Below, piece by piece: positions 1-64,000 of a DNA stretch of 64,000 nucleotides (positions are counted from its first letter, which is position 1; each line of letters starts with the position of its first letter). The position numbers were made by a program, and so were the translations under genes. Where the stretch lies: assembly GCA_900299185.1 (NCBI GenBank), contig OMIV01000068.1, positions 1 through 64,000 on the forward strand, in the 5' to 3' direction. Under the pieces are notes generated by a model, which ran no database searches, was not told the origin of the DNA, and saw only the letters and a list, made by a program, of their open reading frames with translations. Origin of the DNA: Planctomycetaceae bacterium (GTDB lineage: Bacteria > Planctomycetota > Planctomycetia > Planctomycetales > Planctomycetaceae).

Positions 1-8
1 ACCCCCGA

Positions 9-33
9 CCCCTCTCCCCATAGGGGCGAGGGG
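9..33. repeat. C/G-rich palindrome (terminator-like)
   Basis: Two arms of 11 bases (9-19 and 23-33, 10 of 11 paired) are separated by ATA and followed by AGTTTT. It could be the end hairpin of a gene left of the window or a dispersed palindromic repeat; the truncated context does not let me decide. Confidence 0.45.
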
Positions 34-115
34 AGTTTTGGGTCGGATCGCAATTGGACGACTTGCTCGACAGTTTGAAAACCCAACTCAACGTCTTCAT
101 GAGGAGATCTGTTTG

Positions 116-3100
116 ATGCGCTCGATGATGATGGCTTTGGTGGTGTTGCTGTTGTTGGTTGTGAAGCCTGCGTCGGCTCAGTCGCTTGATAAGCAGAAGC
201 TGCTTGAGGCTCAGACGTTTTGGGATAACCGCGATTGGGATTGGTACAAGGAGCACATCCCCTTCTTCGAGTGCCCCGATCCCGACATCACGACGACTTA
301 CTACTACCGCTGGGAGTTGCTCACGAAGCATCTCACGTATGGCTCGCCCAACAGCGGGTACTCGTTCACGGAGTTCATCGACCGGCCATTTTGGTCGGGG
401 GCTTATGGAGCCATTAGCTGCCCGGCGGGGCATCAGCTTTATGAGGCTCGGTGGCTGCGTAAGCCGACGATCGCGCGAGACTATTTGAAGTATTGGTTCC
501 GCACTCCGGGGGCTCAGCCGAGGAATTATTCGACATGGCTCGCGGACAGCGCGGTCGCCGTGCAGAGCGTGCATCCCGATGACGCGCTGCTCGTAGATCT
601 GCTGCCGGACTTGATCGCCAATTACGAAGGTTGGGAGAAGCGGCACTTCGTTCCGGAAGTCGGGCTCTTCTGGCAAACCGGTCATGACGACTGCAGGGAG
701 TTCAACATCAACTCGCGGCAAACGAAGGACATCTTGCGAGGTGCTCCGAGCTACCGGCCGTCGTTCAATGCCTACATGTGGGCCGATGCGATCGCGATTG
801 CGAAGGTCGCTCGACTCGCGGGCAAAGAGGACATCGCGAAACGCTTTGACGAGAAGGCATCGTCGATCAAAGCGAAGATGCTCGCGCTGTTGTGGGACGA
901 GAAGCGGCAATTTTTCTTCCCCGTCTTCAAGAACGACGAAGAGCGCGACGGGCACAAGATCAAGGCGTTGACTCGGACTTACGAGAGCGGCCAGTTCGCA
1001 GGCGATTCGCATGGTCGCGAGCTGATCGGCTACGTCCCGTGGCAGTTCAACATGATCGACCGAGACAAGGGTTATGAGGCCGCATGGTCGAAGCTGATGC
1101 AGCGCGACGGCTTTTATTCGGACTTCGGCCCGTCGACCGTCGAACGCAACGATCCGATGTTCTTGCTGAAGAATTCGTGCTGTTGGTGGAGCGGGCAGTC
1201 ATGGCCTTACGCGACGACGCAGACGCTCAAGGCGATGGGGAATTTGTTACAGCGCGAGCAGCTCAATGACGGCTCGAAAGTGGCCAGTAGCCGAACTCGT
1301 GAGAGTTCGGAGGTGCCTCATGCGACGCTCGTCGGAAGTCTTACGACTTCCGCTACATCGGATGCTGCCGTCAAAGCAGCGGTCGCGAAGAGCTTGCCGT
1401 TTCTCGAAAAAGACGGCGTCGCTTGGATGAACGATCGAGGTTGCATGTCATGCCATCACATCCCGTTCCTCGTCTGGTCACATCGAGCGGCTCAAAAGCA
1501 CGGGCTCGCGGTCGACGACAAAAAGCTCGGCGAGTGGGAGCAGTGGTGTCAGAAAGATTCCCTCGCGCATCGCAATCTCTATCGCTTGCAGACGTATGAA
1601 CTGGGGCGAGGCGACGCGACGAAGCTGCCTCAAGAAGTGAAAAACAAGCTTAAGCCGCTCATCGAAAAGCCGTTCAAGACCGAAGCCGAGTTCCTCGCGC
1701 AGCTCAAGCCGTTGCTCACAGAAGAGGAACTCAAGGCGCATCAAGCGGTGATCACGAAGACGGCCGAGCGAGTGCTCAATCAACCCGATCGCAGCGGCGG
1801 CGGATTGGATGTCGTCGCGCAGTTGCTACTTGCCGGGCACGGCAGTGAGAGTGCCTTATCGAAGCCCGAGTTCCGCGATGGCACGGTCGATCTGATGAAT
1901 CAATTACAGCGGCCGAACGGCTCATGGATGCCGGGAAATCAGTTCTTATCGATGCGCCGTTGGTCTGAGTCCGTTGCCGATCAGATTTCAACGATGTGGG
2001 CTGCGCTCGCACTGGCTGCCTATGAGCCTGATGCCGCGAAACGATCAGCGGTCGTCGAGAAAGCGATTGCGTTTCAACGTCAGCAACTCGTGCCGCCCAG
2101 TAACAACGAGTGGCTGGCAACTCGGCTGCTGTTTGAGAAGCAGTTCGGTTCAATGGATGAGGTAACAAAACTGACACAGCAATTGCTCGCGGCGCAGAAG
2201 CCCGACGGCGGTTGGTCTTGGGAGAACGATCGACCGAGCGACGCTTACACAACCGGCATCGCGATCTACGCCTTAGCGAAGGTCGGCGGAGATCACGCTG
2301 AAGTCTTCGCGAACGCGCGCGGCTTCTTGTTGAGTCAGCAAGCTGCCGACGGTTCATGGCCGACGCGAGCGATGAATTTCTCGAAGCAGCAAGACCCCGA
2401 AAAGCTGAAGGCACGCGACGAGATCTATCACTATTGGGCAACCGCATGGGCTGCGATCGGTCTGCTGGAGACGCTCGACAAAGCCCATGCGAATGAAGCT
2501 CAAGCGGCGGCTAATAAACCGGTCGTCACGCAGGCCGACTATCTGAAGTTGTTGCAGATCTATGCGAAGTCGCATCGCAAGAATGGAAAGCCCTATCTCG
2601 CCGAGGCGCTGCATCCCGACACCGGCTCGTTCGAGGGACATGACGGCTACAACCACTCCGAGCATTACTTTCATTCGGGCTTCTGCGATCTCGTGATCAG
2701 CGGGCTTGTTGGGCTGACGACGCGCGAGGACGAGACGCTCGAAGTACACCCGCTCGCTCCGGCGGATTGGGATTACTTCGCGCTCGACGATGTGCCGTAT
2801 CGCGAGCATCGAATCAGCATCTTCTGGGACAAGACCGGCGAGCGCTACAAGCACGGTGCCGGTTTGCGCGTGCTGGTCGATGGCAAAGAAGTGGCAAAGT
2901 CGGAGAAGCTCGCGCGGTTGGTGGTGAAGCAAGGCGTTTCGTTGCCGTCGAGAAAGGGCGTGCGTGATCCGCGCGTTGCCGACATCAATTACGCCGTGAA
3001 CAACGATGGCGACTACTACCCGCGCATCGCTGTGAGTCACACCGGCCCGAGGTCATCGCCCTCGAAGCTGATCGACGGCAACGATTGGTATCACCGCGAT

Positions 3101-3922
3101 CCACCGAATCGTTGGACGACGGAAGGTTCGAAGACCGACACCGATTGGCTCGAACTGGATCTCGGCATGCCCCGCCGCGTGCATACGGCGAAGCTCTTTT
3201 TCCTCGACGACGAGAAGGTCATCGTCGCGCCGACTGAGTTCACGCTCGAAGTGTGGCGCGATCAGAAGTGGCAGCCGCTGCCGAATCAACAGCGAACGCC
3301 GGCTCAACCGATTGGTCATCGTCCGAACGTCGTGAAGTTCGCTCCTCAAGACATCAGCAAGCTGCGAGTCGTCTTCACTCACGGAGCCAACGGCCGCACT
3401 GGCTTAACCGAGCTCGAACTGTGGGGCGACGCCGAGCGTCCCATCGTTCCGGCTCCAGCACCGAAGGGTAATTTGGCTTACAGAAGCCCGGCGAAGCAGG
3501 ATGGCTTCCCGAAGGTCAGCGCGTCGCACACGTCGCGCTACGACAAGGTCGAAATGGTCAACGACGGTCGCATCGTCTACGGCCCGACGCCGCACAATCG
3601 TTGGACGAGCTACGAGTCTAAGTCGCCGACCGACTGGCTCGAAGTGGACTTCGGCGAGCCCCAAGAAATCGGTCGAGTCGACCTGCACTTCTACGACGAC
3701 CGAGGCGGCGTGCAATCTCCGACGTCCTACGTCATCGAGCATTGGACCGGCTCTGAATGGAAGAAGGTCTCGAATGCGAAGTCGTCTCCCGAAACTCCAA
3801 CCGGCGGCGTCAACAACACCGTGCGTTTCGACCGCGTCACAGCATCAAAGGTCCGAGCCGTCTTTACTCACAAAGGCAACTCCCGCAGCGGCCTGACCGA
3901 GATCGAAGTGTGGAAGGAGTAG
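116..3922 (+). CDS. Secreted MGH1-like glycoside hydrolase with an internal squalene-cyclase-like/CXXCH domain and two discoidin-like domains
   Basis: Exported protein of 1268 residues. ATG 116 is chosen because GAGGAG lies about 10 bases upstream and a signal peptide ending ASA follows. Residues ~25-378 read as an (alpha/alpha)6 glycosidase (CCWWSGQSWPYATTQTL from 355). That fold resumes only at ~803 (VVTQADYLKLL, then NHSEHYFHSGF at 846). Between them is an alpha-toroid region with repeated KPDGGW/QAADGSW motifs, as in squalene-cyclase/prenyltransferase folds, opened by CMSCHH at 443-448, a possible c-type haem site. Residues ~950-1109 and ~1117-1268 are two F5/8C (discoidin)-like modules, each ending in a TGLTE/SGLTE motif, likely for sugar binding. 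Polysaccharide degradation outside the cytoplasm is inferred; the substrate is unknown. Palindromes at 1291-1352 lie in frame in the left linker. Confidence 0.8.
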   Translation: MRSMMMALVVLLLLVVKPASAQSLDKQKLLEAQTFWDNRDWDWYKEHIPFFECPDPDITTTYYYRWELLTKHLTYGSPNSGYSFTEFIDRPFWSGAYGAISCPAGHQLYEARWLRKPTIARDYLKYWFRTPGAQPRNYSTWLADSAVAVQSVHPDDALLVDLLPDLIANYEGWEKRHFVPEVGLFWQTGHDDCREFNINSRQTKDILRGAPSYRPSFNAYMWADAIAIAKVARLAGKEDIAKRFDEKASSIKAKMLALLWDEKRQFFFPVFKNDEERDGHKIKALTRTYESGQFAGDSHGRELIGYVPWQFNMIDRDKGYEAAWSKLMQRDGFYSDFGPSTVERNDPMFLLKNSCCWWSGQSWPYATTQTLKAMGNLLQREQLNDGSKVASSRTRESSEVPHATLVGSLTTSATSDAAVKAAVAKSLPFLEKDGVAWMNDRGCMSCHHIPFLVWSHRAAQKHGLAVDDKKLGEWEQWCQKDSLAHRNLYRLQTYELGRGDATKLPQEVKNKLKPLIEKPFKTEAEFLAQLKPLLTEEELKAHQAVITKTAERVLNQPDRSGGGLDVVAQLLLAGHGSESALSKPEFRDGTVDLMNQLQRPNGSWMPGNQFLSMRRWSESVADQISTMWAALALAAYEPDAAKRSAVVEKAIAFQRQQLVPPSNNEWLATRLLFEKQFGSMDEVTKLTQQLLAAQKPDGGWSWENDRPSDAYTTGIAIYALAKVGGDHAEVFANARGFLLSQQAADGSWPTRAMNFSKQQDPEKLKARDEIYHYWATAWAAIGLLETLDKAHANEAQAAANKPVVTQADYLKLLQIYAKSHRKNGKPYLAEALHPDTGSFEGHDGYNHSEHYFHSGFCDLVISGLVGLTTREDETLEVHPLAPADWDYFALDDVPYREHRISIFWDKTGERYKHGAGLRVLVDGKEVAKSEKLARLVVKQGVSLPSRKGVRDPRVADINYAVNNDGDYYPRIAVSHTGPRSSPSKLIDGNDWYHRDPPNRWTTEGSKTDTDWLELDLGMPRRVHTAKLFFLDDEKVIVAPTEFTLEVWRDQKWQPLPNQQRTPAQPIGHRPNVVKFAPQDISKLRVVFTHGANGRTGLTELELWGDAERPIVPAPAPKGNLAYRSPAKQDGFPKVSASHTSRYDKVEMVNDGRIVYGPTPHNRWTSYESKSPTDWLEVDFGEPQEIGRVDLHFYDDRGGVQSPTSYVIEHWTGSEWKKVSNAKSSPETPTGGVNNTVRFDRVTASKVRAVFTHKGNSRSGLTEIEVWKE
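1291..1352. repeat. Pair of REP-like palindromes translated within the coding region
   Basis: Two perfect 8-bp hairpins with 4-base loops sit 22 bases apart: 1291-1298 pairs with 1303-1310, and 1333-1340 pairs with 1345-1352. They encode a Ser/Thr-rich linker (about residues 392-413) just before the internal squalene-cyclase-like domain. Paired short hairpins of this form are typical of intergenic REP elements, so their presence inside an open frame is odd. Confidence 0.6.
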
Positions 3923-3933
3923 AGAAGACCGCG

Positions 3934-4770
3934 ATGCTGATACCTGAACCTCCACCAATCGAGCCGCTGCCGTATCCCGAGTTGTGGATATTAGAACGCC
4001 CAATCGAAGAGGCTTCGGAGATTTATTTGGATTGGATACTTCATCCGGATGACTTCACGGCAACGGGATACTCACTTCGATGGAGCGCTCCGGTGATTGG
4101 TGGGACCGTCCAGCAACTCGCACAAACATTATGGAAACTATGGCGTCGCGGCGACGTAGTTCTGTCGACTGGTTACGGCACTGCGAAAGTAGTCTCAAAT
4201 CCAAATGGTATTGACCAAGTTGAAGATTGGTTTGCTCCCGACTCGCAAATGCGGCTGAGCTATTCAATCAGTCCCAGAGGCATCGAGCGTTGGGAACGTC
4301 ATGCGATGCCTGATTGGGACCGCTACCTCAGTCACTGGGACGAGATTGAGAGCGATAATCGGCAAGTCATTGGCGAAACCGTTTGGAGCAATACGGCGAC
4401 GAGCGAAATGTGGGCTCGTCGCTGTCTTCAGAATTACGTCGATTATCGCACGGCCCATTACGCAGTAGCACATTGGGAGAATGCTTACATCGAGCGATTC
4501 GCACCCTACATCCCGATCCCCGGTAAGATTCTTCCGGAAGGAATTCGCGTCACCGTTCCCGTAATGAATTATGGAAGCGGGCGAGAGCGCGAAGTCTGGC
4601 CGCCACCGTGTTTTCAATACGTCGATTCCGAGGCTGAGTGGAAGAGAAGTGAAGACCACTGGAAAGAGCGAGTTGATCTAGCACGCTGGTATTCCAACGG
4701 CACGATGTATCATCCCGACCGACCGTCGATCGACGAAGAGCCCGATTCAAATTGCTGTGCTCTCAACTGA
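3934..4770 (+). CDS. Hypothetical protein with a winged-helix-like segment
   Basis: A 278-residue soluble protein without signal peptide, beginning 11 bases after the preceding stop. ATG 3934 is chosen because upstream codons overlap the previous gene. The middle (YSISPRGIERWERHAMPDWDRY) resembles the hairpin end of a winged-helix-like family of unknown function in which a (L/I)(T/S)P.G...WE motif is followed by PDW.RY. The C-terminal half is rich in Trp and Tyr. I cannot assign a function. GC and third-base use look lower than in the gene before it. Confidence 0.6.
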   Translation: MLIPEPPPIEPLPYPELWILERPIEEASEIYLDWILHPDDFTATGYSLRWSAPVIGGTVQQLAQTLWKLWRRGDVVLSTGYGTAKVVSNPNGIDQVEDWFAPDSQMRLSYSISPRGIERWERHAMPDWDRYLSHWDEIESDNRQVIGETVWSNTATSEMWARRCLQNYVDYRTAHYAVAHWENAYIERFAPYIPIPGKILPEGIRVTVPVMNYGSGREREVWPPPCFQYVDSEAEWKRSEDHWKERVDLARWYSNGTMYHPDRPSIDEEPDSNCCALN

Positions 4771-4953
4771 CTCTGATCGCGCGGAAAAGCTCATCCTGAA
4801 ACATCTACATGGGATGAACCATCGCGATGAGTTCAGTCACCACTTAGTGATTTCTCGCTCGACGCGATGGCTGGGGTTCGGTTTGGGGATGACTAGATGG
4901 AGACAATTGGCACCAGGCCGTTTGAGTTGTTGCAGAACTCTCATGAGTTCCGG

Positions 4954-6336
4954 CTAGGCATCCGTGAAGGGGCCGGCTTGGAGAGCGGCAAGGGCTTCTC
5001 GGACTTTTTGGCCACTTAGCGATGCGACTTCGGTTTTGCTTTCGAGTGACAGCGCGGCTGCAAGACCCGCGGCTTCTCCCATCGCCATTGCGGTGACGGT
5101 GACTCGCGTGGAAGCGTGGGCTCCGCGAGTGGCAGAGTGGCAACGGCCGGCGACCAAGAGGTTCTCGATCTTCTGTGGTAGCAGCGAGCGGTAAGGAATG
5201 TCGTAAGGCTCGGGCTGCACCTTCTGAGGATTGAAGTCGTTCGCGCTGCCGATCGTGGTCTTGTTGGGATGCAGATCGAGATACCAACAGCCGGTCGCGA
5301 TGGCATCATCGAAGCGGCGACTTTGCATCAGATCTTCTTCGCTCAAGACATGCTGACCGATGATGCGACGGGACTCGCGCACTCCGATCCACGGATAAGC
5401 CTCGATGAAGTACGAGTCTGCGAACGCTGGGACGTCTTTCTTCCAGGCTCGAAACATCGCATGGGCGTCGGCTCGACCTTGAGCTTCCGCGCGGCTGAGG
5501 TCTGCGGCGTCCGTGGGATTGGCAGGGACTCGCACGCCATGCACGTAGATCTCTTCTTTGCCGAACATGAACATGACGCCGGGGCCGTAGTAGTACGGCA
5601 GCTCGCCTCGCTTTTGAGCGGCTTCCAAGGCGGCTCGACAGAGCCCACCGATGCCCGGTCCGCCTTTCACGTTGCCGATCCGAAAGTGCAACGTCAGCGG
5701 TTGGACTTCTGCATTCTGCTCGAACGGAGCACCGGCCCACGCGGCTACATCGGCATCGCCGGAACAGTCAATGACGACCTTGGGTTCAATGGTTACGAGG
5801 CCATCCTTATTGGCGATCGTGACCGACCTAATTCGCGAGCCGCTGGTCTGAGCGTCGCAGACAAACGAGTTGAAGAGCACATTCAAGTTGGCTTTTTGTT
5901 CTTGAAACGTGCGATCGAGTAGTAGCTTGAATTCGAAGGTATTGGGGATGGTTGGATTGTGCTTGGACACCGTCTTGGCATCGGGTGCGCAGACTCCTGA
6001 CTTGGAGAGCAGTTCCAGAGCGATGCCTCGCACGACGATGCGATGATCGCGGATGTTGGCGATGCCATCGAAGTACGGCAGGCCAACGCTGGTGATGATG
6101 CCACCTGCAAACGGAGCTTTCTCAACGAGCAAGACTTTGGCTCCTCGTCGGGCTGCTGCGATGGCTGCGGCACTTCCGGCGCACCCTCCACCGCAGACCA
6201 GCACGTCGGTCGGCAGAGTTCGTCGAGACCGTGGTGCGGCAGTATCGGCTGCGAGGCTCGGTGTAACTCCTGTTGCAGCGGCGACTGTCGCAGTGGCTTG
6301 AATGAAGGAACGTCGCGATTGCAGTGAGTCAGTCAT
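4954..6336 (-). CDS. Tat-exported FAD-dependent oxidoreductase (FAD_oxidored family)
   Basis: 460 residues. The N-terminus carries a twin-arginine signal (SRRSFIQATATVAAATG). A dinucleotide-binding motif follows (VLVCGGGCAGSAAAIAAARRGAKVLLVEK, near residue 45), then FAGGIITSVGLPYFDG, and VIDCSGDADVAAWAGAPFE in the middle. The C-terminus has NLLVAGRCHSATRGAHASTRV, typical of the FAD-closing segment of the PF12831 family. It is probably a periplasmic flavoprotein acting on an unknown, perhaps sugar-derived, substrate. It is transcribed away from the DUF309 gene by a 297-base spacer that holds a MITE-like element. Confidence 0.88.
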   Translation of the reverse strand: MTDSLQSRRSFIQATATVAAATGVTPSLAADTAAPRSRRTLPTDVLVCGGGCAGSAAAIAAARRGAKVLLVEKAPFAGGIITSVGLPYFDGIANIRDHRIVVRGIALELLSKSGVCAPDAKTVSKHNPTIPNTFEFKLLLDRTFQEQKANLNVLFNSFVCDAQTSGSRIRSVTIANKDGLVTIEPKVVIDCSGDADVAAWAGAPFEQNAEVQPLTLHFRIGNVKGGPGIGGLCRAALEAAQKRGELPYYYGPGVMFMFGKEEIYVHGVRVPANPTDAADLSRAEAQGRADAHAMFRAWKKDVPAFADSYFIEAYPWIGVRESRRIIGQHVLSEEDLMQSRRFDDAIATGCWYLDLHPNKTTIGSANDFNPQKVQPEPYDIPYRSLLPQKIENLLVAGRCHSATRGAHASTRVTVTAMAMGEAAGLAAALSLESKTEVASLSGQKVREALAALQAGPFTDA

Positions 6337-6415
6337 TGTTCGCTATCGGAAGAGAGCCGCAGATGCGGGGGACTTCGGCCGTGTAACGGTAAGTGCCCGT
6401 TCGGGAACTCCGCGC

Positions 6416-6626
6416 CTTGGAGTGCTCCGGCTGCGACGGAGCCCTTAACTCTGCGGCGCAACGCTCTCTTGATGATACGACTTCAGCGTGTCGATAGAGC
6501 GTCGATTGAGAATTGATGCGCGATGAGACAGCACGCTCGAAGCCAAGATTGACGGCGGAGCCAAACGACTGGCTGAGGTCTCGCGCCGCTGACTTAAGGG
6601 CTCTGTCGCAGCCAGAGCACTCCAGG
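6416..6626. repeat. MITE-like element with 33-base terminal inverted repeats
   Basis: Arms 6416-6448 and 6594-6626 are inverse complements with three mismatches in 33 positions. Partial complementarity continues about 12 bases further inward (GCGGCGC against GCGCCGC). The interior has no coding potential that I can see. The element fills most of the spacer between the FAD oxidoreductase start and the DUF309 gene stop. I see no clear target-site duplication. Confidence 0.65.
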
Positions 6627-6633
6627 GTGATAA

Positions 6634-7224
6634 TTATTCCAGCGGCACCTGCACGGGCTCGATGACGAACGGGAAGATCTTCACGGGATCGCCCGCCTTC
6701 AGCTCTTCCTTGTAAGGCAATTGAGCGGCGCGGTCGGCAGCGAATTGCAGGTGCGTTAACCGCAGGCCGCAGAACACGTCGTCGCCCCATTCGGCGGCGA
6801 TATCAGCGAAGACTTCGCCTGCCGAAGCCGCATGCCGTCGCACACCGTGAATGCTGCGTTCGCGGACCTTCACTCCGGCTGCTGCCAACTTCACCAGGCC
6901 CTTCAGGAATCGGCTGACGAGCGACTCTGGTGGGCAAGCTCGCCACAACCGCTCCCACTCTTCGTGCGACTCCCAATAGTAGCCGTAGTTGAAGAGGTCG
7001 ATGGCGAGCAGGTAGTTGCGATTCTCGCCCCAACGCTCGGGAACGAGCGGCAGAGGCTGCTTGCCTTTGCGACCGTAACTATGCCCTTCGGGATGACGAA
7101 TCGGATGCGGCGTCGTCGTGCCGGGGATGTAGGTGTAAGGCGGCAAAGTGGCGTTCGATAGCAGTCGAATCGCCGCGTCTTTGGCAACGAGAACTTCACT
7201 CACTGGCAACTCAGATCTCCTCAT
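6634..7224 (-). CDS. DUF309 domain protein
   Basis: 196 residues from ATG 7224. The central block ([17 protein letters not shown] followed by a [13 protein letters not shown] helix) is the DUF309 signature, a small all-helical fold with conserved HE..W. The biochemical role of the family is not known to me. The start is uncertain: AGGAGA directly follows the ATG at 7224, so TTG at 7209 or GTG at 7203 could be the true start with that sequence as its ribosome site. Confidence 0.82.
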
Positions 7225-7672
7225 GTAACACCGGCCTTATGTTCTGAGCGACCTCGCATAACGAGGCGCAGGACAAGAATCTCCGCCATCAAACCCGGCC
7301 TGACTTCGTCCGTCAAAAGCAATCACTAGTTCGCGACAAAAACACCGGTCGCGCTGGAGACTCGCAGGGAGTAGCCGCTAGAGCCGGCACACCTTCACAG
7401 CTTGCGAAGGGACATCCATTTCAGGATTCGTTCAATCGCCGTTGGGCGAGAACGGATCTGCTGTCGGCTCGTTGAGGGAAGGACAAAGGCATGATCGAAG
7501 GCGGGATGCCGCCGGACCTGTCAGGTCTAACGGCGGCGGCAAGATAGCCATCAAAAGCGAGTTGTTAAGACGAGTATTCGCCTTCTGAGAAGAATTGCCG
7601 GACATCGGGGCAGAGGCCCGTAGCAGCCGGACTCGACGAGTGAAATCCGGCTCGTCGGATGTCTGCGAGGAG
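7225..7672. other. Intergenic spacer with one long hairpin
   Basis: No gene seen. A hairpin at 7508-7537 (GCCGCCG paired with CGGCGGC, inner GACC/GGTC, TAA bulge) could end transcription of the minus-strand gene at 7673-8233, although no T-run follows it. The rest holds nothing I recognise. Confidence 0.5.
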
Positions 7673-8233
7673 TTACTTCGACTCGGCGTTTGGCTCGGAC
7701 TTCGGGGCATCTGCACCTTCGGCGGGAGCTGGTGCGGCTGGCTTCTTGTGCGGACCGGCGTGCGGAGTGTTCGACGCAACGATGACAATGCAGATCGCCA
7801 TTCCAACCATGCCGACCCACAGCATGGGCTTAACTTCGGCGTGTCCACCTTGAGTGCGAATCAGGATCAAGTTGGTGATGGCAGTAATGCAAACGGCGCC
7901 GCCGAAAACGATCGGCATGACGATGTCCGGTCGCGGCTTCATTCCTGTCGGAAAGCTGAACATTGCCAGCGTCAACGTGAGTGCTCTAAAGGCTCCTAAG
8001 CTGCCGCCGATGAAGCCCCACTTAACTCCAGCGCCGCTGAATTCGAACGGTGCTCCGGTCGCCTTCATGCCGATCGCGCCGCCGAGGATTGCCCAAATTA
8101 GATAGGCCACACCAATCAGCACATAGGGTTTGAAGGCGTTGCCACCTTCGGCAGTGCGAGCCAACCCGATTACCGGCCCGTACATACCCCAAAACAACGC
8201 AGTCAACGCAGCGAACAAGACGGGAAGTTTCAT
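7673..8233 (-). CDS. Half-size EamA-like membrane protein
   Basis: 186 residues with about five hydrophobic segments: ALTALFWGMYGPVIGLA, VLIGVAYLIWAILGG, a third near 75-100, a fourth at ~110-130 and a fifth at ~142-160. The tail is Ala/Pro/Lys-rich and probably cytoplasmic. The FWG.YGP motif and single-repeat length match a planctomycete/verrucomicrobial family related to one half of EamA drug/metabolite transporters. Substrate unknown. It is divergent from the DUF1501 gene at 8560. Confidence 0.7.
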   Translation of the reverse strand: MKLPVLFAALTALFWGMYGPVIGLARTAEGGNAFKPYVLIGVAYLIWAILGGAIGMKATGAPFEFSGAGVKWGFIGGSLGAFRALTLTLAMFSFPTGMKPRPDIVMPIVFGGAVCITAITNLILIRTQGGHAEVKPMLWVGMVGMAICIVIVASNTPHAGPHKKPAAPAPAEGADAPKSEPNAESK

Positions 8234-8559
8234 GAGTCCCTTTCTCGAGAGTCATTGGCGGGAGGAATTGGCATCGGGCCGTCGACAATGGCCGGAAACA
8301 ACCGGATGCGAGGGGCCGGATCGTAGGGGCGACTGCAACGATGAAAAGGCTGCTTCTGGAGTCTGCCGAGTTCGCTTCCTGTTGTGCGGTTGTCGTGAAA
8401 TGACGGCTTGAATTTGGCGATCGCTTGAATCTGGGCGTGTTGATGGGAGTCCGAGCTTCCGATAAGAACCAAAGCGACCTACCTCTTAATGCGATTGCTG
8501 CTTTCTGACTCGTCGCGAATCATCTTCTCCCGCCTTCTTCGTCCGCCTCGGAGCCTGCC
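8234..8559. promoter_or_regulatory. Divergent promoter region
   Basis: 326 bases between the start codons of a minus-strand membrane protein and a plus-strand DUF1501 gene, so promoters for both are expected here. I do not recognise specific -35/-10 or operator sequences. Confidence 0.35.
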
Positions 8560-9939
8560 ATGTCCGCTTCCTCGCATAGCGTCGGCTGTTCTGAATTTCG
8601 GCAAACTCTGAAGCAAAGTCGGCGCAGCTTTTTGAAGGCTGGAGCGATCGGCTTCACCGGAGCAGGGCTCGGCCTATCGGACGTTTTGCGAGCCAACGCG
8701 TCGTCAGCAGCGGCCAACAAAGAGCACTCGGTGATCATCCTCTGGATGCGCGGCGGACCTGCACATCAAGACATGTGGGATCCTAAGCCGTTGGCCCCGG
8801 TCGAGTACCGCGGCGAGTTCGGAGTGATGGACACCAACGTGCCCGGAATCCAGCTCTCGGACATGCTGCCGATGTGTGCTCGGATTCAAGACAAGTGGTC
8901 GATTCTCCGCAGCTTGTTCCACCACGATGCGGGGCACTCGGCCGCCGATCAGATTTGCTTTACGGGCTATAACTCGGGACCGAGCCCCGACGAGAACCTC
9001 TTTCCGAGCTGCGGTTCAATCGCAGCCAAGCAGCTTCAACATCTGACTCCCGAACTGCCGGCTTACGTGATGATTCCGAAGATGGTGCCCGGCACGGATT
9101 CGGCTTACTTGGGTGTGGCCTACAAGCCATTCGAGACTTTGGCTGATCCTGCCAAAGAGGGGCCGTTCTCGGTGCCGAACTTTGCGTTCGCCGACGGTGT
9201 GACGCTTGATCGCTTCAGTGACCGGCGCACGTTATTGCATGGCTTTGATCAGCTCCGCAAAGAGGTTGATCTGTCGGGCAAGATGGAAGCAATGGATCGG
9301 TTCGAGCAGCAAGCTTGGGGGTTGCTCTCAACGGACAAGGCTCGCCAGGCGTTCGATTTGGAAGCTGAGCCACATGCGATCCGCGAGCGTTACGGATTCA
9401 TGCCCGCGTTTGATCCGGGGGCTTCGAACCGTTGCGGTGCTCCGGCCTGGAGCCAGCGCATGCTGTTGGCTCGCCGACTTGTGGAAGCCGGAGTGCGAGT
9501 TGTCACCGTTGATCTGCGATGGTGGGACACTCACGTGAAAGGCTTCGAGTCTTTGCGACTTGGGTTCTTGCCGAGATTCGATCGAGCTTACTCGGCGCTG
9601 ATTGAGGATCTCGATCAACGTGGCTTGTTGAAGAACACTCTGGTTGTCGCATGGGGCGAGTTCGGTCGAACTCCGCGCGTCAACAACGACGCTGGACGAG
9701 ATCACTATCCCAACGTCTTCAGTGCCGCGTTAGCCGGTGGGCCGATCCAGGGAGGTCGAGTTGTGGGCGAGTCCGATGCGAAGGCAGCGTTTCCCAAGGC
9801 CAATCCGAAACCGCCTCAAGATGTGCTGGCCACGATCTACGCGCACTTGGGAGTAGACCCGACGCAGGTCTATCTCAATCGAGCCGGGCGACCGAACATC
9901 GTCTTGCCGTTCGGCAATCCGCTGCATGAGTTCTCCTAA
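8560..9939 (+). CDS. DUF1501 domain protein, Tat-exported
   Basis: 459 residues. QSRRSFLKAGAIGFTGAG is a twin-arginine signal. VIILWMRGGPAHQDMWDPKP, the SILRSLFHHDAGHSAA region, VAWGEFGRTPRVN and GRDHYPNVFSAALAGG are hallmark blocks of DUF1501, a family with an alkaline-phosphatase/sulfatase-like fold. The family's reaction is not established. A strong hairpin with a T-run (9971-10046) follows and may end the transcript. No PSD1 gene is adjacent, unlike the usual arrangement. Confidence 0.92.
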   Translation: MSASSHSVGCSEFRQTLKQSRRSFLKAGAIGFTGAGLGLSDVLRANASSAAANKEHSVIILWMRGGPAHQDMWDPKPLAPVEYRGEFGVMDTNVPGIQLSDMLPMCARIQDKWSILRSLFHHDAGHSAADQICFTGYNSGPSPDENLFPSCGSIAAKQLQHLTPELPAYVMIPKMVPGTDSAYLGVAYKPFETLADPAKEGPFSVPNFAFADGVTLDRFSDRRTLLHGFDQLRKEVDLSGKMEAMDRFEQQAWGLLSTDKARQAFDLEAEPHAIRERYGFMPAFDPGASNRCGAPAWSQRMLLARRLVEAGVRVVTVDLRWWDTHVKGFESLRLGFLPRFDRAYSALIEDLDQRGLLKNTLVVAWGEFGRTPRVNNDAGRDHYPNVFSAALAGGPIQGGRVVGESDAKAAFPKANPKPPQDVLATIYAHLGVDPTQVYLNRAGRPNIVLPFGNPLHEFS

Positions 9940-9970
9940 GACTCATTCATCACACCTTGAATTCGCTGCT

Positions 9971-10046
9971 GGGGACGAAAGTGACTGTTGATGCCGTCAG
10001 GAGAAAATCCTGAAACGAGCCTCGGTCTCTTTCGTCCCCTTTTTTG
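9971..10046 (+). terminator. Long-armed intrinsic terminator or structured leader
   Basis: GGGGACGAAAG (9971-9981) pairs perfectly with CTTTCGTCCCC (10029-10039) and is followed at once by a T7 run. The 47-base loop contains a second hairpin (CAGGA 9998-10002 with TCCTG 10008-10012). It lies 31 bases after the DUF1501 stop and about 50 bases before the cupin start. Confidence 0.7.
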
Positions 10047-10095
10047 TTTCTGCATTAAGCTCCGTCGCCGACCTCATCTCAAGGAGTTCAACATT

Positions 10096-10578
10096 ATGGC
10101 CGCGTCAGCTCTGCCGTTTGGCATTCCCGATCTTGTGATCAAAGCCATTCCCGAAGACGAACGTTTGTGGGTGCCGCAAGCTCCCAACGTTTGGTTTCGA
10201 CCGCTGTTCCTCAATACGGTCGCTGGCGAGTGGATCAACTTGTTGCGAGTTCGTCGCGCGGGCGTGTTGAGTCGGCATCGTCATCCAGCTCCCGTGCATG
10301 GCTATGTCATCAAGGGAAGCTGGCGGTATCTCGAACATGATTGGACCGCCGTTGAAGGCACCTATGTCTTCGAGCCGCCCGGGGAGATTCATACTCTGAC
10401 CGTCGATAACGCCGACGAGATGATCACGCTGTTTCATGTCTGCGGCGCATTGATCTACTTCGACGAGAATCACAAAGCCGTTGGTTATGACGACGTGCAT
10501 CGCAAGATCGAGATGTGCCAGAAGCACTATGAAGAAGTTGGCCTGGGTGCGGACTACGTCAAGAACTTCATCCGGTAG
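10096..10578 (+). CDS. Cupin protein of the 2,4'-dihydroxyacetophenone dioxygenase-like family
   Basis: 160 residues. ATG 10096 follows AAGGAG at a spacing of 9. The single cupin barrel has LSRHRHPAPVHGYVIKGSWRY (metal-binding His plus the glycine turn) and YVFEPPGEIHTL, with conserved HxH...E/H ligands. The EDERLWVPQAPNVWFRPL lead-in matches the family named after 2,4'-dihydroxyacetophenone dioxygenase. The real substrate is unknown; a non-haem Fe(II) or other metal enzyme in the cytoplasm is inferred. Confidence 0.8.
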   Translation: MAASALPFGIPDLVIKAIPEDERLWVPQAPNVWFRPLFLNTVAGEWINLLRVRRAGVLSRHRHPAPVHGYVIKGSWRYLEHDWTAVEGTYVFEPPGEIHTLTVDNADEMITLFHVCGALIYFDENHKAVGYDDVHRKIEMCQKHYEEVGLGADYVKNFIR

Positions 10579-10650
10579 CATGTCACTCGTTGAGCGTTGA
10601 GTCGTGAAACAAGCTGCGGAACCTCGCGGTTAAGAAATAAGGCATCGCAC

Positions 10651-11517
10651 GTGGAAGCTATCAACACGTCACTTCGGTTGGCCGTCATCGCACGCGATCA
10701 AAGCGAACGAGTGCAGCGCGCTTGGGCCGAGATCTCAACCTTGCTGGCTAAGACTCAAGGCGTCGAAATCGTGGCGGCGGCGGTTACTGAGGACATTGAT
10801 CTCTCGCAGCTCGATGTGGATCTGGTGCTGGTGCTCGGCGGCGATGGAGCCATCTTGCGAGCCTGTCGCCAAATGGGACGTCGGCAGATTCCGATTCTGG
10901 GCGTGAATCTGGGTCGGCTTGGCTTCTTGGCGGACCTCACACCCGAAGAGCTGCATGAGCACATCAGCTTGCTGGTGCAGCGGCAGTTTGAGGTCGTTGA
11001 GCATGTGATGTTGGACGTGGCTCATCAGCAAGCGACGGGCAAGGTCGAGCATTTCTTAGGTCTGAATGAAGTCGCCATTAGCGGTGCAGAGACACTGCAG
11101 ATGATTGAGGTCGGACTGAGCATCGACGAAGAGCTAGTCACGACCTACAGCTGCGATGCGTTGCTGGTTTGCACGCCGGTTGGTTCGACGGCTCATAGTT
11201 TGTCGGCAGGAGGCCCGGCTATTCGGCAAGACTTGCCTGTGTTTCTTGTGACACCCATTTGCCCGCACGCGCTTTCGAATCGTCCGGTTGTCGATAGTGC
11301 CGATCGGACGTACCGACTCAACTTTCGCAAGTCGCGCGGCGCAACGGTGCTGGTGATCGACGGTCAAATTCGACGACCGGTGCATGAAGGTGATAGCGTT
11401 GAAGTGCGACGTGCGGATGTGACCTTCAAGCTCGCCAAGGTGAAGGGGCATAGCTACTACCGCACCTTGCAAAAGAAGCTCGGTTGGAGCGGTCAGCCGA
11501 ACTATGTGGCGAGGTAA
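10651..11517 (+). CDS. nadK: NAD kinase
   Basis: 288 residues if started at GTG 10651, which follows AAGG by eight bases; an upstream TTG at 10597 would add 18 unsupported residues. It phosphorylates NAD to NADP. Key blocks are VLVLGGDGAILRACR (GGDG), PILGVNLGRLGFLADL, NEVAI, CDALLVCTPVGSTAHSLSAGGP and ICPHALSNRPVV, all standard for the ATP-NAD kinase family. Cytoplasmic, housekeeping. The length matches the family. Confidence 0.92.
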   Translation: MEAINTSLRLAVIARDQSERVQRAWAEISTLLAKTQGVEIVAAAVTEDIDLSQLDVDLVLVLGGDGAILRACRQMGRRQIPILGVNLGRLGFLADLTPEELHEHISLLVQRQFEVVEHVMLDVAHQQATGKVEHFLGLNEVAISGAETLQMIEVGLSIDEELVTTYSCDALLVCTPVGSTAHSLSAGGPAIRQDLPVFLVTPICPHALSNRPVVDSADRTYRLNFRKSRGATVLVIDGQIRRPVHEGDSVEVRRADVTFKLAKVKGHSYYRTLQKKLGWSGQPNYVAR

Positions 11518-11544
11518 CTTCTTCGTGCGTTCTGGGTGCGAGTC

Positions 11545-11955
11545 ATGAGCAATGACGATCACGGAAGCGATGCGGTGGCGTTGTTGGCAACAGCGGTCGT
11601 GCTGGTGCTGGGATCTGCCTTTTGCTCGCTGATGGTGCTGTTTGTCGCCGAGAACGCGACGCAAGCTCTAATTACTTCGTCCTGCGTGATTGGTGGCATC
11701 ATATGTTTGATTTGGATGCTTCGTGGGGACTCAGATTCGAATGCGCGTCGCAACCAACAGACCTGGTTGAAAATCTTCCGCAAACGCAAAAAGAAGACTG
11801 CCTATCGAGCGACTCGTGTGACGAAAAATGCACCTCAGCCCGAAGAGTGGGGGCAGAATCGCCCTCCATCTGTTGAGAGCGTGCGTGAAATCAAGCAAGC
11901 GACCGATGGAATGAGAAACTGGTCGCCTAAGTCGATCGACGAGAAGTCCAAGTAA
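11545..11955 (+). CDS. Small two-helix membrane protein of unknown function
   Basis: 136 residues from ATG 11545. Two hydrophobic helices (about residues 11-35 and 42-62) are followed by a basic, probably cytoplasmic tail with KTWLKIFRKRKKKT-like composition. It lies 27 bases after nadK and may be co-transcribed. No family recognised. Confidence 0.6.
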   Translation: MSNDDHGSDAVALLATAVVLVLGSAFCSLMVLFVAENATQALITSSCVIGGIICLIWMLRGDSDSNARRNQQTWLKIFRKRKKKTAYRATRVTKNAPQPEEWGQNRPPSVESVREIKQATDGMRNWSPKSIDEKSK

Positions 11956-12028
11956 GTGGCGCCCTGGAGTTAAGTCCGTAACGCTTACGACAAAGTCCTG
12001 TTTGTGTCACTCATTCGAGGATGTCTTG

Positions 12029-13306
12029 ATGGAAAACTCCGTTGATGGGCTGCCTGACTTCAATCCTCCGAGTGACTTCAAGATCTACCCAGAGTTCATT
12101 GGGGCTGCTCCGCGCGAGGTTCCCGACAGCGTGAAGCACGGGCGGTTGGCACGCAGTCGGCGATGGTCGCTGTGGATGCTGCTCTTCGCAGGGAAGCTCT
12201 GCATCATCCTGTCGCCCTTCGACTTCATCGCGACTCTTTCGCTCTATTTCTTGCCGCTGGGCTACTTGTTCTGGTTTGGTCTGGCGCTGTGTGCCATCGG
12301 AGTCATCACTTATCGCTCAGCCTCTAGCTTGAAACAGGCTTTGAAGTACGTGACCGATGGAGAGGTCGCTCCGGCGCAAGTGCTCGGAATGCAGATCAAT
12401 CCGACGCTCTATGTGAACGGCTCGCCGACCAGCTTTGTGATCTTCACTCAAGTGCTGTTGCGCAGCCCGCTCAATCAGCAGTTGGTTGTTCGAGAGTTGC
12501 GGTCCGGTGCATTAAGCAGTTCTCAGCCGTCGGCGGGGCGACCGAAGTTCAAGGTCGGGGACTATGTCGCAGTGACCTGGCTACCCGGTGAGTTCGAGTC
12601 GACATTGCAGATCATTGACTACTTGGAAATCATCCCGGATGCCTGCTTGGTGCGTGAGAACAAGGATGCGAGCCCGTGGGGAGCGATCGCCATCGTTGCG
12701 ACGGTTTTCTTTTTCTTCTTCTCGCTGGGGTGGATGATTTATTCCCTCGGACGATTCGAACCGATCGACGGCGTCGGGCAAATGGGGCTGGTCATGTTGA
12801 CCAGTGCGGTGCTCGGGATCGCTGTGCCAATCATCTGGAGCGTGCTCAGTCGACGGAGGGAGCGGCAGCTAGCGGCTCGCAATCAAGAGGCGGCTGCAAC
12901 GGGGGATGTTGTCATCGTTCCTACAGCCAAGACCGGGCTCTTTATGGGGCTCCTCATTCTCGCTGGCAGTGGGTTGATCGGTACTGCTTGCGTGATGGGG
13001 TTTGCTATGAGTGCCAACGCGTTGCTGGATCATGGGCCAGTCGAAGATGAAAAGCCGGTGCTCATTTCCGAGATGGTGATGGTCACTCACAACTACATCT
13101 TTCGGGAGTACAAGATCGAGTACCACTTCAACAACGACCAAAAGAAACGCAGCCTGTTGACGACTCCTCAGCACATCATGCAGTTTCGAGGAAACCACGG
13201 AGTCGCGAAGATCAAACGCGGTTATTTCGGTTGGCGTTGGATTAGCGATCTTGAGCCAGCTCTCGATCCGCAGTTACTCAACAACAGGCAAAAGGCTCGG
13301 CGATAA
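12029..13306 (+). CDS. Multi-pass membrane protein, DUF3592-like
   Basis: 425 residues. ATG 12029 is preferred to an upstream TTG. Hydrophobic segments lie at about 50-72, 78-102, 222-245, 252-275 and 303-325. The soluble part after the second segment (GEVAPAQVLGMQINPTLYVNG...) is a beta-rich module like those of DUF3592 membrane proteins, and the C-terminal part (VTHNYIFREYKIEYHF) repeats that character. Function unknown. It may form an operon with the small membrane protein before it. Confidence 0.65.
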   Translation: MENSVDGLPDFNPPSDFKIYPEFIGAAPREVPDSVKHGRLARSRRWSLWMLLFAGKLCIILSPFDFIATLSLYFLPLGYLFWFGLALCAIGVITYRSASSLKQALKYVTDGEVAPAQVLGMQINPTLYVNGSPTSFVIFTQVLLRSPLNQQLVVRELRSGALSSSQPSAGRPKFKVGDYVAVTWLPGEFESTLQIIDYLEIIPDACLVRENKDASPWGAIAIVATVFFFFFSLGWMIYSLGRFEPIDGVGQMGLVMLTSAVLGIAVPIIWSVLSRRRERQLAARNQEAAATGDVVIVPTAKTGLFMGLLILAGSGLIGTACVMGFAMSANALLDHGPVEDEKPVLISEMVMVTHNYIFREYKIEYHFNNDQKKRSLLTTPQHIMQFRGNHGVAKIKRGYFGWRWISDLEPALDPQLLNNRQKARR

Positions 13307-13356
13307 CTCCGACTTCGTTCATTCGCCGCGCAGGTTAAACCACAGAGGCAAGTGCC

Positions 13357-14847
13357 ATGACAATCCATCGTTCGAATGCCTGCTTGTCGCGCCGACATTT
13401 CTTGGCAGCTCAAGGCTTTGGTCTGGGCGCGATGGCGTTGGATTGGCTGCTGCAACAAGACGAGGCTCGGGCCGAAGCGCCGAAGCCGAACCTCGAACGC
13501 GGCGTCTTTGATCTCGTTCCCAAGCGACCGATGCACGAGCCGCAAGCCACTGCGATGGTCTCGATGTTTATGCAAGGAGGACCATCGCACTTGGACCTCA
13601 CGGACAGAAAATTGGAGCTTGAGAAACGGCATCTCCAAAACTTCTCGGGAGAGATCAAGTACGACAACGCCGCCGAGGCTTCGGCAAAGCTGTGGGCCGG
13701 ACCGTGGAAGTGGCGGCACTTTGGTGATGTGGGTGTGGAACTCAGCGAACTCATTCCACACATGGGTTCGATCGCCGACGACATGACGTTGATTCGTTCG
13801 ATGCACACCGGCGTCAACAATCACGGGCAGTCCATCTACGCGCTGCACAATGGCCGCATCACTGGAGGCCGACCGGTCTTGGGTTCATGGCTGACCTATG
13901 CCTTGGGTTCGGTGGCCAGCAACTTGCCTGCGTTCGTCGTCCTTTCGGATCCGGGAGGATTGCCCGTGCTCGGTACCGACTGTTGGGCGAATGGTTGGTT
14001 GCCTTCGCTCTATCAAGGCACAGTCGTCCGGCCGCGCGAGCCTCGGATTCTGAATCTCGATCCTCCGCCGAAGTTGGCTGGAGTGCCTCAAGAGAAGTAC
14101 TTGTCGTTCCTGCGAGACATCAATCAGAAGCATCTGTCCGAGCATCCGGGTGAGTCGGATCTCGCGGCTCGCATGCAGACTTACGAACTGGCAGCGCGGA
14201 TGCAGACAGCCGCCAAAGAGGCGTTGGATCTGTCTCAAGAGACCGAGGCCACTCAGAAAATGTATGGCCTCGATCAAGATGCTTCGCGCGAGTACGGGAC
14301 GAGATGCTTGATTGCTCGGCGCTTGATCGAACGCGGAGTGCGGTTCGTGCAGATGTACACATCGACTCAACAGTGGGATCATCACGGCAACATCGAGAAG
14401 GCGTTACCGGCCTCGTGCAAGAAGGTTGATCAACCTGCGGCGGCGTTGGTGAAGGACTTGAAGCAACGCGGTTTGCTTGATTCGACCGTCGTGCATTGGG
14501 GTGGTGAAATGGGCCGGCTGCCGGTCATTCAGAATGAGAAGAATGTCGGGCGCGACCACAACACTTACGGCTTCACCTCATGGGTGGCAGGCGGTGGGTT
14601 CAAGGCCGGTTACGTGCATGGCGAGACCGACGAATTCGGACACAAGGCGGTAAAGGACGTCGTCAATCACTACGACTATCACGCGACGCTGCTGCACTTG
14701 TTCGGGCTGGATGCGGGCAAGCTGTCGTTCGCTCGGCCAGGAGGAGTCGGAACGTTGCTGGATGGTCAGCCCGGCAAGATCGTTGGCGACTTGTTGAAGC
14801 GTCCTCCCGCGGCAACGGCACCCATCGGTGGATCGGCGACGACGTAA
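13357..14847 (+). CDS. DUF1501 domain protein, Tat-exported
   Basis: 496 residues with a Tat-type leader (LSRRHFLAAQGFGLGAMAL). Conserved DUF1501 blocks are [61 protein letters not shown] and VGRDHNTYGFTSWVAGGG, with HWGGEMGR in place of the usual WGTEFGR. Periplasmic or surface location is inferred; activity unknown. It is followed by a hairpin at 14907-14926. The closest PSD1 gene is two genes downstream. Confidence 0.92.
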   Translation: MTIHRSNACLSRRHFLAAQGFGLGAMALDWLLQQDEARAEAPKPNLERGVFDLVPKRPMHEPQATAMVSMFMQGGPSHLDLTDRKLELEKRHLQNFSGEIKYDNAAEASAKLWAGPWKWRHFGDVGVELSELIPHMGSIADDMTLIRSMHTGVNNHGQSIYALHNGRITGGRPVLGSWLTYALGSVASNLPAFVVLSDPGGLPVLGTDCWANGWLPSLYQGTVVRPREPRILNLDPPPKLAGVPQEKYLSFLRDINQKHLSEHPGESDLAARMQTYELAARMQTAAKEALDLSQETEATQKMYGLDQDASREYGTRCLIARRLIERGVRFVQMYTSTQQWDHHGNIEKALPASCKKVDQPAAALVKDLKQRGLLDSTVVHWGGEMGRLPVIQNEKNVGRDHNTYGFTSWVAGGGFKAGYVHGETDEFGHKAVKDVVNHYDYHATLLHLFGLDAGKLSFARPGGVGTLLDGQPGKIVGDLLKRPPAATAPIGGSATT

Positions 14848-14906
14848 GGACGCACAACATTCAATCGCCGCAAACAGGCGGCTGGTTCGGTCTATCGAAC
14901 GACTCG

Positions 14907-14926
14907 TCGAGCCTCAGCAGGCTCGA
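14907..14926 (+). terminator. Hairpin after DUF1501 gene
   Basis: Perfect 8-bp stem (14907-14914 with 14919-14926) and CAGC loop, 60 bases after the stop. No T-run follows directly, so it may be a weak terminator or a mRNA 3'-end stabiliser. Confidence 0.4.
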
Positions 14927-15074
14927 TAAGTGATGCAATCGCTACGGCCCCGACGATCCGGTGGCTTTTTCTAAACGTTGAAGTCTCGTTGAAACGAATA
15001 CCCCCGACGTTGCCGAAAGCCAACATAGGCTAGAGCACCCGAAGTCGCTGCTCATGACCTGTTGGGAGCCCGCC

Positions 15075-15578
15075 ATGCGTGTGACTGTCCGTGACTTGAT
15101 GACGCTCGATCCGGTCACTGTCGATGCCAACGCCACAATCGGCGAAACCATCAACCTGATCCTCAACCGCGCCGTTGGCGAGGTCTACGTCCGCAATTCG
15201 GAAGGCCAACTGCTGGGGGCCGTGTCCGACTATGCGGTCCTGAAAGCGCGGCTCAATCGGACCGCTGCCGAGCAGCCCATCACTTCCATCATGAGCCGAG
15301 CGTTGGTGGTGCTAAATCCGAATGCCACGTTGGAGTCAGTCGCGGGTTCGTTCCGGGATAGTTGCCACGGCCAGGTTGCCGTTGTGGAAGACGGAAAAGT
15401 GATCGGCCAACTTGGTCGCCGGGACGTTCTGCGAGCGCTGCTGGTGCTTGATGAAATCCGCACCGAGTCGGAACGTCATCGTCGCTTTGAAGAAGGCTTG
15501 CCTCGCGCAGCTAAGCCGCATGTCGCGATGTCGTTTAGCGACGAGCGTCGTATGGACGGAGTGGTCAGCGGAGCCTGA
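15075..15578 (+). CDS. CBS-domain pair protein
   Basis: 167 residues from ATG 15075. Two CBS motifs are visible: VRDLMTLDPVTVDANATIGE...VYVRNSEGQLLGAVSDYAVL, then SIMSRALVVLNPNATLESVA...VAVVEDGKVIGQLGRRDVL. Tandem CBS domains form a Bateman module that binds adenosyl nucleotides and usually regulates a partner. There is no fused catalytic domain, so it is a free-standing sensor. The C-terminal ~35 residues are polar and probably disordered. Confidence 0.88.
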   Translation: MRVTVRDLMTLDPVTVDANATIGETINLILNRAVGEVYVRNSEGQLLGAVSDYAVLKARLNRTAAEQPITSIMSRALVVLNPNATLESVAGSFRDSCHGQVAVVEDGKVIGQLGRRDVLRALLVLDEIRTESERHRRFEEGLPRAAKPHVAMSFSDERRMDGVVSGA

Positions 15579-15800
15579 CGCCCGGCGAGTTGTCGCGGTC
15601 CGAAGCTGTGGCCGGATTGGACACTCTCTGAGAAGTGGTCATCGTTGCGACTGCGATGCGGTTGTCGCACGTTCGACGCGCTGCCTTTTGCTTTAACGGT
15701 CCCTGGAAGAATGAGTGCACTCGCAAGAGCGTCACTTATTGCTGACCGTTGAAGGTTGCGTGGTGGCGACGATGAATTTCACTTTGAAGGAGACTCGCGG

Positions 15801-16733
15801 ATGTTGCTGAATCAAGTTCGGAAGACGCGTCGTCACGCGCTCTTGTGTTTGTTGAGTGGCTGGTTGATCGCCCTCACGACGACAGGACTGCGAGCTCAAG
15901 ACGCGACGAGCGTCACCGCGACTGAGCCCATTCAACAAGGCCAGCGTGTGTATTCGATCGGCCATAGCTTTCATGTCTTCATGCCAGCGATCCTCAACAA
16001 CCTAGCCAAGGACGCGAAGATTGCTGATCACACACAAGTCGGCTTGTCGTCGATCGGCGGTTCGCGAGTTATCCAGCACTGGAATGTGGCGGATGACAAA
16101 TTCAAATCCAAAGAGTTGCTGACGGCGGGCAATGTCGACGTTGTGACGATGGCCCCGATCTTTTTGCCCGATGATGGCATCGAAAAGTTCGTGAGCTTAG
16201 CCGTCGAACATAACCCTAAGATCCGCATCACCCTGCAAGAGTTCTGGCTGCCATTTGATTGGTATGACCCGCCAGTCATGAAGGCTGGACCTGACAAAGA
16301 TCACAACTCGCCGACGATCGAAGACTTGCGCAAGCGACATGCTCCGTACTTCGAGTCGATGGACGAGCAAGTACGGCAGCTCAATCAGAAGTTGGGCAAG
16401 ACCGTGGTCTATGTCGCTCCTGTCGGGCAAGCAGTCATCGCCCTGCGTGAAAAGATCGTGGCTGGCGAAGTTCCCGTGCTGACTAAGCAACAAGATCTTT
16501 TCACGGACCCGATCGGCCACGCTCGACCTCCGCTGCAAGCGTTGGTGGCCTATTGCCACTTCGCGTCGATCTACCGGCGCAGCCCCGTCGGCCTTCCCGT
16601 GCCCGCAGTCATGGGAGGGGGCAAAGATCTGAAGTACGACGACAAGCTGGTGAAGATCCTTCAGGAGATTGCTTGGGACGCTGTGACTTCTCATCCGCTG
16701 AGTGGCGTTCGCAAGGAGAACAAGCCCCAGTAG
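15801..16733 (+). CDS. Secreted SGNH-hydrolase-like protein
   Basis: 310 residues. ATG 15801 follows GAAGGAGA with good spacing. The signal peptide ends near LRAQ. VYSIGHSFHVFMPAIL resembles the GDS block of SGNH/GDSL hydrolases (Ser in GHSFH), and VVTMAPIFLPDDGI and RITLQEFWLPFDW occupy later conserved-block positions. Esterase or deacetylase activity in the periplasm is inferred only. A perfect palindrome (16761-16785) lies 28 bases after the stop. Confidence 0.6.
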   Translation: MLLNQVRKTRRHALLCLLSGWLIALTTTGLRAQDATSVTATEPIQQGQRVYSIGHSFHVFMPAILNNLAKDAKIADHTQVGLSSIGGSRVIQHWNVADDKFKSKELLTAGNVDVVTMAPIFLPDDGIEKFVSLAVEHNPKIRITLQEFWLPFDWYDPPVMKAGPDKDHNSPTIEDLRKRHAPYFESMDEQVRQLNQKLGKTVVYVAPVGQAVIALREKIVAGEVPVLTKQQDLFTDPIGHARPPLQALVAYCHFASIYRRSPVGLPVPAVMGGGKDLKYDDKLVKILQEIAWDAVTSHPLSGVRKENKPQ

Positions 16734-16760
16734 CACGTCGGCGCTTGAGCGTCGCATTCT

Positions 16761-16785
16761 CGGCGAGTCGATGAGCGACTCGCCG
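16761..16785. repeat. Palindromic repeat, GCGACTCGCC type
   Basis: Perfect 10-bp stem (16761-16770 with 16776-16785) and 5-base loop in the spacer before the PSD1 gene. The core GCGACTCGCC recurs in the nested palindromes at 59922-59942, and both copies are followed within about 15 bases by GCTCAG. Confidence 0.55.
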
Positions 16786-16934
16786 ATGTCGCTCAGCTTG
16801 AGATGGCATCTCGATAGTTCTCGGCGCGGTGGCAATGTTGTTCTAATGGTTGCGTGTCATGACTCGACAACGGTCCGACTATCAGTCGACCGTTCGTCGA
16901 CGTCGAAGCTGACGCGATCGGGAGAACTTTGCTG

Positions 16935-19900
16935 ATGAACTTGAAGCGCCTCATTTCAATCGTCTGCCTCACAGGCGGCTTGCTGACCAAGCTGGCCTCG
17001 GGCGCGGACCGCATCGACTTCGTCAAAGACGTGCGGCCGATCTTTGAGAAGCATTGCTATGCCTGTCATGCGGCGAAGAAGCAGAAGTCGGGCTTCCGGC
17101 TGGATGTGAAGTCGGTGGCCTTCAAGGGCGGCGATGGGTTCGCTCCGAACATCGTGCCGAACAAGGCGGCCGAAAGTCCGCTGATCAAGTTCGTGACGGG
17201 CGCGGACAAAGACATGCTCATGCCGCCAGCCGATGCGGGGACGAAGCTGTCTGCTGCTGAGATCGAGATGCTCGTGCGATGGGTCAACGAGGGTGCTGAT
17301 TGGCCCGATGGAGTCGACCGAGTGAAGCTGGTTGATCCGCGCGAGCATTGGTCGTTTCAGCCGGTCGCAAGTCCTCAACCGCCGACTCCCAAGAATGCCG
17401 ATTGGCCCAGCAACGAGATCGACCGCTTTGTGTTGGCTCGGTTGGAAGCGAGTGGATTGCGTCCCTCAGCGCACGCAGAGGCGACTGCTTGGTTGCGTCG
17501 CGTGACATTGGACCTAACGGGTTTGCCACCAACTCCTGAGGAAGTCTCTGAGTTCCAACAAGCCATCGCCAAGACGGCGCCAGACTCGCGCTTGCAGCCG
17601 TTTGTCAGTGCTGTCGATCGATTGCTGCAGAGTCCGCGCTATGGCGAGCGGTGGGCTCAGCATTGGCTCGATGTGGTGCGATATGCCGACACGCATGGCT
17701 TCGAGGTCAACACCGAGCGACCGAATGCGTGGCCTTATCGCGACTACGTGATTGACGCCTTCAACTCGGATACTTCGTTCGATCAATTCATTCGTGAGCA
17801 GCTCCTGGGCGACATGCTCAACAAGGACGCGGCCACCGGCTTTCTGGTCACGGCTTCGGTGTTGCTGCCCGGGCAGATTGGGGCTGATGAACCTTCCAAG
17901 CGACTGGCGCGGCAAGACTCGTTGGACGAGATCGTCGTGAATGTTGGCCAGACTTTCTTAGGGTTGAGCATCGGTTGTGCTCGTTGTCATGACCATAAGT
18001 TCGATCCCATTACGCAGCGCGATTACTACTCGATGCAGTCGTTCTTTGCCGGAGTGCAGTACGCCGACCGCGAGATCCGATCGCCCGAGACCGACGCTCG
18101 TCGCCAACAGTCTGAAGGCTGGAAGCAAGAGGTCGCTCAACTCGAGGTGCAGCTTGCTCGATTGGTCCCGCTGGCTCGCACAGATGCGACACCGCTTCGC
18201 GCGACGAACCCCAAACAGAACGTTGAGACCTTTGAACCACTCGTCGCAAAGTTCGTGAAGTTCACCATTCACGATGCCAACCTGCATCCGACCTTGGGAT
18301 TGATTGAACCATGCCTCGATGAGTTCGAGATCTTCACCGCCGAGGATGAGCCGCGCAATGTCGCGCTGGCGACAGCCGGCACGAAGGTCACGGCGTCCGG
18401 AAGTCGTATGTCGGCGATTCATCGGTTGGAGCACATCAACGATGGGCAGTACGGCAACTCGCGCAGTTGGATGTCTGACGAACATGGCAAGGGCTGGGTG
18501 CAATTTGAATTCCAGCAGCCAACGCGCATCAGCAAGGTGGTCTGGGGCCGCGATCGACTGGGGCAGTTCAACGATCGCTTGGCAACGTCGTTCTCTCTTG
18601 AGGCTGGCGAGTCGCTCGACGGATTGCGTCGCTTAGCCGCTGTGCTGCCGTCGCGCGTGCCGGTGAATGCTCAACACAACGTCGACCGTTTTGTGCCGGT
18701 GAAGACCAAGCGAGTTCGCTTCACGATCAATGCAACGAACTCGCTGGAACCGTGCGTTGATGAACTCGAAGTCTTCAATCTCGATGGTGTGAATGTCGGA
18801 CTTGCTCAACGTGGAACAAAAGTAACATCCGGGGGCAACAACGTCGCGGCAGATCGGCACGAGTTGCGGTTCGTCAATGACGGCCATTACGGCAACTCGC
18901 GAAGTTGGATGTCGAATGCGACCGGCAAAGGCTGGGTGGAATTCGAATTACCGGACGAGCAGATTGTTGATCGAGTCGTCTGGGGCCGCGATCGCGAAGG
19001 CAAATTCAAAGACCGACTCGCGACGGACTATCGCGTCGAGGTCCAGGCAGCGAACGGTGAATGGCAGCTTGTGGCTGGATCGATGGATCGCAAACCATTC
19101 TCTGCAGACGAGAAGTCGACAACGGCGTTCTCGTTGGAAGGGCTGACGTCTGCCGATGCCGCTGTGGCTAAAGGGTTGCTCGCCCAGAAACAAAAGCTCG
19201 AAAAGCAGATCGCCGAAGCGGCGGTCGGTCAGATGGTATTTGCCGGGACGTTTCGCAATCCGGACGAGATTCGCGTGCTCTATCGCGGTGATCCCGAGCA
19301 GCCCAAAGATGAAGTCAGCCCTGCGATTCCGACGGTGTTCTCGAGCTTGAAGACACGGCTTGAAGCTGCCGATGGGACGCCTCGCAATTCGCAGTCAATT
19401 GGTTCAACAGCGGCGAGCGATCGTCGTGAAACAGCCGAGCAAACTCGCCGCCGCGCGATCGCTGATTGGCTGACGACTCCGAGCAATCCGTTGACCGCGC
19501 GAGTCATCGTCAATCGCATTTGGCAGGGACACTTCGGGACAGGATTGGTCGACACTCCCAGCGACTTTGGTTTGAACGGGTCGAAGCCCAGTCATCCTGA
19601 GTTGCTCGATTGGCTGGCAACCGAATTCATGCGATCGGGTTGGTCCATCAAGAAGCTGCATCGCTTGATCGTGCTGTCGTCGACCTATCGACAATCAAGT
19701 CGCATCGACCCGTTAGCTGATTCGAAGGACTCCGACGTGCGATTGCTGTGGCGATATCCGTCGCGGCGAATCGATGCCGAACAAATGCGAGACAGCATGT
19801 TGGCCGTGAGCGGTCGTTTGAACTTGTCGATGTATGGCCGCGGCTTCGATCTGTTCGACAAGCGCGGCGGCCTTTCGGGCTTCAAGCCTGTTGAATCTTT

Positions 19901-20276
19901 CAGCGGCGAGGGCCTGCGTCGTCTGATCTACGCCCACAAAGTGCGACGCGAACGAGAGGCTGTGTTCGGCGCGTTCGATTGTCCCGATGCTGGTCAAAGC
20001 ACGGCTCAAAGGCGCGAGTCAACGACGCCGGTGCAAGCTTTGAATCTCTTCAACAGTCGCTTCACGATCGACGAATCCGAAGCCTTCGCCGCGCGAGTGT
20101 TGAAAGAAGCTGGAGCAGATCCGGTCGCTCAGATTCGACGGGCCTACGAACTCGCACTCTCAAGACAACCCAGCTCAGCCGAGATCACCGAAACCGAACC
20201 CATCATCCGCGAGCACGGCATCGCCCTTCTTTGCCGAGCACTCTTCAACAGCAACGAGTTTCTCTTCGTGCCGTGA
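16935..20276 (+). CDS. PSCyt1-PSCyt2-PSD1 (DUF1549/DUF1553) protein with duplicated discoidin-like module
   Basis: 1113 residues with a signal peptide ending near SGA. ATG 16935 follows GGGAGAA. PSCyt1 carries CYACH (41-45), PSCyt2 carries CARCHDHKFDP (from 348), and the C-terminal PSD1 domain carries LTARVIVNRIWQGHFGTGLV and STYRQSS. A tandem pair of about 145-residue modules (433-565 and 573-720), each with HIND/FVND, GNSRSWMS and VVWGRDR, separates PSCyt2 from PSD1. The CXXCH motifs suggest c-type haem; the fold family is planctomycete-specific and its role is not established, with polysaccharide use often suggested. The matching DUF1501 gene (21441) is split off by a toxin-antitoxin pair. 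Confidence 0.92.
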   Translation: MNLKRLISIVCLTGGLLTKLASGADRIDFVKDVRPIFEKHCYACHAAKKQKSGFRLDVKSVAFKGGDGFAPNIVPNKAAESPLIKFVTGADKDMLMPPADAGTKLSAAEIEMLVRWVNEGADWPDGVDRVKLVDPREHWSFQPVASPQPPTPKNADWPSNEIDRFVLARLEASGLRPSAHAEATAWLRRVTLDLTGLPPTPEEVSEFQQAIAKTAPDSRLQPFVSAVDRLLQSPRYGERWAQHWLDVVRYADTHGFEVNTERPNAWPYRDYVIDAFNSDTSFDQFIREQLLGDMLNKDAATGFLVTASVLLPGQIGADEPSKRLARQDSLDEIVVNVGQTFLGLSIGCARCHDHKFDPITQRDYYSMQSFFAGVQYADREIRSPETDARRQQSEGWKQEVAQLEVQLARLVPLARTDATPLRATNPKQNVETFEPLVAKFVKFTIHDANLHPTLGLIEPCLDEFEIFTAEDEPRNVALATAGTKVTASGSRMSAIHRLEHINDGQYGNSRSWMSDEHGKGWVQFEFQQPTRISKVVWGRDRLGQFNDRLATSFSLEAGESLDGLRRLAAVLPSRVPVNAQHNVDRFVPVKTKRVRFTINATNSLEPCVDELEVFNLDGVNVGLAQRGTKVTSGGNNVAADRHELRFVNDGHYGNSRSWMSNATGKGWVEFELPDEQIVDRVVWGRDREGKFKDRLATDYRVEVQAANGEWQLVAGSMDRKPFSADEKSTTAFSLEGLTSADAAVAKGLLAQKQKLEKQIAEAAVGQMVFAGTFRNPDEIRVLYRGDPEQPKDEVSPAIPTVFSSLKTRLEAADGTPRNSQSIGSTAASDRRETAEQTRRRAIADWLTTPSNPLTARVIVNRIWQGHFGTGLVDTPSDFGLNGSKPSHPELLDWLATEFMRSGWSIKKLHRLIVLSSTYRQSSRIDPLADSKDSDVRLLWRYPSRRIDAEQMRDSMLAVSGRLNLSMYGRGFDLFDKRGGLSGFKPVESFSGEGLRRLIYAHKVRREREAVFGAFDCPDAGQSTAQRRESTTPVQALNLFNSRFTIDESEAFAARVLKEAGADPVAQIRRAYELALSRQPSSAEITETEPIIREHGIALLCRALFNSNEFLFVP

Positions 20277-20399
20277 TGTTGCGAGATTGGCGTGAATCGT
20301 TCCGCAGGTCTTGAACTTGGGCGCGATCCATTGGTGCCGTTTGGCACTTCTTGTCGAATCAGTGGGTCATGCGTTCGCGATGGTGGTTGAGCCATCGAA

Positions 20400-20756
20400 T
20401 TACATAACGCTCTCGATGTCGATGGCGCTGAGGACAGCTCGTTCAATGAGCCGAAGTTCGAATTCTGGCAACGAGCCGATCCGTTCTTGCAGCTTGCTCC
20501 GATCAAGCGTTGTGACTTGATGACAGACCGCTACGCAATCTTGCGGCAGTCCAGCAATGCCTCGATCGAGTGGGACAACGGTCGCGACTCGGCGTGCTTG
20601 TTGCGTCGATGTCGAACAGGGAACGACGATCACTGAGTTCCAGTTCGACGCTTGGTTGAAAGAATCGTGTGAGATGACAATGACCGGACGTCGTCCACTC
20701 TGTTCCGAGCCGCTTCGAGGATGCAGCAAAGCCCACCAAATGTCGCCGCGTCTCAT
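20400..20756 (-). CDS. MazF/PemK-type toxin
   Basis: 118 residues. MRRGDIWWALL, RPVIVISHDSFN, VIVVPCSTS, VVPLDRGIAGLPQDCVAVCHQVTTLDRSKL and the C-terminal L...E.A.L..ID block are the PemK/MazF fold, a ribosome-independent endoribonuclease. The ATG overlaps the antitoxin stop by four bases, so translation is coupled. It is convergent with the PSD1 gene at 16935-20276. Confidence 0.88.
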   Translation of the reverse strand: MRRGDIWWALLHPRSGSEQSGRRPVIVISHDSFNQASNWNSVIVVPCSTSTQQARRVATVVPLDRGIAGLPQDCVAVCHQVTTLDRSKLQERIGSLPEFELRLIERAVLSAIDIESVM

Positions 20757-21019
20757 GCTTCGTCTCGCGATAAGAACTCGACGGATGCCGCTTCGAGATC
20801 GCGATCGAGGTCAAGTTCACTGCCGGCATTTGCGGCCGCGAATAGTGCGATCTCGTCGGCAATTTCCTGACGACGACGGGAATCGCGAGCCCAACGTAAG
20901 AGCACGCCGCTCAATACTGCGTCTCTGGAGCGGCCCGTGCGTTCGCATTCAACACGCAGTTGTTCCCGCACCTCGGATTCAAGGGGGAGTTCGATCGTGT
21001 TCGTTGAGTTAGATGGCAT
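20753..21019 (-). CDS. Antitoxin of the MazF-type pair
   Basis: 88 residues from ATG 21019; a TTG at 21040 would add seven. IELPLESEVREQLRVECERTGRSRDAVLSGVLLRWA looks like a ribbon-helix-helix DNA-binding start. The acidic C-terminus (ELDLDRDLEAASVEFLSRDEA) is suited to covering the toxin active site. Autoregulation is expected for such pairs; I did not recognise an operator palindrome. Confidence 0.8.
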   Translation of the reverse strand: MPSNSTNTIELPLESEVREQLRVECERTGRSRDAVLSGVLLRWARDSRRRQEIADEIALFAAANAGSELDLDRDLEAASVEFLSRDEA

Positions 21020-21149
21020 GGTATGGGATCCAAACAACACACATCACGACGATGACGCATTTGAAGCACGCTTCGTCACAACAACGGTGACTTTCGCTTC
21101 GCCTCTGTGAGTTATTAAAGCGAGAACACATTGGCATCAACACGAGTCT

Positions 21150-21308
21150 TCATTCTTCACCTGCGATGATGCGATTGATGCGGTCGTTCTCCGAAGCTGG
21201 TGGTGGAACAAGACCGAGTTCTCTGAGCCATTTCCAACGAGCAGGAAGGTCGGGGACAGGGTTCCTTTTTTTGCGGCTTGATAGCCAGTTGAATTTCGAG
21301 GCGTACAT
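21150..21308 (-). CDS. Possible 52-residue gene or C-terminal gene remnant
   Basis: ATG 21308 to TGA 21150-21152 encodes a basic, Trp-containing peptide (LPARWKWLRELGLVPPPA, then ENDRINRIIAGEE). The frame stays open upstream of the ATG to about 21395, so this may be the tail of a decayed gene. No ribosome site is evident. The plus-strand sequence around 21250-21280 (GGGGACAGGGTTCC then a T7 run) resembles tracts often seen beside REP-associated transposases, which is only an impression. Confidence 0.3.
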   Translation of the reverse strand: MYASKFNWLSSRKKRNPVPDLPARWKWLRELGLVPPPASENDRINRIIAGEE

Positions 21309-21440
21309 TTTCAACGTGCCCGAATTCACCGTAATTCGAGCACGATCAACTCGCGCTCTACTCGCATTGCCGCTTGCTACTGACGTTGTACTTTTTCATT
21401 CATCAACCCAAGTCGCTTCTAGGCATAGGAAGTTACTGGC

Positions 21441-22889
21441 ATGAACTCAGTCGCCTCGCACTTCTTCGATCGTCGGCAGTTTTTGGGTGGGACAGCGACG
21501 GCTCTGAGTTCGATCGCGCTGGCGAGTTTGCTGCAGTCGGACCAACTCTTGGGGGCAGGGCCGGTGATCCACGCGGCCAAGCCGTTTGCTCCGCGACCAT
21601 CTCACTTTCCAGCCAAAGCCAAGAACGTGGTGGTCATTTTTTGTGCCGGAGCTGTAAGCCAATTGGAGTCGTGGGATTACAAGCCCGAGCTGATCAAGTT
21701 CGATGGCAAGCCGCTCGAAGGCGGACCAGCAGTGACGTTTCAGGGACCGGCGGGAGAACTCGCGCGACCTCAGTACGAGTTCAAGCAGCGCGGCCAAACG
21801 GGCAAGTGGGTTTCAGAGATGATCCCGTACTTGGCCGAACTGACCGACGACATTGCGTTCGTGCAGTCGCTCACCAGCAAGAGCAACACGCACGGACCGG
21901 CGGAGAACTTCTTGTCGACCGGTAATGTGCTTGATGGCTTTCCGAGCCTCGGGTCTTGGCTGACTTATGCACTGGGCAGTGAGAACCAAGACTTGCCCGC
22001 ATACGTCTCGATTCCCGATCCGCGCGGCGTGCCCCAAGCGGGCTCGAACAACTGGGGCTGCGGCTTCTTGCCTGCTGATTTTCAAGGCACTCCATTCAGC
22101 GTCAAAGACCCGGTCCGGCATCTCACTCCGCCCAGCACCATCAAGGCGGACTCGGACAAAGCCGCGCGAGCTTTGTTGCAGCGCATGAATCAACGGCATC
22201 TCGAACAGAATCCCGGCGATGACAAACTTGCCGCGCGAATCGCGAGCTATGAACTCGCCGCGCGAATGCAACTCAGCGTGCCGGCGATCAGCGATCTCAC
22301 GACTGAGCCCGAGCACATCCTCAAACTGTATGGAGCCGACGATACATCGAACCCGGTCAAAGCTGGCTTTGCGAAGAACTGCATCCTCGCCCGTCGACTG
22401 CTCGAAAAGGGAGTTCGCTTCGTGCAGCTCTTCAATGGAGCGTATGCCAGCGGCGGCGAGTTGAATTGGGATGGTCATAGCAAGCTGCGCGAGCAATACG
22501 ACAAACACGCCGCAGTCCTCGATCAACCAGCAGCCGGGTTGATTCGAGACCTCAAGCAACGCGGTTTGTTGAAGGACACTCTGGTTGTGTGGTGCACCGA
22601 GTTCGGTCGCATGCCCATGTTTCAAAAGGGAGCGAAGGGCCGCGATCACAATCCCGATGGCTTCACCTGCTGGCTGACGGGGGCGGGAGTAAAGCCGGGA
22701 GTGAGTTACGGTCGCACTGACGACCTTGGTCGCAAAGCCGTCGAAAATGTGCTGAGTCTTTACGACTTCAACGCGACCATCCTGCATCTGCTGGGGCTTG
22801 ATCATGAACAACTGACGTTTGAGCACAACGGCTTTCAACGCCGCCTCACCAATGTCGAAGGCAAGGTGATTCGCGACGTCTTGGTCTGA
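21441..22889 (+). CDS. DUF1501 domain protein, Tat-exported
   Basis: 482 residues. [23 protein letters not shown] is the Tat leader. [97 protein letters not shown] and the terminal [22 protein letters not shown] are DUF1501 blocks. It probably worked as the partner of the PSD1 protein at 16935-20276, 1.2 kb upstream on the same strand. Confidence 0.93.
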
Positions 22890-23244
22890 GCGATCTCGCG
22901 GCGAGCGTTGATTGAGAATCCTCGCCACGAATTGACGGCGGTCGGTCGGGGCCATATCAGGCAGTCGGTCTCACGTGACGAATCGCTGCAACTGAACCCG
23001 GAGTCGCACGAACCCAACGATCAATCACACGAAGTAAGAATCCAGCGAGGCACGGCCTCAGACCAAAGTAGCCATCATCGCTCCGCGTGAGGGGCCGTTC
23101 TCCCGGCGCCTTCACATGCCAACGGCGATCGCCACTTGTTCGAACACAAACATAGAAGGCTCGTCACGCGGAGCGATGACGGCTACTTTGACCGAAGCAA
23201 GACTTGACTCATCTACAACAGGTTTTGGTTTAGAAGAATCCATA
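22890..23244. promoter_or_regulatory. Spacer and promoter region of the ECF sigma factor
   Basis: 355 bases between the DUF1501 stop and the sigma-factor start. It is dominated by a large inverted repeat (23064-23190). The sigma promoter must lie in or beside it; I see no recognisable ECF-type promoter. Confidence 0.35.
23064..23190. repeat. 27-base inverted repeat before the sigma-factor gene
   Basis: Arms 23064-23090 and 23164-23190 are inverse complements with one mismatch (27 positions), separated by 73 bases. It ends 54 bases before the sigma-factor start codon. It could be a MITE-like insertion or form a long RNA hairpin in the leader. Confidence 0.7.
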
Positions 23245-23814
23245 ATGCCGTTAGACGATCAAGAAATCATGCGGCTGGTGATCGACGGGCGGGCCGACTT
23301 GTTCGGCGAGCTCGTGAGGCGACATCGCCCTGCATTACTTCGAGCGGCGCTTAGCAAGCTGCAGAGCACCGCTGACGCTGAAGATGCTGTGCAAGAAACT
23401 TTCCTCGCGGCGTTTCGAGCCCAGCAGACATTCAATCCGGCGTACTCACTGCGCGGTTGGTTGTGGACCATCCTGCTCAATATCTGCTCGCGACATCGTC
23501 GTCGTTCTCAACGGCAGACGTCGCTGAATGAGCTGAACTTCGACAATGAACCCTGCACGACAGCCGGTGGCCTCAACGAACTCTTGGCTGCCGAACGTGC
23601 GGAAGCTCTGAATGAGTTGCTCCGTCGCATGCCCGATGTGCAAGCCGATGCGTTGCGGTTGCGATTCTTTGGTGAGCTGAAGTTTGAAGAGATCTCTCAA
23701 GCCATGCAGTGCAGCTTGAACGCCGCCAAGGACCGAGTTCGCAAGGGGCTCGAACAACTCGCATCGCTGGCTCGACGGAATTCGAGCCTCTGTCAGGAAG
23801 GAGATCGGACATGA
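23245..23814 (+). CDS. ECF RNA polymerase sigma factor (sigma-70 family)
   Basis: 189 residues. ATG 23245 (MPLDDQEIMRLV) is chosen by the family N-terminus, with AGAAG upstream. Region 2 is ELVRRHRPALLRAALSKL...DAEDAVQETFLAAFRA...LRGWLWTILLNICSRHRRR. Region 4 is MPDVQADALRLRFFGELKFEEISQAMQCS. The stop overlaps the next gene's ATG, pairing it with the anti-sigma factor. It directs transcription of an unknown regulon. Confidence 0.93.
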   Translation: MPLDDQEIMRLVIDGRADLFGELVRRHRPALLRAALSKLQSTADAEDAVQETFLAAFRAQQTFNPAYSLRGWLWTILLNICSRHRRRSQRQTSLNELNFDNEPCTTAGGLNELLAAERAEALNELLRRMPDVQADALRLRFFGELKFEEISQAMQCSLNAAKDRVRKGLEQLASLARRNSSLCQEGDRT

Positions 23815-24515
23815 ACTGCGATCGCGCCTTTGATTTGATCACCAGCCCCGCCGATCGAGCTGACTCGGAGTTGCAGCGGCACCTGCAAGGCTGCCCGCGT
23901 TGTCGAGACCTCGCAGAGATGCTCGAACCCGCGCTGCACTTGCTGGACGATTCTCGGCCCAGCGCGGCTTATGGTTCCGAAAACGATGCGTCTTGTTGGT
24001 CGAGTGACTTTCAAGAGAACGAGTATGACTCGAAGCCCAAGGGCTCGTCCCGTCGTTCACGTTACGACACTCCCGAATACTGGCAAGCGGTTGAAGCTCA
24101 GCAGCGCCGTCGCGGTTATCAAGAGGGCTTGAAGGTCGCCGCGATCTTGTTGCTCGTGGCTGTGTTCTCCGCAGGCATTGCGCATATCGGTCGAGACACT
24201 TCAACGCCGCTCGCGCAAGTCGCCGCCATCTCCACCGAGTCGTGCTTGCGACGAGACACCGACGGTCGCCAATCGGCCCCCGTCTTAGCAGCATGCGTGG
24301 CCTGTCATCTCGACGAACAAGAGAACGCGAAACTCGCCGAGGACTCGCACGTGCGAGTACGCCAACTCGTGCAGCGTTGCGTGACATGTCACCTGGAGAT
24401 GAAGCAGTCCCCCACCGAAGTCGCCGATCTAAGAACCTCATCATTAATCACCTCGGACGACGAAGTCTGGGGCCACTCCGCCGGACCATGCCTAAGACTC
24501 GCAACTGGCGGCTAA
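23811..24515 (+). CDS. Membrane anti-sigma factor with extracytoplasmic CXXCH motifs
   Basis: 234 residues, ATG overlapping the sigma stop by four bases. The N-terminus has the zinc anti-sigma motif HLQGCPRC (H-x3-C-x2-C), which normally holds the sigma factor. One membrane helix (GLKVAAILLLVAVFSAGIAHIG, ~105-126) follows. The outer part has two CXXCH motifs, CVACH and CVTCH, 29 residues apart, each followed by Leu and an acidic residue. They could bind c-type haem, so the protein may sense redox state or a gas; this is inference. The last ~35 residues are unremarkable. Confidence 0.8.
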   Translation: MNCDRAFDLITSPADRADSELQRHLQGCPRCRDLAEMLEPALHLLDDSRPSAAYGSENDASCWSSDFQENEYDSKPKGSSRRSRYDTPEYWQAVEAQQRRRGYQEGLKVAAILLLVAVFSAGIAHIGRDTSTPLAQVAAISTESCLRRDTDGRQSAPVLAACVACHLDEQENAKLAEDSHVRVRQLVQRCVTCHLEMKQSPTEVADLRTSSLITSDDEVWGHSAGPCLRLATGG

Positions 24516-25018
24516 GCAACCACCAGGTCGGATTGCATCCGAGACGCGGGATCGGCATCCTGCCTGTCGGCTTAGGCAATCGAATGTGCAACAATTCTGA
24601 CAGACCGCAAGCCTATCCCAAGACCTACTCGGACACGCTCCTTGGGACAAGATTCACTTCCCAATGACACCCTCGAAACAATGCCTGCGAGTTGTGTTCC
24701 CCTAAGTGCCGCTCGGCTTTCGATACTCGATGAAGCGGGGCACTACGATTCGACGACAAACGCTGCGTTTTTCGTCTCATGAAGGCGAGATCTACGTTCT
24801 CTTCCAACTAACGGTTAACAGTCGTGGCAGTTGCTTTGAGTCTCGACGTAAAGCGCTTTGGAAATGTGGAATGGAAGCTAGTCATCGTCGGGCATTGACC
24901 TGAGCCATTGCATGGCTTCGTTTACACCGTGTTCTGGAGCTTGCTTCTGATTGCCGCTGGAAGAAGATCCTCGACCTGTGCGTGCTCTGACTTCGAAACT
25001 CAAGCTTGCGAGTTCGTT
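24516..25018. other. 503-base spacer without recognised gene
   Basis: A short hairpin (TTGGGA/TCCCAA around 24643-24663) and G/C-rich repeats such as GGCATCCTGCC occur, but no convincing gene or RNA. An in-frame extension of the next gene back to 24908 lacks coding character and is not used. Confidence 0.4.
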
Positions 25019-28000
25019 ATGGCTGCTCGTGTTGTGCCGTGCCCTCATTGTGAATCGAAAGTCAAAGCCAAGGATTCACTCGTTGGAAAATGGGTGACGT
25101 GTCCGTCGTGCGAGGGTGAGTTCCAAATCCCCAATGCAGACGAAGTCGCATCGAAAGAGCGAGTTCGACGTCGAGATCTTGACGACCTGGAATCGGCGAA
25201 TCGGCCAGTCCCGTTGGGGGATGACGAGGGCGATCTGGAAACGCTCGACGAGGCCATGCTTATCGATGACGAGCCTAAGGTGCGTTCGAAGCCCGCGCCG
25301 CGAGCAGTGTCTTCTCAAAGTCGTCGGCCTGCGCCGCGACGTCGGGCCGACGAAGACGATTGGGAAGATCGTGAACCCACCAAGAGCAATAACACGGCGC
25401 TGATTTTGGGATTGGTCTTGGGCGGGGGCTTTTGCTTTGTCGTGTTGCTTGCTGCTGCGGCCTTCGTCTTCTTTTGGACCAGACCGAATGGCAAATCGAT
25501 CGAAGTGGTTCAGCAAGTTGTTCCTCCGAAGCCACATAATCCAATTCAGCCAACTCCCTCGCCGCAACCCGACAACGCCAACGTTCAACCTCAGCCTGGG
25601 CCGATGCCGCCTGTCATTCCACAGCCGGTGAATCCGCAGCCTGTAGTGCCGCCGATCGTGCAGGCACCGCAGCCGAACCCAGCTCCCATCGCAGCCAATG
25701 TCTTGAAGTACTCGTGGCAGCCCAACCGCGAGTATCCGTATCGAATCACGATAGATGCCACTGTAGGACAAACTACTGAACGCACCACAGGGATTTGTTC
25801 GTACCAGGTTTCGGCTGCTCCCATTGCGATCAACACCGAACCTCAAAAGGGATCAGGCACTGCGTTTGTCATTAGCCCGGATGGATTACTTGTGACATGC
25901 GCGCATGTCGTCGGCGATGCTCGGACAATTGAGGTGCTCATTGGAGGCCAGAAGTATCCGGCTCAGATTGTCGCTCAGAATCCAACTCGCGATGTCGCTC
26001 TGATCCGCATTCAAGCCCAGAACCTGCCAACGGTTCCGCTAGGCGATTCAGAAGCCGTGCAGCTCGCTCAGACGATTCGAGTGATTGGCTTCCCGTTGTC
26101 CGACGTGCTTGGTCAGAACATCAAAGTCACGACCGGTACGGTGTCGGGACTCAATCAAGAACTCAGTAGCAAGATCATTCAGACGGATGCGAGCATCAAT
26201 CCTGGCAACAGCGGCGGGCCGGTCGCTAATGAGTTTGGCGAAGTCATTGGGATTGCCAGTGCCAAGCTCACGGGGCAAGACGTTTCGACTGTTGGATTTG
26301 CAGTTCCCATCAATGATGTGAAGACATTGCTGCAAGAACAGCAACTCAACGTGCCCGCTTCTGCTGCGGCGAAGCAAAAGCTTGATGGCCCGCTGCTCGC
26401 CGAGCGAATAACCCGAGCAACGGCTCTTGTGCATGTTGTTGTCGGGGCGAGTGAACGTCGCTCGAACCTGAAGTTCTCTGGCAACTTCAGCACAATTAAG
26501 TCTGCAACCGGCGGTGGCTTTGGCGGCATCCCCGCAATCCCGCGAGTTGAGGTCGGCAACGGCCAGTTGGTGCTGGATGAATTCGGCAAGGTGCTGCATT
26601 TCGAAGGCGAACAGCAACTGCCGTACTTGCTCGGACCATTGGGGCTAATGATCGTTGAACCCTTAAGCCCGTCGGGAATGGGGGGGTGGTCAGAGAGTTC
26701 TCAGACAACAATCACGCGCATCGAGTCGGACGGTTCGCCGTTCGGGATGTCTGGCTTCCGATCACGGTTTCGAGGCCCACCAGGCTTTCCTTCGCCGTTT
26801 GAAGACAAGCAAAAGAAGACCACCTACCAGGCCAGTGAGCAGGCGACTTATTCACTTGCTGATACCGTGAATGACTTTGTTGGCGTCAAACTGAAGTACG
26901 AACTCAAGTCGCACGATCACCCAACGAATCCTTTCGTGCATCTGAGGGGCGAGGGCTTGTGGCAGTTCAACAAAAAGGAAGGTGTTCCACATTCCGTCGA
27001 GCTGAAGATGCTACTGGCTCGGAATGCCGACAACGTGCAGATCAAGGTGCCGTTCACAGTGAGAATGGATTACGTCAATCCCCAAGCCTTGGCTGAAGAA
27101 CGTCGCGTGGCCGCCGAACGAGCTGTAGCGGTTCAGAAACAAAACGACGAGAAGTCTTGGGAAGAACTGCAGAAGCTCGCGCCGCCTCCGAAAACCAAGT
27201 TGGTTCAACGTTATCGATTCACCAACGAGGATCAGCCGAAAACCTTTGCTGTGAATGCTGCTGGCGAAGTACTCGTTGCGACAAATACTGGAATGCTTCG
27301 GCTATATGACCGAACGAAAGCGGACCCCGTGACAGAGTGGAAGTTGCCCTCTGCCAGCGTCAGCAGGATCTTGTTTAACTCGGATGGGAAGCTGACCGCC
27401 GTCGCGATCAATAAGCAGATCGGTCTTTTCGACTTGGCGACCAAGCAACAAACGAAGCTCCTGGATGGCACTTTCTTCGGGTTCGACCAAGCCGCACTTT
27501 CACCCGACGGTAAACGGGCTCTTGGCACGACCTTCAAAGGCGAAGCAGAGATCTTCGATGTTGAAACAGGTAATCGCTTCGAGCTGAAGATTGGTCTGTC
27601 CAATCTCGTGGGCCTGGCTCTCAGCGAAGATGGCCAGGCGGTGCATGCAATGAGTTCCGACAAGTATGCGGTCTTTACCTGGGACCGGAACCAGCCGGCG
27701 GTGAACCCTGTCACGCTCAATCGCGGACAAGTGGGGCATATTTGGGCGGCACGTATGGCTCCCAACGGAGATTCCGTCATTGTTGGAAGTCGCGATGCGT
27801 GGTGGTGGAGTGCGTCGAAGAACGAAGTCGTTAAGAAGCTGGAATGCCCCGCATCTCACCATCGAGGACTGGCACTTAGCCGCAAAGGCGACTTGTTTGC
27901 ATCATCCGAAAACAAGTCTGTGATGCTGCTTGATGTCGAGAAGAACGTCGTTGTGGAACGATGGGACGCCGACCCCAATAGCGTGCGCTCAATCGCCTTC

Positions 28001-28075
28001 TCGGACGATGGTCATTACTTGCTGACACTCGGAAACTCTCGAGTCTTGCAGTTGTGGGAGCTGCCGCAGAACTGA
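25019..28075 (+). CDS. Zinc-ribbon, single-pass membrane trypsin-like protease with C-terminal beta-propeller
   Basis: 1018 residues from ATG 25019. Domain order: N-terminal zinc ribbon (CPHC...CPSC, ~8-35); charged linker; membrane helix (~128-154); Pro/Gln/Asn-rich stretch; trypsin-like domain (~275-440) with His in LVTCAHVVGDA, Asp in RDVALIRIQ and Ser in INPGNSGGPV; a beta-rich region; and WD40-like repeats (~735-1018, DLATKQQTKLLDG, LLDVEKNVVVERWD, LQLWELP). The triad is complete, so it is likely an active HtrA-like endopeptidase, but without PDZ. The zinc ribbon should be cytoplasmic and the protease outside. Substrate unknown. Confidence 0.82.
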   Translation: MAARVVPCPHCESKVKAKDSLVGKWVTCPSCEGEFQIPNADEVASKERVRRRDLDDLESANRPVPLGDDEGDLETLDEAMLIDDEPKVRSKPAPRAVSSQSRRPAPRRRADEDDWEDREPTKSNNTALILGLVLGGGFCFVVLLAAAAFVFFWTRPNGKSIEVVQQVVPPKPHNPIQPTPSPQPDNANVQPQPGPMPPVIPQPVNPQPVVPPIVQAPQPNPAPIAANVLKYSWQPNREYPYRITIDATVGQTTERTTGICSYQVSAAPIAINTEPQKGSGTAFVISPDGLLVTCAHVVGDARTIEVLIGGQKYPAQIVAQNPTRDVALIRIQAQNLPTVPLGDSEAVQLAQTIRVIGFPLSDVLGQNIKVTTGTVSGLNQELSSKIIQTDASINPGNSGGPVANEFGEVIGIASAKLTGQDVSTVGFAVPINDVKTLLQEQQLNVPASAAAKQKLDGPLLAERITRATALVHVVVGASERRSNLKFSGNFSTIKSATGGGFGGIPAIPRVEVGNGQLVLDEFGKVLHFEGEQQLPYLLGPLGLMIVEPLSPSGMGGWSESSQTTITRIESDGSPFGMSGFRSRFRGPPGFPSPFEDKQKKTTYQASEQATYSLADTVNDFVGVKLKYELKSHDHPTNPFVHLRGEGLWQFNKKEGVPHSVELKMLLARNADNVQIKVPFTVRMDYVNPQALAEERRVAAERAVAVQKQNDEKSWEELQKLAPPPKTKLVQRYRFTNEDQPKTFAVNAAGEVLVATNTGMLRLYDRTKADPVTEWKLPSASVSRILFNSDGKLTAVAINKQIGLFDLATKQQTKLLDGTFFGFDQAALSPDGKRALGTTFKGEAEIFDVETGNRFELKIGLSNLVGLALSEDGQAVHAMSSDKYAVFTWDRNQPAVNPVTLNRGQVGHIWAARMAPNGDSVIVGSRDAWWWSASKNEVVKKLECPASHHRGLALSRKGDLFASSENKSVMLLDVEKNVVVERWDADPNSVRSIAFSDDGHYLLTLGNSRVLQLWELPQN

Positions 28076-28165
28076 CCTGTCGCGTGATTCTACAGTGCGT
28101 TTAGAGACTGTAATAGCGGGCCATTTGTGGCGCTGAAGCGTCGATGACAGGCGGCGCGATGTCGA

Positions 28166-29587
28166 TCACATCTCGCCTTTGATCTTTTGCAACTCTGCTC
28201 GTTCGGGCCTTTCCTTGTAGTAGGCATCCAAAGGATAGCAGCCCGAAACCATCCCATTGCGAGGCGCCGTCGTGCAGTCGCTAAACGTGCGGCAGATGTT
28301 TTTCCTTCTTAAAGGGCGGCCCGCTAGTACATCGGCCGGCAAGTCGGGATACGACAGCACCATGCGGCCGATCCCAATCGAATCTGCCCAGCCGGCTCGA
28401 ACGACAGCTTGCCCAACATTTGGCAGCCACTCTTGGAGATACGAATAAGCCGAGCCAACAACGATTAGGCTCGGATGTCGCAGCTTCAGCTCGCCGGTGG
28501 CGATTATTTGGCGAGCCACTCCGATGAGCGGATCTTCTGGTGGGAGATAGCCATCGGATGGTGGAAATGCTGCCGGGCGCTGCATGTGAGGGTTGTAGTA
28601 AGGGCTACCCGCAGTCGTACAAAGTAGGTCAATGTCGAGCTTCTTGAGTTGCTCAATAAACTGATGTGTTTCGCTGAGTTCGTATCCCAACCCCGTACCG
28701 TCCCCTCCAAATGCAAAGCGATATGGGCCTGATGCTGATCCTTGCCCGACACGATCAGGACCCGGCTGAAATGGCATGAAGTCGAAAATGCTCAACCTTA
28801 CGCCGATATCTAACTCGGGCGCAGTTGCACGAATACCTGATACAACTTCTCGCAGAAACCGAGTGCGATTCTCAAACGTCCCTCCAAACTCCCCTGGACG
28901 ATCAAAACCAGACAGAAACTCATGGCCGAGGTAGCCGTGGCAGTGCTTGATATCAACAAATGCGAAGCCAGCTCGCTGCGCTTGTTGACCCGCTCTTATG
29001 AAATCGTCGATTAGGCGTTTGATGTCATCATCGCTAAGTATCGCTTGGTCGTCATTGATACCGACTCGTCCGTCCAGAATTGGATGCCGATAAGCGACTC
29101 GTGGTTCGAGTCGCTTCTTATCAAAGGGCCGCGCAAATCGTCCCGAATGGGTAAGTTGCAATCCCACCAATAAATCATCTGTCGTACTAAAGTGCTCTTT
29201 GTGTGAGTGCGCTAGTATGTCCCGCAGGGCTGCGATCTCAGGAAGAGTGTCTTCGTTAAGTACAAGTTGATTGGGATTCGCCCGCCCGTCGGGGCGAACG
29301 GCAACGGCTTCGCCTCCCCATATCAGCTTGGCACCGCTTAGGCCAAAATTCCTCCATCGCCGCCTGACAAGTTCCGTCGGCCTGCCGTCTGAAGTACCGT
29401 CCCAGCCTTCCATTGGCAGAATACAAAACCGATTGCCGATCACGTATCGCGAACGTTTGATCGTCTGCGAAAGCGGACCCGTCGCCTCAAAGTCTCGTTC
29501 TGCCGGCAGTGTGATGCCTAATTCGCTGAGACGCTGCTGAAAGTCTTCAAATCGTTTCAGCGAAGACATGCTTGAGAACTGGGGCAT
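28166..29587 (-). CDS. NADH:flavin oxidoreductase/Old Yellow Enzyme family protein
   Basis: 473 residues; ATG 29587 or ATG 29569. [20 protein letters not shown] is the FMN-barrel start, LQLTHSGRF and [17 protein letters not shown] carry active-site residues, and [15 protein letters not shown] with ADSIGIGRM closes the barrel. The C-terminal Cys set ([20 protein letters not shown]) resembles an iron-sulfur-type spacing but lacks the classic CXXC. No NAD(P)-binding half follows, so it is shorter than 2,4-dienoyl-CoA reductase. Substrate unknown. Confidence 0.85.
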
Positions 29588-29664
29588 ACATCACCGTGAT
29601 TATCAATCAACAGGTTCTTGCGAGATCAAACCCGCTCTCCGAGGTTGACCCGAATAAACGAAAC

Positions 29665-29700
29665 GAGCGGCAAACGTCTCAAGAACGCCGTCTGCCGCTC
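29665..29700 (-). terminator. Intrinsic terminator after the D-isomer dehydrogenase
   Basis: A 12-bp stem with one mismatch that becomes G-U in RNA (29665-29676 with 29689-29700), 12-base loop. On the minus strand it is followed by T-rich CGTTTCGTTTATT. It lies 35 bases after the dehydrogenase stop. Confidence 0.7.
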
Positions 29701-29735
29701 ATGTCAGATTCAATGTCGGACGCTCTCAAGTGTTT

Positions 29736-30716
29736 TTACCACTTCCAGTCCGTAACACCATTGAGATTCACAACACACGCCTTCGGCCAGCCACCATTCT
29801 TAAGAGTAACAATACTCTCTGCCGACATCTTGAACGTATCGTGATGTGACTCCTGATCGAGCCCAGCAACGTGACCAGCGAGCATGACGTTTTCCATTTT
29901 CAGAAGCGGCGAATCAGGCGGCAGCGGTTCAACAGCGAATACGTCCAAACCTGCGGCTCTAATGACTCCTGTCTGTAATGCCTCAATAAGATCAGGCTCG
30001 TTTATCAATGAACCGCGAGCGGTGTTGATAAGCACCGACGTTCGCTTCATTTTTGAGAACATCGCCTTATTGAACATGCCCTTGGTTTCAGCAGTCGATG
30101 GCAAGTGAAGCGTTATAAAATCAGATTGGGATACGATCTGATCGAGTCCAACTAGCTCAAGGCTCCACTTCGAAACAAACTCAAGATTGGGGTAGGGCTC
30201 GTAGACTAGGACTTTCAACCCAAGGCCAACTGCTCGGGTTGCTACTGCTTGACCAATTCGACCTAAACCAAGAATGCCGATCGTCTGACCCATGATTCTA
30301 GGATAGGCGACTCGCTTCCATTGGTTTCGCCGGATCTCGTGGTCAATCGCGGGGAAGCCCCGTCCTAAGCCCATTAGCATAGCAATCGTGTGCTCGGCGA
30401 CCGCGTGATGGTTCACACCCGGAGTAGTGCAAACAACGATCCCCATTTCATCACAGGTCGGGAGATGAACTGCGTCAAACCCAACTCCAGTTCTCGCAAT
30501 CACTCGAAGTTGTGGATTGGCCTTCAATACCCTTGGAGTGTAGGGTTCAGATCCGGCTACTACTCCAACGCAGCCCTCCAGTGCCGCAATCAGATCATCT
30601 TCTCGATACAGATTTGCTTTCGGGTCAGCATATATAATCTCAAAGCCGGCTAGCTGCAGAATTGATTCGTGCGGAGCGCCGCGGCCGTTAAGAGAAAATG
30701 TGGCAATTCTTGACAT
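29736..30716 (-). CDS. D-isomer-specific 2-hydroxyacid dehydrogenase (phosphoglycerate dehydrogenase-like)
   Basis: 326 residues; ATG 30716 (MSRIATFSLNG) fits the family start. VIARTGVGFDAVHL carries the substrate Arg, GQTIGILGLGRIGQAVATRA is the NAD Rossmann loop, SVLINTARGSLINEPDLIEAL and VMLAGHVAG (catalytic His) complete the fold. It is short, without an ACT or extra regulatory domain, so serA function is not assured. It lies about 100 bases after rpoZ and ends at a hairpin. Confidence 0.88.
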   Translation of the reverse strand: MSRIATFSLNGRGAPHESILQLAGFEIIYADPKANLYREDDLIAALEGCVGVVAGSEPYTPRVLKANPQLRVIARTGVGFDAVHLPTCDEMGIVVCTTPGVNHHAVAEHTIAMLMGLGRGFPAIDHEIRRNQWKRVAYPRIMGQTIGILGLGRIGQAVATRAVGLGLKVLVYEPYPNLEFVSKWSLELVGLDQIVSQSDFITLHLPSTAETKGMFNKAMFSKMKRTSVLINTARGSLINEPDLIEALQTGVIRAAGLDVFAVEPLPPDSPLLKMENVMLAGHVAGLDQESHHDTFKMSAESIVTLKNGGWPKACVVNLNGVTDWKW

Positions 30717-30817
30717 GGCTAATCCGTGCTTTCGAATGGCGAATGAATAAAAGAATCTCGTAAATGAACGCGGCCAATGCTCACGCACTGGCCACGAATA
30801 AGCACTTCGAAAAACTA

Positions 30818-31096
30818 CTACTTCATGTCGTCAACAGTTGGTCCACCATCGCTATTGGCAACGTCTGGCGCTTGTTCGCCAGTTGGTCGAGTTACCAGCG
30901 TGCCCGTGGTGTCGAGGTAAATCTTATCTTGAATGATTTCTTGAATAACGATCGAGATTTGATTTTTGGTTTGCATGTCAACCAGCGGGCGAGCACCGCG
31001 ATTCAGTGCAACAAGACGCTTCTGCATCAAGGCGCACAAGCGAAAGCGACCACCAACTTTTTGAACGAGCGAGTCGTCTAAGAGTTCTTCGTGCAT
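30818..31096 (-). CDS. rpoZ: DNA-directed RNA polymerase omega subunit
   Basis: 92 residues. The N-terminus LDDSLVQKVGGRFRLCALMQKRLVALNRGARPLV matches omega, which supports folding of the beta-prime subunit, and the tail (about 50 residues) is acidic and longer. It overlaps gmk by 19 bases, the classical gmk-rpoZ order. Confidence 0.85.
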   Translation of the reverse strand: MHEELLDDSLVQKVGGRFRLCALMQKRLVALNRGARPLVDMQTKNQISIVIQEIIQDKIYLDTTGTLVTRPTGEQAPDVANSDGGPTVDDMK

Positions 31097-31695
31097 GTTG
31101 AATTCCCCTTCTGAGCGATAAGTATCTGAGTGATTTCGTGAACTGCACGATCGAGTTGATCGTTGCAGACTTGATATTTATAGACGTGCGCTGATTCTAA
31201 CTCGCGGCGAGCATTTGCAAGTCGACGCTGAATGACCTCTTCCGATTCTGTACCTCGACCACGTAGGCGTCGTTCGTAATCACCGTCCGAAGCGGCTCGA
31301 ATAAAGATGGAGATGGCATCGGGATACAGTTCCATGACTCGCCGAGCGCCATTTACATCAATCTCGAGAAACGGCAATCCACCGACACTCCATGCACGCT
31401 CCAATTCCGACTTGAGAGTTCCGTACCAAAAGCCGGACGCGTAAACGTTCTCAAACTCAACAAACTCACCATTCAGGCGTCGATGTTGAAATTCTTCGTT
31501 AGTTATGTAGTAGTAATCTTCTCCCTCGACTTCACCAATTCGCTTGGGGCGAGTTGTCGCCGAAATCATCTTTACCAATTTAATCGGGCATTCGGTCATA
31601 AGTCGATTCACGATCGTCGACTTTCCACTGCCGCTTGGCCCTGAAAGGATTACAACAGTGCGATCTCCAAATTGTTCATGGGATGATTCCATCAT
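31078..31695 (-). CDS. gmk: Guanylate kinase
   Basis: 205 residues; ATG 31695 or 31692. It phosphorylates GMP to GDP. VVILSGPSGSGKSTIVNRL is the P-loop, ISATTRPKRIGEVEGEDYYY the GMP-binding block, FVEFENVYASGFWYGT and GLPFLEIDVNGARRV the core, and SDGDYERRLRGRGTESEEVIQRRL the lid. Middle gene of yicC-gmk-rpoZ. Confidence 0.95.
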   Translation of the reverse strand: MMESSHEQFGDRTVVILSGPSGSGKSTIVNRLMTECPIKLVKMISATTRPKRIGEVEGEDYYYITNEEFQHRRLNGEFVEFENVYASGFWYGTLKSELERAWSVGGLPFLEIDVNGARRVMELYPDAISIFIRAASDGDYERRLRGRGTESEEVIQRRLANARRELESAHVYKYQVCNDQLDRAVHEITQILIAQKGNSTCTKNS

Positions 31696-31726
31696 AGTCT
31701 GCGCCCGAGCTCTGGCTCGCTATTTG

Positions 31727-32611
31727 TTATTCAACGTTCTGTAGGATCTCTTTAATTCGCTCTGCCGCTAGCTTCATTTCAACCACGCAATGAGCCGCTT
31801 GGACATCCGCTGTTTTTGAGCCGATTGTGTTAATCTCCCGTACCATCTCCTGGCTCAAAAAATCCAATCGGCGCCCTTGAGACTCTCTGTCTGACAATAG
31901 CTTTATGAATTGATCGAGGTGGCAGGTTAGTCGTGTGATCTCTTCGTTGATATCGGAGCGGTCTGCGTATATGGCGACGTCTCGAACGATGTCGGCGGGC
32001 GAAATCGAAGCTACGGTTCCCGCTAAGAGTTCTGTAACACGCTGGATCAGTTTGTCTCGGTATTCAAGGACTAGTTCCTTTGTGCGGGTGCGAACAATGT
32101 CGAGCTGTCTTCTCATCTCATTGCAGAGTTGGGCTAAGCCATCCGCCATAACCTGCCCCTCCGCTTTTCGGAAGGAAGTCATGGCATTTAATGCGTCCGT
32201 TAAAACGCTGTCTATTAATGGCCATTGTTCCCGAACATCGAATCGGTCACCAAATCGATCTGCCACTACTCCTGGTAGAGAAAGTAGGTTTGTTGCCAAA
32301 GATTCTTCTGAAAGCGTCATTTGGCTTGCGACAGCCCGGAGCGAACTCCAGTAGCCCTGCAATACAGCATTGTCGAGTTGATACCGGTTGCTCCGCCCAA
32401 CCGCACTCACTCGCAAGCTGACATTAACTGTCCCTCGTGCAACGTGATCCCGAACGGCTCGTTCAATTTCAGGCTCTATCGCAGATGCGCATTCTGGTAT
32501 TCGTGTGGAAATCCTTAAAGACCTATTGTTGACGGCTTTGACTTCGACAGATATTTCGAATTCTGCGGTCGACTTAGCCGCTTGTCCAAACCCGGTCATG
32601 CTAATTAGCAC
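31727..32611 (-). CDS. yicC: YicC family endoribonuclease-like protein
   Basis: 294 residues. MISMTGFG-type start (MLISMTGFGQAAK), VEVKAVNNRSLRISTRIPE, and the C-terminal GRRLDFLSQEMVREINTIGSKT block are hallmarks of YicC. The family includes RNA-cleaving proteins. First gene of the yicC-gmk-rpoZ group, 31 bases before gmk. Confidence 0.93.
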   Translation of the reverse strand: MLISMTGFGQAAKSTAEFEISVEVKAVNNRSLRISTRIPECASAIEPEIERAVRDHVARGTVNVSLRVSAVGRSNRYQLDNAVLQGYWSSLRAVASQMTLSEESLATNLLSLPGVVADRFGDRFDVREQWPLIDSVLTDALNAMTSFRKAEGQVMADGLAQLCNEMRRQLDIVRTRTKELVLEYRDKLIQRVTELLAGTVASISPADIVRDVAIYADRSDINEEITRLTCHLDQFIKLLSDRESQGRRLDFLSQEMVREINTIGSKTADVQAAHCVVEMKLAAERIKEILQNVE

Positions 32612-32668
32612 GGGAGCGACCTCTATATGGTGCTATGGCAATTTGGCCTAGTACAAACAGGTAATGAA

Positions 32669-33106
32669 TCACTCGCCGCTCTTTTGAGTGCTGGTTCCTG
32701 GCTTTGAATCTTCCACTTTAGGAGTGGTGTCTACCGGTGTAGAGCCGTTGTCAGCAGAAACCTTCGAAGTCGCCTCTTCGTCGGTCGTAGTAGTCTCGGG
32801 TGTAGTAGGCTTTGAATCGATCGACTTGTTGTCCGACGACGCTTTCGAAGGCTGTTTAGTGCCCCGATAAACCTTCGTTTCACTCCGCATCATGATGCCG
32901 GTGACTGCGTTGAGAATGAACCACAGTAGAATTACGACGATGGTGATTCTCGTGAATACGTCGCCGGCCCGGGTGCCAATGGCACTCTGTCCTCCAGCAC
33001 CACCGAATGCGCCGGCTAGTCCGCCGCCGCGGCCGCGTTGAATGAGAATCAGGAGGATTAGAAAGACGCTTAAGGCGACTGTTAGTAGCAGCATAAACGT
33101 GGGCAT
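32669..33106 (-). CDS. secG: Preprotein translocase subunit SecG
   Basis: 145 residues. ATG 33106 is preferred over 33115 because AGAGGA is then ten bases upstream. Two helices (MLLLTVALSVFLILLILIQ and ITIVVILLWFILNAVTGIMM) flank the GRGGGLAGAFGGAGGQSAIGTRAG loop, the SecG signature. The C-terminal ~70 residues are Ser/Thr/Lys/Glu-rich and likely disordered. Lies 127 bases after tpiA, the usual pairing. Confidence 0.9.
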   Translation of the reverse strand: MPTFMLLLTVALSVFLILLILIQRGRGGGLAGAFGGAGGQSAIGTRAGDVFTRITIVVILLWFILNAVTGIMMRSETKVYRGTKQPSKASSDNKSIDSKPTTPETTTTDEEATSKVSADNGSTPVDTTPKVEDSKPGTSTQKSGE

Positions 33107-33233
33107 GAGTCGCATTTCCTCTGAGACAGGTTCTCGCTGGCCGGGAATCAGGTTTTATTCAAGAAGTTTAAATCGAGGTGCTGGATAGCTTGTTTTTGGC
33201 GTGACGAATTAGCGGGTTGAGATGAGTGTTAAA

Positions 33234-34010
33234 CTATTTCGTGCTAGAAGAGTCTGCTGCAGATTGAATGATTGAGTTAAAACTCTTTGCATCCAAGCTT
33301 GCTCCGCCAACCAACGCGCCATCTACGTTTGGTTGCGACAGTAAGCCGAGTGCGTTGTCGGCTTTGACGCTGCCGCCGTATAGAATCCGCATGTCGCCGG
33401 CTACAGATGCTCCGAAACGCGTCGAGATCCAGCTTCGTATATAGGCATGAGCGGCTTCTGCTTGTTCGTTTGTTGCAACGAGCCCCGTCCCGATTGCCCA
33501 TACAGGCTCGTATGCGATTACGATTCTCTCTAAGGCTGAAGTTTCAAGATCCGTGAATGCGCCATTCAACTGCATTTCTAGGAGCGCTTCAGTCTGATTA
33601 TTTTGTCGTTCTTCTTTCTTCTCGCCGACGCAAAGAAAAACATTTAATCCCAACTGGATCGCACGCTTAATTTTTTGATTGATGACAGAATCTGTTTCGT
33701 TGTGGTAAGTCCGTCGCTCGCTGTGTCCGATGATGGTCCACTTGCATCCAACGTCAAGTAGCATTTCGGCTGCAGTTTCGCCGGTGAAGGCTCCCGGCCC
33801 TTTTCCTGAAACGTCTTGCCCGCCGAGGCCAATTGAGGTTCCTTCGATTAGTCCTGACACCAATTTGAGATAAGGAGCTGGGGGACAAAAGACGACTTCG
33901 ACCGTATTGGTATTAGTGGTACTGCCGTCTCGAATCTGAACTGCTAATTCACTCGCTGTTGAAGATGTGAGATTCATCTTCCAGTTTCCGACCACCATCA
34001 GTTTTCGCAT
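33234..34010 (-). CDS. tpiA: Triosephosphate isomerase
   Basis: 258 residues. VGNWKMN (catalytic Asn and Lys), IIGHSERR (His), VIAYEPVWAIGTGLVAT (Glu) and ILYGGSVKADNA with VDGALVGGASL (phosphate loop) are complete. Interconverts dihydroxyacetone phosphate and glyceraldehyde 3-phosphate in the cytoplasm. Codon third bases are markedly AT-richer than in the flanking exported-protein genes. Confidence 0.96.
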   Translation of the reverse strand: MRKLMVVGNWKMNLTSSTASELAVQIRDGSTTNTNTVEVVFCPPAPYLKLVSGLIEGTSIGLGGQDVSGKGPGAFTGETAAEMLLDVGCKWTIIGHSERRTYHNETDSVINQKIKRAIQLGLNVFLCVGEKKEERQNNQTEALLEMQLNGAFTDLETSALERIVIAYEPVWAIGTGLVATNEQAEAAHAYIRSWISTRFGASVAGDMRILYGGSVKADNALGLLSQPNVDGALVGGASLDAKSFNSIIQSAADSSSTK

Positions 34011-34046
34011 TTTTGTCTTGTTTTTCTGAAGGTCACTAAATCGCTT

Positions 34047-34105
34047 AACCGCGACCTCGCGCCCTGCGGTGCCGTGAATTCGGCCAGCTGGCGAGAGTCG
34101 CGGTT
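34047..34105. repeat. Imperfect palindrome between pheA and tpiA
   Basis: AACCGCGAC (34047-34055) pairs with GTCGCGGTT (34097-34105). Five further pairs (CTCGC with GCGAG) continue inward past a one-base bulge. The loop is about 30 bases. It may end the pheA transcript; no T-run follows. Confidence 0.45.
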
Positions 34106-34160
34106 TGAACGTGCGGACTTGCCGCGATGGGATTATTAAGGTTGTAGGATCGCTGTGCTG

Positions 34161-35321
34161 TTAATTAACCATGTCACACCGGGGATACGATCCGAGGACT
34201 TCCAGTCGAACAGCGTTTTTGGCCAGAGCTTCGAGTGCTCGCTTCACCTTGGCGTCCTTTTGATGGCCCTCGAAGTCGAGGAAGAAAAGGTAACCAGTTT
34301 CGGGTTGGCGAAGTGGGAAGGACTCTATCCAACTGAGGTTGATCTTGTTGTCTTTGAAGATCGTTAGTGAATCTGCCAATGCTCCAGGTTTATGTGGGAT
34401 TTGGAGCAGTAGAGCCGTGCGATCTCCGCCTGTTGGATTCAGGGCTAAATCTCCGATCACAGCAAATCGAGTAACATTGTTTTTGTTGTCTTGGATGGAT
34501 TCGGCGATTACTTGGAGTCCGTATTCCGCTGCAGCCTTTGAGCTTGCTATCGCTGCTGCCCCAGGCTTGTCTCGTGCAAGCTGCGCAGCTGTGGATGTGC
34601 TCGTAACGTCATGGAGCCTGACCTGCGGCATGTGGCGATTCAGCCAATTTCGGCACTGAGAAAAAGCTTGTGGTTTACTGTAAATCTCCATGATCTCGCT
34701 GCGACTACATTTAGCAACGAGGTTATGTTGAACGCTGATTTGGACTTCCCCGCAAATACGAAGCGGGAGCCGTGTGAACATGTCAAGTGTATCAACTATG
34801 CGTCCATCGGTGCTGTTTTCGATGGGTACGATACCAAATTCTGCATGCCCACGGTTAACTTCTTCAAATACAGAGGCGATTGTGGTTACAGGTATCAAAT
34901 CGGCCGATTCGCCGAATCGTTCAATTGCCGCTTGGTGCGAATAACTGTGTGACGGGCCGAGATATGCGACTCGTTGAGTTTTGACGCTCCGTCTAGCACT
35001 GCTGATAAGTTGTCGGAAGATTGATCGGATCGCGTCGTTAGTTACGGGGCCGGAGTTGGCTTGCTGTACTGCGGCAACGACCTCGTCGTCGATTTGCGGA
35101 GTGAAGACTGCTTGTCGGACATTTTCTTGGGCAGAAATCCAATCAACCGCAAGAGCCGTTCGTTCATTTATCAGTTTGAGAATCTGCTGATCTAGCTTCG
35201 AGATTTGAGGAAGTAGGCTCTCAGATGTTGGTCGCCGCTTTGGCGCAGAGACTGCTGGTTTGCTGCGTTCTGCTGACGGTTGGGCCGACTTCTTTTTAAC
35301 TGCAGTCTTCTTCTTGGCCAT
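34161..35321 (-). CDS. pheA: Bifunctional chorismate mutase/prephenate dehydratase
   Basis: 386 residues. A Lys-rich disordered leader (first ~30 residues) precedes an AroQ-type chorismate mutase (~35-115: [22 protein letters not shown]). The prephenate dehydratase domain has [28 protein letters not shown] and [10 protein letters not shown] (the TRF motif). The ACT domain (~300-380: [26 protein letters not shown]) is the phenylalanine-binding regulatory site. Two steps from chorismate to phenylpyruvate. The leader extension is unusual. Confidence 0.95.
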
Positions 35322-35577
35322 TGATCTTACTTTCCGACTTACGGCGGTGGTGCGACGCTCAGGGTTGCCTCAAATGGTTGGATTAGGTCCCGCTGGCTAG
35401 TTGCGTCTTGTTCGCTTCCGGTGTTATTTGCGTGGAACGATGAATGATTTGTCCGCATTTGCCCGTTAAAAGCAAAGGCGGGTGGACGCAGGCTTTTAGT
35501 TCTACCAGTTTGCGGTGTCAAGAAACCGACAGTCTTTGGAACGCGATGGCTTTAGAATTGGTGAGGATGTCTAAATG

Positions 35578-36543
35578 CTATTTTTGCAGGAGTTTTTGAA
35601 GGGTTTCGCGAAGGTCCGTTCCCCGAATGTCGTATTGGACGACGTCCCCCGATTGGTTGACGACATAAAGTGATGGGATTTTGCGGACATGGTATTTTTT
35701 GCGAAATTCCTCGACCGAAGCGTCGGTTGTGATCATTCTCCACGGGAGTTGATACCGGGATGAGAATGCATCCACCAAGGCAGCGTCGCCATCGAGACTG
35801 ATACCTATGATTTCGACGCCGTCTGCTTTCAGGTCAGTGTAGATCGCCTTGAGATTTGGGAATTCATCGATGCAAGGGGCGCAGTTAGTGGCCCAAAAGT
35901 CGATGACAATGAGCTTTCCTTTGTAGTCAGAAAGGCCGATGGAGACGCCTTTTGTATCAATTGCATCAATTGAGGGTGCAGGCTTATTCAGAAGATTGAG
36001 TTTTGCAATTTTATTCTCGCACATGGCGCGAAGATCGCCGTCGAGGAAGAATTTATTGGCGGTAGCTTCAAAGACTTTTTTCGATGCATCAAAGTGCCCT
36101 GAGACTCTTAATGTGGTTGCGAGTTGGGTGCCGAAATCCGCAATCTCACGGCCGTTTTGGAGTCGGGCGAAGCGGAGTTGAGATTCGAAAAGTTCAACGG
36201 CGTCATCGGCTTTTCCTGAGCGGGCGAGGCCGAAGATGAGAGCTTGCTGAGCCATCGCTTTCACGAGCGGGTCTGGCTTTTCCGACTTGAGGTACGTTTC
36301 TGCAAATGGGATCGCTTCGTCTTCAATGCGCTGTTCAATGGCGGTCGTAAATAGCCATTTCCAAGCTAGGTTCGCGTCTGGAGCTTGAGGATTTGAGGTT
36401 ACATAGTTAGCGACTTTACGGAACGTCGAGCGAGTTTCTTGGCGGATTATCGTGCTGAAGGACGGCTTTGGATCCGCCGAACGAACTGCAGTGGATATAG
36501 CGATAGTGGAGAGCAGAACTATGGTAATTAGCCGAGTTGTCAT
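35578..36543 (-). CDS. Secreted TlpA-like thioredoxin-domain protein
   Basis: 321 residues. ATG 36543 opens a signal peptide (MTTRLITIVLLSTIAISTA...RSA). A helical region (~30-190) rich in Ala and Glu with TPR-like character is followed by the TlpA fold: GLSDYKGKLIVIDFWATNCAPCIDEF with CAPC active site, VEIIGISLDGD, WRMITTD and VRKIPSLYVV (cis-Pro). Likely an extracytoplasmic thiol reductase or cytochrome-maturation-type protein. CAPC replaces the common CGPC. Confidence 0.88.
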   Translation of the reverse strand: MTTRLITIVLLSTIAISTAVRSADPKPSFSTIIRQETRSTFRKVANYVTSNPQAPDANLAWKWLFTTAIEQRIEDEAIPFAETYLKSEKPDPLVKAMAQQALIFGLARSGKADDAVELFESQLRFARLQNGREIADFGTQLATTLRVSGHFDASKKVFEATANKFFLDGDLRAMCENKIAKLNLLNKPAPSIDAIDTKGVSIGLSDYKGKLIVIDFWATNCAPCIDEFPNLKAIYTDLKADGVEIIGISLDGDAALVDAFSSRYQLPWRMITTDASVEEFRKKYHVRKIPSLYVVNQSGDVVQYDIRGTDLRETLQKLLQK

Positions 36544-36611
36544 TATTAATTTGCCCTTGGGGAGTGGGGTTCTTGTGGTTTTAATTGGATCGGCGGCGCG
36601 GTTGGGTGACA

Positions 36612-39272
36612 TTATTGCCAATCGAGTTCGACTGTGGTTTGGCCTTGGGTTTGCAGAATGAGGGTTTTGGTTTCGGGAATCCAGCTTCGGGACAGTTCTA
36701 TCGATTTACCATTGAGTCGAACGAATGGGGGTTGCGGGACGCCGTTCATCAAAAGCGAGTATTCATTTCGTATGGTTGAGTGGACGTTGAATGAAAGTTG
36801 GCCAGGCGATTTGGTAGTTAGCTCGGTCAGTTTGCCCGGAGCGTGAATCAAAAGGTGATTATCCCCGATCTGTTTGGCGTGTGTTTCATAAGAGGTGGCA
36901 TTGTCAATGAGTCGCATCGCGAGAGGTTGGAATGTTCCCGGATTGATATCGGCAACATTGCGAGATTGAGTGCGCAGGTTGAAGGAGTCAGGGAGAAGCC
37001 CTTGGTGTGGAGTGCCAAGGGGATAGACCTGTTGCATTCCAGAAAGTGTGATTAAGTCGGCGAGGGGGAGTAAATCACCGCCTTGGGTGGTGAGTGCGTC
37101 AGCATAGACCGCACCGCACCATTGGACCGGGAGTCCGATCCAAACGGGAGCCTGCCAATGAGTCGCTCCCAGGACGGAAGTTGTCGCGTATGGACCGATT
37201 CCGTGCTGGGTTGGTTTGCGAAGATAGACGAAGGGCACCCCGGTCCAAGCCCAGTAATTAGCTCGTTGGCGGAATGCGTCATCGCCGGTGAGTTGGAAGC
37301 CCAGTGAATAGGCTCGAGTGAGATGTGCGGACGCCAAAATGTCTGGGGTATGGAGCGGGATCTCCCAGGTTTGCGCTCCGCGTGGGACTGTGCCGTCGTA
37401 GCGGTCGAGTTGGCGTAAAGCTTTCAATGCGGACTTGATGAGTTCTTGGTCGCCGCAGAAGAGCGCGGCGTTGATGAGATCACAAACGACTGCCGCGTGG
37501 AGGCCGTTGGCTTCACGTGATGGTTGGGTTCGGCTGAAGTCCATGCGGCCAGGAGTTGGGTGGTAGCGAACGACTCCGTCGGGATCGAATTGCTTCAAAA
37601 TGTTGAGCCCGTGCTGGCGGACATGAGGAATGACGGCGGCAGCGTGACCGGTTAGCAAGGGTAGGACTGGATGTCTCAGATGGCCGACACGTGAGAAGTA
37701 CTCTTGTGGGATAGGGATTGAAGTCGCAGCTTGTTGAGAAGTTGATCGCAGTCTCGCCGCGAGAGTGGGGTCAGAGGTTCGATTTGCTAGCCATTCCAGC
37801 ATCCATACTGCGTCGCCAGCGGGCTGGTGACGAAAGTCTCCAGTTCCGATGGCATGGGCGAAGTGACCATCTTTTCTCAATGGTGTATCGAGCCAGCCTG
37901 CTGCTGCGAGTGGAACATATTCCTCGATGAGTCGTTGCTTGGTCTTGTCCGGCAAATGGTTCAATGGGTTGCTGCGCTGCCAATACTCTTTCACCGCAGG
38001 AACAACGGTGTCTCCCAGACCCGCCAGCAGAGTTGCCTTCACTTTGAGGGGTTGGTTTGCTGTTAGGCGGGATGGTTCGAAGGGCAAGAGGGCGCCATCC
38101 TCTCTGCTTGTTCCATCTGATGCAGGCGCAATAAGTCCCATCGCGTGCGAACCCGAACCAAAGGTGCGATCGGGGCTATCGAAGAGGGCCGCCACATTGG
38201 GAGACATCTCCCATTTCACGGCGACGAAATGCTTTTCAGCGCTGATCGCCATGAGCGGAAACGTCAGCTTGATTTCGTCAGGGACGAGGCGACGTGCGGC
38301 TGGTCCTTCGATATCAGCCGTGGAACTGCTGGGTTCGTCTTCGAGGTACTCAACACCAGCAAATAAGCCTTGCGACTTTCGACTCTGGTGCGTGCCTAGT
38401 CCTGGGTGGATCAAAAGCAGTGGGGCGAAGAGGAGTTCGCGATCTTGGTCGACGGACAACGCGACTTCGACCTCGATGGCGGATCCGCTTCCACGTTGAA
38501 ACGACTGCGAGAGGCTCCAATTACCGCCATCGTCGTCCGTGAAAACACACGATAGCAGCATTCCTTGCTCGGTGTGCTTCGAGGAAACGCGCGCTCGCTG
38601 ACGGAGGTCGAGCCATTGAGTCTCGGTGCCTCGACGCAATCCCAACATAGGTCGATTGTGGCCACACGCAACGACGTGCTCGTTGAACGAGAGTTCGAAT
38701 TCACCGAGTCCAGCTTGAGCGTGACGCAACGTTATGCCACCGGCTTTGATCGTCAGTGGATCGGCTCCAAGGACCGGGGCCATTGGACGTTGCCAATTCG
38801 GGGCGGTGGCTTGCCAGAGCTTATGGAACGACAGATTCTCGAAGACGCAGACCCCGCGATCTCCAGGGGGATCGATCCGTAAATGATGCTGAGGGCCGAG
38901 CGCCGGAATCGGAATGAGTACTTCGTGAGATTGTCCGGCAGGTACCGGGAAGCGAACGGAACGAGTCTCAAGTTCGGGGCCGTTGGAATAGAAGACTTGT
39001 CCGGTGCCTCCGGTGTCAGAGCGAAGCCGCAGCTTCATCAAGAGAGGCACATCGGCTGGAAGGTCAATCTGCGGTCCTCGGAAGTAGGGATCGCTGCCGT
39101 TGATGGACACCTTGAGTCCGTCGGGTGTGGCTTCCAGAGACTTGACGTCATGCAGAGCTTTCCAACGTTTCGCAACGTCGGGCTTGCGGAAATCAAACTC
39201 GCCCAATGGCAAGTCGGCAGCAGCAGCCGTGGATGTCACGAACAACAACAGAGTCAGAAGTACTCGATACAT
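36612..39272 (-). CDS. Large secreted protein of unknown function
   Basis: 886 residues; ATG 39272 opens a signal peptide ending AAA. The N-terminal half is beta-rich (repeated FDF, VSINGSDPYF, LRLRSDTGGTGQVFY) like a carbohydrate-binding or sandwich domain. The region ~440-760 is helical with Trp/Pro/Gly turns (AGWLDTPLRKDGHFAHAIGTGDFRHQPAGDAVWMLEWLA), like alpha-toroid glycosidases or lyases. A short beta tail ends the protein. A polysaccharide-active enzyme is plausible, but I recognise no catalytic motif. Confidence 0.7.
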   Translation of the reverse strand: MYRVLLTLLLFVTSTAAAADLPLGEFDFRKPDVAKRWKALHDVKSLEATPDGLKVSINGSDPYFRGPQIDLPADVPLLMKLRLRSDTGGTGQVFYSNGPELETRSVRFPVPAGQSHEVLIPIPALGPQHHLRIDPPGDRGVCVFENLSFHKLWQATAPNWQRPMAPVLGADPLTIKAGGITLRHAQAGLGEFELSFNEHVVACGHNRPMLGLRRGTETQWLDLRQRARVSSKHTEQGMLLSCVFTDDDGGNWSLSQSFQRGSGSAIEVEVALSVDQDRELLFAPLLLIHPGLGTHQSRKSQGLFAGVEYLEDEPSSSTADIEGPAARRLVPDEIKLTFPLMAISAEKHFVAVKWEMSPNVAALFDSPDRTFGSGSHAMGLIAPASDGTSREDGALLPFEPSRLTANQPLKVKATLLAGLGDTVVPAVKEYWQRSNPLNHLPDKTKQRLIEEYVPLAAAGWLDTPLRKDGHFAHAIGTGDFRHQPAGDAVWMLEWLANRTSDPTLAARLRSTSQQAATSIPIPQEYFSRVGHLRHPVLPLLTGHAAAVIPHVRQHGLNILKQFDPDGVVRYHPTPGRMDFSRTQPSREANGLHAAVVCDLINAALFCGDQELIKSALKALRQLDRYDGTVPRGAQTWEIPLHTPDILASAHLTRAYSLGFQLTGDDAFRQRANYWAWTGVPFVYLRKPTQHGIGPYATTSVLGATHWQAPVWIGLPVQWCGAVYADALTTQGGDLLPLADLITLSGMQQVYPLGTPHQGLLPDSFNLRTQSRNVADINPGTFQPLAMRLIDNATSYETHAKQIGDNHLLIHAPGKLTELTTKSPGQLSFNVHSTIRNEYSLLMNGVPQPPFVRLNGKSIELSRSWIPETKTLILQTQGQTTVELDWQ

Positions 39273-39412
39273 TCGCGGCGAGATTCCCGTGAGAGGCGAG
39301 TCGCGACTTGCTACCAAGCGGCGACGATCGCCATCTGGCACGCAAATCGTCGCATCGAAAACCGGCTTCGACGCGACGACAGCAACTCGTCTTGGGAATG
39401 TAGGTCGTCAGC

Positions 39413-40882
39413 TCAATGAATCTCCACCGGACGGCAGGCGATCTCCTGACCTCCGCTTCGCACCGTGATTGAGTAGGTCCCCGTCGGTAGCGTGGGTGGA
39501 ACTTTGAATTGCCATTCGGCGCGTAGTCTCTCGCGAGGGACGACTTGACCAACTTGCTGCACGAGCCGTCCCTCGGGGTCGAGCAAATTGCATTCGATCC
39601 ATTGATCGCCATGCAGCAGCGTCAGGCTGACTTGCACGAGGAACCGTTCGTCGCGCTTAAACTGGTTGCGCAGATTCATCATGACGCCGCCGAGTAGGTC
39701 GGTGCCAATTGTAACCGTGTGGTACTTGTCCGTTTCTCGAATCGCTTCAGGTTCGCGGGGGATTCGCTCGAAGAAGCCGGCTTCCAAGACCGGCAAGGGG
39801 TACTTGCCTTCGGGGCGACGTTCGCCATACGGATCAATCACGTACTCGGCTGCAACTCCCACTGCGGAAGTCACTAGCAACACGGTCACGTAGGCCAGGC
39901 TGGATGCGGCCCACTTCGGAATGTGGACAGGTCGCGTCAGCCATTGATCGAGTCCCAGACCGCGAGCCCAACGACCAATTCGAAGCATGTCCTTTTCATC
40001 GAAGAAGCTGACATAGCTCGAAATCATGACCATCGGAAACACGTAGATGCCCAACAGCGGAGCTGTTGAGAAGTGAAATGTTGCTCCGAAGCCCAACGCA
40101 AACAGGCGGCCAATCCCTCGCCACGAAATGAAGACGAAGATGATTTGCCAAACGATCGCGGCGTAGGCCATGGCGATCAGAATGCTCGGATAAGCCGACA
40201 GCCATTCGCCCATTGGGTTAGCTCGATTGACGTTGGTCATCATCCACCAGCGCAATTGATCGCTTGTGAAATAAGCTTCTGTTTGAAGCTTGGTGGTGGC
40301 TGCTCCGAAGTAGATCAGGCCGATGAGCAACTGAATGAGGCGTCTCGGCCAGACAACAGCGACGGGCATTCTTGTCTCGACTCCGAAGACTCGACGACGG
40401 GGTAACGAACTCGGTCGCAACAGGCTGTCGACGGACCAGATTGCGCCGCAGTTCGAGAGTCCGAGCAACACTAGAAAGTGAGTGGAGATGACCGAGTACT
40501 TGGTGATCGAACTGAGGCAGTCGAGCATGTTGAGATAGCCGAATAATCCAGCCGATAGCAGCAACGAAGTTCGAGTCCACCAGCCTGCAGCACTCATCAG
40601 AAGTGTGACTGCGAGGACTGAAACCAACGCCACGGCGACGGTTCCATTGGGCTCGGGAAAGAAGTCCGGCCATCCATAATTGAGAGCCAGAGGGGCTGCC
40701 GCGCCGTCCGTCGAATACAGCTCGCGACTGTGTATCCAGCGTGGGACGACGACGATCAACAAGACGAGCGGTAAGAGGATTCTCAGCAGTGCGAGACTGA
40801 AGGGAACTTCTTCGCGATAGAAGAACGACTGCCACGAACTTCGAAGCGAACGATGATCGCTCAGCGGGTAAGAAGCAGACAT
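39413..40882 (-). CDS. HTTM (vitamin K-dependent carboxylase-like) membrane protein
   Basis: 489 residues; AAGGAG lies just before ATG 40882. Several hydrophobic segments (LALLRILLPLVLLIVVVPRW; VALVSVLAVTLLMSAAGWW; TSLLLSAGLFGYLNMLD; STHFLVLLGLSNCGAIWSVD; RRLIQLLIGLIYFGAATTKL; ILIAMAYAAIVWQIIFVF; LFALGFGATFHFSTAPLLGIYVFPMVMISSYV) fit the HTTM domain, which is the membrane part of gamma-glutamyl carboxylase. The last ~120 residues are soluble. Carboxylase activity is not implied. It follows the CXXCH partner gene at a spacing of about 106 bases. Confidence 0.85.
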   Translation of the reverse strand: MSASYPLSDHRSLRSSWQSFFYREEVPFSLALLRILLPLVLLIVVVPRWIHSRELYSTDGAAAPLALNYGWPDFFPEPNGTVAVALVSVLAVTLLMSAAGWWTRTSLLLSAGLFGYLNMLDCLSSITKYSVISTHFLVLLGLSNCGAIWSVDSLLRPSSLPRRRVFGVETRMPVAVVWPRRLIQLLIGLIYFGAATTKLQTEAYFTSDQLRWWMMTNVNRANPMGEWLSAYPSILIAMAYAAIVWQIIFVFISWRGIGRLFALGFGATFHFSTAPLLGIYVFPMVMISSYVSFFDEKDMLRIGRWARGLGLDQWLTRPVHIPKWAASSLAYVTVLLVTSAVGVAAEYVIDPYGERRPEGKYPLPVLEAGFFERIPREPEAIRETDKYHTVTIGTDLLGGVMMNLRNQFKRDERFLVQVSLTLLHGDQWIECNLLDPEGRLVQQVGQVVPRERLRAEWQFKVPPTLPTGTYSITVRSGGQEIACRPVEIH

Positions 40883-40988
40883 GAACGAACTCCTTGAAGA
40901 CGCTTGGTCGTTTCAAATGACGAGTATTGGTTTGCAGGGGGAAGTTGAAGTCGCACTCAATCGGTCGTTGGTGTCGGCACCGCACTCA

Positions 40989-41603
40989 TTAGTGCGGAAC
41001 TTCGGCCACTTGATTGGCAGCTCCGTCAGCCAGCATCACCGGAGTGCCATGACGGGCTTGAGCATGCAGGCGAGGGTTCTCGGAAATTGACCGAGTCATT
41101 TGCAGTTGATGCCAAGGAGCGCGCCGAACGATGGGCGTGCCGTCGGGTTTCAGCTCATCCCGCAAATAGAGATAGGTGAATTTCTCATCGTTGACGGGGA
41201 CGACGTTTGGGTTCAGCGATGGCGGCAAGTTGAACTTCTTATTCCACGACTCCTCGACGACGAACACTCTTCGCATGGGTTCGTGATCGGTGTGCTTGAG
41301 GCAGTTGGCGGCCAAGCGACCGGTATGGCTACCGAAGTTGTCGTAATGATGCCGGCTGAGATTGCTGTAGGGCTGGTAGTCACCCCATGGTCCAGGAGCG
41401 AGCCGGTAGTAAGTCCCGCTCTCACCTTCGCCGATGACGTGTAATCGTTGTTCCCATGTGGACCAACCGCAGAACATGTCCCAGACGACCAAGTACATGC
41501 CGGGATGGCAACTGTCGCAGTACTTGAAGCCGTGCGATCCGATGCCAAATGCCAAAATGCCCAGATAAAGAGCGATAAAACTTTGAGAGAGCCAGCGTCT
41601 CAT
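40989..41603 (-). CDS. Membrane-anchored CXXCH-containing partner of the HTTM protein
   Basis: 204 residues; AAAGGA lies before ATG 41603. One hydrophobic helix (SQSFIALYLGILAFGIGSHGF) is followed by YCDSCHPGMYLVVWDMFCGW, in which CDSCH is a CXXCH motif. The rest is a soluble, aromatic-rich module (GESGTYYRLAPGPWGDYQPYSNL, HTGRLAANCLKH, YLYLRDEL). I do not recognise a family. The gene pair suggests joint function; a single CXXCH might bind haem or a metal. Confidence 0.7.
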   Translation of the reverse strand: MRRWLSQSFIALYLGILAFGIGSHGFKYCDSCHPGMYLVVWDMFCGWSTWEQRLHVIGEGESGTYYRLAPGPWGDYQPYSNLSRHHYDNFGSHTGRLAANCLKHTDHEPMRRVFVVEESWNKKFNLPPSLNPNVVPVNDEKFTYLYLRDELKPDGTPIVRRAPWHQLQMTRSISENPRLHAQARHGTPVMLADGAANQVAEVPH

Positions 41604-41933
41604 GGCGGAATCCTTTCGCCTTCAGATGCGGCCGACATGCTGCGTTTGCGAGATCAAGTTCTCGTCCTGTGGACGATGCTCGCTGCTCCAACATGAGGCC
41701 ATAAAACGAAAAAGCCCTCAGCGCAGAGAGTCCTCCGCGCTGAGGGCGATCATCACCCAAGCAACGCCATCTTGGCGTCACATCAAGCGGTCGGACGTTA
41801 TGCGCAGCAAAAGAAGTTGGTCAATGTGAGTTGTGAGAAGAGCATTTCACTCGAAGCTACTTTCAGCATTACTCGGAGTTACATTCCTGGGGACGAGCTT
41901 GGTTTCAATTCACAACTTCATGAGGCATCTTGC
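41604..41933. promoter_or_regulatory. Divergent spacer with an intrinsic-terminator hairpin
   Basis: 330 bases between the divergent starts of the CXXCH protein and the sugar isomerase. Besides the hairpin at 41714-41747 I see no gene; promoters for both sides are expected. Confidence 0.4.
41714..41747 (-). terminator. Perfect 11-bp terminator-like hairpin in a leader region
   Basis: GCCCTCAGCGC (41714-41724) pairs perfectly with GCGCTGAGGGC (41737-41747), loop of 12 bases. On the minus strand the stem is followed by TTTTTCGTTTTAT, the form of an intrinsic terminator. Yet no gene lies upstream on that strand, so it would act on the leader of the gene at 41603 or on a small RNA. Confidence 0.65.
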
Positions 41934-42746
41934 ATGGCCAGCTTTCAGTACTGCTTGAACTCCAGCACCATCAAACCGACTCCGATACTCGACAAGATCC
42001 GCATCGCAGCGAAAGCGGGGTATGAGGGCATCGAGCTTTGGCATGACGACATCGATCTCTACCTTCAATCGGGCGGGCAGCTCGCCGACATTCGCAAGGC
42101 ACTCGATGACTACGGAGTGCATGCTCCCACCACGATCTATCTCAAAGGCTGGTTTGATACGACCGGCGAAGAGCACGCTCGGGAGATGGATGAGATCAAA
42201 CGCCGTCTTGCGCAGACGGCCGCTGTCGGTGCTCCACATGCGATCGCAGGTCCTCCGGCAGGTAAGGCCGATCATGCGCTGGGTGCCAAGAACTACTACG
42301 AATTGCTGGAGATCGGTCGGCAATTTGGTGTGAAGCCCGCGATGGAGTACCTGGGCTTTGTCGACGACATCAACACCATCGAAGCGGCGTGGGACGTGAT
42401 TCAAAAGTGTGGCCATCCCGATGCGACCATTGTGATTGACCCCTTCCACTGCTTCCGTGGGGGAGGGCCGATGGCGTCTGTGGGAACCTTGCCAGCTGAC
42501 AAGATCGCGGTATCGCATTTCAATGATTCTCCGGCGAGCCCCGCTTCGAATCTGCTGACTGACGCGGATCGAGTGATGCCAGGAGAAGGAATTTGTGACC
42601 TCAAGCTGTATTGCGATGGCCTGAGGAAGATCGGCTATCGACGCTGGCTGTCGCTCGAGCTGTTTCGGCCTGATCTATACGAACGCGACGCCTTGGAAGT
42701 TGCTCAAGAAGGGCTCGAAAAGATGCGAGCTGTTGCCGAGGCTTAA
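41934..42746 (+). CDS. Sugar phosphate isomerase/epimerase (AP endonuclease 2-like TIM barrel)
   Basis: 270 residues from ATG 41934 (TGAGG upstream). IAAKAGYEGIELWHDDI, HAPTTIYLKGWF, GVKPAMEYLGFVDDINT (Glu ligand), VIDPFHCFRGGGPM, AVSHFNDSP and WLSLELFRPD (Glu) are the metal-binding and barrel blocks of the xylose-isomerase-like family. Probably a cytoplasmic sugar or polyol isomerase; substrate not deducible. Confidence 0.87.
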   Translation: MASFQYCLNSSTIKPTPILDKIRIAAKAGYEGIELWHDDIDLYLQSGGQLADIRKALDDYGVHAPTTIYLKGWFDTTGEEHAREMDEIKRRLAQTAAVGAPHAIAGPPAGKADHALGAKNYYELLEIGRQFGVKPAMEYLGFVDDINTIEAAWDVIQKCGHPDATIVIDPFHCFRGGGPMASVGTLPADKIAVSHFNDSPASPASNLLTDADRVMPGEGICDLKLYCDGLRKIGYRRWLSLELFRPDLYERDALEVAQEGLEKMRAVAEA

Positions 42747-43091
42747 ACGCTTTGCCGTTTGTGCCGAAAGGCGCCGGTTGCGTTGATTCACATCTTCGTG
42801 GTGTTTCGATGTGAATTCTGTCAGTGACAACAAAGAGGCTAGCAGTTAGTGTCCCGCCTCGATCCGAAGAGTTTCACTGTACCGCAGGCCTGCATAAAGA
42901 AATCGAAAGATGGCAGACGGAGCACTGTTGAGTCTGGACGGACCAGCGGGACTGACTTACAAGTTGCCGCGCTTTGATGAGAAAAACTGTTGGGGTTCGT
43001 CACTCTGACAGAGTCTGTTTTTGGTTTGCCGTCTGAAGTCACTGCCCGAGTGGGGAAGTTGAAGCGAAGGACGGGGTTTTAGGAGACCCTC
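42747..43091. promoter_or_regulatory. Spacer and long leader before the RRM protein
   Basis: 345 bases. A perfect 9-bp hairpin (42786-42794 with 42808-42816) about 40 bases after the isomerase stop may mark its 3' end. The remainder holds the promoter and possibly a long untranslated leader of the RRM gene; no gene seen. Confidence 0.4.
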
Positions 43092-43460
43092 ATGGGTAAG
43101 AAGTTGTACGTCGGAAATCTCCCCTACACTACGGCCGACAGTGATCTGCAGCAGTTGTTCTCGCAGCACGGAACGGTGGCTTCAGCTCAGGTCATTACCG
43201 ACCGTGAGACTGGCCGCTCGAAGGGCTTTGGATTCGTCGAGATGTCGTCGGATTCAGAAGCTCAAGCCGCCATCAGCGGTTTGCACGGCAAGGATTGGAA
43301 TGGCCGTCCTTTGACCGTTAACGAAGCTCGTCCGAAGGAAAACAAGGGCTTTGGCGGTGGTGGTGGTGGCGGTCGCGGTGGTTACGGAGGGGGTGGCGGC
43401 GGCCGTGGTGGTTACGGAGGTGGCGGCGGTGGTTACGGCGGGGGCCGTGATCGCTACTAA
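43092..43460 (+). CDS. Glycine-rich RNA-binding protein (RRM)
   Basis: 122 residues; GGAGACC precedes ATG. One RRM fold fills ~1-80 with RNP2 (LYVGNL) and RNP1 (KGFGFVEM) intact. The C-terminal ~35 residues are a GGGRGGYGG-type repeat, an RGG-like tail as in cyanobacterial and plant glycine-rich RNA-binding proteins, which are often cold-induced. It ends at a strong intrinsic terminator. Confidence 0.95.
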   Translation: MGKKLYVGNLPYTTADSDLQQLFSQHGTVASAQVITDRETGRSKGFGFVEMSSDSEAQAAISGLHGKDWNGRPLTVNEARPKENKGFGGGGGGGRGGYGGGGGGRGGYGGGGGGYGGGRDRY

Positions 43461-43507
43461 GCCAGACCGCTGGCAAGCACATCTCTTAATGTGCTTAAGC
43501 TAAACTC

Positions 43508-43547
43508 AACCGCTTCCGCTGAGGCAACTCGGCGGAAGCGGTTTTTT
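43508..43547 (+). terminator. Intrinsic terminator of the RRM gene
   Basis: Perfect 12-bp stem (43508-43519 with 43532-43543), 12-base loop, then a T-run. This shows that the RRM message ends here and that the next gene starts after it. Confidence 0.9.
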
Positions 43548-43589
43548 GTTGGATTGATCCTCGTTCCACACATCAAGGGAAGGTCTGCC

Positions 43590-44030
43590 GTGGAAACAAT
43601 TCGCTCGGCAACGGTGAAACTCATCGAAGAATCAGAGGCGACTGGCCGAGTCGCGGAAATCTTTGCTGACATCAAGCAGACGAAGAGCATCAACTTTGTT
43701 CCAGCCTTCTGGCGGACGTTGGCGACCAACCCAATTCAATTAGAGATGGTTTGGACGGCGCTGAAGTCGATCATGCATCCCGAAGCAGCGGGGCGGACTT
43801 CGCGTTTGGACGCTCGCACTCGCGAGATGATTGCAGTTGCAGTGTCGGCCACAAACGGCTGTTCGTACTGTGTGAATTCTCACACAACCGCCTTGAAGAA
43901 GCTTGGCGTTGACGACGAAACACTCGGCGAAGTTCTCGCTGTTGCGGGTCTCTTCAACATGACGAACGCCCTGGCTGATGGATATCAAATCGAACCAGAC
44001 GTGCGACCGCCCTTAGAGCCCGTGGCCTAA
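43590..44030 (+). CDS. Carboxymuconolactone decarboxylase/AhpD-like protein
   Basis: 146 residues. GTG 43590 follows AAGGGAAGG; longer starts would run through the terminator. NGCSYCVNSHTTALKKLGV carries the CXXC...H of AhpD-like thiol peroxidase partners. The rest is the helical CMD fold. Likely an alkylhydroperoxide reductase-type or detoxification protein, cytoplasmic. Confidence 0.88.
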   Translation: METIRSATVKLIEESEATGRVAEIFADIKQTKSINFVPAFWRTLATNPIQLEMVWTALKSIMHPEAAGRTSRLDARTREMIAVAVSATNGCSYCVNSHTTALKKLGVDDETLGEVLAVAGLFNMTNALADGYQIEPDVRPPLEPVA

Positions 44031-44216
44031 GGCCGCGAGAAACTTCATCAGCACGGCCTCTGAGACTACGTTGATGTTGGCTCTGACGCCTCTTGAACGC
44101 GCATTGGGAATGCTGTGGTTTGATGATGCTCTGATATCGCGAGCGGCGATTCGGACCTCGTCGATGCTGCTAATCAGGGTTTGGCAACGCGATTCACTCT
44201 CCCAAAGGATCCGACC

Positions 44217-45653
44217 ATGCGTCGAATCAGCTTGAACGTCATTGGTTGGTTGTGTGGCCTGGTGCTGATTGTATCCGGGGCAATAACTCCAACGTCGGCA
44301 GCCGATCGCCCCACAAACTTTGTCGTGATCTTTGCTGATGACCTCGGGTATGCGGACATTGGCCCCTTTGGTGCCAAGGAGATTGAAACTCCGCATCTTG
44401 ATCGCATGGCTCAAGAGGGCATGAAGCTGACTGACTTCTATGTCTCGCAAGCCGTTTGCTCGGCTTCACGAGCTGCGTTGTTGACCGGCTGTTATTCGAA
44501 TCGAGTCGGGGTCTTTGGAGCCTTTGGTCCCAAGTCCAAGGTGGGGATTAACTCGCAAGAGTGGACCATCGCTGAAGTCCTGAAGCAGAAGCAGTACGCG
44601 ACTGCGATCTATGGCAAATGGCATCTCGGTGACGCTCCCCAGTTCTTGCCCACTCGCAATGGCTTCGATGATTACTTTGGACTGCCTTACTCCAACGACA
44701 TGTGGCCATTTCATCCAACGGGCGGAAAGTCTTATCCAGATCTGCCGCTGATCTCGGGAGACAAAGTCATCAATGCGAAGGTCACTGCTGACGATCAATC
44801 GTTGCTGACTCGGCAATACACCGAGCATGCAGTGAGTTTCATTGAACAACACAAAGACGAACCGTTCTTTGTCTATGTTCCGCACTCGATGCCGCACGTG
44901 CCGATCTATGCCAGTGGCTCCTTCCAAGGAAAGTCAAAGGCGGGGTTGTATGGTGATGTGATCTCTGAGATTGATTGGTCTGTCGGCACCATCTTGCAGA
45001 CCTTGAAGCGGCTCAATCTCGATGAGCACACGCTAGTTATCTTCACGTCAGACAATGGTCCGTGGCTTTCCTACGGCAACCACTCTGGCTCGGCAGGCCC
45101 GCTGCGTGAGGGCAAAGGCACTGCATGGGAAGGTGGCCAACGAGTGCCCTGTTTGGCTCGGTGGCCCGGCAAGATTCCGGCGGGCAGTGTGACTCATGAA
45201 GTGGCTGCCACCATCGATGTGCTGCCGACCATTGCGGAGATTGCAGGGGCTCAATTGCCACCAAACAAACTCGATGGCCGCAGCATCCTGCCGGTGTTGC
45301 AGGCACGTCCGAATGCGAAGTCGCCACACGAGTCGTACTACTTCTATTGGGGGCGAGAGCTGCACGCGGTCCGATCTGGAAAGTGGAAGTTGCACTTCCC
45401 GCATCCCTACCGAAGTCTTGTTCGAGAAGGCGGACGTGATGGCAAGCCGGGGCCATACGTTGAGAAGCAAACGGAGCTCGCGCTGTTTGATCTTGTCGCT
45501 GATATTGGTGAGCAAACGAATGTTGCGGACGCTCATCCTGACGTGGTGGCTAAGTTGAAGGATTACGCCGAAATCGCGCGTCGAGAACTCGGAGACTCGC
45601 TCACCAAACGCAACGGCGAAGAGCTTCGACCCATCGGAAACGTTGAGCAGTAA
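44217..45653 (+). CDS. Secreted sulfatase
   Basis: 478 residues; signal peptide ends [19 protein letters not shown] holds the metal Asp pair, and [20 protein letters not shown] holds the formylglycine site, CSASR in place of the more common [43 protein letters not shown] and [19 protein letters not shown] are standard arylsulfatase blocks. It hydrolyses sulfate esters, probably of sulfated polysaccharide, outside the cytoplasm, and needs formylglycine formation by an enzyme not in this window. Confidence 0.93.
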
Positions 45654-45662
45654 GAAAACGAA

Positions 45663-45718
45663 CGAGGCCACTGATGTGCCAGTCGTCTTGAGACGTCTGA
45701 CGAACATCAGTGGCCTCG
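45663..45718. terminator. Bidirectional terminator between sulfatase and aconitase
   Basis: CGAGGCCACTGATGT (45663-45677) pairs perfectly over 15 bp with 45704-45718; the loop itself has CGTCT/AGACG. On the minus strand it is followed by TCGTTTTC, as for an intrinsic terminator of acnA. It sits in a 97-base convergent gap. Confidence 0.8.
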
Positions 45719-45750
45719 CTCGCAAGCGATACATCAAGCGGTCGTGTGAT

Positions 45751-48417
45751 CTACGACTTCGCCAAGTCACGAAGCACTGTGTGGAGGATGCCGCCGTTGC
45801 GGTAGTACTTGACTTCGACCGGGGTATCGATGCGGCAGGTGGTTACGAAATGCACCGCCGAGCCGTCGGCTTTGCGAGCAGTGACTTCGACGGCCTGACG
45901 CGGTTTGAGGTTGTCGTTCAAGGCGATGTCGAAGATTTCGGTGCCGTCGAGGCCGAGCGTTTCGCGGCTCTCGCCTTCTCGGAATTGCAGAGGCAGGACT
46001 CCCATGCCAACGAGGTTCGAACGGTGAATACGCTCGAACGAGGTCGCGATCACCGCGCGGATGCCGAGCAAGTACGTGCCCTTCGCCGCCCAGTCGCGCG
46101 AGGAACCCGTGCCGTATTCGGCTCCGGCGAGCACGACGAGTGCCGTGCCACTCGCTTTGTACTTCACCGAAGCGTCGTAGATCGGCATCGTCGCGCCGGT
46201 TGGCAGGTAATTTGTAATACCGCCTTCGGTGCCGGGGACTAGGAGATTCTTCAAGCGGATATTCGCGAACGTGCCGCGCGTCATGATGCGATCGTTGCCG
46301 CGACGGGCTCCGTATTGATTGAAGTCTGCGACCGAGACTCCGCAATCGAGCAAGAACTTGCCGGCGGGCGAATCCTTCTTGATCGATCCGGCCGGGCTGA
46401 TGTGATCCGTCGTGACCGAGTCCCCGACCGACACCAAACACCGAGCGTTCTCGATGCTCTTGATCGGCGACGGCGTCGGCTCCATGTCGACGAAGAACGG
46501 CGGCTCTTGCACGTAGGTGCTCTTCAAATCCCATTGATAAAGGTCGCCGGTTGACGTCGGAATCGACTGCCACTGCTGCGGTCCCTTCGTCGCGTTGCCG
46601 TATTGAGTCGTGAACATCTCGGGGCTCATCGCCGTCGACATCGTCTCGTTGATCTCGGCTTGCGTCGGCCAAATGTCTTTGAGGAACACATCATTGCCCG
46701 ACGAATCCTTGCCGATCGCGTCCTTCGTAAGATCAATGTCGGTCGTGCCTGCGATGGCATATGCCACGACGAGCGGCGGACTCGCGAGGTAGTTTGCTTT
46801 GACGAGCGGGTTCACTCGGCCTTCGAAGTTGCGATTGCCCGACAGCACGGACGACACGACGAGATCGCCCTTTGTCACTGCCGCACCGACCGCATCCGGC
46901 AGTGGGCCCGAGTTACCGATGCAAGTCGTGCAGCCGTAGCCGACCGTTTGAAAACCGAGAGCGGCCAGTGCCGGAGCAAGCCCGGCCTTGTCGAGGTACT
47001 CGGTGACAACGCGGCTGCCGGGAGCAAGGCTCGTCTTCACCCACGGCTTCGCGGTCAGGCCCTTTGCGACGGCCTTCTTCGCCAGCAAACCGGCACCGAT
47101 CAGCACGGACGGGTTGCTCGTATTGGTGCAGCTCGTGATAGCAGCAATTGTTACAGCGCCGTCGGTGATTTCGCATGGACGCTTTGCATCTTCGACCTTC
47201 ACTGGAGCGGCGGCCTCAGTGCGACCAAACGTCGCGAGAGCCTTCTTCCATTCGGGCTGCATGTTCTTGAGGAGCACGCGATCTTGCGGTCGCTTCGGCC
47301 CGGCCATGCAAGGCTCGACCGTGCTCATGTCGAGCGACAGTGTGCTTGAGAATCGCGGCGTCGGGGACGTCACAGTGCGGAAGAGTCCTTGCTCTTTCAT
47401 GTAGCGTTCAACGAGATCCACAACGCTCGCCGGTCGACCGGTCTTGCGCATGTAGTTGAGCGTCTCATCATCGACAGGGAAGAAGCCCATCGTCGCGCCG
47501 TATTCGGGCGCCATGTTGGCGAGCGTCGCGCGGTCAGCGAGTGTGAGGCGATTCAATCCCGAGCCATAGAACTCGACGAATTTTCCGACGACGCCGTGCT
47601 TACGCAGCATCTGAGTGACGGTCAGCACGAGGTCCGTTGCGGTCGCGCCTTCAGCGAGCGAGCCCGTCAATTCGAAGCCCACAACTTCAGGAGTGAGCAT
47701 GTAAATCGGCTGACCGAGCATGACCGCCTCGGCCTCGATACCACCAACGCCCCAACCCACGACGCCGAGCCCGTTGATCATCGTCGTATGGCTATCGGTG
47801 CCGACGAGCGAGTCCGGGAACGCAACGCCGTCCTTCGTCAGCACGACGTTCGCGAGGTACTCGAGATTGACTTGATGCACGATGCCGGTGGCCGGAGGCA
47901 CTACTCGGAAGTTGTTGAAAGCTTGTTGGCCCCAACGCAGGAACTGGTACCGCTCGCCATTGCGTTCGAATTCGAGATTGAGGTTGTCCTGATAAGCCGA
48001 GTCGCTGCCGAACGCATCGACCTGCACCGAGTGGTCGATGACAAGATCGCAAGGCACGAGCGGATTGATCTTCTTCGGATCGCCGCCCATACGAACCATC
48101 GCGGCTCGCAGCGCTGCGAGATCGACAACTGCGGGCACGCCGGTGAAGTCTTGCAGAACAACGCGACCGGGCATGAACGGCACTTCGACTTCGGCAGGCT
48201 TCGGAGCATTCCAATTCGCAAGCTGCTTAACGTCGTCTTCAGTGACGATGAAGTCATCAACGTTCCGCAAGCAGGCTTCGAGCAGTACGCGGATGGAGAA
48301 CGGCAGCGTGTCGATATCCCCAATCTTGGCGTCAGCGAGAGCACGGAGTCGGAAGTAGTCGACCTTCCCAGAATTCGTAGTCAGAGTCGCGCGAGAGCCA
48401 AAGGGATTGGTCGACAT
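45751..48417 (-). CDS. acnA: Aconitate hydratase
   Basis: 888 residues; GGAGG precedes ATG 48417. It isomerises citrate to isocitrate. The 4Fe-4S ligands are the Cys of [17 protein letters not shown] (~430) and the two Cys of [13 protein letters not shown] (~497). [24 protein letters not shown] and the swivel domain with [14 protein letters not shown] are AcnA/IRP-type. High GC and strong codon bias suggest high expression. Confidence 0.97.
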
Positions 48418-48680
48418 GGGGGCAAGCCTCCTGAGTGATGATTATGTTTTGAAGAGCGCGTGCGGCCCGTCTCGCTGCCGCAAAGTGGCGGGGATTCTAG
48501 GCGCGACGTTGTTTTGAGCAATCCGGGTGAAACGACTCTATTCGCCCCCCTTTTTAGAGTAACTCCGCGTGCCTCGTCAGTGTGAAGCGACGGTTTCGGC
48601 TAAGAGCCTGAATTGATTGGCTGCACGCGGCGATTAGGCTGCCTCGAAAACGACCGTCGCGATTAGCAGGGAGAACGGCT

Positions 48681-51680
48681 TTGAGCTCGCATCGAATTAC
48701 TTCTGTCGCTCTCTGTCTCGGCTGCTTGATCTTTGGGATGGCAGGTCATGTCCTGGCGGCCGCCGATTTCGAACGAGATGTCGCTCCGGTCCTCATAAAG
48801 CGATGTTTGGAATGCCATAACGAGACCGAGGACGCGGGGCATCTGTCGGTCGGGAAGCTCGAGCGGTTGTTGAAGGGCGGAGACAGCGGAGTTGCGTTGA
48901 AGGTTTGTTCTGCGACGGACAGTTTGCTCTTCAAGCGAGTCGATGCCGGCGAGATGCCGCCGGAGAAGCAAGGTAAGTCTCAACGGATCTCGCAGCGTGA
49001 GATCGACGTTCTCAAGGAGTGGATCGACAGCGGAGCGAAGTGGCCGGATGGGCGAGTGCTCGATTTGTATGAGTCGACAAGCGAAGTCCGAGCTGGTCGC
49101 GACTGGTGGTCGCTGCAGCCGATCAAACGTGTCGAGCTTCCGAAACCCAATCGCAATCCGATCGATGCCTTCATCGTCGCGAAGCTGGAACAAGAAAAAC
49201 TCCAGCCTGCCCCGGCGGCTGATCGGCAAACGCTGCTGAGGCGGGTCTACGTGGATCTGATTGGGCTGCCGCCAACGGCTGAGGAGATTGCAGCCTTCGA
49301 AGACGATCGGTCGCCGCATGCGTATGAGAATGTCGTCGATCGACTGCTCGCTTCACCGCATTTCGGGGAACGTTGGGCGAGGTATTGGCTTGATCTGGTC
49401 CGATATGCCGAGACCAGTGGCTATGAACGAGATCAAGAAAAGCCGGGGGCTTGGCGTTATCGCGATTGGGTCATCAAGGCGATCAACGCTGACAAACCGT
49501 ATGACCGTTTCGTGACAGAGCAGCTCGCGGGAGATGAGCTGCCTGATCGCAACGAAGAGACGGTAATCGCCACCGGCTTCCTACGACTCGGCACGTGGAA
49601 TGACGAGCCGAACGATGCTGAAGAGTACAAGTACGACCGGCTGGAAGACCTGCTGAACGTCACTGGTACGGCGTTCTTAGGGTTGTCTTTGAAGTGTGCT
49701 CGTTGCCACGACCACAAGTTCGATCCGATTCCTCAAGCGGACTACTACAAGGTTGCGAATGCCTTTTGGGCTGGCCCGATTGAAGCGCGTGGACGAGAGC
49801 TGCTCGGTGGTCCTTCGAAGGATGAGCTGGGTTTTGATGTTCTGGGTTGGACAGACATTCGTCGCGAACATCCTCCGTTGAGAATGCTGCGGAAGGGCGA
49901 TCCGCGACATCCGTTGGCAGCAGTGTCTCCTGGCCAACTTTCGCTGGTTTCTGAGTTAAAGCATTCGATCGAAGCTGCGCCGAGCGACTCGAAAACCACT
50001 CGTCGCCGACTGCAACTCGCGCAGTGGATCACGAGTCCTCAGAACCCGCTAACGGCACGCGTCTTTGTGAATCGACTGTGGCAAGGTCACTTCGGGCAAG
50101 GTCTGGTGCGTTCGCCCAACAACTTCGGTTTCAAAGGTGAAAAGCCAACTCATCCGGCGTTACTCGATTGGCTGGCCAGCGAACTTCAGCGAAACGGCTG
50201 GCATGCGAAGCCGCTCCATAAGTTGACGGTCATGTCCCAGACTTATGTGCAATCGTCGTTACATCCCCTGCAAGACGAGTACGCCACACGCGATCCGAAC
50301 AATCGGTTGTGGTGGAAGATGGAACGAAAGCGACTCGATGCTGAAGCACTGCGCGATGCGTTGTTGCTCGCGAGTGGCAGATTGGATCGAAAGCTTGGCG
50401 GTCCGAGCTTTAAGCCAGACATCTCGGCCGAGGCGCTCGAAGGTTTGTCTCGCAAGTCCGCAGCCTGGCGCGCGTCTTCGCCGGACGAGCAACGGCGTCG
50501 CAGCATTTATACTTACATGCAACGCAGCTTGCTGCCGCCGTTGATGACAACGTTCGATCTTTGCGACTCAACGGAGCCGTGCGGGCAACGCGATGTTTCG
50601 ATCGTTGCTCCTCAGGCGTTGGCGCTGCTCAACAACGCGTTCGCTCACGAGCAGAGCGAAGCCTTAGCAGTGCGGGTCGGTCAAAGTCGAGAAGTTGCTT
50701 CGGGACCGAACGGCGACGCTGCGAACGATGCGAAGATAACTCACGAGCAAGTGCGAGCTGTTTGGCGCGCGGTGCTTGCTCGAGATCCATCGGCTCGCGA
50801 GGAGCAAGCGGCACTCGCTCACGTTGCTGCTCAGCGGCAGCGAATTGCGAACCCGATGACTTCCAAAGAGCCTGAAGTTGCGATGGTCATCGAGAACGGT
50901 GTGCTCAAGCTGCCGGTGACTGAAGGACTCGTTTTGCGATTGGCGGCCAGCGCGGGTGTGACAGCCGATGCCAGTGGCCGTGTTTCGAAATGGCGTGACC
51001 TGTCGAGCCATCAGCATGACGCTCAACAGACGGATCCACAGAAGCAACCGCTGCTTGTCGACCGTGCGATCAACGAACGTCCGACGCTGCGTTTCAATGG
51101 CAAGCGGCAATACCTCGATGTTGCCGGGCAAATAGTGACATCGACTCAATTCAGCATCTTGGCTGTGGCGAGCGATCAAGGTTCAGGCGGGCATCGAGAA
51201 ATCTTCTCGAACTGGAACAGCAAGACCGGAGCGATTGTGAATTCGGTCTTCTTAGGCACGACGGGCGACGCCACCGTTCGCTTCACTGATGACTTCTTCT
51301 ATGCGGGTTCGCTGCACTCATCGAAGCAGCACTTCTTGCTCACCGCAGTTACGGATTCGCAGCAAGCGGTCGTCCGACAGAACGATGTCGAGATCGGTAA
51401 GAAAAACTCCCCGGTGCAAGGCCGCAAGTTAGACTCGCCTTACGTCGTCGGCACGCAGGGCAATTATCAAACCGAAGACTGGAACGGAGACATCGCCGAG
51501 CTACTGGTCTTCAACCGCGCGTTGACCGAGTCCGAGCAACGTTTGCTCTGGCGACACTTCCAGAAGTTCTACGGCTTCAAGTCCGCCGAGCCGCGCTTGA
51601 AGCTCACTGCCGACCAACTCGCACTCGCATCGCTGTGCCACGTGCTGCTCAATACCAATGAGTTCATCACGGTCGATTAA
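48681..51680 (+). CDS. PSCyt1-PSCyt2-PSD1 (DUF1549/DUF1553) protein with embedded LamG domain
   Basis: 999 residues from TTG 48681, which has GGGAGA upstream; the next ATG would cut the signal peptide (ITSVALCLGCLIFGMAGHVLA). PSCyt1 has CLECH (~42), PSCyt2 has CARCHDHKFDP (~339), and PSD1 has LTARVFVNRLWQGHFGQGLV. A LamG/concanavalin-like segment (~742-970: KWRDLSSHQHDAQ, PTLRFNGKRQYLDV, WNGDIAELLVFNRALTESEQ) interrupts PSD1 just before its final ALASLCHVLLNTNEFI block. No DUF1501 partner is next to it. Confidence 0.9.
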   Translation: MSSHRITSVALCLGCLIFGMAGHVLAAADFERDVAPVLIKRCLECHNETEDAGHLSVGKLERLLKGGDSGVALKVCSATDSLLFKRVDAGEMPPEKQGKSQRISQREIDVLKEWIDSGAKWPDGRVLDLYESTSEVRAGRDWWSLQPIKRVELPKPNRNPIDAFIVAKLEQEKLQPAPAADRQTLLRRVYVDLIGLPPTAEEIAAFEDDRSPHAYENVVDRLLASPHFGERWARYWLDLVRYAETSGYERDQEKPGAWRYRDWVIKAINADKPYDRFVTEQLAGDELPDRNEETVIATGFLRLGTWNDEPNDAEEYKYDRLEDLLNVTGTAFLGLSLKCARCHDHKFDPIPQADYYKVANAFWAGPIEARGRELLGGPSKDELGFDVLGWTDIRREHPPLRMLRKGDPRHPLAAVSPGQLSLVSELKHSIEAAPSDSKTTRRRLQLAQWITSPQNPLTARVFVNRLWQGHFGQGLVRSPNNFGFKGEKPTHPALLDWLASELQRNGWHAKPLHKLTVMSQTYVQSSLHPLQDEYATRDPNNRLWWKMERKRLDAEALRDALLLASGRLDRKLGGPSFKPDISAEALEGLSRKSAAWRASSPDEQRRRSIYTYMQRSLLPPLMTTFDLCDSTEPCGQRDVSIVAPQALALLNNAFAHEQSEALAVRVGQSREVASGPNGDAANDAKITHEQVRAVWRAVLARDPSAREEQAALAHVAAQRQRIANPMTSKEPEVAMVIENGVLKLPVTEGLVLRLAASAGVTADASGRVSKWRDLSSHQHDAQQTDPQKQPLLVDRAINERPTLRFNGKRQYLDVAGQIVTSTQFSILAVASDQGSGGHREIFSNWNSKTGAIVNSVFLGTTGDATVRFTDDFFYAGSLHSSKQHFLLTAVTDSQQAVVRQNDVEIGKKNSPVQGRKLDSPYVVGTQGNYQTEDWNGDIAELLVFNRALTESEQRLLWRHFQKFYGFKSAEPRLKLTADQLALASLCHVLLNTNEFITVD

Positions 51681-51734
51681 GAGGTTGCGGTTACGAAGCG
51701 ACTCAGAGTGCGTCAGGGACCGTTGTCGTCGTGG

Positions 51735-53318
51735 TTACTTCCACATCGCCATCAGATCCATGACGCCACGGACTAGGCCGTAGGTCGCTAACAGTCCGAT
51801 CGCGATGCGACCGAGTAAGTCCCACTTTTCGTTCTGACGTTTGCGACGCTTCTTGGAACCACCTGAGTGGCTCTGCGATTCGGATGAACTGCGAGCACCG
51901 GACTTGGCTTTGTCCAAATACTTGCTCGGAATCTTCAGGCCCAGTCGAGTGAGCACGGGGTGAAACTCGACGTGCATCACCATCGATTGAAACGGTTCGG
52001 ACGGAGTGAATCTCACTTCCGCATTGGGCGGAACGAGCTTCTTCTCCAACGCTGAAATCAGCTCGGTTGTGAGCATCTTCGAGACGACTGACTTCCCCAA
52101 GCGGTTCTTGTGATGGACGAACCACTCTTTCTCGCCACCCAGAATTGGATCAGGAGCTGGTGTCGCAAGTCTTCCAGCAGAGTCACTCAGAGATGGAGCC
52201 TTTGGTGCTTCGGCAGCTTGCAAGCTCCACGGTCCAAAGACTTCGACGGCGTGCCGTCCGATGAAGCTCAGTGAGTCACCATGACGACGCAGTGCTGCTA
52301 GGTCTTTGATGACTTCTTGGCAGTTGGCATATCGTTGCTCGGGACTGGGGCTCAGCATCTTGGAGATCACAAGATCGAGCTTTTCCGGCACATCAGGATT
52401 GATGGACTTCGCCGTTGGAAACGTGCCATGTTGCTTAACTCTAACGAGTTCCACCAGGCTTGATGCGCGGAAGGGAATGTCGCCAGTCAACAGCGCGTAG
52501 AGCATGGTGCCGAGTGCGTAGATATCGGATCGCGGCGAGACGTTGCGCGCATCAACACACTGCTCGGGAGCCATGTACTCGGGAGTGCCCAAGATCTCTC
52601 GGGCCAGCGTCACGGACATATCAACTTGCTGCATCTTGGCGATGCCAAAGTCGACCAACTTGCATTGCCCGCTGCTGTTGACGAGCACGTTCGAGAGCTT
52701 GACGTCTCGGTGAATGACGTTGCGACTATGAGCGTGTTGCAGTGCCCACGCACAAACCAAGGCAATGTGCAACGAGTCCGCGACGGAGAATCGCTTGAGC
52801 TTCTTCATCCAATCATCGAGCGATTGGCCGTCGACGAACTCCATCGCCGCGAACATCTGCCCTTGCAGTTCGCCGGTCGACAGCACTTTCACGATGTGAG
52901 GATGATCGAGTTCGCTGAGTGTCTTGGCTTCGCGCAGGAAGCGTTCGGCGAGTACCGCGTTCTTTCGCGATTCCGCTGAAAGCAATTTGAGCGCGACAAC
53001 GCGATCCAGACTGAGCTGTGTCGCTCGATACACCTCGCCCATCGCGCCCTGACCGAGCTTCCCCATGATCTTGAAGTCGCCGACAGTCGTGCCCGAACCC
53101 ATGCTCGCGGAACCCCGCGAGGATCGATCGAGACTTGAGTCGGACGGACTTGCTGGCGAAGTGGGCGCTCGCATTGGCGAGTTATTCACGCCCGGTATAT
53201 CGGTCGTGCTCTCGTCGTCACGGCGCTTGGCATTCGGCGGAGGCAGCTCAAAATCGGTTGTCGTCGTCAACGTAGTCACTCCCTTGGATGGCATCAGACG
53301 GCTCACGCCATCACCCAT
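51735..53318 (-). CDS. Ser/Thr protein kinase with C-terminal membrane helix
   Basis: 527 residues if started at ATG 53318; GTG 53333 or ATG 53294 are possible. The ~80-residue polar leader is disordered. The kinase (~82-345) is complete: GKLGQGAMGEVYRA, VALKLL (Lys), VIHRDVKLSNVLVN, VDFGIAK and GTPEYMAPEQ. The linker has an unknown module, then a basic stretch (SKKRRKRQNEKW) and a terminal helix (LLGRIAIGLLATYGLVRGVMDL). Tail-anchored, with the kinase in the cytoplasm. Convergent with the PSD1 gene. Confidence 0.93.
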   Translation of the reverse strand: MGDGVSRLMPSKGVTTLTTTTDFELPPPNAKRRDDESTTDIPGVNNSPMRAPTSPASPSDSSLDRSSRGSASMGSGTTVGDFKIMGKLGQGAMGEVYRATQLSLDRVVALKLLSAESRKNAVLAERFLREAKTLSELDHPHIVKVLSTGELQGQMFAAMEFVDGQSLDDWMKKLKRFSVADSLHIALVCAWALQHAHSRNVIHRDVKLSNVLVNSSGQCKLVDFGIAKMQQVDMSVTLAREILGTPEYMAPEQCVDARNVSPRSDIYALGTMLYALLTGDIPFRASSLVELVRVKQHGTFPTAKSINPDVPEKLDLVISKMLSPSPEQRYANCQEVIKDLAALRRHGDSLSFIGRHAVEVFGPWSLQAAEAPKAPSLSDSAGRLATPAPDPILGGEKEWFVHHKNRLGKSVVSKMLTTELISALEKKLVPPNAEVRFTPSEPFQSMVMHVEFHPVLTRLGLKIPSKYLDKAKSGARSSSESQSHSGGSKKRRKRQNEKWDLLGRIAIGLLATYGLVRGVMDLMAMWK

Positions 53319-53538
53319 GAAGTTGGCCCACACGGAACCGCTCGGTCAAAGCGGGAACGGCATCTTGGGGATGAGCATTTGAAAGCTCAACTCGGTGCAA
53401 GATCCACGCGAGCGAACTCCAAAGAAGTGCAAGCGAAGACGCTGTTCGCAGCGTCTGGACCATCCAAGCACGACCGACTTTCACGACCGGAGTTTGGTGA
53501 TGATTCGAAAGCACGGGCTTGCGGATCGCTGGCACGAA

Positions 53539-56439
53539 CTACTTCGTTGCTCGCCATCCCGTGGAAGGAGTCGTTGAGATCGGCGTTGCTGATCCCGTTG
53601 CTCCGGGAACGACTGCGGCTTTGAGTCCCATCGAAGTGGGGACGACGCCTGATGGCAGGGGCTTGGGTTGGACTGCCGCCCCAGATGGTAACTTCTTGGG
53701 TTCGGGCAAGAGCGGTGTGCGGTCCTCGGCTGGCGGAACCGGCGCGGGCAATGCCGGTGCCGGTTGAAGGATTGGTGCTGGCTGAAGAACAGGAGCTGGA
53801 GCTGGGACGGCGGGTGCTCCGGTTGCTCCTGATCGATCGCGTTGATCAGCAGCATCCAACGCATCGAACCACTTCTTCGGCACGTCTGGCGGAATCTGCT
53901 CGATGACTCCGGTGGCATGTTGCAGCGAATCGTTGACTGTCTCGTCGATCCAATTTCCGCTTTCGTCCAGACGCATGATGCCCAGCTCGCGCATGAGTCG
54001 CATACGGCCAGCGTAATAATTCAACCACACGCTCATGAAGTTGTTCTGCGAGTTGCGCAGGTCAGACAACGCTGTGAGCAAGTTCGTTGCGGCTGTCGGT
54101 CCAAACTGAGCTTGTGCTTGTCCCGGCTGAGCAGGCGCCGCAGGCTTGTTGAGGTTCTCGCGCGTTTGGTCCGCTCGGCGAATGGCGATCGCGACGGCTC
54201 GGCGTTGAATGTCGAGGTTCACTCGCAGTTGCTCCATGTCGCGCAGCAACTGACGCATGGTGCGATGCACCGTGTCTTCGAACGTAATGAGCTGACGACG
54301 CTGTTGTTGATAGACAATGAGCTGTTGTCGGAAGTCGTTGCGTTCGGTGAGTCGATTGAACGGCGCATCGAAACGAACGCCTGCTTGTACCGAACTTTGA
54401 TCGGTACCGAACTTCAGCGGGTCGTGCCCCGTCGCTCCCAGATTGCCGCTTACAAAGACGTCGACGTTGGCTTCCAGTCGATTGGCGTTGAACTCAATAA
54501 GTCGCCACGTATCGACCAAGGCCGCGCGGTTATTCATCCAGTCAAAGCGGTTGGCTCGCGCGATTTCCAACGCGAGTTCCGGTGTAAGATCGAGTGCATC
54601 GGCTGTGATTGTTTCGACGCGAGCTCGCGCCTGAATCAATGCGGCTTCACTCAGGATGTTGGCTAGCTCGCCGTTGAAGTTGATGACTCGGTTGCCGCTC
54701 TCTTTGAGGTTCTCGGCAGTCATTTTCTCGCCGACATCATCGAGCTGCTTGATGGCATCTTCGTACCGACTGCGCAGCGATTTCAAATTCTCTGCGAGCT
54801 GCGTGCGGTCCTTATCAAAGAGCCGTTGCTCGATCAGCTCCATCTTTTGGAAGCGTTGCAGTCGGATGGCCTCCAAGCGTTGCAGGTCAGCAACGACTTC
54901 TTCGAATTGCTCATCAATCAGCGGCTTCAGCGACAGGAGTTCGGCCAGGATTTCGCGATGCTGTTGAACCGTCGCGTCCTCAGGTAGCTCGCCAAACCGA
55001 TGCACGATGTGCTGCAGGTCCGACTGGACTTTTTGCAGACCTGGGTCGAGCAACTGGAACGGCCTGATGAACTCATCATCGAGTTCGACCGGCAGGTCTG
55101 GAGGCAATCCGAGTGTACCCGTTTTGTAGGTGTCGAGCTGAGTTTGCAAGGCGTTGCGCGTCTGCAAGAGATTGGCTCGTTCGGTCTCGATGCTCTGGCG
55201 GAATTGATCGACCTGAGCGATGTCGATGAGCCCGGCATCCAAGTGAGCTTCGAGCAATTCCAAAGTTTGAAGTTGTGCTCTCAAGCTGGCTTCGGTGTTG
55301 CGGATTTGTTGCCGAACTTGCAGCAAGCCGATGAAGCCACCGACGGTGCCCGCACCACCACCTGCGAAGCCCGAACCGGAACCGCCACCACCACCGCCAC
55401 CAGCGTTGTTGCCCGTAGTGGTACGACCAAAACCTGTCGCGTCACCCACGGCACCGAAGCCGCCGCTGCCTAAGCCGGTAAACCCCGACAGACCTGAAGT
55501 GCCCTGAAAACCGCCGCGACGTTGGGGTGCGACGGCGTTGTTCTCGCCAATTGCGACCTGGGTGTAGAAGCCCTGCCGATACGCTTCAAACGCTCGCAAG
55601 TTGGCGAGCAAAGTACGTTCGGCGATGGTGAGTTGTTCGAGAGCGATCTGACGACCAGCTCCGCGCAACAGTGGTTGCACGAGGCTGAAGTTCAACAGCG
55701 ATGTGGAGAAGTTGCTCTTACCGTCAGAGAACTGCCAAACGAACGAGTTGACGAAGCCAATGACGATCTCGCCTGCAGTCGCCAACTGACGTCGCACTCC
55801 GAAGTTCGTGGTCGAACCGATTTGCGAGTTGTCTCGGTTCGCGAGGTTCCGATCGAAGCTTTGACCAATGGTCGAAGAATTGAAAAACGTTCGTCCGCCC
55901 GAGCCGCCGCCGATGCCGCCGAAGAATTGCGTATCGAGGCGAAAGCGTTCAGTGCTGACGTCCAATGCCGAGAGGTAGATCGTTTCGAGCTGTTGCTGAA
56001 ACGTCGGTGAGTGCAGCAGCGCGAGCTTCACGGAATCGGGCAGTGCCAGCAGGACCTTACCGTCGTCAGTGAGTCGCACATCTTGCAGGAGCCGTGATCG
56101 CCACTCGGGGTTCTGCAGCTCTTCGGTGTCGCCGTTGTCGTGCCAGTGGGGCCATTGTTTCTTGCCGTTGACGTGATGCATGAGCCGGTGTGATTCCGGG
56201 TCATCGGGCGGCATGGGCGGGCGCACGGGATCGTTGCCGTCGTAAAAGCGGCTGCGTGGATCCATCGTCACGCCGCGATACGGAGTCGACCACCGGTCAT
56301 AGGTCTTTTCTTGGATGAGGCACTGAGCTTCCTCGTCCGCCTGTTGGCGATACCACTCGCGCTGGCAGCCGCTGGTAACGGCTGTTCCGAGCAACAAGAG
56401 CGCTATTGCCCGACGATTACGCGTGATCCGGCTCTTCAT
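53539..56439 (-). CDS. TolC-like outer-membrane efflux lipoprotein
   Basis: 966 residues; AGGGAG precedes ATG. TAVTSGC is a lipobox (Cys 25). The long helical hairpins (EAHLDAGLIDIAQVDQFRQSIETERANLLQTRNAL; ALVDTWRLIEFNANRLEANVDVFVSGNLGA) are those of the TolC/OEP family. A Gly-rich insert (~340-365) and a Pro/Ala-rich tail are extra, and the protein is about twice the usual length. No inner-membrane pump or adaptor gene is next to it. Confidence 0.85.
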   Translation of the reverse strand: MKSRITRNRRAIALLLLGTAVTSGCQREWYRQQADEEAQCLIQEKTYDRWSTPYRGVTMDPRSRFYDGNDPVRPPMPPDDPESHRLMHHVNGKKQWPHWHDNGDTEELQNPEWRSRLLQDVRLTDDGKVLLALPDSVKLALLHSPTFQQQLETIYLSALDVSTERFRLDTQFFGGIGGGSGGRTFFNSSTIGQSFDRNLANRDNSQIGSTTNFGVRRQLATAGEIVIGFVNSFVWQFSDGKSNFSTSLLNFSLVQPLLRGAGRQIALEQLTIAERTLLANLRAFEAYRQGFYTQVAIGENNAVAPQRRGGFQGTSGLSGFTGLGSGGFGAVGDATGFGRTTTGNNAGGGGGGGSGSGFAGGGAGTVGGFIGLLQVRQQIRNTEASLRAQLQTLELLEAHLDAGLIDIAQVDQFRQSIETERANLLQTRNALQTQLDTYKTGTLGLPPDLPVELDDEFIRPFQLLDPGLQKVQSDLQHIVHRFGELPEDATVQQHREILAELLSLKPLIDEQFEEVVADLQRLEAIRLQRFQKMELIEQRLFDKDRTQLAENLKSLRSRYEDAIKQLDDVGEKMTAENLKESGNRVINFNGELANILSEAALIQARARVETITADALDLTPELALEIARANRFDWMNNRAALVDTWRLIEFNANRLEANVDVFVSGNLGATGHDPLKFGTDQSSVQAGVRFDAPFNRLTERNDFRQQLIVYQQQRRQLITFEDTVHRTMRQLLRDMEQLRVNLDIQRRAVAIAIRRADQTRENLNKPAAPAQPGQAQAQFGPTAATNLLTALSDLRNSQNNFMSVWLNYYAGRMRLMRELGIMRLDESGNWIDETVNDSLQHATGVIEQIPPDVPKKWFDALDAADQRDRSGATGAPAVPAPAPVLQPAPILQPAPALPAPVPPAEDRTPLLPEPKKLPSGAAVQPKPLPSGVVPTSMGLKAAVVPGATGSATPISTTPSTGWRATK

Positions 56440-56668
56440 CCGACTCTCCCTGGAGGCGCAGTCCGCACCCTCCCTGGCGCGTGACTAGCCTTAGTCGGAG
56501 GAAGTCGACCAAGCGAGGTGGTCGACTTTAACGATCTTGCCGATTCTCCCGGTTGCGGTGAGATGAAGGCCGCCGCGTCGGGCGATCACAGATTGTGTCT
56601 GGAGCATCCAAACGGGAGTGGCACAGTGTCTTCGTTGTTCGATCCGGCGAGCGAACTAGACGCTGGAG

Positions 56669-57505
56669 TTACTCGTCGGGTAAGAAGGCCTGCTGTTCTT
56701 GGGCCGGGAGTTCGGCAGGCGTGGCTGCTGGCTCGGCGGACTTAGTCCAACCGGCTTGAGTCACCTTCGAAACGCTGGCTCGACCGATGGACTTCGGTGG
56801 CGAGAAAGTCAGCGTTTGGGGATTGGTGGATTGAGATTCTTGCGGTGGGGTGACTCGCAGCTTGGTTGTCGTATCGAATTGACGACCATCGACCGTCGTC
56901 AGCCGAGCATGCACGTGCACGTCGCTGGAGGACGGCTGTTGTTGCCAGTGAGTCGTGAATTGATAGCCGGTCCCGACCAAACCCTGGTGCCAAAGGTCAC
57001 CAGACTTCGCTCGACCGATCTGCCAATGCCCGATCCGCTGATTGTCGTTTGGCTTCGAAAAATCGAAGAGTTCAATCTCGAGATCGCCGCCCACTCGCAG
57101 CGTGTTGCCGGAAGCATCGCGAGGGCTCAACAGCACGGTGAATTGATCGTCGCCTGGTTCCTGATCTCGATCGATTCCACCGCTCATCAACGAGCTGACT
57201 TCGATCTTCGCGACTCGAAATGTTTGGTCAGCCTGCTCGGGGGGAATGGGCTGCAAACCTTGTTGAGAAGCGAGCCGCAAGGAGTCGGCTTCTTGTTGCA
57301 GTGCCGCGATGGATTCATGGCTTTGACGCAGCCGTGATTCGAGTTCTCGAATCGCGTCTTCTTGCTGCCTTAACCGCGCTTCAACCAGTTCTTGAGTGCG
57401 GTTTGACGACAACGAGCAACCAGTTGGCACCAGCGACATGGCCAACAACAACACCGGCAGCATGAGCTTGCTGCGTAGTTGCGCGATGGGGTTGAGTGTC
57501 GTCAT
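56669..57505 (-). CDS. Coiled-coil lipoprotein
   Basis: 278 residues. LLLAMSLVPTGC is a lipobox (Cys 30). Residues ~35-75 form a coiled coil (ELVEARLRQQEDAIRELESRLRQSHESIAALQQE). The rest is beta-rich, with FRVAKIEVSSLMSGGIDRD near the start and a WTKSAEPAATPAELPAQEQQ tail. No family recognised. It lies upstream of the TolC-like gene on the same strand and may work with it. Confidence 0.75.
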   Translation of the reverse strand: MTTLNPIAQLRSKLMLPVLLLAMSLVPTGCSLSSNRTQELVEARLRQQEDAIRELESRLRQSHESIAALQQEADSLRLASQQGLQPIPPEQADQTFRVAKIEVSSLMSGGIDRDQEPGDDQFTVLLSPRDASGNTLRVGGDLEIELFDFSKPNDNQRIGHWQIGRAKSGDLWHQGLVGTGYQFTTHWQQQPSSSDVHVHARLTTVDGRQFDTTTKLRVTPPQESQSTNPQTLTFSPPKSIGRASVSKVTQAGWTKSAEPAATPAELPAQEQQAFLPDE

Positions 57506-57580
57506 CTTCCATGACCATTCTGAGAAAGGCGGGCATCCAAGCCTGCCATGATCGAAGTCGATGAAGCCTGAAACCGATCA

Positions 57581-57651
57581 ACCGCGATTCTCAGCCAAGT
57601 AGGTTGCGCGAACGATGTCGGTCGCACTCACGCTTGCTTGAGAATCGCGGT
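57581..57651. repeat. 19-base inverted repeat after the second clpP
   Basis: Arms 57581-57599 and 57633-57651 match at 17 of 19 positions, with a 33-base loop. It is 32 bases past the clpP stop on the minus strand, so it may serve as its terminator or be another dispersed palindrome. No T-run. Confidence 0.6.
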
Positions 57652-57682
57652 CTCGATGTATCACAGTCAAAAGCGACGGCGA

Positions 57683-58297
57683 CTAGCTTGGATTCGGCAG
57701 TCGCTCCAAGACGTTGTCGATCAAGCCGTAGCTCTTGGCTTCTTCAGAAGACATGAAGTTATCGCGATCGGTATCTCGTTCGATGGCTTCCAACGAGCAG
57801 CCCGAGTGCTTCATGAGGATCTCGTTGAGCTTCCTCTTGATGCGAATGACTTCCTTCGCGTGGATCTCAAGCTCGGTTGCCGTTCCCTGCATCCCAGCCA
57901 ATGGCTGGTGAATCATGATGCGGCTGTTAGGCAGCGAGTTGCGCTTGCCAGCAGCACCTGCTGCCAGCAGCACAGCGCCCATACTGGCCGCTTGGCCGAT
58001 GCAATAGGTCGCGACATCGCAGGTGATGTATTGCATGGTGTCATAGATGGCCAAACCGGCCGTCACTGACCCGCCAGGCGAGTTGATGTAGAAGTGGATG
58101 TCGGCTTTGGGATCTTCAAACTGCAGGAACAAGAGCTGTGCCACGATCACGTTGGCCGTGTGCTCGTTGACCTGAGTACCCAAGAAGATGATCCGGTCTT
58201 TCAACAGCCGGCTGTAGATGTCCATGGCGCGTTCTTCGCGCCCGGTGTTCTCGACGACGATCGGAATGAGGCTGTTCATTTCACGCATAATTTCCAT
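57683..58297 (-). CDS. clpP: ATP-dependent Clp protease proteolytic subunit (paralogue 2)
   Basis: 204 residues from ATG 58297. [30 protein letters not shown] is the ClpP start, [20 protein letters not shown] the oxyanion region, [16 protein letters not shown] carries the catalytic Ser, [11 protein letters not shown] the His, and [10 protein letters not shown] the Asp. Forms the barrel protease used by ClpX/ClpA-type ATPases. Immediately downstream of a second clpP. Confidence 0.95.
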
Positions 58298-58446
58298 CCG
58301 TGTGCGGGTCGGCTGCGATTTCAAATTGAATGATTGGCCACGCTAACGAGAGCGTGGAAGAAGCGGCTGACTGACGGGCTCTGAACGTGGTTTCGAGGAG
58401 TCTCACATGGTGTGAAAGGCCGCCTCGATTCCCGCGCTGGTTGCGA

Positions 58447-59046
58447 CTACTTCGCGTCCTTGGGATTCCGTTTCAGCACTTCATCAACGAGCCCGTAAGT
58501 CACTGCTTCTTGAGCGGTCATGAAGCGGTCTCGGTCAGTGTCCTTCGCGATGACTTCAATCGGTTGGCCGGTGTGAGCCGAAAGGATCTCGTTGAGCGTC
58601 TGACGCGTATCGAGGATGTCTTTGGCTTGAATTTCGATGTCGGAAACTTGTCCGCCGACTTCGCCATAAGGCTGGTGAATCATGACCTTGGAGTGAGGCA
58701 GCACGAAGCGCTTCCCCTTGGTGCCACCGGCCAGAACGATCGCTCCACCGCTGGCAGCAAGACCGACGCAGTAAGTGCAAACGTCGCAGTCGATGAACTG
58801 CATCGTGTCGTAGATGGCCATTGTCGCGGTGACCGAGCCACCGGGTGAATTCACATAGAGATGCACGTCTTGATTGCGATTCTCTGACTGCAAGAACAAC
58901 AACTGCATCACGATGGCATTGGCGGACTGATCCATAATGGGTCCGTCCAAGAAAATGATGCGGTTTTCCAGCAGCAAATCGCGAATGCCCATCTGCCGTT
59001 GGCGCGAGTAGTCGCGGGCATTGAGCGTCGGGAGACGATCGAACAT
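58447..59046 (-). CDS. clpP: ATP-dependent Clp protease proteolytic subunit (paralogue 1)
   Basis: 199 residues; GAAGGA lies upstream of ATG 59046. [35 protein letters not shown] (catalytic Ser in ASGGA instead of ASMGA), [14 protein letters not shown] (His) and [10 protein letters not shown] (Asp) keep the full triad. The N-terminus lacks the IPIVVE...R loop motif of the other copy and reads [20 protein letters not shown]. First gene of a minus-strand group. The two copies may form mixed barrels, as known for other ClpP1P2 systems. Confidence 0.93.
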
Positions 59047-59369
59047 GAAGAATCCTTCCTTCTCAGCAGAGTGGCTCGGAAATGAGGGGGCGGGGAATAT
59101 CGGAAGCTCGGCAATTGCGTCAAGCCGTTCTCTCTACGCAGCTTGCCTGCTCGACAGACCAGCCACGATCCTCACGACTGGTGTGTCGAGCTGACCTCTT
59201 GCAGGAAGTCTTCACCACCGAAAGAAGCTGCTTGAAGGACTGCTCCCAGGCCACCAGCATGGAACCAAGTTGGTGGGGATGCATTGCGAGCACATCACCA
59301 TTTCAAACCACATTGAATGACCCGGAGTCGAGCCGGTTCGGTCCCGAAACCATGTCGGAGTTCAAGATC
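59047..59369. promoter_or_regulatory. Divergent spacer between clpP and a secreted-protein gene
   Basis: 323 bases between divergent starts. An open plus-strand frame runs through it but has no ribosome site or protein-like composition. Promoters for both genes are expected; none recognised. Confidence 0.35.
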
Positions 59370-59849
59370 ATGAAGAATGTGAGTCGTTACCTGGCTGTCC
59401 TCGGGTTGGTTGGTCTGGGTTACATCCTCGGAGCGAGCCAATCGTCAAACTCGCTGGTGCATGCCCAAGGGGGAGCTGATGGTGCTCCTTCTCAAGAGTC
59501 CGTGAAGGCGATCACTGACGTCTTCACTGCTGTGCAAGCTGCCAAGACCACGTTGTCTGGCGAAGGCCGATACAACCTCGCCACGAAGTCGTTGAATGTC
59601 TCGGCGTTGTGTTCCGGCGGAGTCGATGCGGTGGCCGATCTCGAAGCTGGCCGCGGCGTCGATCCCGAGACCTTTGCGGCGCTGTATGCCGATCAAGCGA
59701 CCGACGAGATCGCGGCTGACATCGGCAAGGACGAGCAGGGCCGACTGACCTACAAAGGCAAAGTCATTCGGATGTACTCGGTTTCCAAGCTCAAGCAGAT
59801 GTATCAAGAACGTCTGCGTTATTCGGGCGAAGACAGCAAGAAGAAGTAG
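59370..59849 (+). CDS. Small secreted protein of unknown function
   Basis: 159 residues. ATG 59370 has GGAG nine bases upstream; ATG 59352 is the alternative. The leader MKNVSRYLAVLGLVGLGYILGASQ is a signal peptide or anchor. The rest has no Cys pairs apart from one single Cys (SALCSGGVDAVADLEAGRGVDPETFAALYADQA) and a basic tail ending DSKKK. No family recognised. Confidence 0.75.
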   Translation: MKNVSRYLAVLGLVGLGYILGASQSSNSLVHAQGGADGAPSQESVKAITDVFTAVQAAKTTLSGEGRYNLATKSLNVSALCSGGVDAVADLEAGRGVDPETFAALYADQATDEIAADIGKDEQGRLTYKGKVIRMYSVSKLKQMYQERLRYSGEDSKKK

Positions 59850-59897
59850 TCGCTGGTGAAGCGAAAAGGTCTACTGGCCTCGCGCGACTAGTGTCAC

Positions 59898-60000
59898 TTC
59901 AAAGCTTGAGTTTCGGGTGAAGCGAGTCGCGGAGCGACTCGCCTACGTAGCTCAGTCGCTCCGCGACTGAGAAGAGCGTCCCGAAGACTTAGCTTTGAAG
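59898..60000. repeat. Nested palindromes within an outer inverted repeat
   Basis: Outer arms CTTCAAAGCT (59898-59907) and AGCTTTGAAG (59991-60000) are perfectly complementary, with TTCGGG/CCCGAA pairing further in. Inside are two hairpins, 59922-59930 with 59934-59942 and 59951-59959 with 59963-59971 (9 bp, 3-base loops). It lies between the converging 3' ends of the secreted-protein gene and der. Confidence 0.7.
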
Positions 60001-60077
60001 ACGCACTCCTCGGGCACACCTCTCGCAGAGATACTCGCAGTTAGAGCCTTACTCCAGGTGCATCCGCCAGGCAGAGC

Positions 60078-61556
60078 TTACGCCTCGGGCAGGTCCATCT
60101 CGTCACCCTCGACTGCACCGGTGTAGGACTCGGCATAGCCTTCGGCATACGAGTCTTCATCGTCCAGTTCGGGCTGGGCATCTGGAGTCTCACCGGCGCG
60201 TCCCAGACCACGGAAGCCGCTGTCGTCTTTGGCTCGCAGATAGAGCTTGATTGGGACTTCGCTAAAGGGAAGTTCTTGTTGCAAGACGCTCAGCAGGTAG
60301 CGACGCCAACCGACATCAAACAGCGTTGGGTCGTTGACCTTCAGTACGATGGTCGGCGGTTGGGTTGCGACCTGAGTGGCGAAGTACACGCGCGGCACTC
60401 GGTTCTGGCGAATCGGAGGGCTGTTGCGACGGATGGCTTCTTGCACGATGCGATTGAGCGGCCCGGTTGAGACTCGCATATGCATCTGCTTGAAGATGTT
60501 CTGAGCCAGATTCACGAGCTTGCGGATGTTGCGCTTCTCTTTGGCTGTAACGAAGGCGATCGGAGCGTGCTTCACGGATCCGAATTCGTGGATCAAGTAC
60601 TCGCCCCACTTCTCCATGGTCATGCCGCCTTCTTCGGCCAAGTCCCACTTATTCACCACGAAGATGCAGGGCTTGTAGTTGGCCAAGATCTCTTCCACGA
60701 GCTTCTTGTCGACTCGCGAAATGGTGTCGGTAGCGTTGAAGAACATCAGCACGACATCGGCTCGGCGAATACTGCGCTGAGCACGGACCAAACCGTAGAA
60801 CTCAACATCGTTGGCCAAGCTCTTCTTCTTGCGAACACCGGGCGTATCGATGGCGATCAGCGTCTTGCCGTCGACTTCAAAGCGGACGTCGATGCAGTCG
60901 CGAGTCGTGCCCGCAACTTCGCTCACGATGACGCGTTCTTCATTCGCGAGTGCATTCAGGAACGTGCTCTTACCGACGTTGCGGCGACCAACGATGGCCA
61001 ACTTCAGCTCGGCGTCCTTCTCCATCGTTTCGCCGGTGACGTCTTCGTCTGGGTCAGGTTCCGGCAAGTGCTCGACCATTTTATCGAGTAGTTCTTCGCG
61101 TCCACGACCGGTCTTGGTGCTGGTCATGACGATGTTCTGAATGCCCAAACCGAAGAACTCTGCGGTTTCGAGATCAGAGCGATCCGAGTCGCTCTTGTTG
61201 ATGATCATGAACGTGGGCTTGTCGATCTTCCGCAGCAGTTCGGCCACGTTCCGGTCCAGCGGAGTGACTCCGGATTGAGCATCGACAACGAACGCAATCA
61301 CCGCGGCCTCGTTGATGCCCATGCGGATTTGCGCTTCGATCTGATCGCTCAAGTCATCGCTGTCGACGATGCCAATGCCGCCGGTGTCGATGATCTCGAA
61401 GAAGCGATCTCGCTCGTGTAACAAATAAAACATGCGATCGCGCGTCGTTCCGGCCAGCGTGTCGACGACGGCAATCATCCGTCGAGCGAGCCAATTGAAG
61501 AGCGAACTTTTTCCAACATTAGGACGGCCAACAATGGCCACGCGCGGGAGAGACAT
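60078..61556 (-). CDS. der: GTPase Der (EngA)
   Basis: 492 residues. Two G domains: GRPNVGKSSLFNWL, DTGGIG and NKSD; then GRRNVGKSTFLNAL, DTPGVRKK and NKWD. A KH-like C-terminal domain follows. Acts in 50S ribosome assembly. The last ~40 residues (PELDDEDSYAEGYAES...) are an acidic disordered extension. Confidence 0.96.
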   Translation of the reverse strand: MSLPRVAIVGRPNVGKSSLFNWLARRMIAVVDTLAGTTRDRMFYLLHERDRFFEIIDTGGIGIVDSDDLSDQIEAQIRMGINEAAVIAFVVDAQSGVTPLDRNVAELLRKIDKPTFMIINKSDSDRSDLETAEFFGLGIQNIVMTSTKTGRGREELLDKMVEHLPEPDPDEDVTGETMEKDAELKLAIVGRRNVGKSTFLNALANEERVIVSEVAGTTRDCIDVRFEVDGKTLIAIDTPGVRKKKSLANDVEFYGLVRAQRSIRRADVVLMFFNATDTISRVDKKLVEEILANYKPCIFVVNKWDLAEEGGMTMEKWGEYLIHEFGSVKHAPIAFVTAKEKRNIRKLVNLAQNIFKQMHMRVSTGPLNRIVQEAIRRNSPPIRQNRVPRVYFATQVATQPPTIVLKVNDPTLFDVGWRRYLLSVLQQELPFSEVPIKLYLRAKDDSGFRGLGRAGETPDAQPELDDEDSYAEGYAESYTGAVEGDEMDLPEA

Positions 61557-61588
61557 GATGCGAAACTCACTCAGACTGAAAAAGCGCA

Positions 61589-61661
61589 GGACGTATAGGA
61601 CCGATGGGACGAATGCGACTTAGAACTTCGGCTGAAGTTCATTAGTCCCAATCGTCCCATC
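61589..61661. repeat. 9-base tandem units folding into a long hairpin
   Basis: GGACGTATA, GGACCGATG, GGACGAATG and CGACTTAGA follow one another (61589-61624). Then 61603-61620 pairs with 61644-61661 at 16 of 18 positions, and the loop holds a perfect 7-bp hairpin (GAACTTC/GAAGTTC, 61623-61640). It lies between der and the sucD stop and may end the sucCD transcript. Confidence 0.7.
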
Positions 61662-61705
61662 TGATTCATGAATTCGCGGGGCTCCGCCCCAACGACTGCG
61701 ATTGT

Positions 61706-62587
61706 TTAACCCTTCTTGCGACGAATCGCTTCGACCATCGCCGCGCCCATGTCGGCGGGCGACTTCGAGACGACAACGCCAGCGGCTTCCAACGCTGCCA
61801 TCTTCTCGGCCGCTGTTCCGCTGCCACCGGAGATGATCGCGCCAGCATGACCCATGCGCTTGCCCGGAGGTGCAGTTTGACCGGCAATAAATCCGGCGAC
61901 TGGCTTCGTGACATGCGCCTTGATGTACTCGGCCGCTTGGATTTCTGCGTTACCGCCGATTTCACCGATCATCAGGATCGACTCGGTGCCCGGATCGTTC
62001 TCGAACATCTCCAACAGGTCGATGAACGTCGTGCCGATGATCGGATCGCCGCCGATACCGACTGCTGTTGATTGACCGAGTCCCAGGTTGCCCAACTGCC
62101 AAGCGGCTTCGTAAGTCAAAGTACCGCTCTTGCTGATGAGACCCACCGTGCCTGGCTTGTGGATGTAGCCCGGCATGATGCCGATCTTGGCAATGCCCGG
62201 AGTAATGATGCCTGGGCAGTTAGGACCGATCAGCCGCGACTTCGTCTTCTTCAAGAAGTTCATGCAGCGAACCATGTCGAGCGTCGGGATGCCTTCGGTG
62301 ATCGCGACGATCAGCTCGATGCCAGCGTCTGCTGCTTCGAGAATCGCGTCCGCACAACCTGGAGGTGGCACGAACACGAGCGATGTATTCGCGCCGGTCT
62401 TGGCAACGGCTTCAGCGACAGAATTGAAGACGGGGAAGCCGTCGACTTCGGTGCCGCCTTTGCCAGGAGTCACGCCGCCCAGCATGGGAGTGCCGTAAGC
62501 GCGACATTGTTGAGAGTGAAAGAGACCTGCTTTGCCGGTGATACCTTGGCAGATCACTCGGGTCTTTTCGGTGACCAGAATGCTCAT
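61706..62587 (-). CDS. sucD: Succinate-CoA ligase, alpha subunit
   Basis: 293 residues; AAGGA lies before ATG 62587. [19 protein letters not shown] is the CoA-binding start, [12 protein letters not shown] and [17 protein letters not shown] the core, and [15 protein letters not shown] holds the phosphorylated His region. Forms a dimer or tetramer with SucC in the citric acid cycle. Spacing to sucC is 134 bases and holds repeats. Confidence 0.95.
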
Positions 62588-62649
62588 GAATGAAATCCTT
62601 GTTGGATGATTGCTCGATTGAATTGTGTGATGTCGAACCAGTGGCTGAT

Positions 62650-62690
62650 GGGACGATTGGGGCCGATGGGACAAATGAGAAACTCATTTG
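62650..62690. repeat. 9-base tandem units and hairpin between sucC and sucD
   Basis: GGGACGATT, GGGGCCGAT and GGGACAAAT (62650-62676) follow the same 9-base period as the array at 61589. They run into a perfect 8-bp hairpin, CAAATGAG (62672-62679) with CTCATTTG (62683-62690), AAA loop. Confidence 0.6.
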
Positions 62691-62721
62691 TTGCAATCAT
62701 CGCCGGCGTCCCGGGACTCGC

Positions 62722-63909
62722 TTACGCGGTCAGCGTTCCAACGACCTTCTTGGCTGCGTCCGTCAGATCTGTCGCTGCAATGATGGGACGTCCGCTCTCG
62801 GCGAGCATCTTGCGGGCGAGATCAACGTTCGTGCCTTCCAGACGCACTACCAGCGGCACTGTGAAACCAACTTTCTCGTAGGCTTCCAACAGCGCGGTCA
62901 CGATGGTGTCGCACTTCATGATTCCGCCGAAGATGTTGACCAGTACGGCCTTCACGTTCTTGTCGGACAGAATGATGCGGAAGGCTTCGGTGACTTGATC
63001 GACGTTCGCGCCGCCGCCGACGTCGAGGAAGTTCGCAGGCTCGCCGCCATGCAACTTGATGATGTCCATCGTGCTCATCGCGAGACCGGCGCCGTTCACG
63101 AGGCAGCCGATGTTGCCTTCGAGCTTCACATAGCTGAGGCCCGTATTCTGCGCCCGAATCTCGGACTCTTCTTCTTCGCTGAGGTCGCGCAGTTCGAGCA
63201 GGTTCTTGTGACGGAACATGGCGTTGTCGTCGAACGACACCTTGCCATCGAGTGCCACCAATTGACCTTCTGCCGTCACGACCAGCGGGTTGACTTCGGT
63301 CATGCTGCAATCGTTGTCGACGAAGAACTTCACGATCTTCGGCAAGAAGTCTTGAGCGCTCTTCGTTGCGGCCGCATCGAGGCCCAGATCATGAGCCAAC
63401 TTGCGAACTTGGAACGGCTGCAAGCCGTAACCCGCGTCGATCTTCTGAGTGAAGATCTTCTCGGGCGTGTTGTGAGCGACGACTTCGATCTCCATGCCGC
63501 CTTCGGACGACATGATCAACACTGGGCCGCCAGCCGCGCGGTCAACCACAACGCCGAGATACAGCTCGCGAGCGATGTTGAGACCCTGCTCAACGAGCAG
63601 CGTGTTGACTTGCTTGCCTTCTTCGCCGGTCTGAATGGTGACGAGCGTGTTGCCCAGCATCCGCTCCGCGTTGGCTTTGGCTTCATCGGCGGACTTCACC
63701 AGAACCACACCGCGTTGCTCGGGTTGCTCTTTGAAGCGACCTTTGCCACGGCCACCCGCGTGAATTTGCGACTTCACAACAGCGATCGAACCGCCGAGCT
63801 TCGTAAAAGCTGCCGCCGCCTCGTCGGGAGTCTTGCAGACGATGCCTTCGGGCACGGCCACTCCGGCGGCTTTGAAGAGCTGCTTGGCTTGATACTCATG
63901 AATCTTCAT
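62722..63909 (-). CDS. sucC: Succinate-CoA ligase, beta subunit (ADP-forming type)
   Basis: 395 residues from ATG 63909 ([17 protein letters not shown]). The ATP-grasp part has [11 protein letters not shown], the EVNPLVVT block and [12 protein letters not shown]. The C-terminal ligase part has [25 protein letters not shown] and [12 protein letters not shown]. Makes ATP or GTP from succinyl-CoA. First gene of sucCD; its upstream region runs to the window edge. Confidence 0.96.
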
Positions 63910-64000
63910 CGAACGGCACCTATTTCCTTCCACCTCGCCCAGTCTTGTCACACGACAAGGATCGTTGGGCAAGAAACCTCAGAAACGTCGCACTCGACAC

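Follow-up and report, generated by a model that had tools for sequence, protein, structure and literature searches.

The nearest solved relative of the glycosidase considered here is BT_1020 of Bacteroides thetaiotaomicron (5MQR), a GH142 enzyme in which Glu694, Tyr702, Trp943 and His1019 lie near the ligand; the general base of related families has been placed at the position of Glu713 of HypBA2 (PMC7263609). At the DNA level, the closest described elements are the GTAG REPs, which are known to occur within open reading frames and in Planctomycetes (PMC3733652). The insertion of one domain into another is already known as an event, and we found no description in the literature of a glycosidase combined with a toroid. 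How one domain comes to lie inside another is usually argued from structures. In the gene described here, a whole secreted protein has naturally become inserted into the catalytic barrel of another enzyme. It can be compared with relatives whose site is empty, with stand-alone forms of the inserted protein and with a second fusion, which makes the question testable in the DNA.

The fused gene and its glycosidase half

We analysed a window of 64,000 nucleotides of contig OMIV01000068.1, from a genome designated G000. A first-pass annotation of the window had placed the in-frame insertion of a whole domain at 1254-2520. Comparison with relatives that have an empty site set the inserted stretch at residues 382-802 (window 1259-2521), a few bases away from that estimate, and the parts of the gene are listed in Table 1. 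The fused open reading frame is uninterrupted, with neither a stop codon nor a frameshift, and its signal peptide (MRSMMMALVVLLLLVVKPASAQ) was judged by inspection. The Pfam family MGH1-like_GH matched residues 97-383, and the match broke off at profile position 317 of 356; the two F5/8 type C domains near the C-terminus were likewise recognised by Pfam.

Table 1. Positions of the fused coding sequence and its parts in the window
Feature	Position	Strand	Remarks
Whole fused CDS	116..3922	+	1268 aa; signal-peptide-like N-terminus, insert-split GH142-like (alpha/alpha)6 barrel, two C-terminal F5/8 type C domains
Glycosidase barrel, N-terminal part	182..1258	+	residues 23-381; FTEF Glu and CCWW Trp align with BT_1020 ligand-near residues
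FTEF Glu	365-376	+	N-terminal barrel part; hand-mapped
CCWW Trp	1178-1189	+	N-terminal barrel part; hand-mapped
28-nt linker (QLNDGSKVA)	1259..1286	+	from comparison with empty-site relatives
REPIN-type palindromic element, 5' seam, translated in frame	1287..1356	.	GTAG + hairpin 1 + spacer + hairpin 2 + CTAC
Hairpin 1 of seam element	1291-1298/1303-1310		8-bp stem
Hairpin 2 of seam element	1333-1340/1345-1352		8-bp stem
Inserted alpha-alpha toroid domain	1355..2482	+	residues 414-789; homology to stand-alone secreted proteins
CMSCHH (CxxCH motif)	1442..1459	+	residues 443-448
39-nt tail linker (AHANEAQAAANKP)	2483..2521	+	site where stand-alone relatives end with a stop codon
Glycosidase, C-terminal part	2522..2995	+	residues 803-960
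Glu of LAEALHPDTG	2597-2626	+	putative general-base position
His of YFHSGF	2666-2683	+	C-terminal glycosidase part
Two F5/8 type C (CBM32-like) domains	2996..3919	+	best stretch residues 1158-1256

A profile of the empty-site glycosidases was aligned with 5MQR (E 2.8e-112) and matched in two stretches over positions 34-521 of 667, covering the barrel and the beta-domain that follows it; where the insertion lies, the alignment shows only a short gap. Judged by this alignment, the fused barrel is GH142-like. BT_1020 has a short loop where the fused protein has about 420 residues, and, unlike BT_1020, the fused protein continues into two F5/8 type C domains. The GH142 residues near the bound arabinofuranose were mapped by hand onto the Glu of FTEF (with numbering ambiguous by one), the Trp of CCWW and the His of YFHSGF, all of which are kept. 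The Trp precedes the insert and the His follows it, as does the Glu proposed as the base; each is conserved in the hand alignment. The glycosidase is expected still to cleave a terminal sugar, the likely one being an L-arabinofuranoside or something similar from plant or algal polymers. Genes near the fused one in the window include an FAD-dependent oxidoreductase (4954-6336, minus strand) and a DUF1501 protein (8560-9939, plus strand).

Empty sites and a second fusion

The glycosidase was searched for in 101 genomes of the family and 170 genomes of the order (overlapping sets). In 19 of the 21 homologues inspected, the positions equivalent to query residues ~382 and ~802 were adjacent, with a loop of a few residues between them; 18 of these junctions were inspected by sequence and one (L047, in G150) by hit coordinates. 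The fused architecture, taken in the annotation to be an insertion unless it was shared across many genera, was present in the other two homologues, from two genera, and the insertion reading stands. The second fusion, in JAPLNX010000519.1 (G131), has the same composition and lies at the same loop, in an ORF of 1350 aa from a different genus of the family; this genome was assembled from a metagenome, and its isolate name indicates Lake Pavin. The occurrence of the same fusion in an independent second genome indicates that it is neither chance nor an obvious artefact. G131 also carries a separate stand-alone toroid (C526, 58%), and the fusion there is therefore no simple relocation. The fused insert accounted for one of 25 named loci in the genome collection, and the sole other genome of the window's genus examined (G026) contained neither the fusion nor the glycosidase.

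Since both fusions are known from draft metagenome-assembled genomes, an assembly chimera joining two separate genes could be suspected. We consider this very improbable: two assemblies made independently each show an in-frame join at this loop, the signal peptide and the stop codon of the inserted protein have been lost precisely, and a search of G000 for a separate copy of either partner found none at high identity, so that the single glycosidase and the single toroid of this genome both lie within the fused ORF. The G131 fusion in particular argues strongly against a chimera.

Between the two fused genes, dN/dS was 0.076 for the N-terminal glycosidase part, 0.144 for the insert and 0.167 for the C-terminal glycosidase part, values that are rough because dS was near saturation (1.86 for the insert). 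Both the glycosidase and the insert are thus under purifying selection, the insert at a dN/dS of about 0.14. A set of 11 empty-site glycosidases shares 237 invariant columns, of which G000 keeps 232 and G131 keeps 236; the 22 stand-alone relatives of the insert share 90, of which G000 keeps 80 and G131 keeps 88. An insert that is merely carried along without function, in a fusion that is decaying, would fit the long branch of G000 in the insert tree (0.37) and the linkers, which are unconstrained between the two fused genes. The retention of invariant residues, the mostly conservative nature of the ten changes in G000, the dN/dS of the insert and the intact reading frame speak against decay, which we regard as improbable. 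The fusion is genuine and rare, and it is under constraint. AU tests of a single versus an independent fusion gave p 0.27 for the insert tree and p 0.14 for the glycosidase tree.

The G131 fusion (L044/L078) has a further in-frame insertion of ~21 residues, around position 317 in the numbering of the window protein. The DNA that encodes it folds into a palindrome and is similar to an intergenic repeat found upstream of the L060 toroid gene.

The inserted toroid and its stand-alone relatives

Residues 411-791 matched stand-alone ORFs, mostly of 410-453 aa, at 55-68% identity, in agreement with the earlier suggestion that the middle of the protein is a separate planctomycete protein elsewhere. 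The stand-alone toroids have their own signal-peptide-like N-terminus and stop right after an end such as ...GLLETLGKSGS; the insert corresponds to the mature form of such a Planctomycetota protein, minus signal peptide and stop. Relatives of this kind (for example L073, SYJG01000374.1) share with the insert the whole mature domain, the CxxCH motif and the QW-like repeats, and differ from it in being separate proteins. No Pfam family covering the stand-alone toroid was found, and a literature search for a toroid-CxxCH family returned nothing on point. In L073 (4323-8435), the stand-alone toroid gene lies between genes for an MR/MLE (enolase superfamily) enzyme and a BNR-repeat protein.

The motifs noted in the first-pass annotation, CMSCHH and DGGW/DGSW, were located in the insert, the latter within two of three QW-like repeats (QLQRPNGSW, QKPDGGW and QQAADGSW). 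The CxxCH motif is kept in 22 of 22 aligned stand-alone relatives and is conserved even in distant toroids (16 of 16). The motif thus stands in an exported protein, as in c-type cytochromes, with export judged from the signal peptide by inspection. A ResB-family match over its cut-off, partial in extent (positions 150-265 of 486), suggests that G000 has a cytochrome c maturation system, and a haem role for the toroid is possible on the strength of the CxxCH motif.

Modelled alone, the insert was predicted to be an alpha-alpha toroid (pLDDT 86.7), consistent with the expectation that it folds as a separate body. In a model of the whole fusion made without a deep alignment (mean pLDDT 53.8), the glycosidase half was unusable and the insert was still folded, with block means of about 49-94, mostly above 70. 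The nearest solved folds were the squalene-hopene cyclases (Z about 25, 14-20% identity), and epimerases, glycosidases of GH76 and GH105 and complement-type domains were also near. Because this fold is common to many enzymes, it shows no function by itself. The description of the insert as squalene-cyclase-like therefore holds for the fold and the QW-like repeats, which it shares with squalene-hopene and other class II terpene cyclases, and fails at the level of family: squalene-cyclase profiles from Pfam and NCBIfam scored 12-29 bits against curated cut-offs of 26 to 851, each under its cut-off, and the DxDD acid motif of cyclases was absent from the insert and from 21 of 23 other aligned rows, lying at an unconserved spot in the remaining two. 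The insert is also much shorter than a classical squalene-hopene cyclase, is exported and carries CxxCH. With such scores, no DxDD and a fold that recurs in glycosidases, epimerases and complement proteins, the proposal that sugar cleavage had been joined to a lipid function was not borne out.

On balance we favour, as probable, an account in which a mature toroid was grafted into a loop of a secreted GH142-like glycosidase and acts there as a tethered second module. The insertion point would be the short loop that joins two helices towards the end of the (alpha/alpha)6 barrel, and what was inserted there would be an entire second protein in its mature form, the secreted CxxCH-bearing toroid that has its own gene in related Planctomycetota. 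Since the loop tolerates insertions, we propose that the barrel and the toroid form separate folded bodies within a single chain; both keep their conserved residues. The toroid would probably carry one covalent haem c, to judge from its motif, and would be exported together with the glycosidase, so that both could act at the same place and may benefit from being tethered.

A REPIN-type palindrome at the 5' seam

Beyond what the first-pass annotation had noted, we found a REPIN-type palindrome at the 5' seam, ending where the conserved toroid begins. When its hairpins were searched for across the window, single copies only were found. We built a covariance model from nine GTAG...CTAC elements, in which 8 of 15 pairs showed compensatory change, and obtained 8 matches in G000, 72 in G131, 58 in G135, 51 in G163, 141 in G082 and none in G159. 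Since the model matches its nine founding elements by construction, the evidence lies in the further dispersed copies. The gapped pattern GTAGCCGA..CGCTAC was rejected as count evidence, its count being below that of the reversed control in nearly every genome; from that search, structured matches alone were fed into the covariance model. The element resembles REPINs, the RAYT-associated GTAG REP pairs, in its two inverted hairpins, its outer GTAG and CTAC, its dispersal in related genomes and its compensatory stem changes, with only 8 matches in G000 itself; it differs from known REPINs in its position, within a coding frame and at the seam between two domains. Three genes for transposases of the Y1_Tnp (IS200/RAYT) type are present in G000 (C305, C278 and C269; L098-L100).

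A mobile-type hairpin at the seam is a candidate agent of the insertion, and is the most interesting lead here, though unproven. Palindrome pairs in the glycosidase loop and upstream of a toroid gene could have served as the exchange point, the seam element being the scar. Apart from the position of the element at the very start of the conserved toroid, this would be in keeping with the presence of Y1 transposase genes, with an element of this type that alone occupies the same loop of the G135 glycosidase, in frame and with no toroid, with what may be relics there in G159 and G163 (read by eye), and with a weak model match (E 0.11) upstream of a stand-alone toroid gene (L062/L084, the same locus in two tools). 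Against it, no recognisable element was found at the G131 seams at E up to 1, none was found at the 3' seam of the G000 fusion, and the G000 and G135 elements are unlike in stem sequence and reading frame and so look like separate insertions. We consider such an exchange unlikely. The broader idea, that REPIN-type elements in these Planctomycetota act as in-frame graft points, entering permissive loops of secreted enzymes and then guiding the recombination that splices in whole foreign domains, is slightly more doubtful still; if true, it would mean that these elements make new multidomain enzymes. A literature search for REP-mediated domain insertion returned nothing on point.

The seam would be accounted for, somewhat more plausibly than not, by a barrel loop that simply tolerates insertions: the toroid would have arrived through ordinary illegitimate recombination, and a REPIN-type element would later have landed in the linker already there. 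This alternative concerns the origin of the protein and not its architecture. Empty-site relatives differ in the length of the loop, and the 5MQR alignment shows a short one. Related genomes carry many REPIN-type elements (51-141 matches in four of six), GTAG REPs inside ORFs have precedent (PMC3733652), and the G131 fusion has no recognisable element. A permissive loop leaves unexplained why the end of the element coincides exactly with the first conserved residues of the toroid, something that chance nevertheless permits.

A second REPIN-type element in G000 (L010:1218-1281; G000:C128:3217-3280) lies in frame inside a 766-aa ORF for an Eco57I-type DNA methylase, and is read in the same frame as the copy in the window (RSQTRESSDS).
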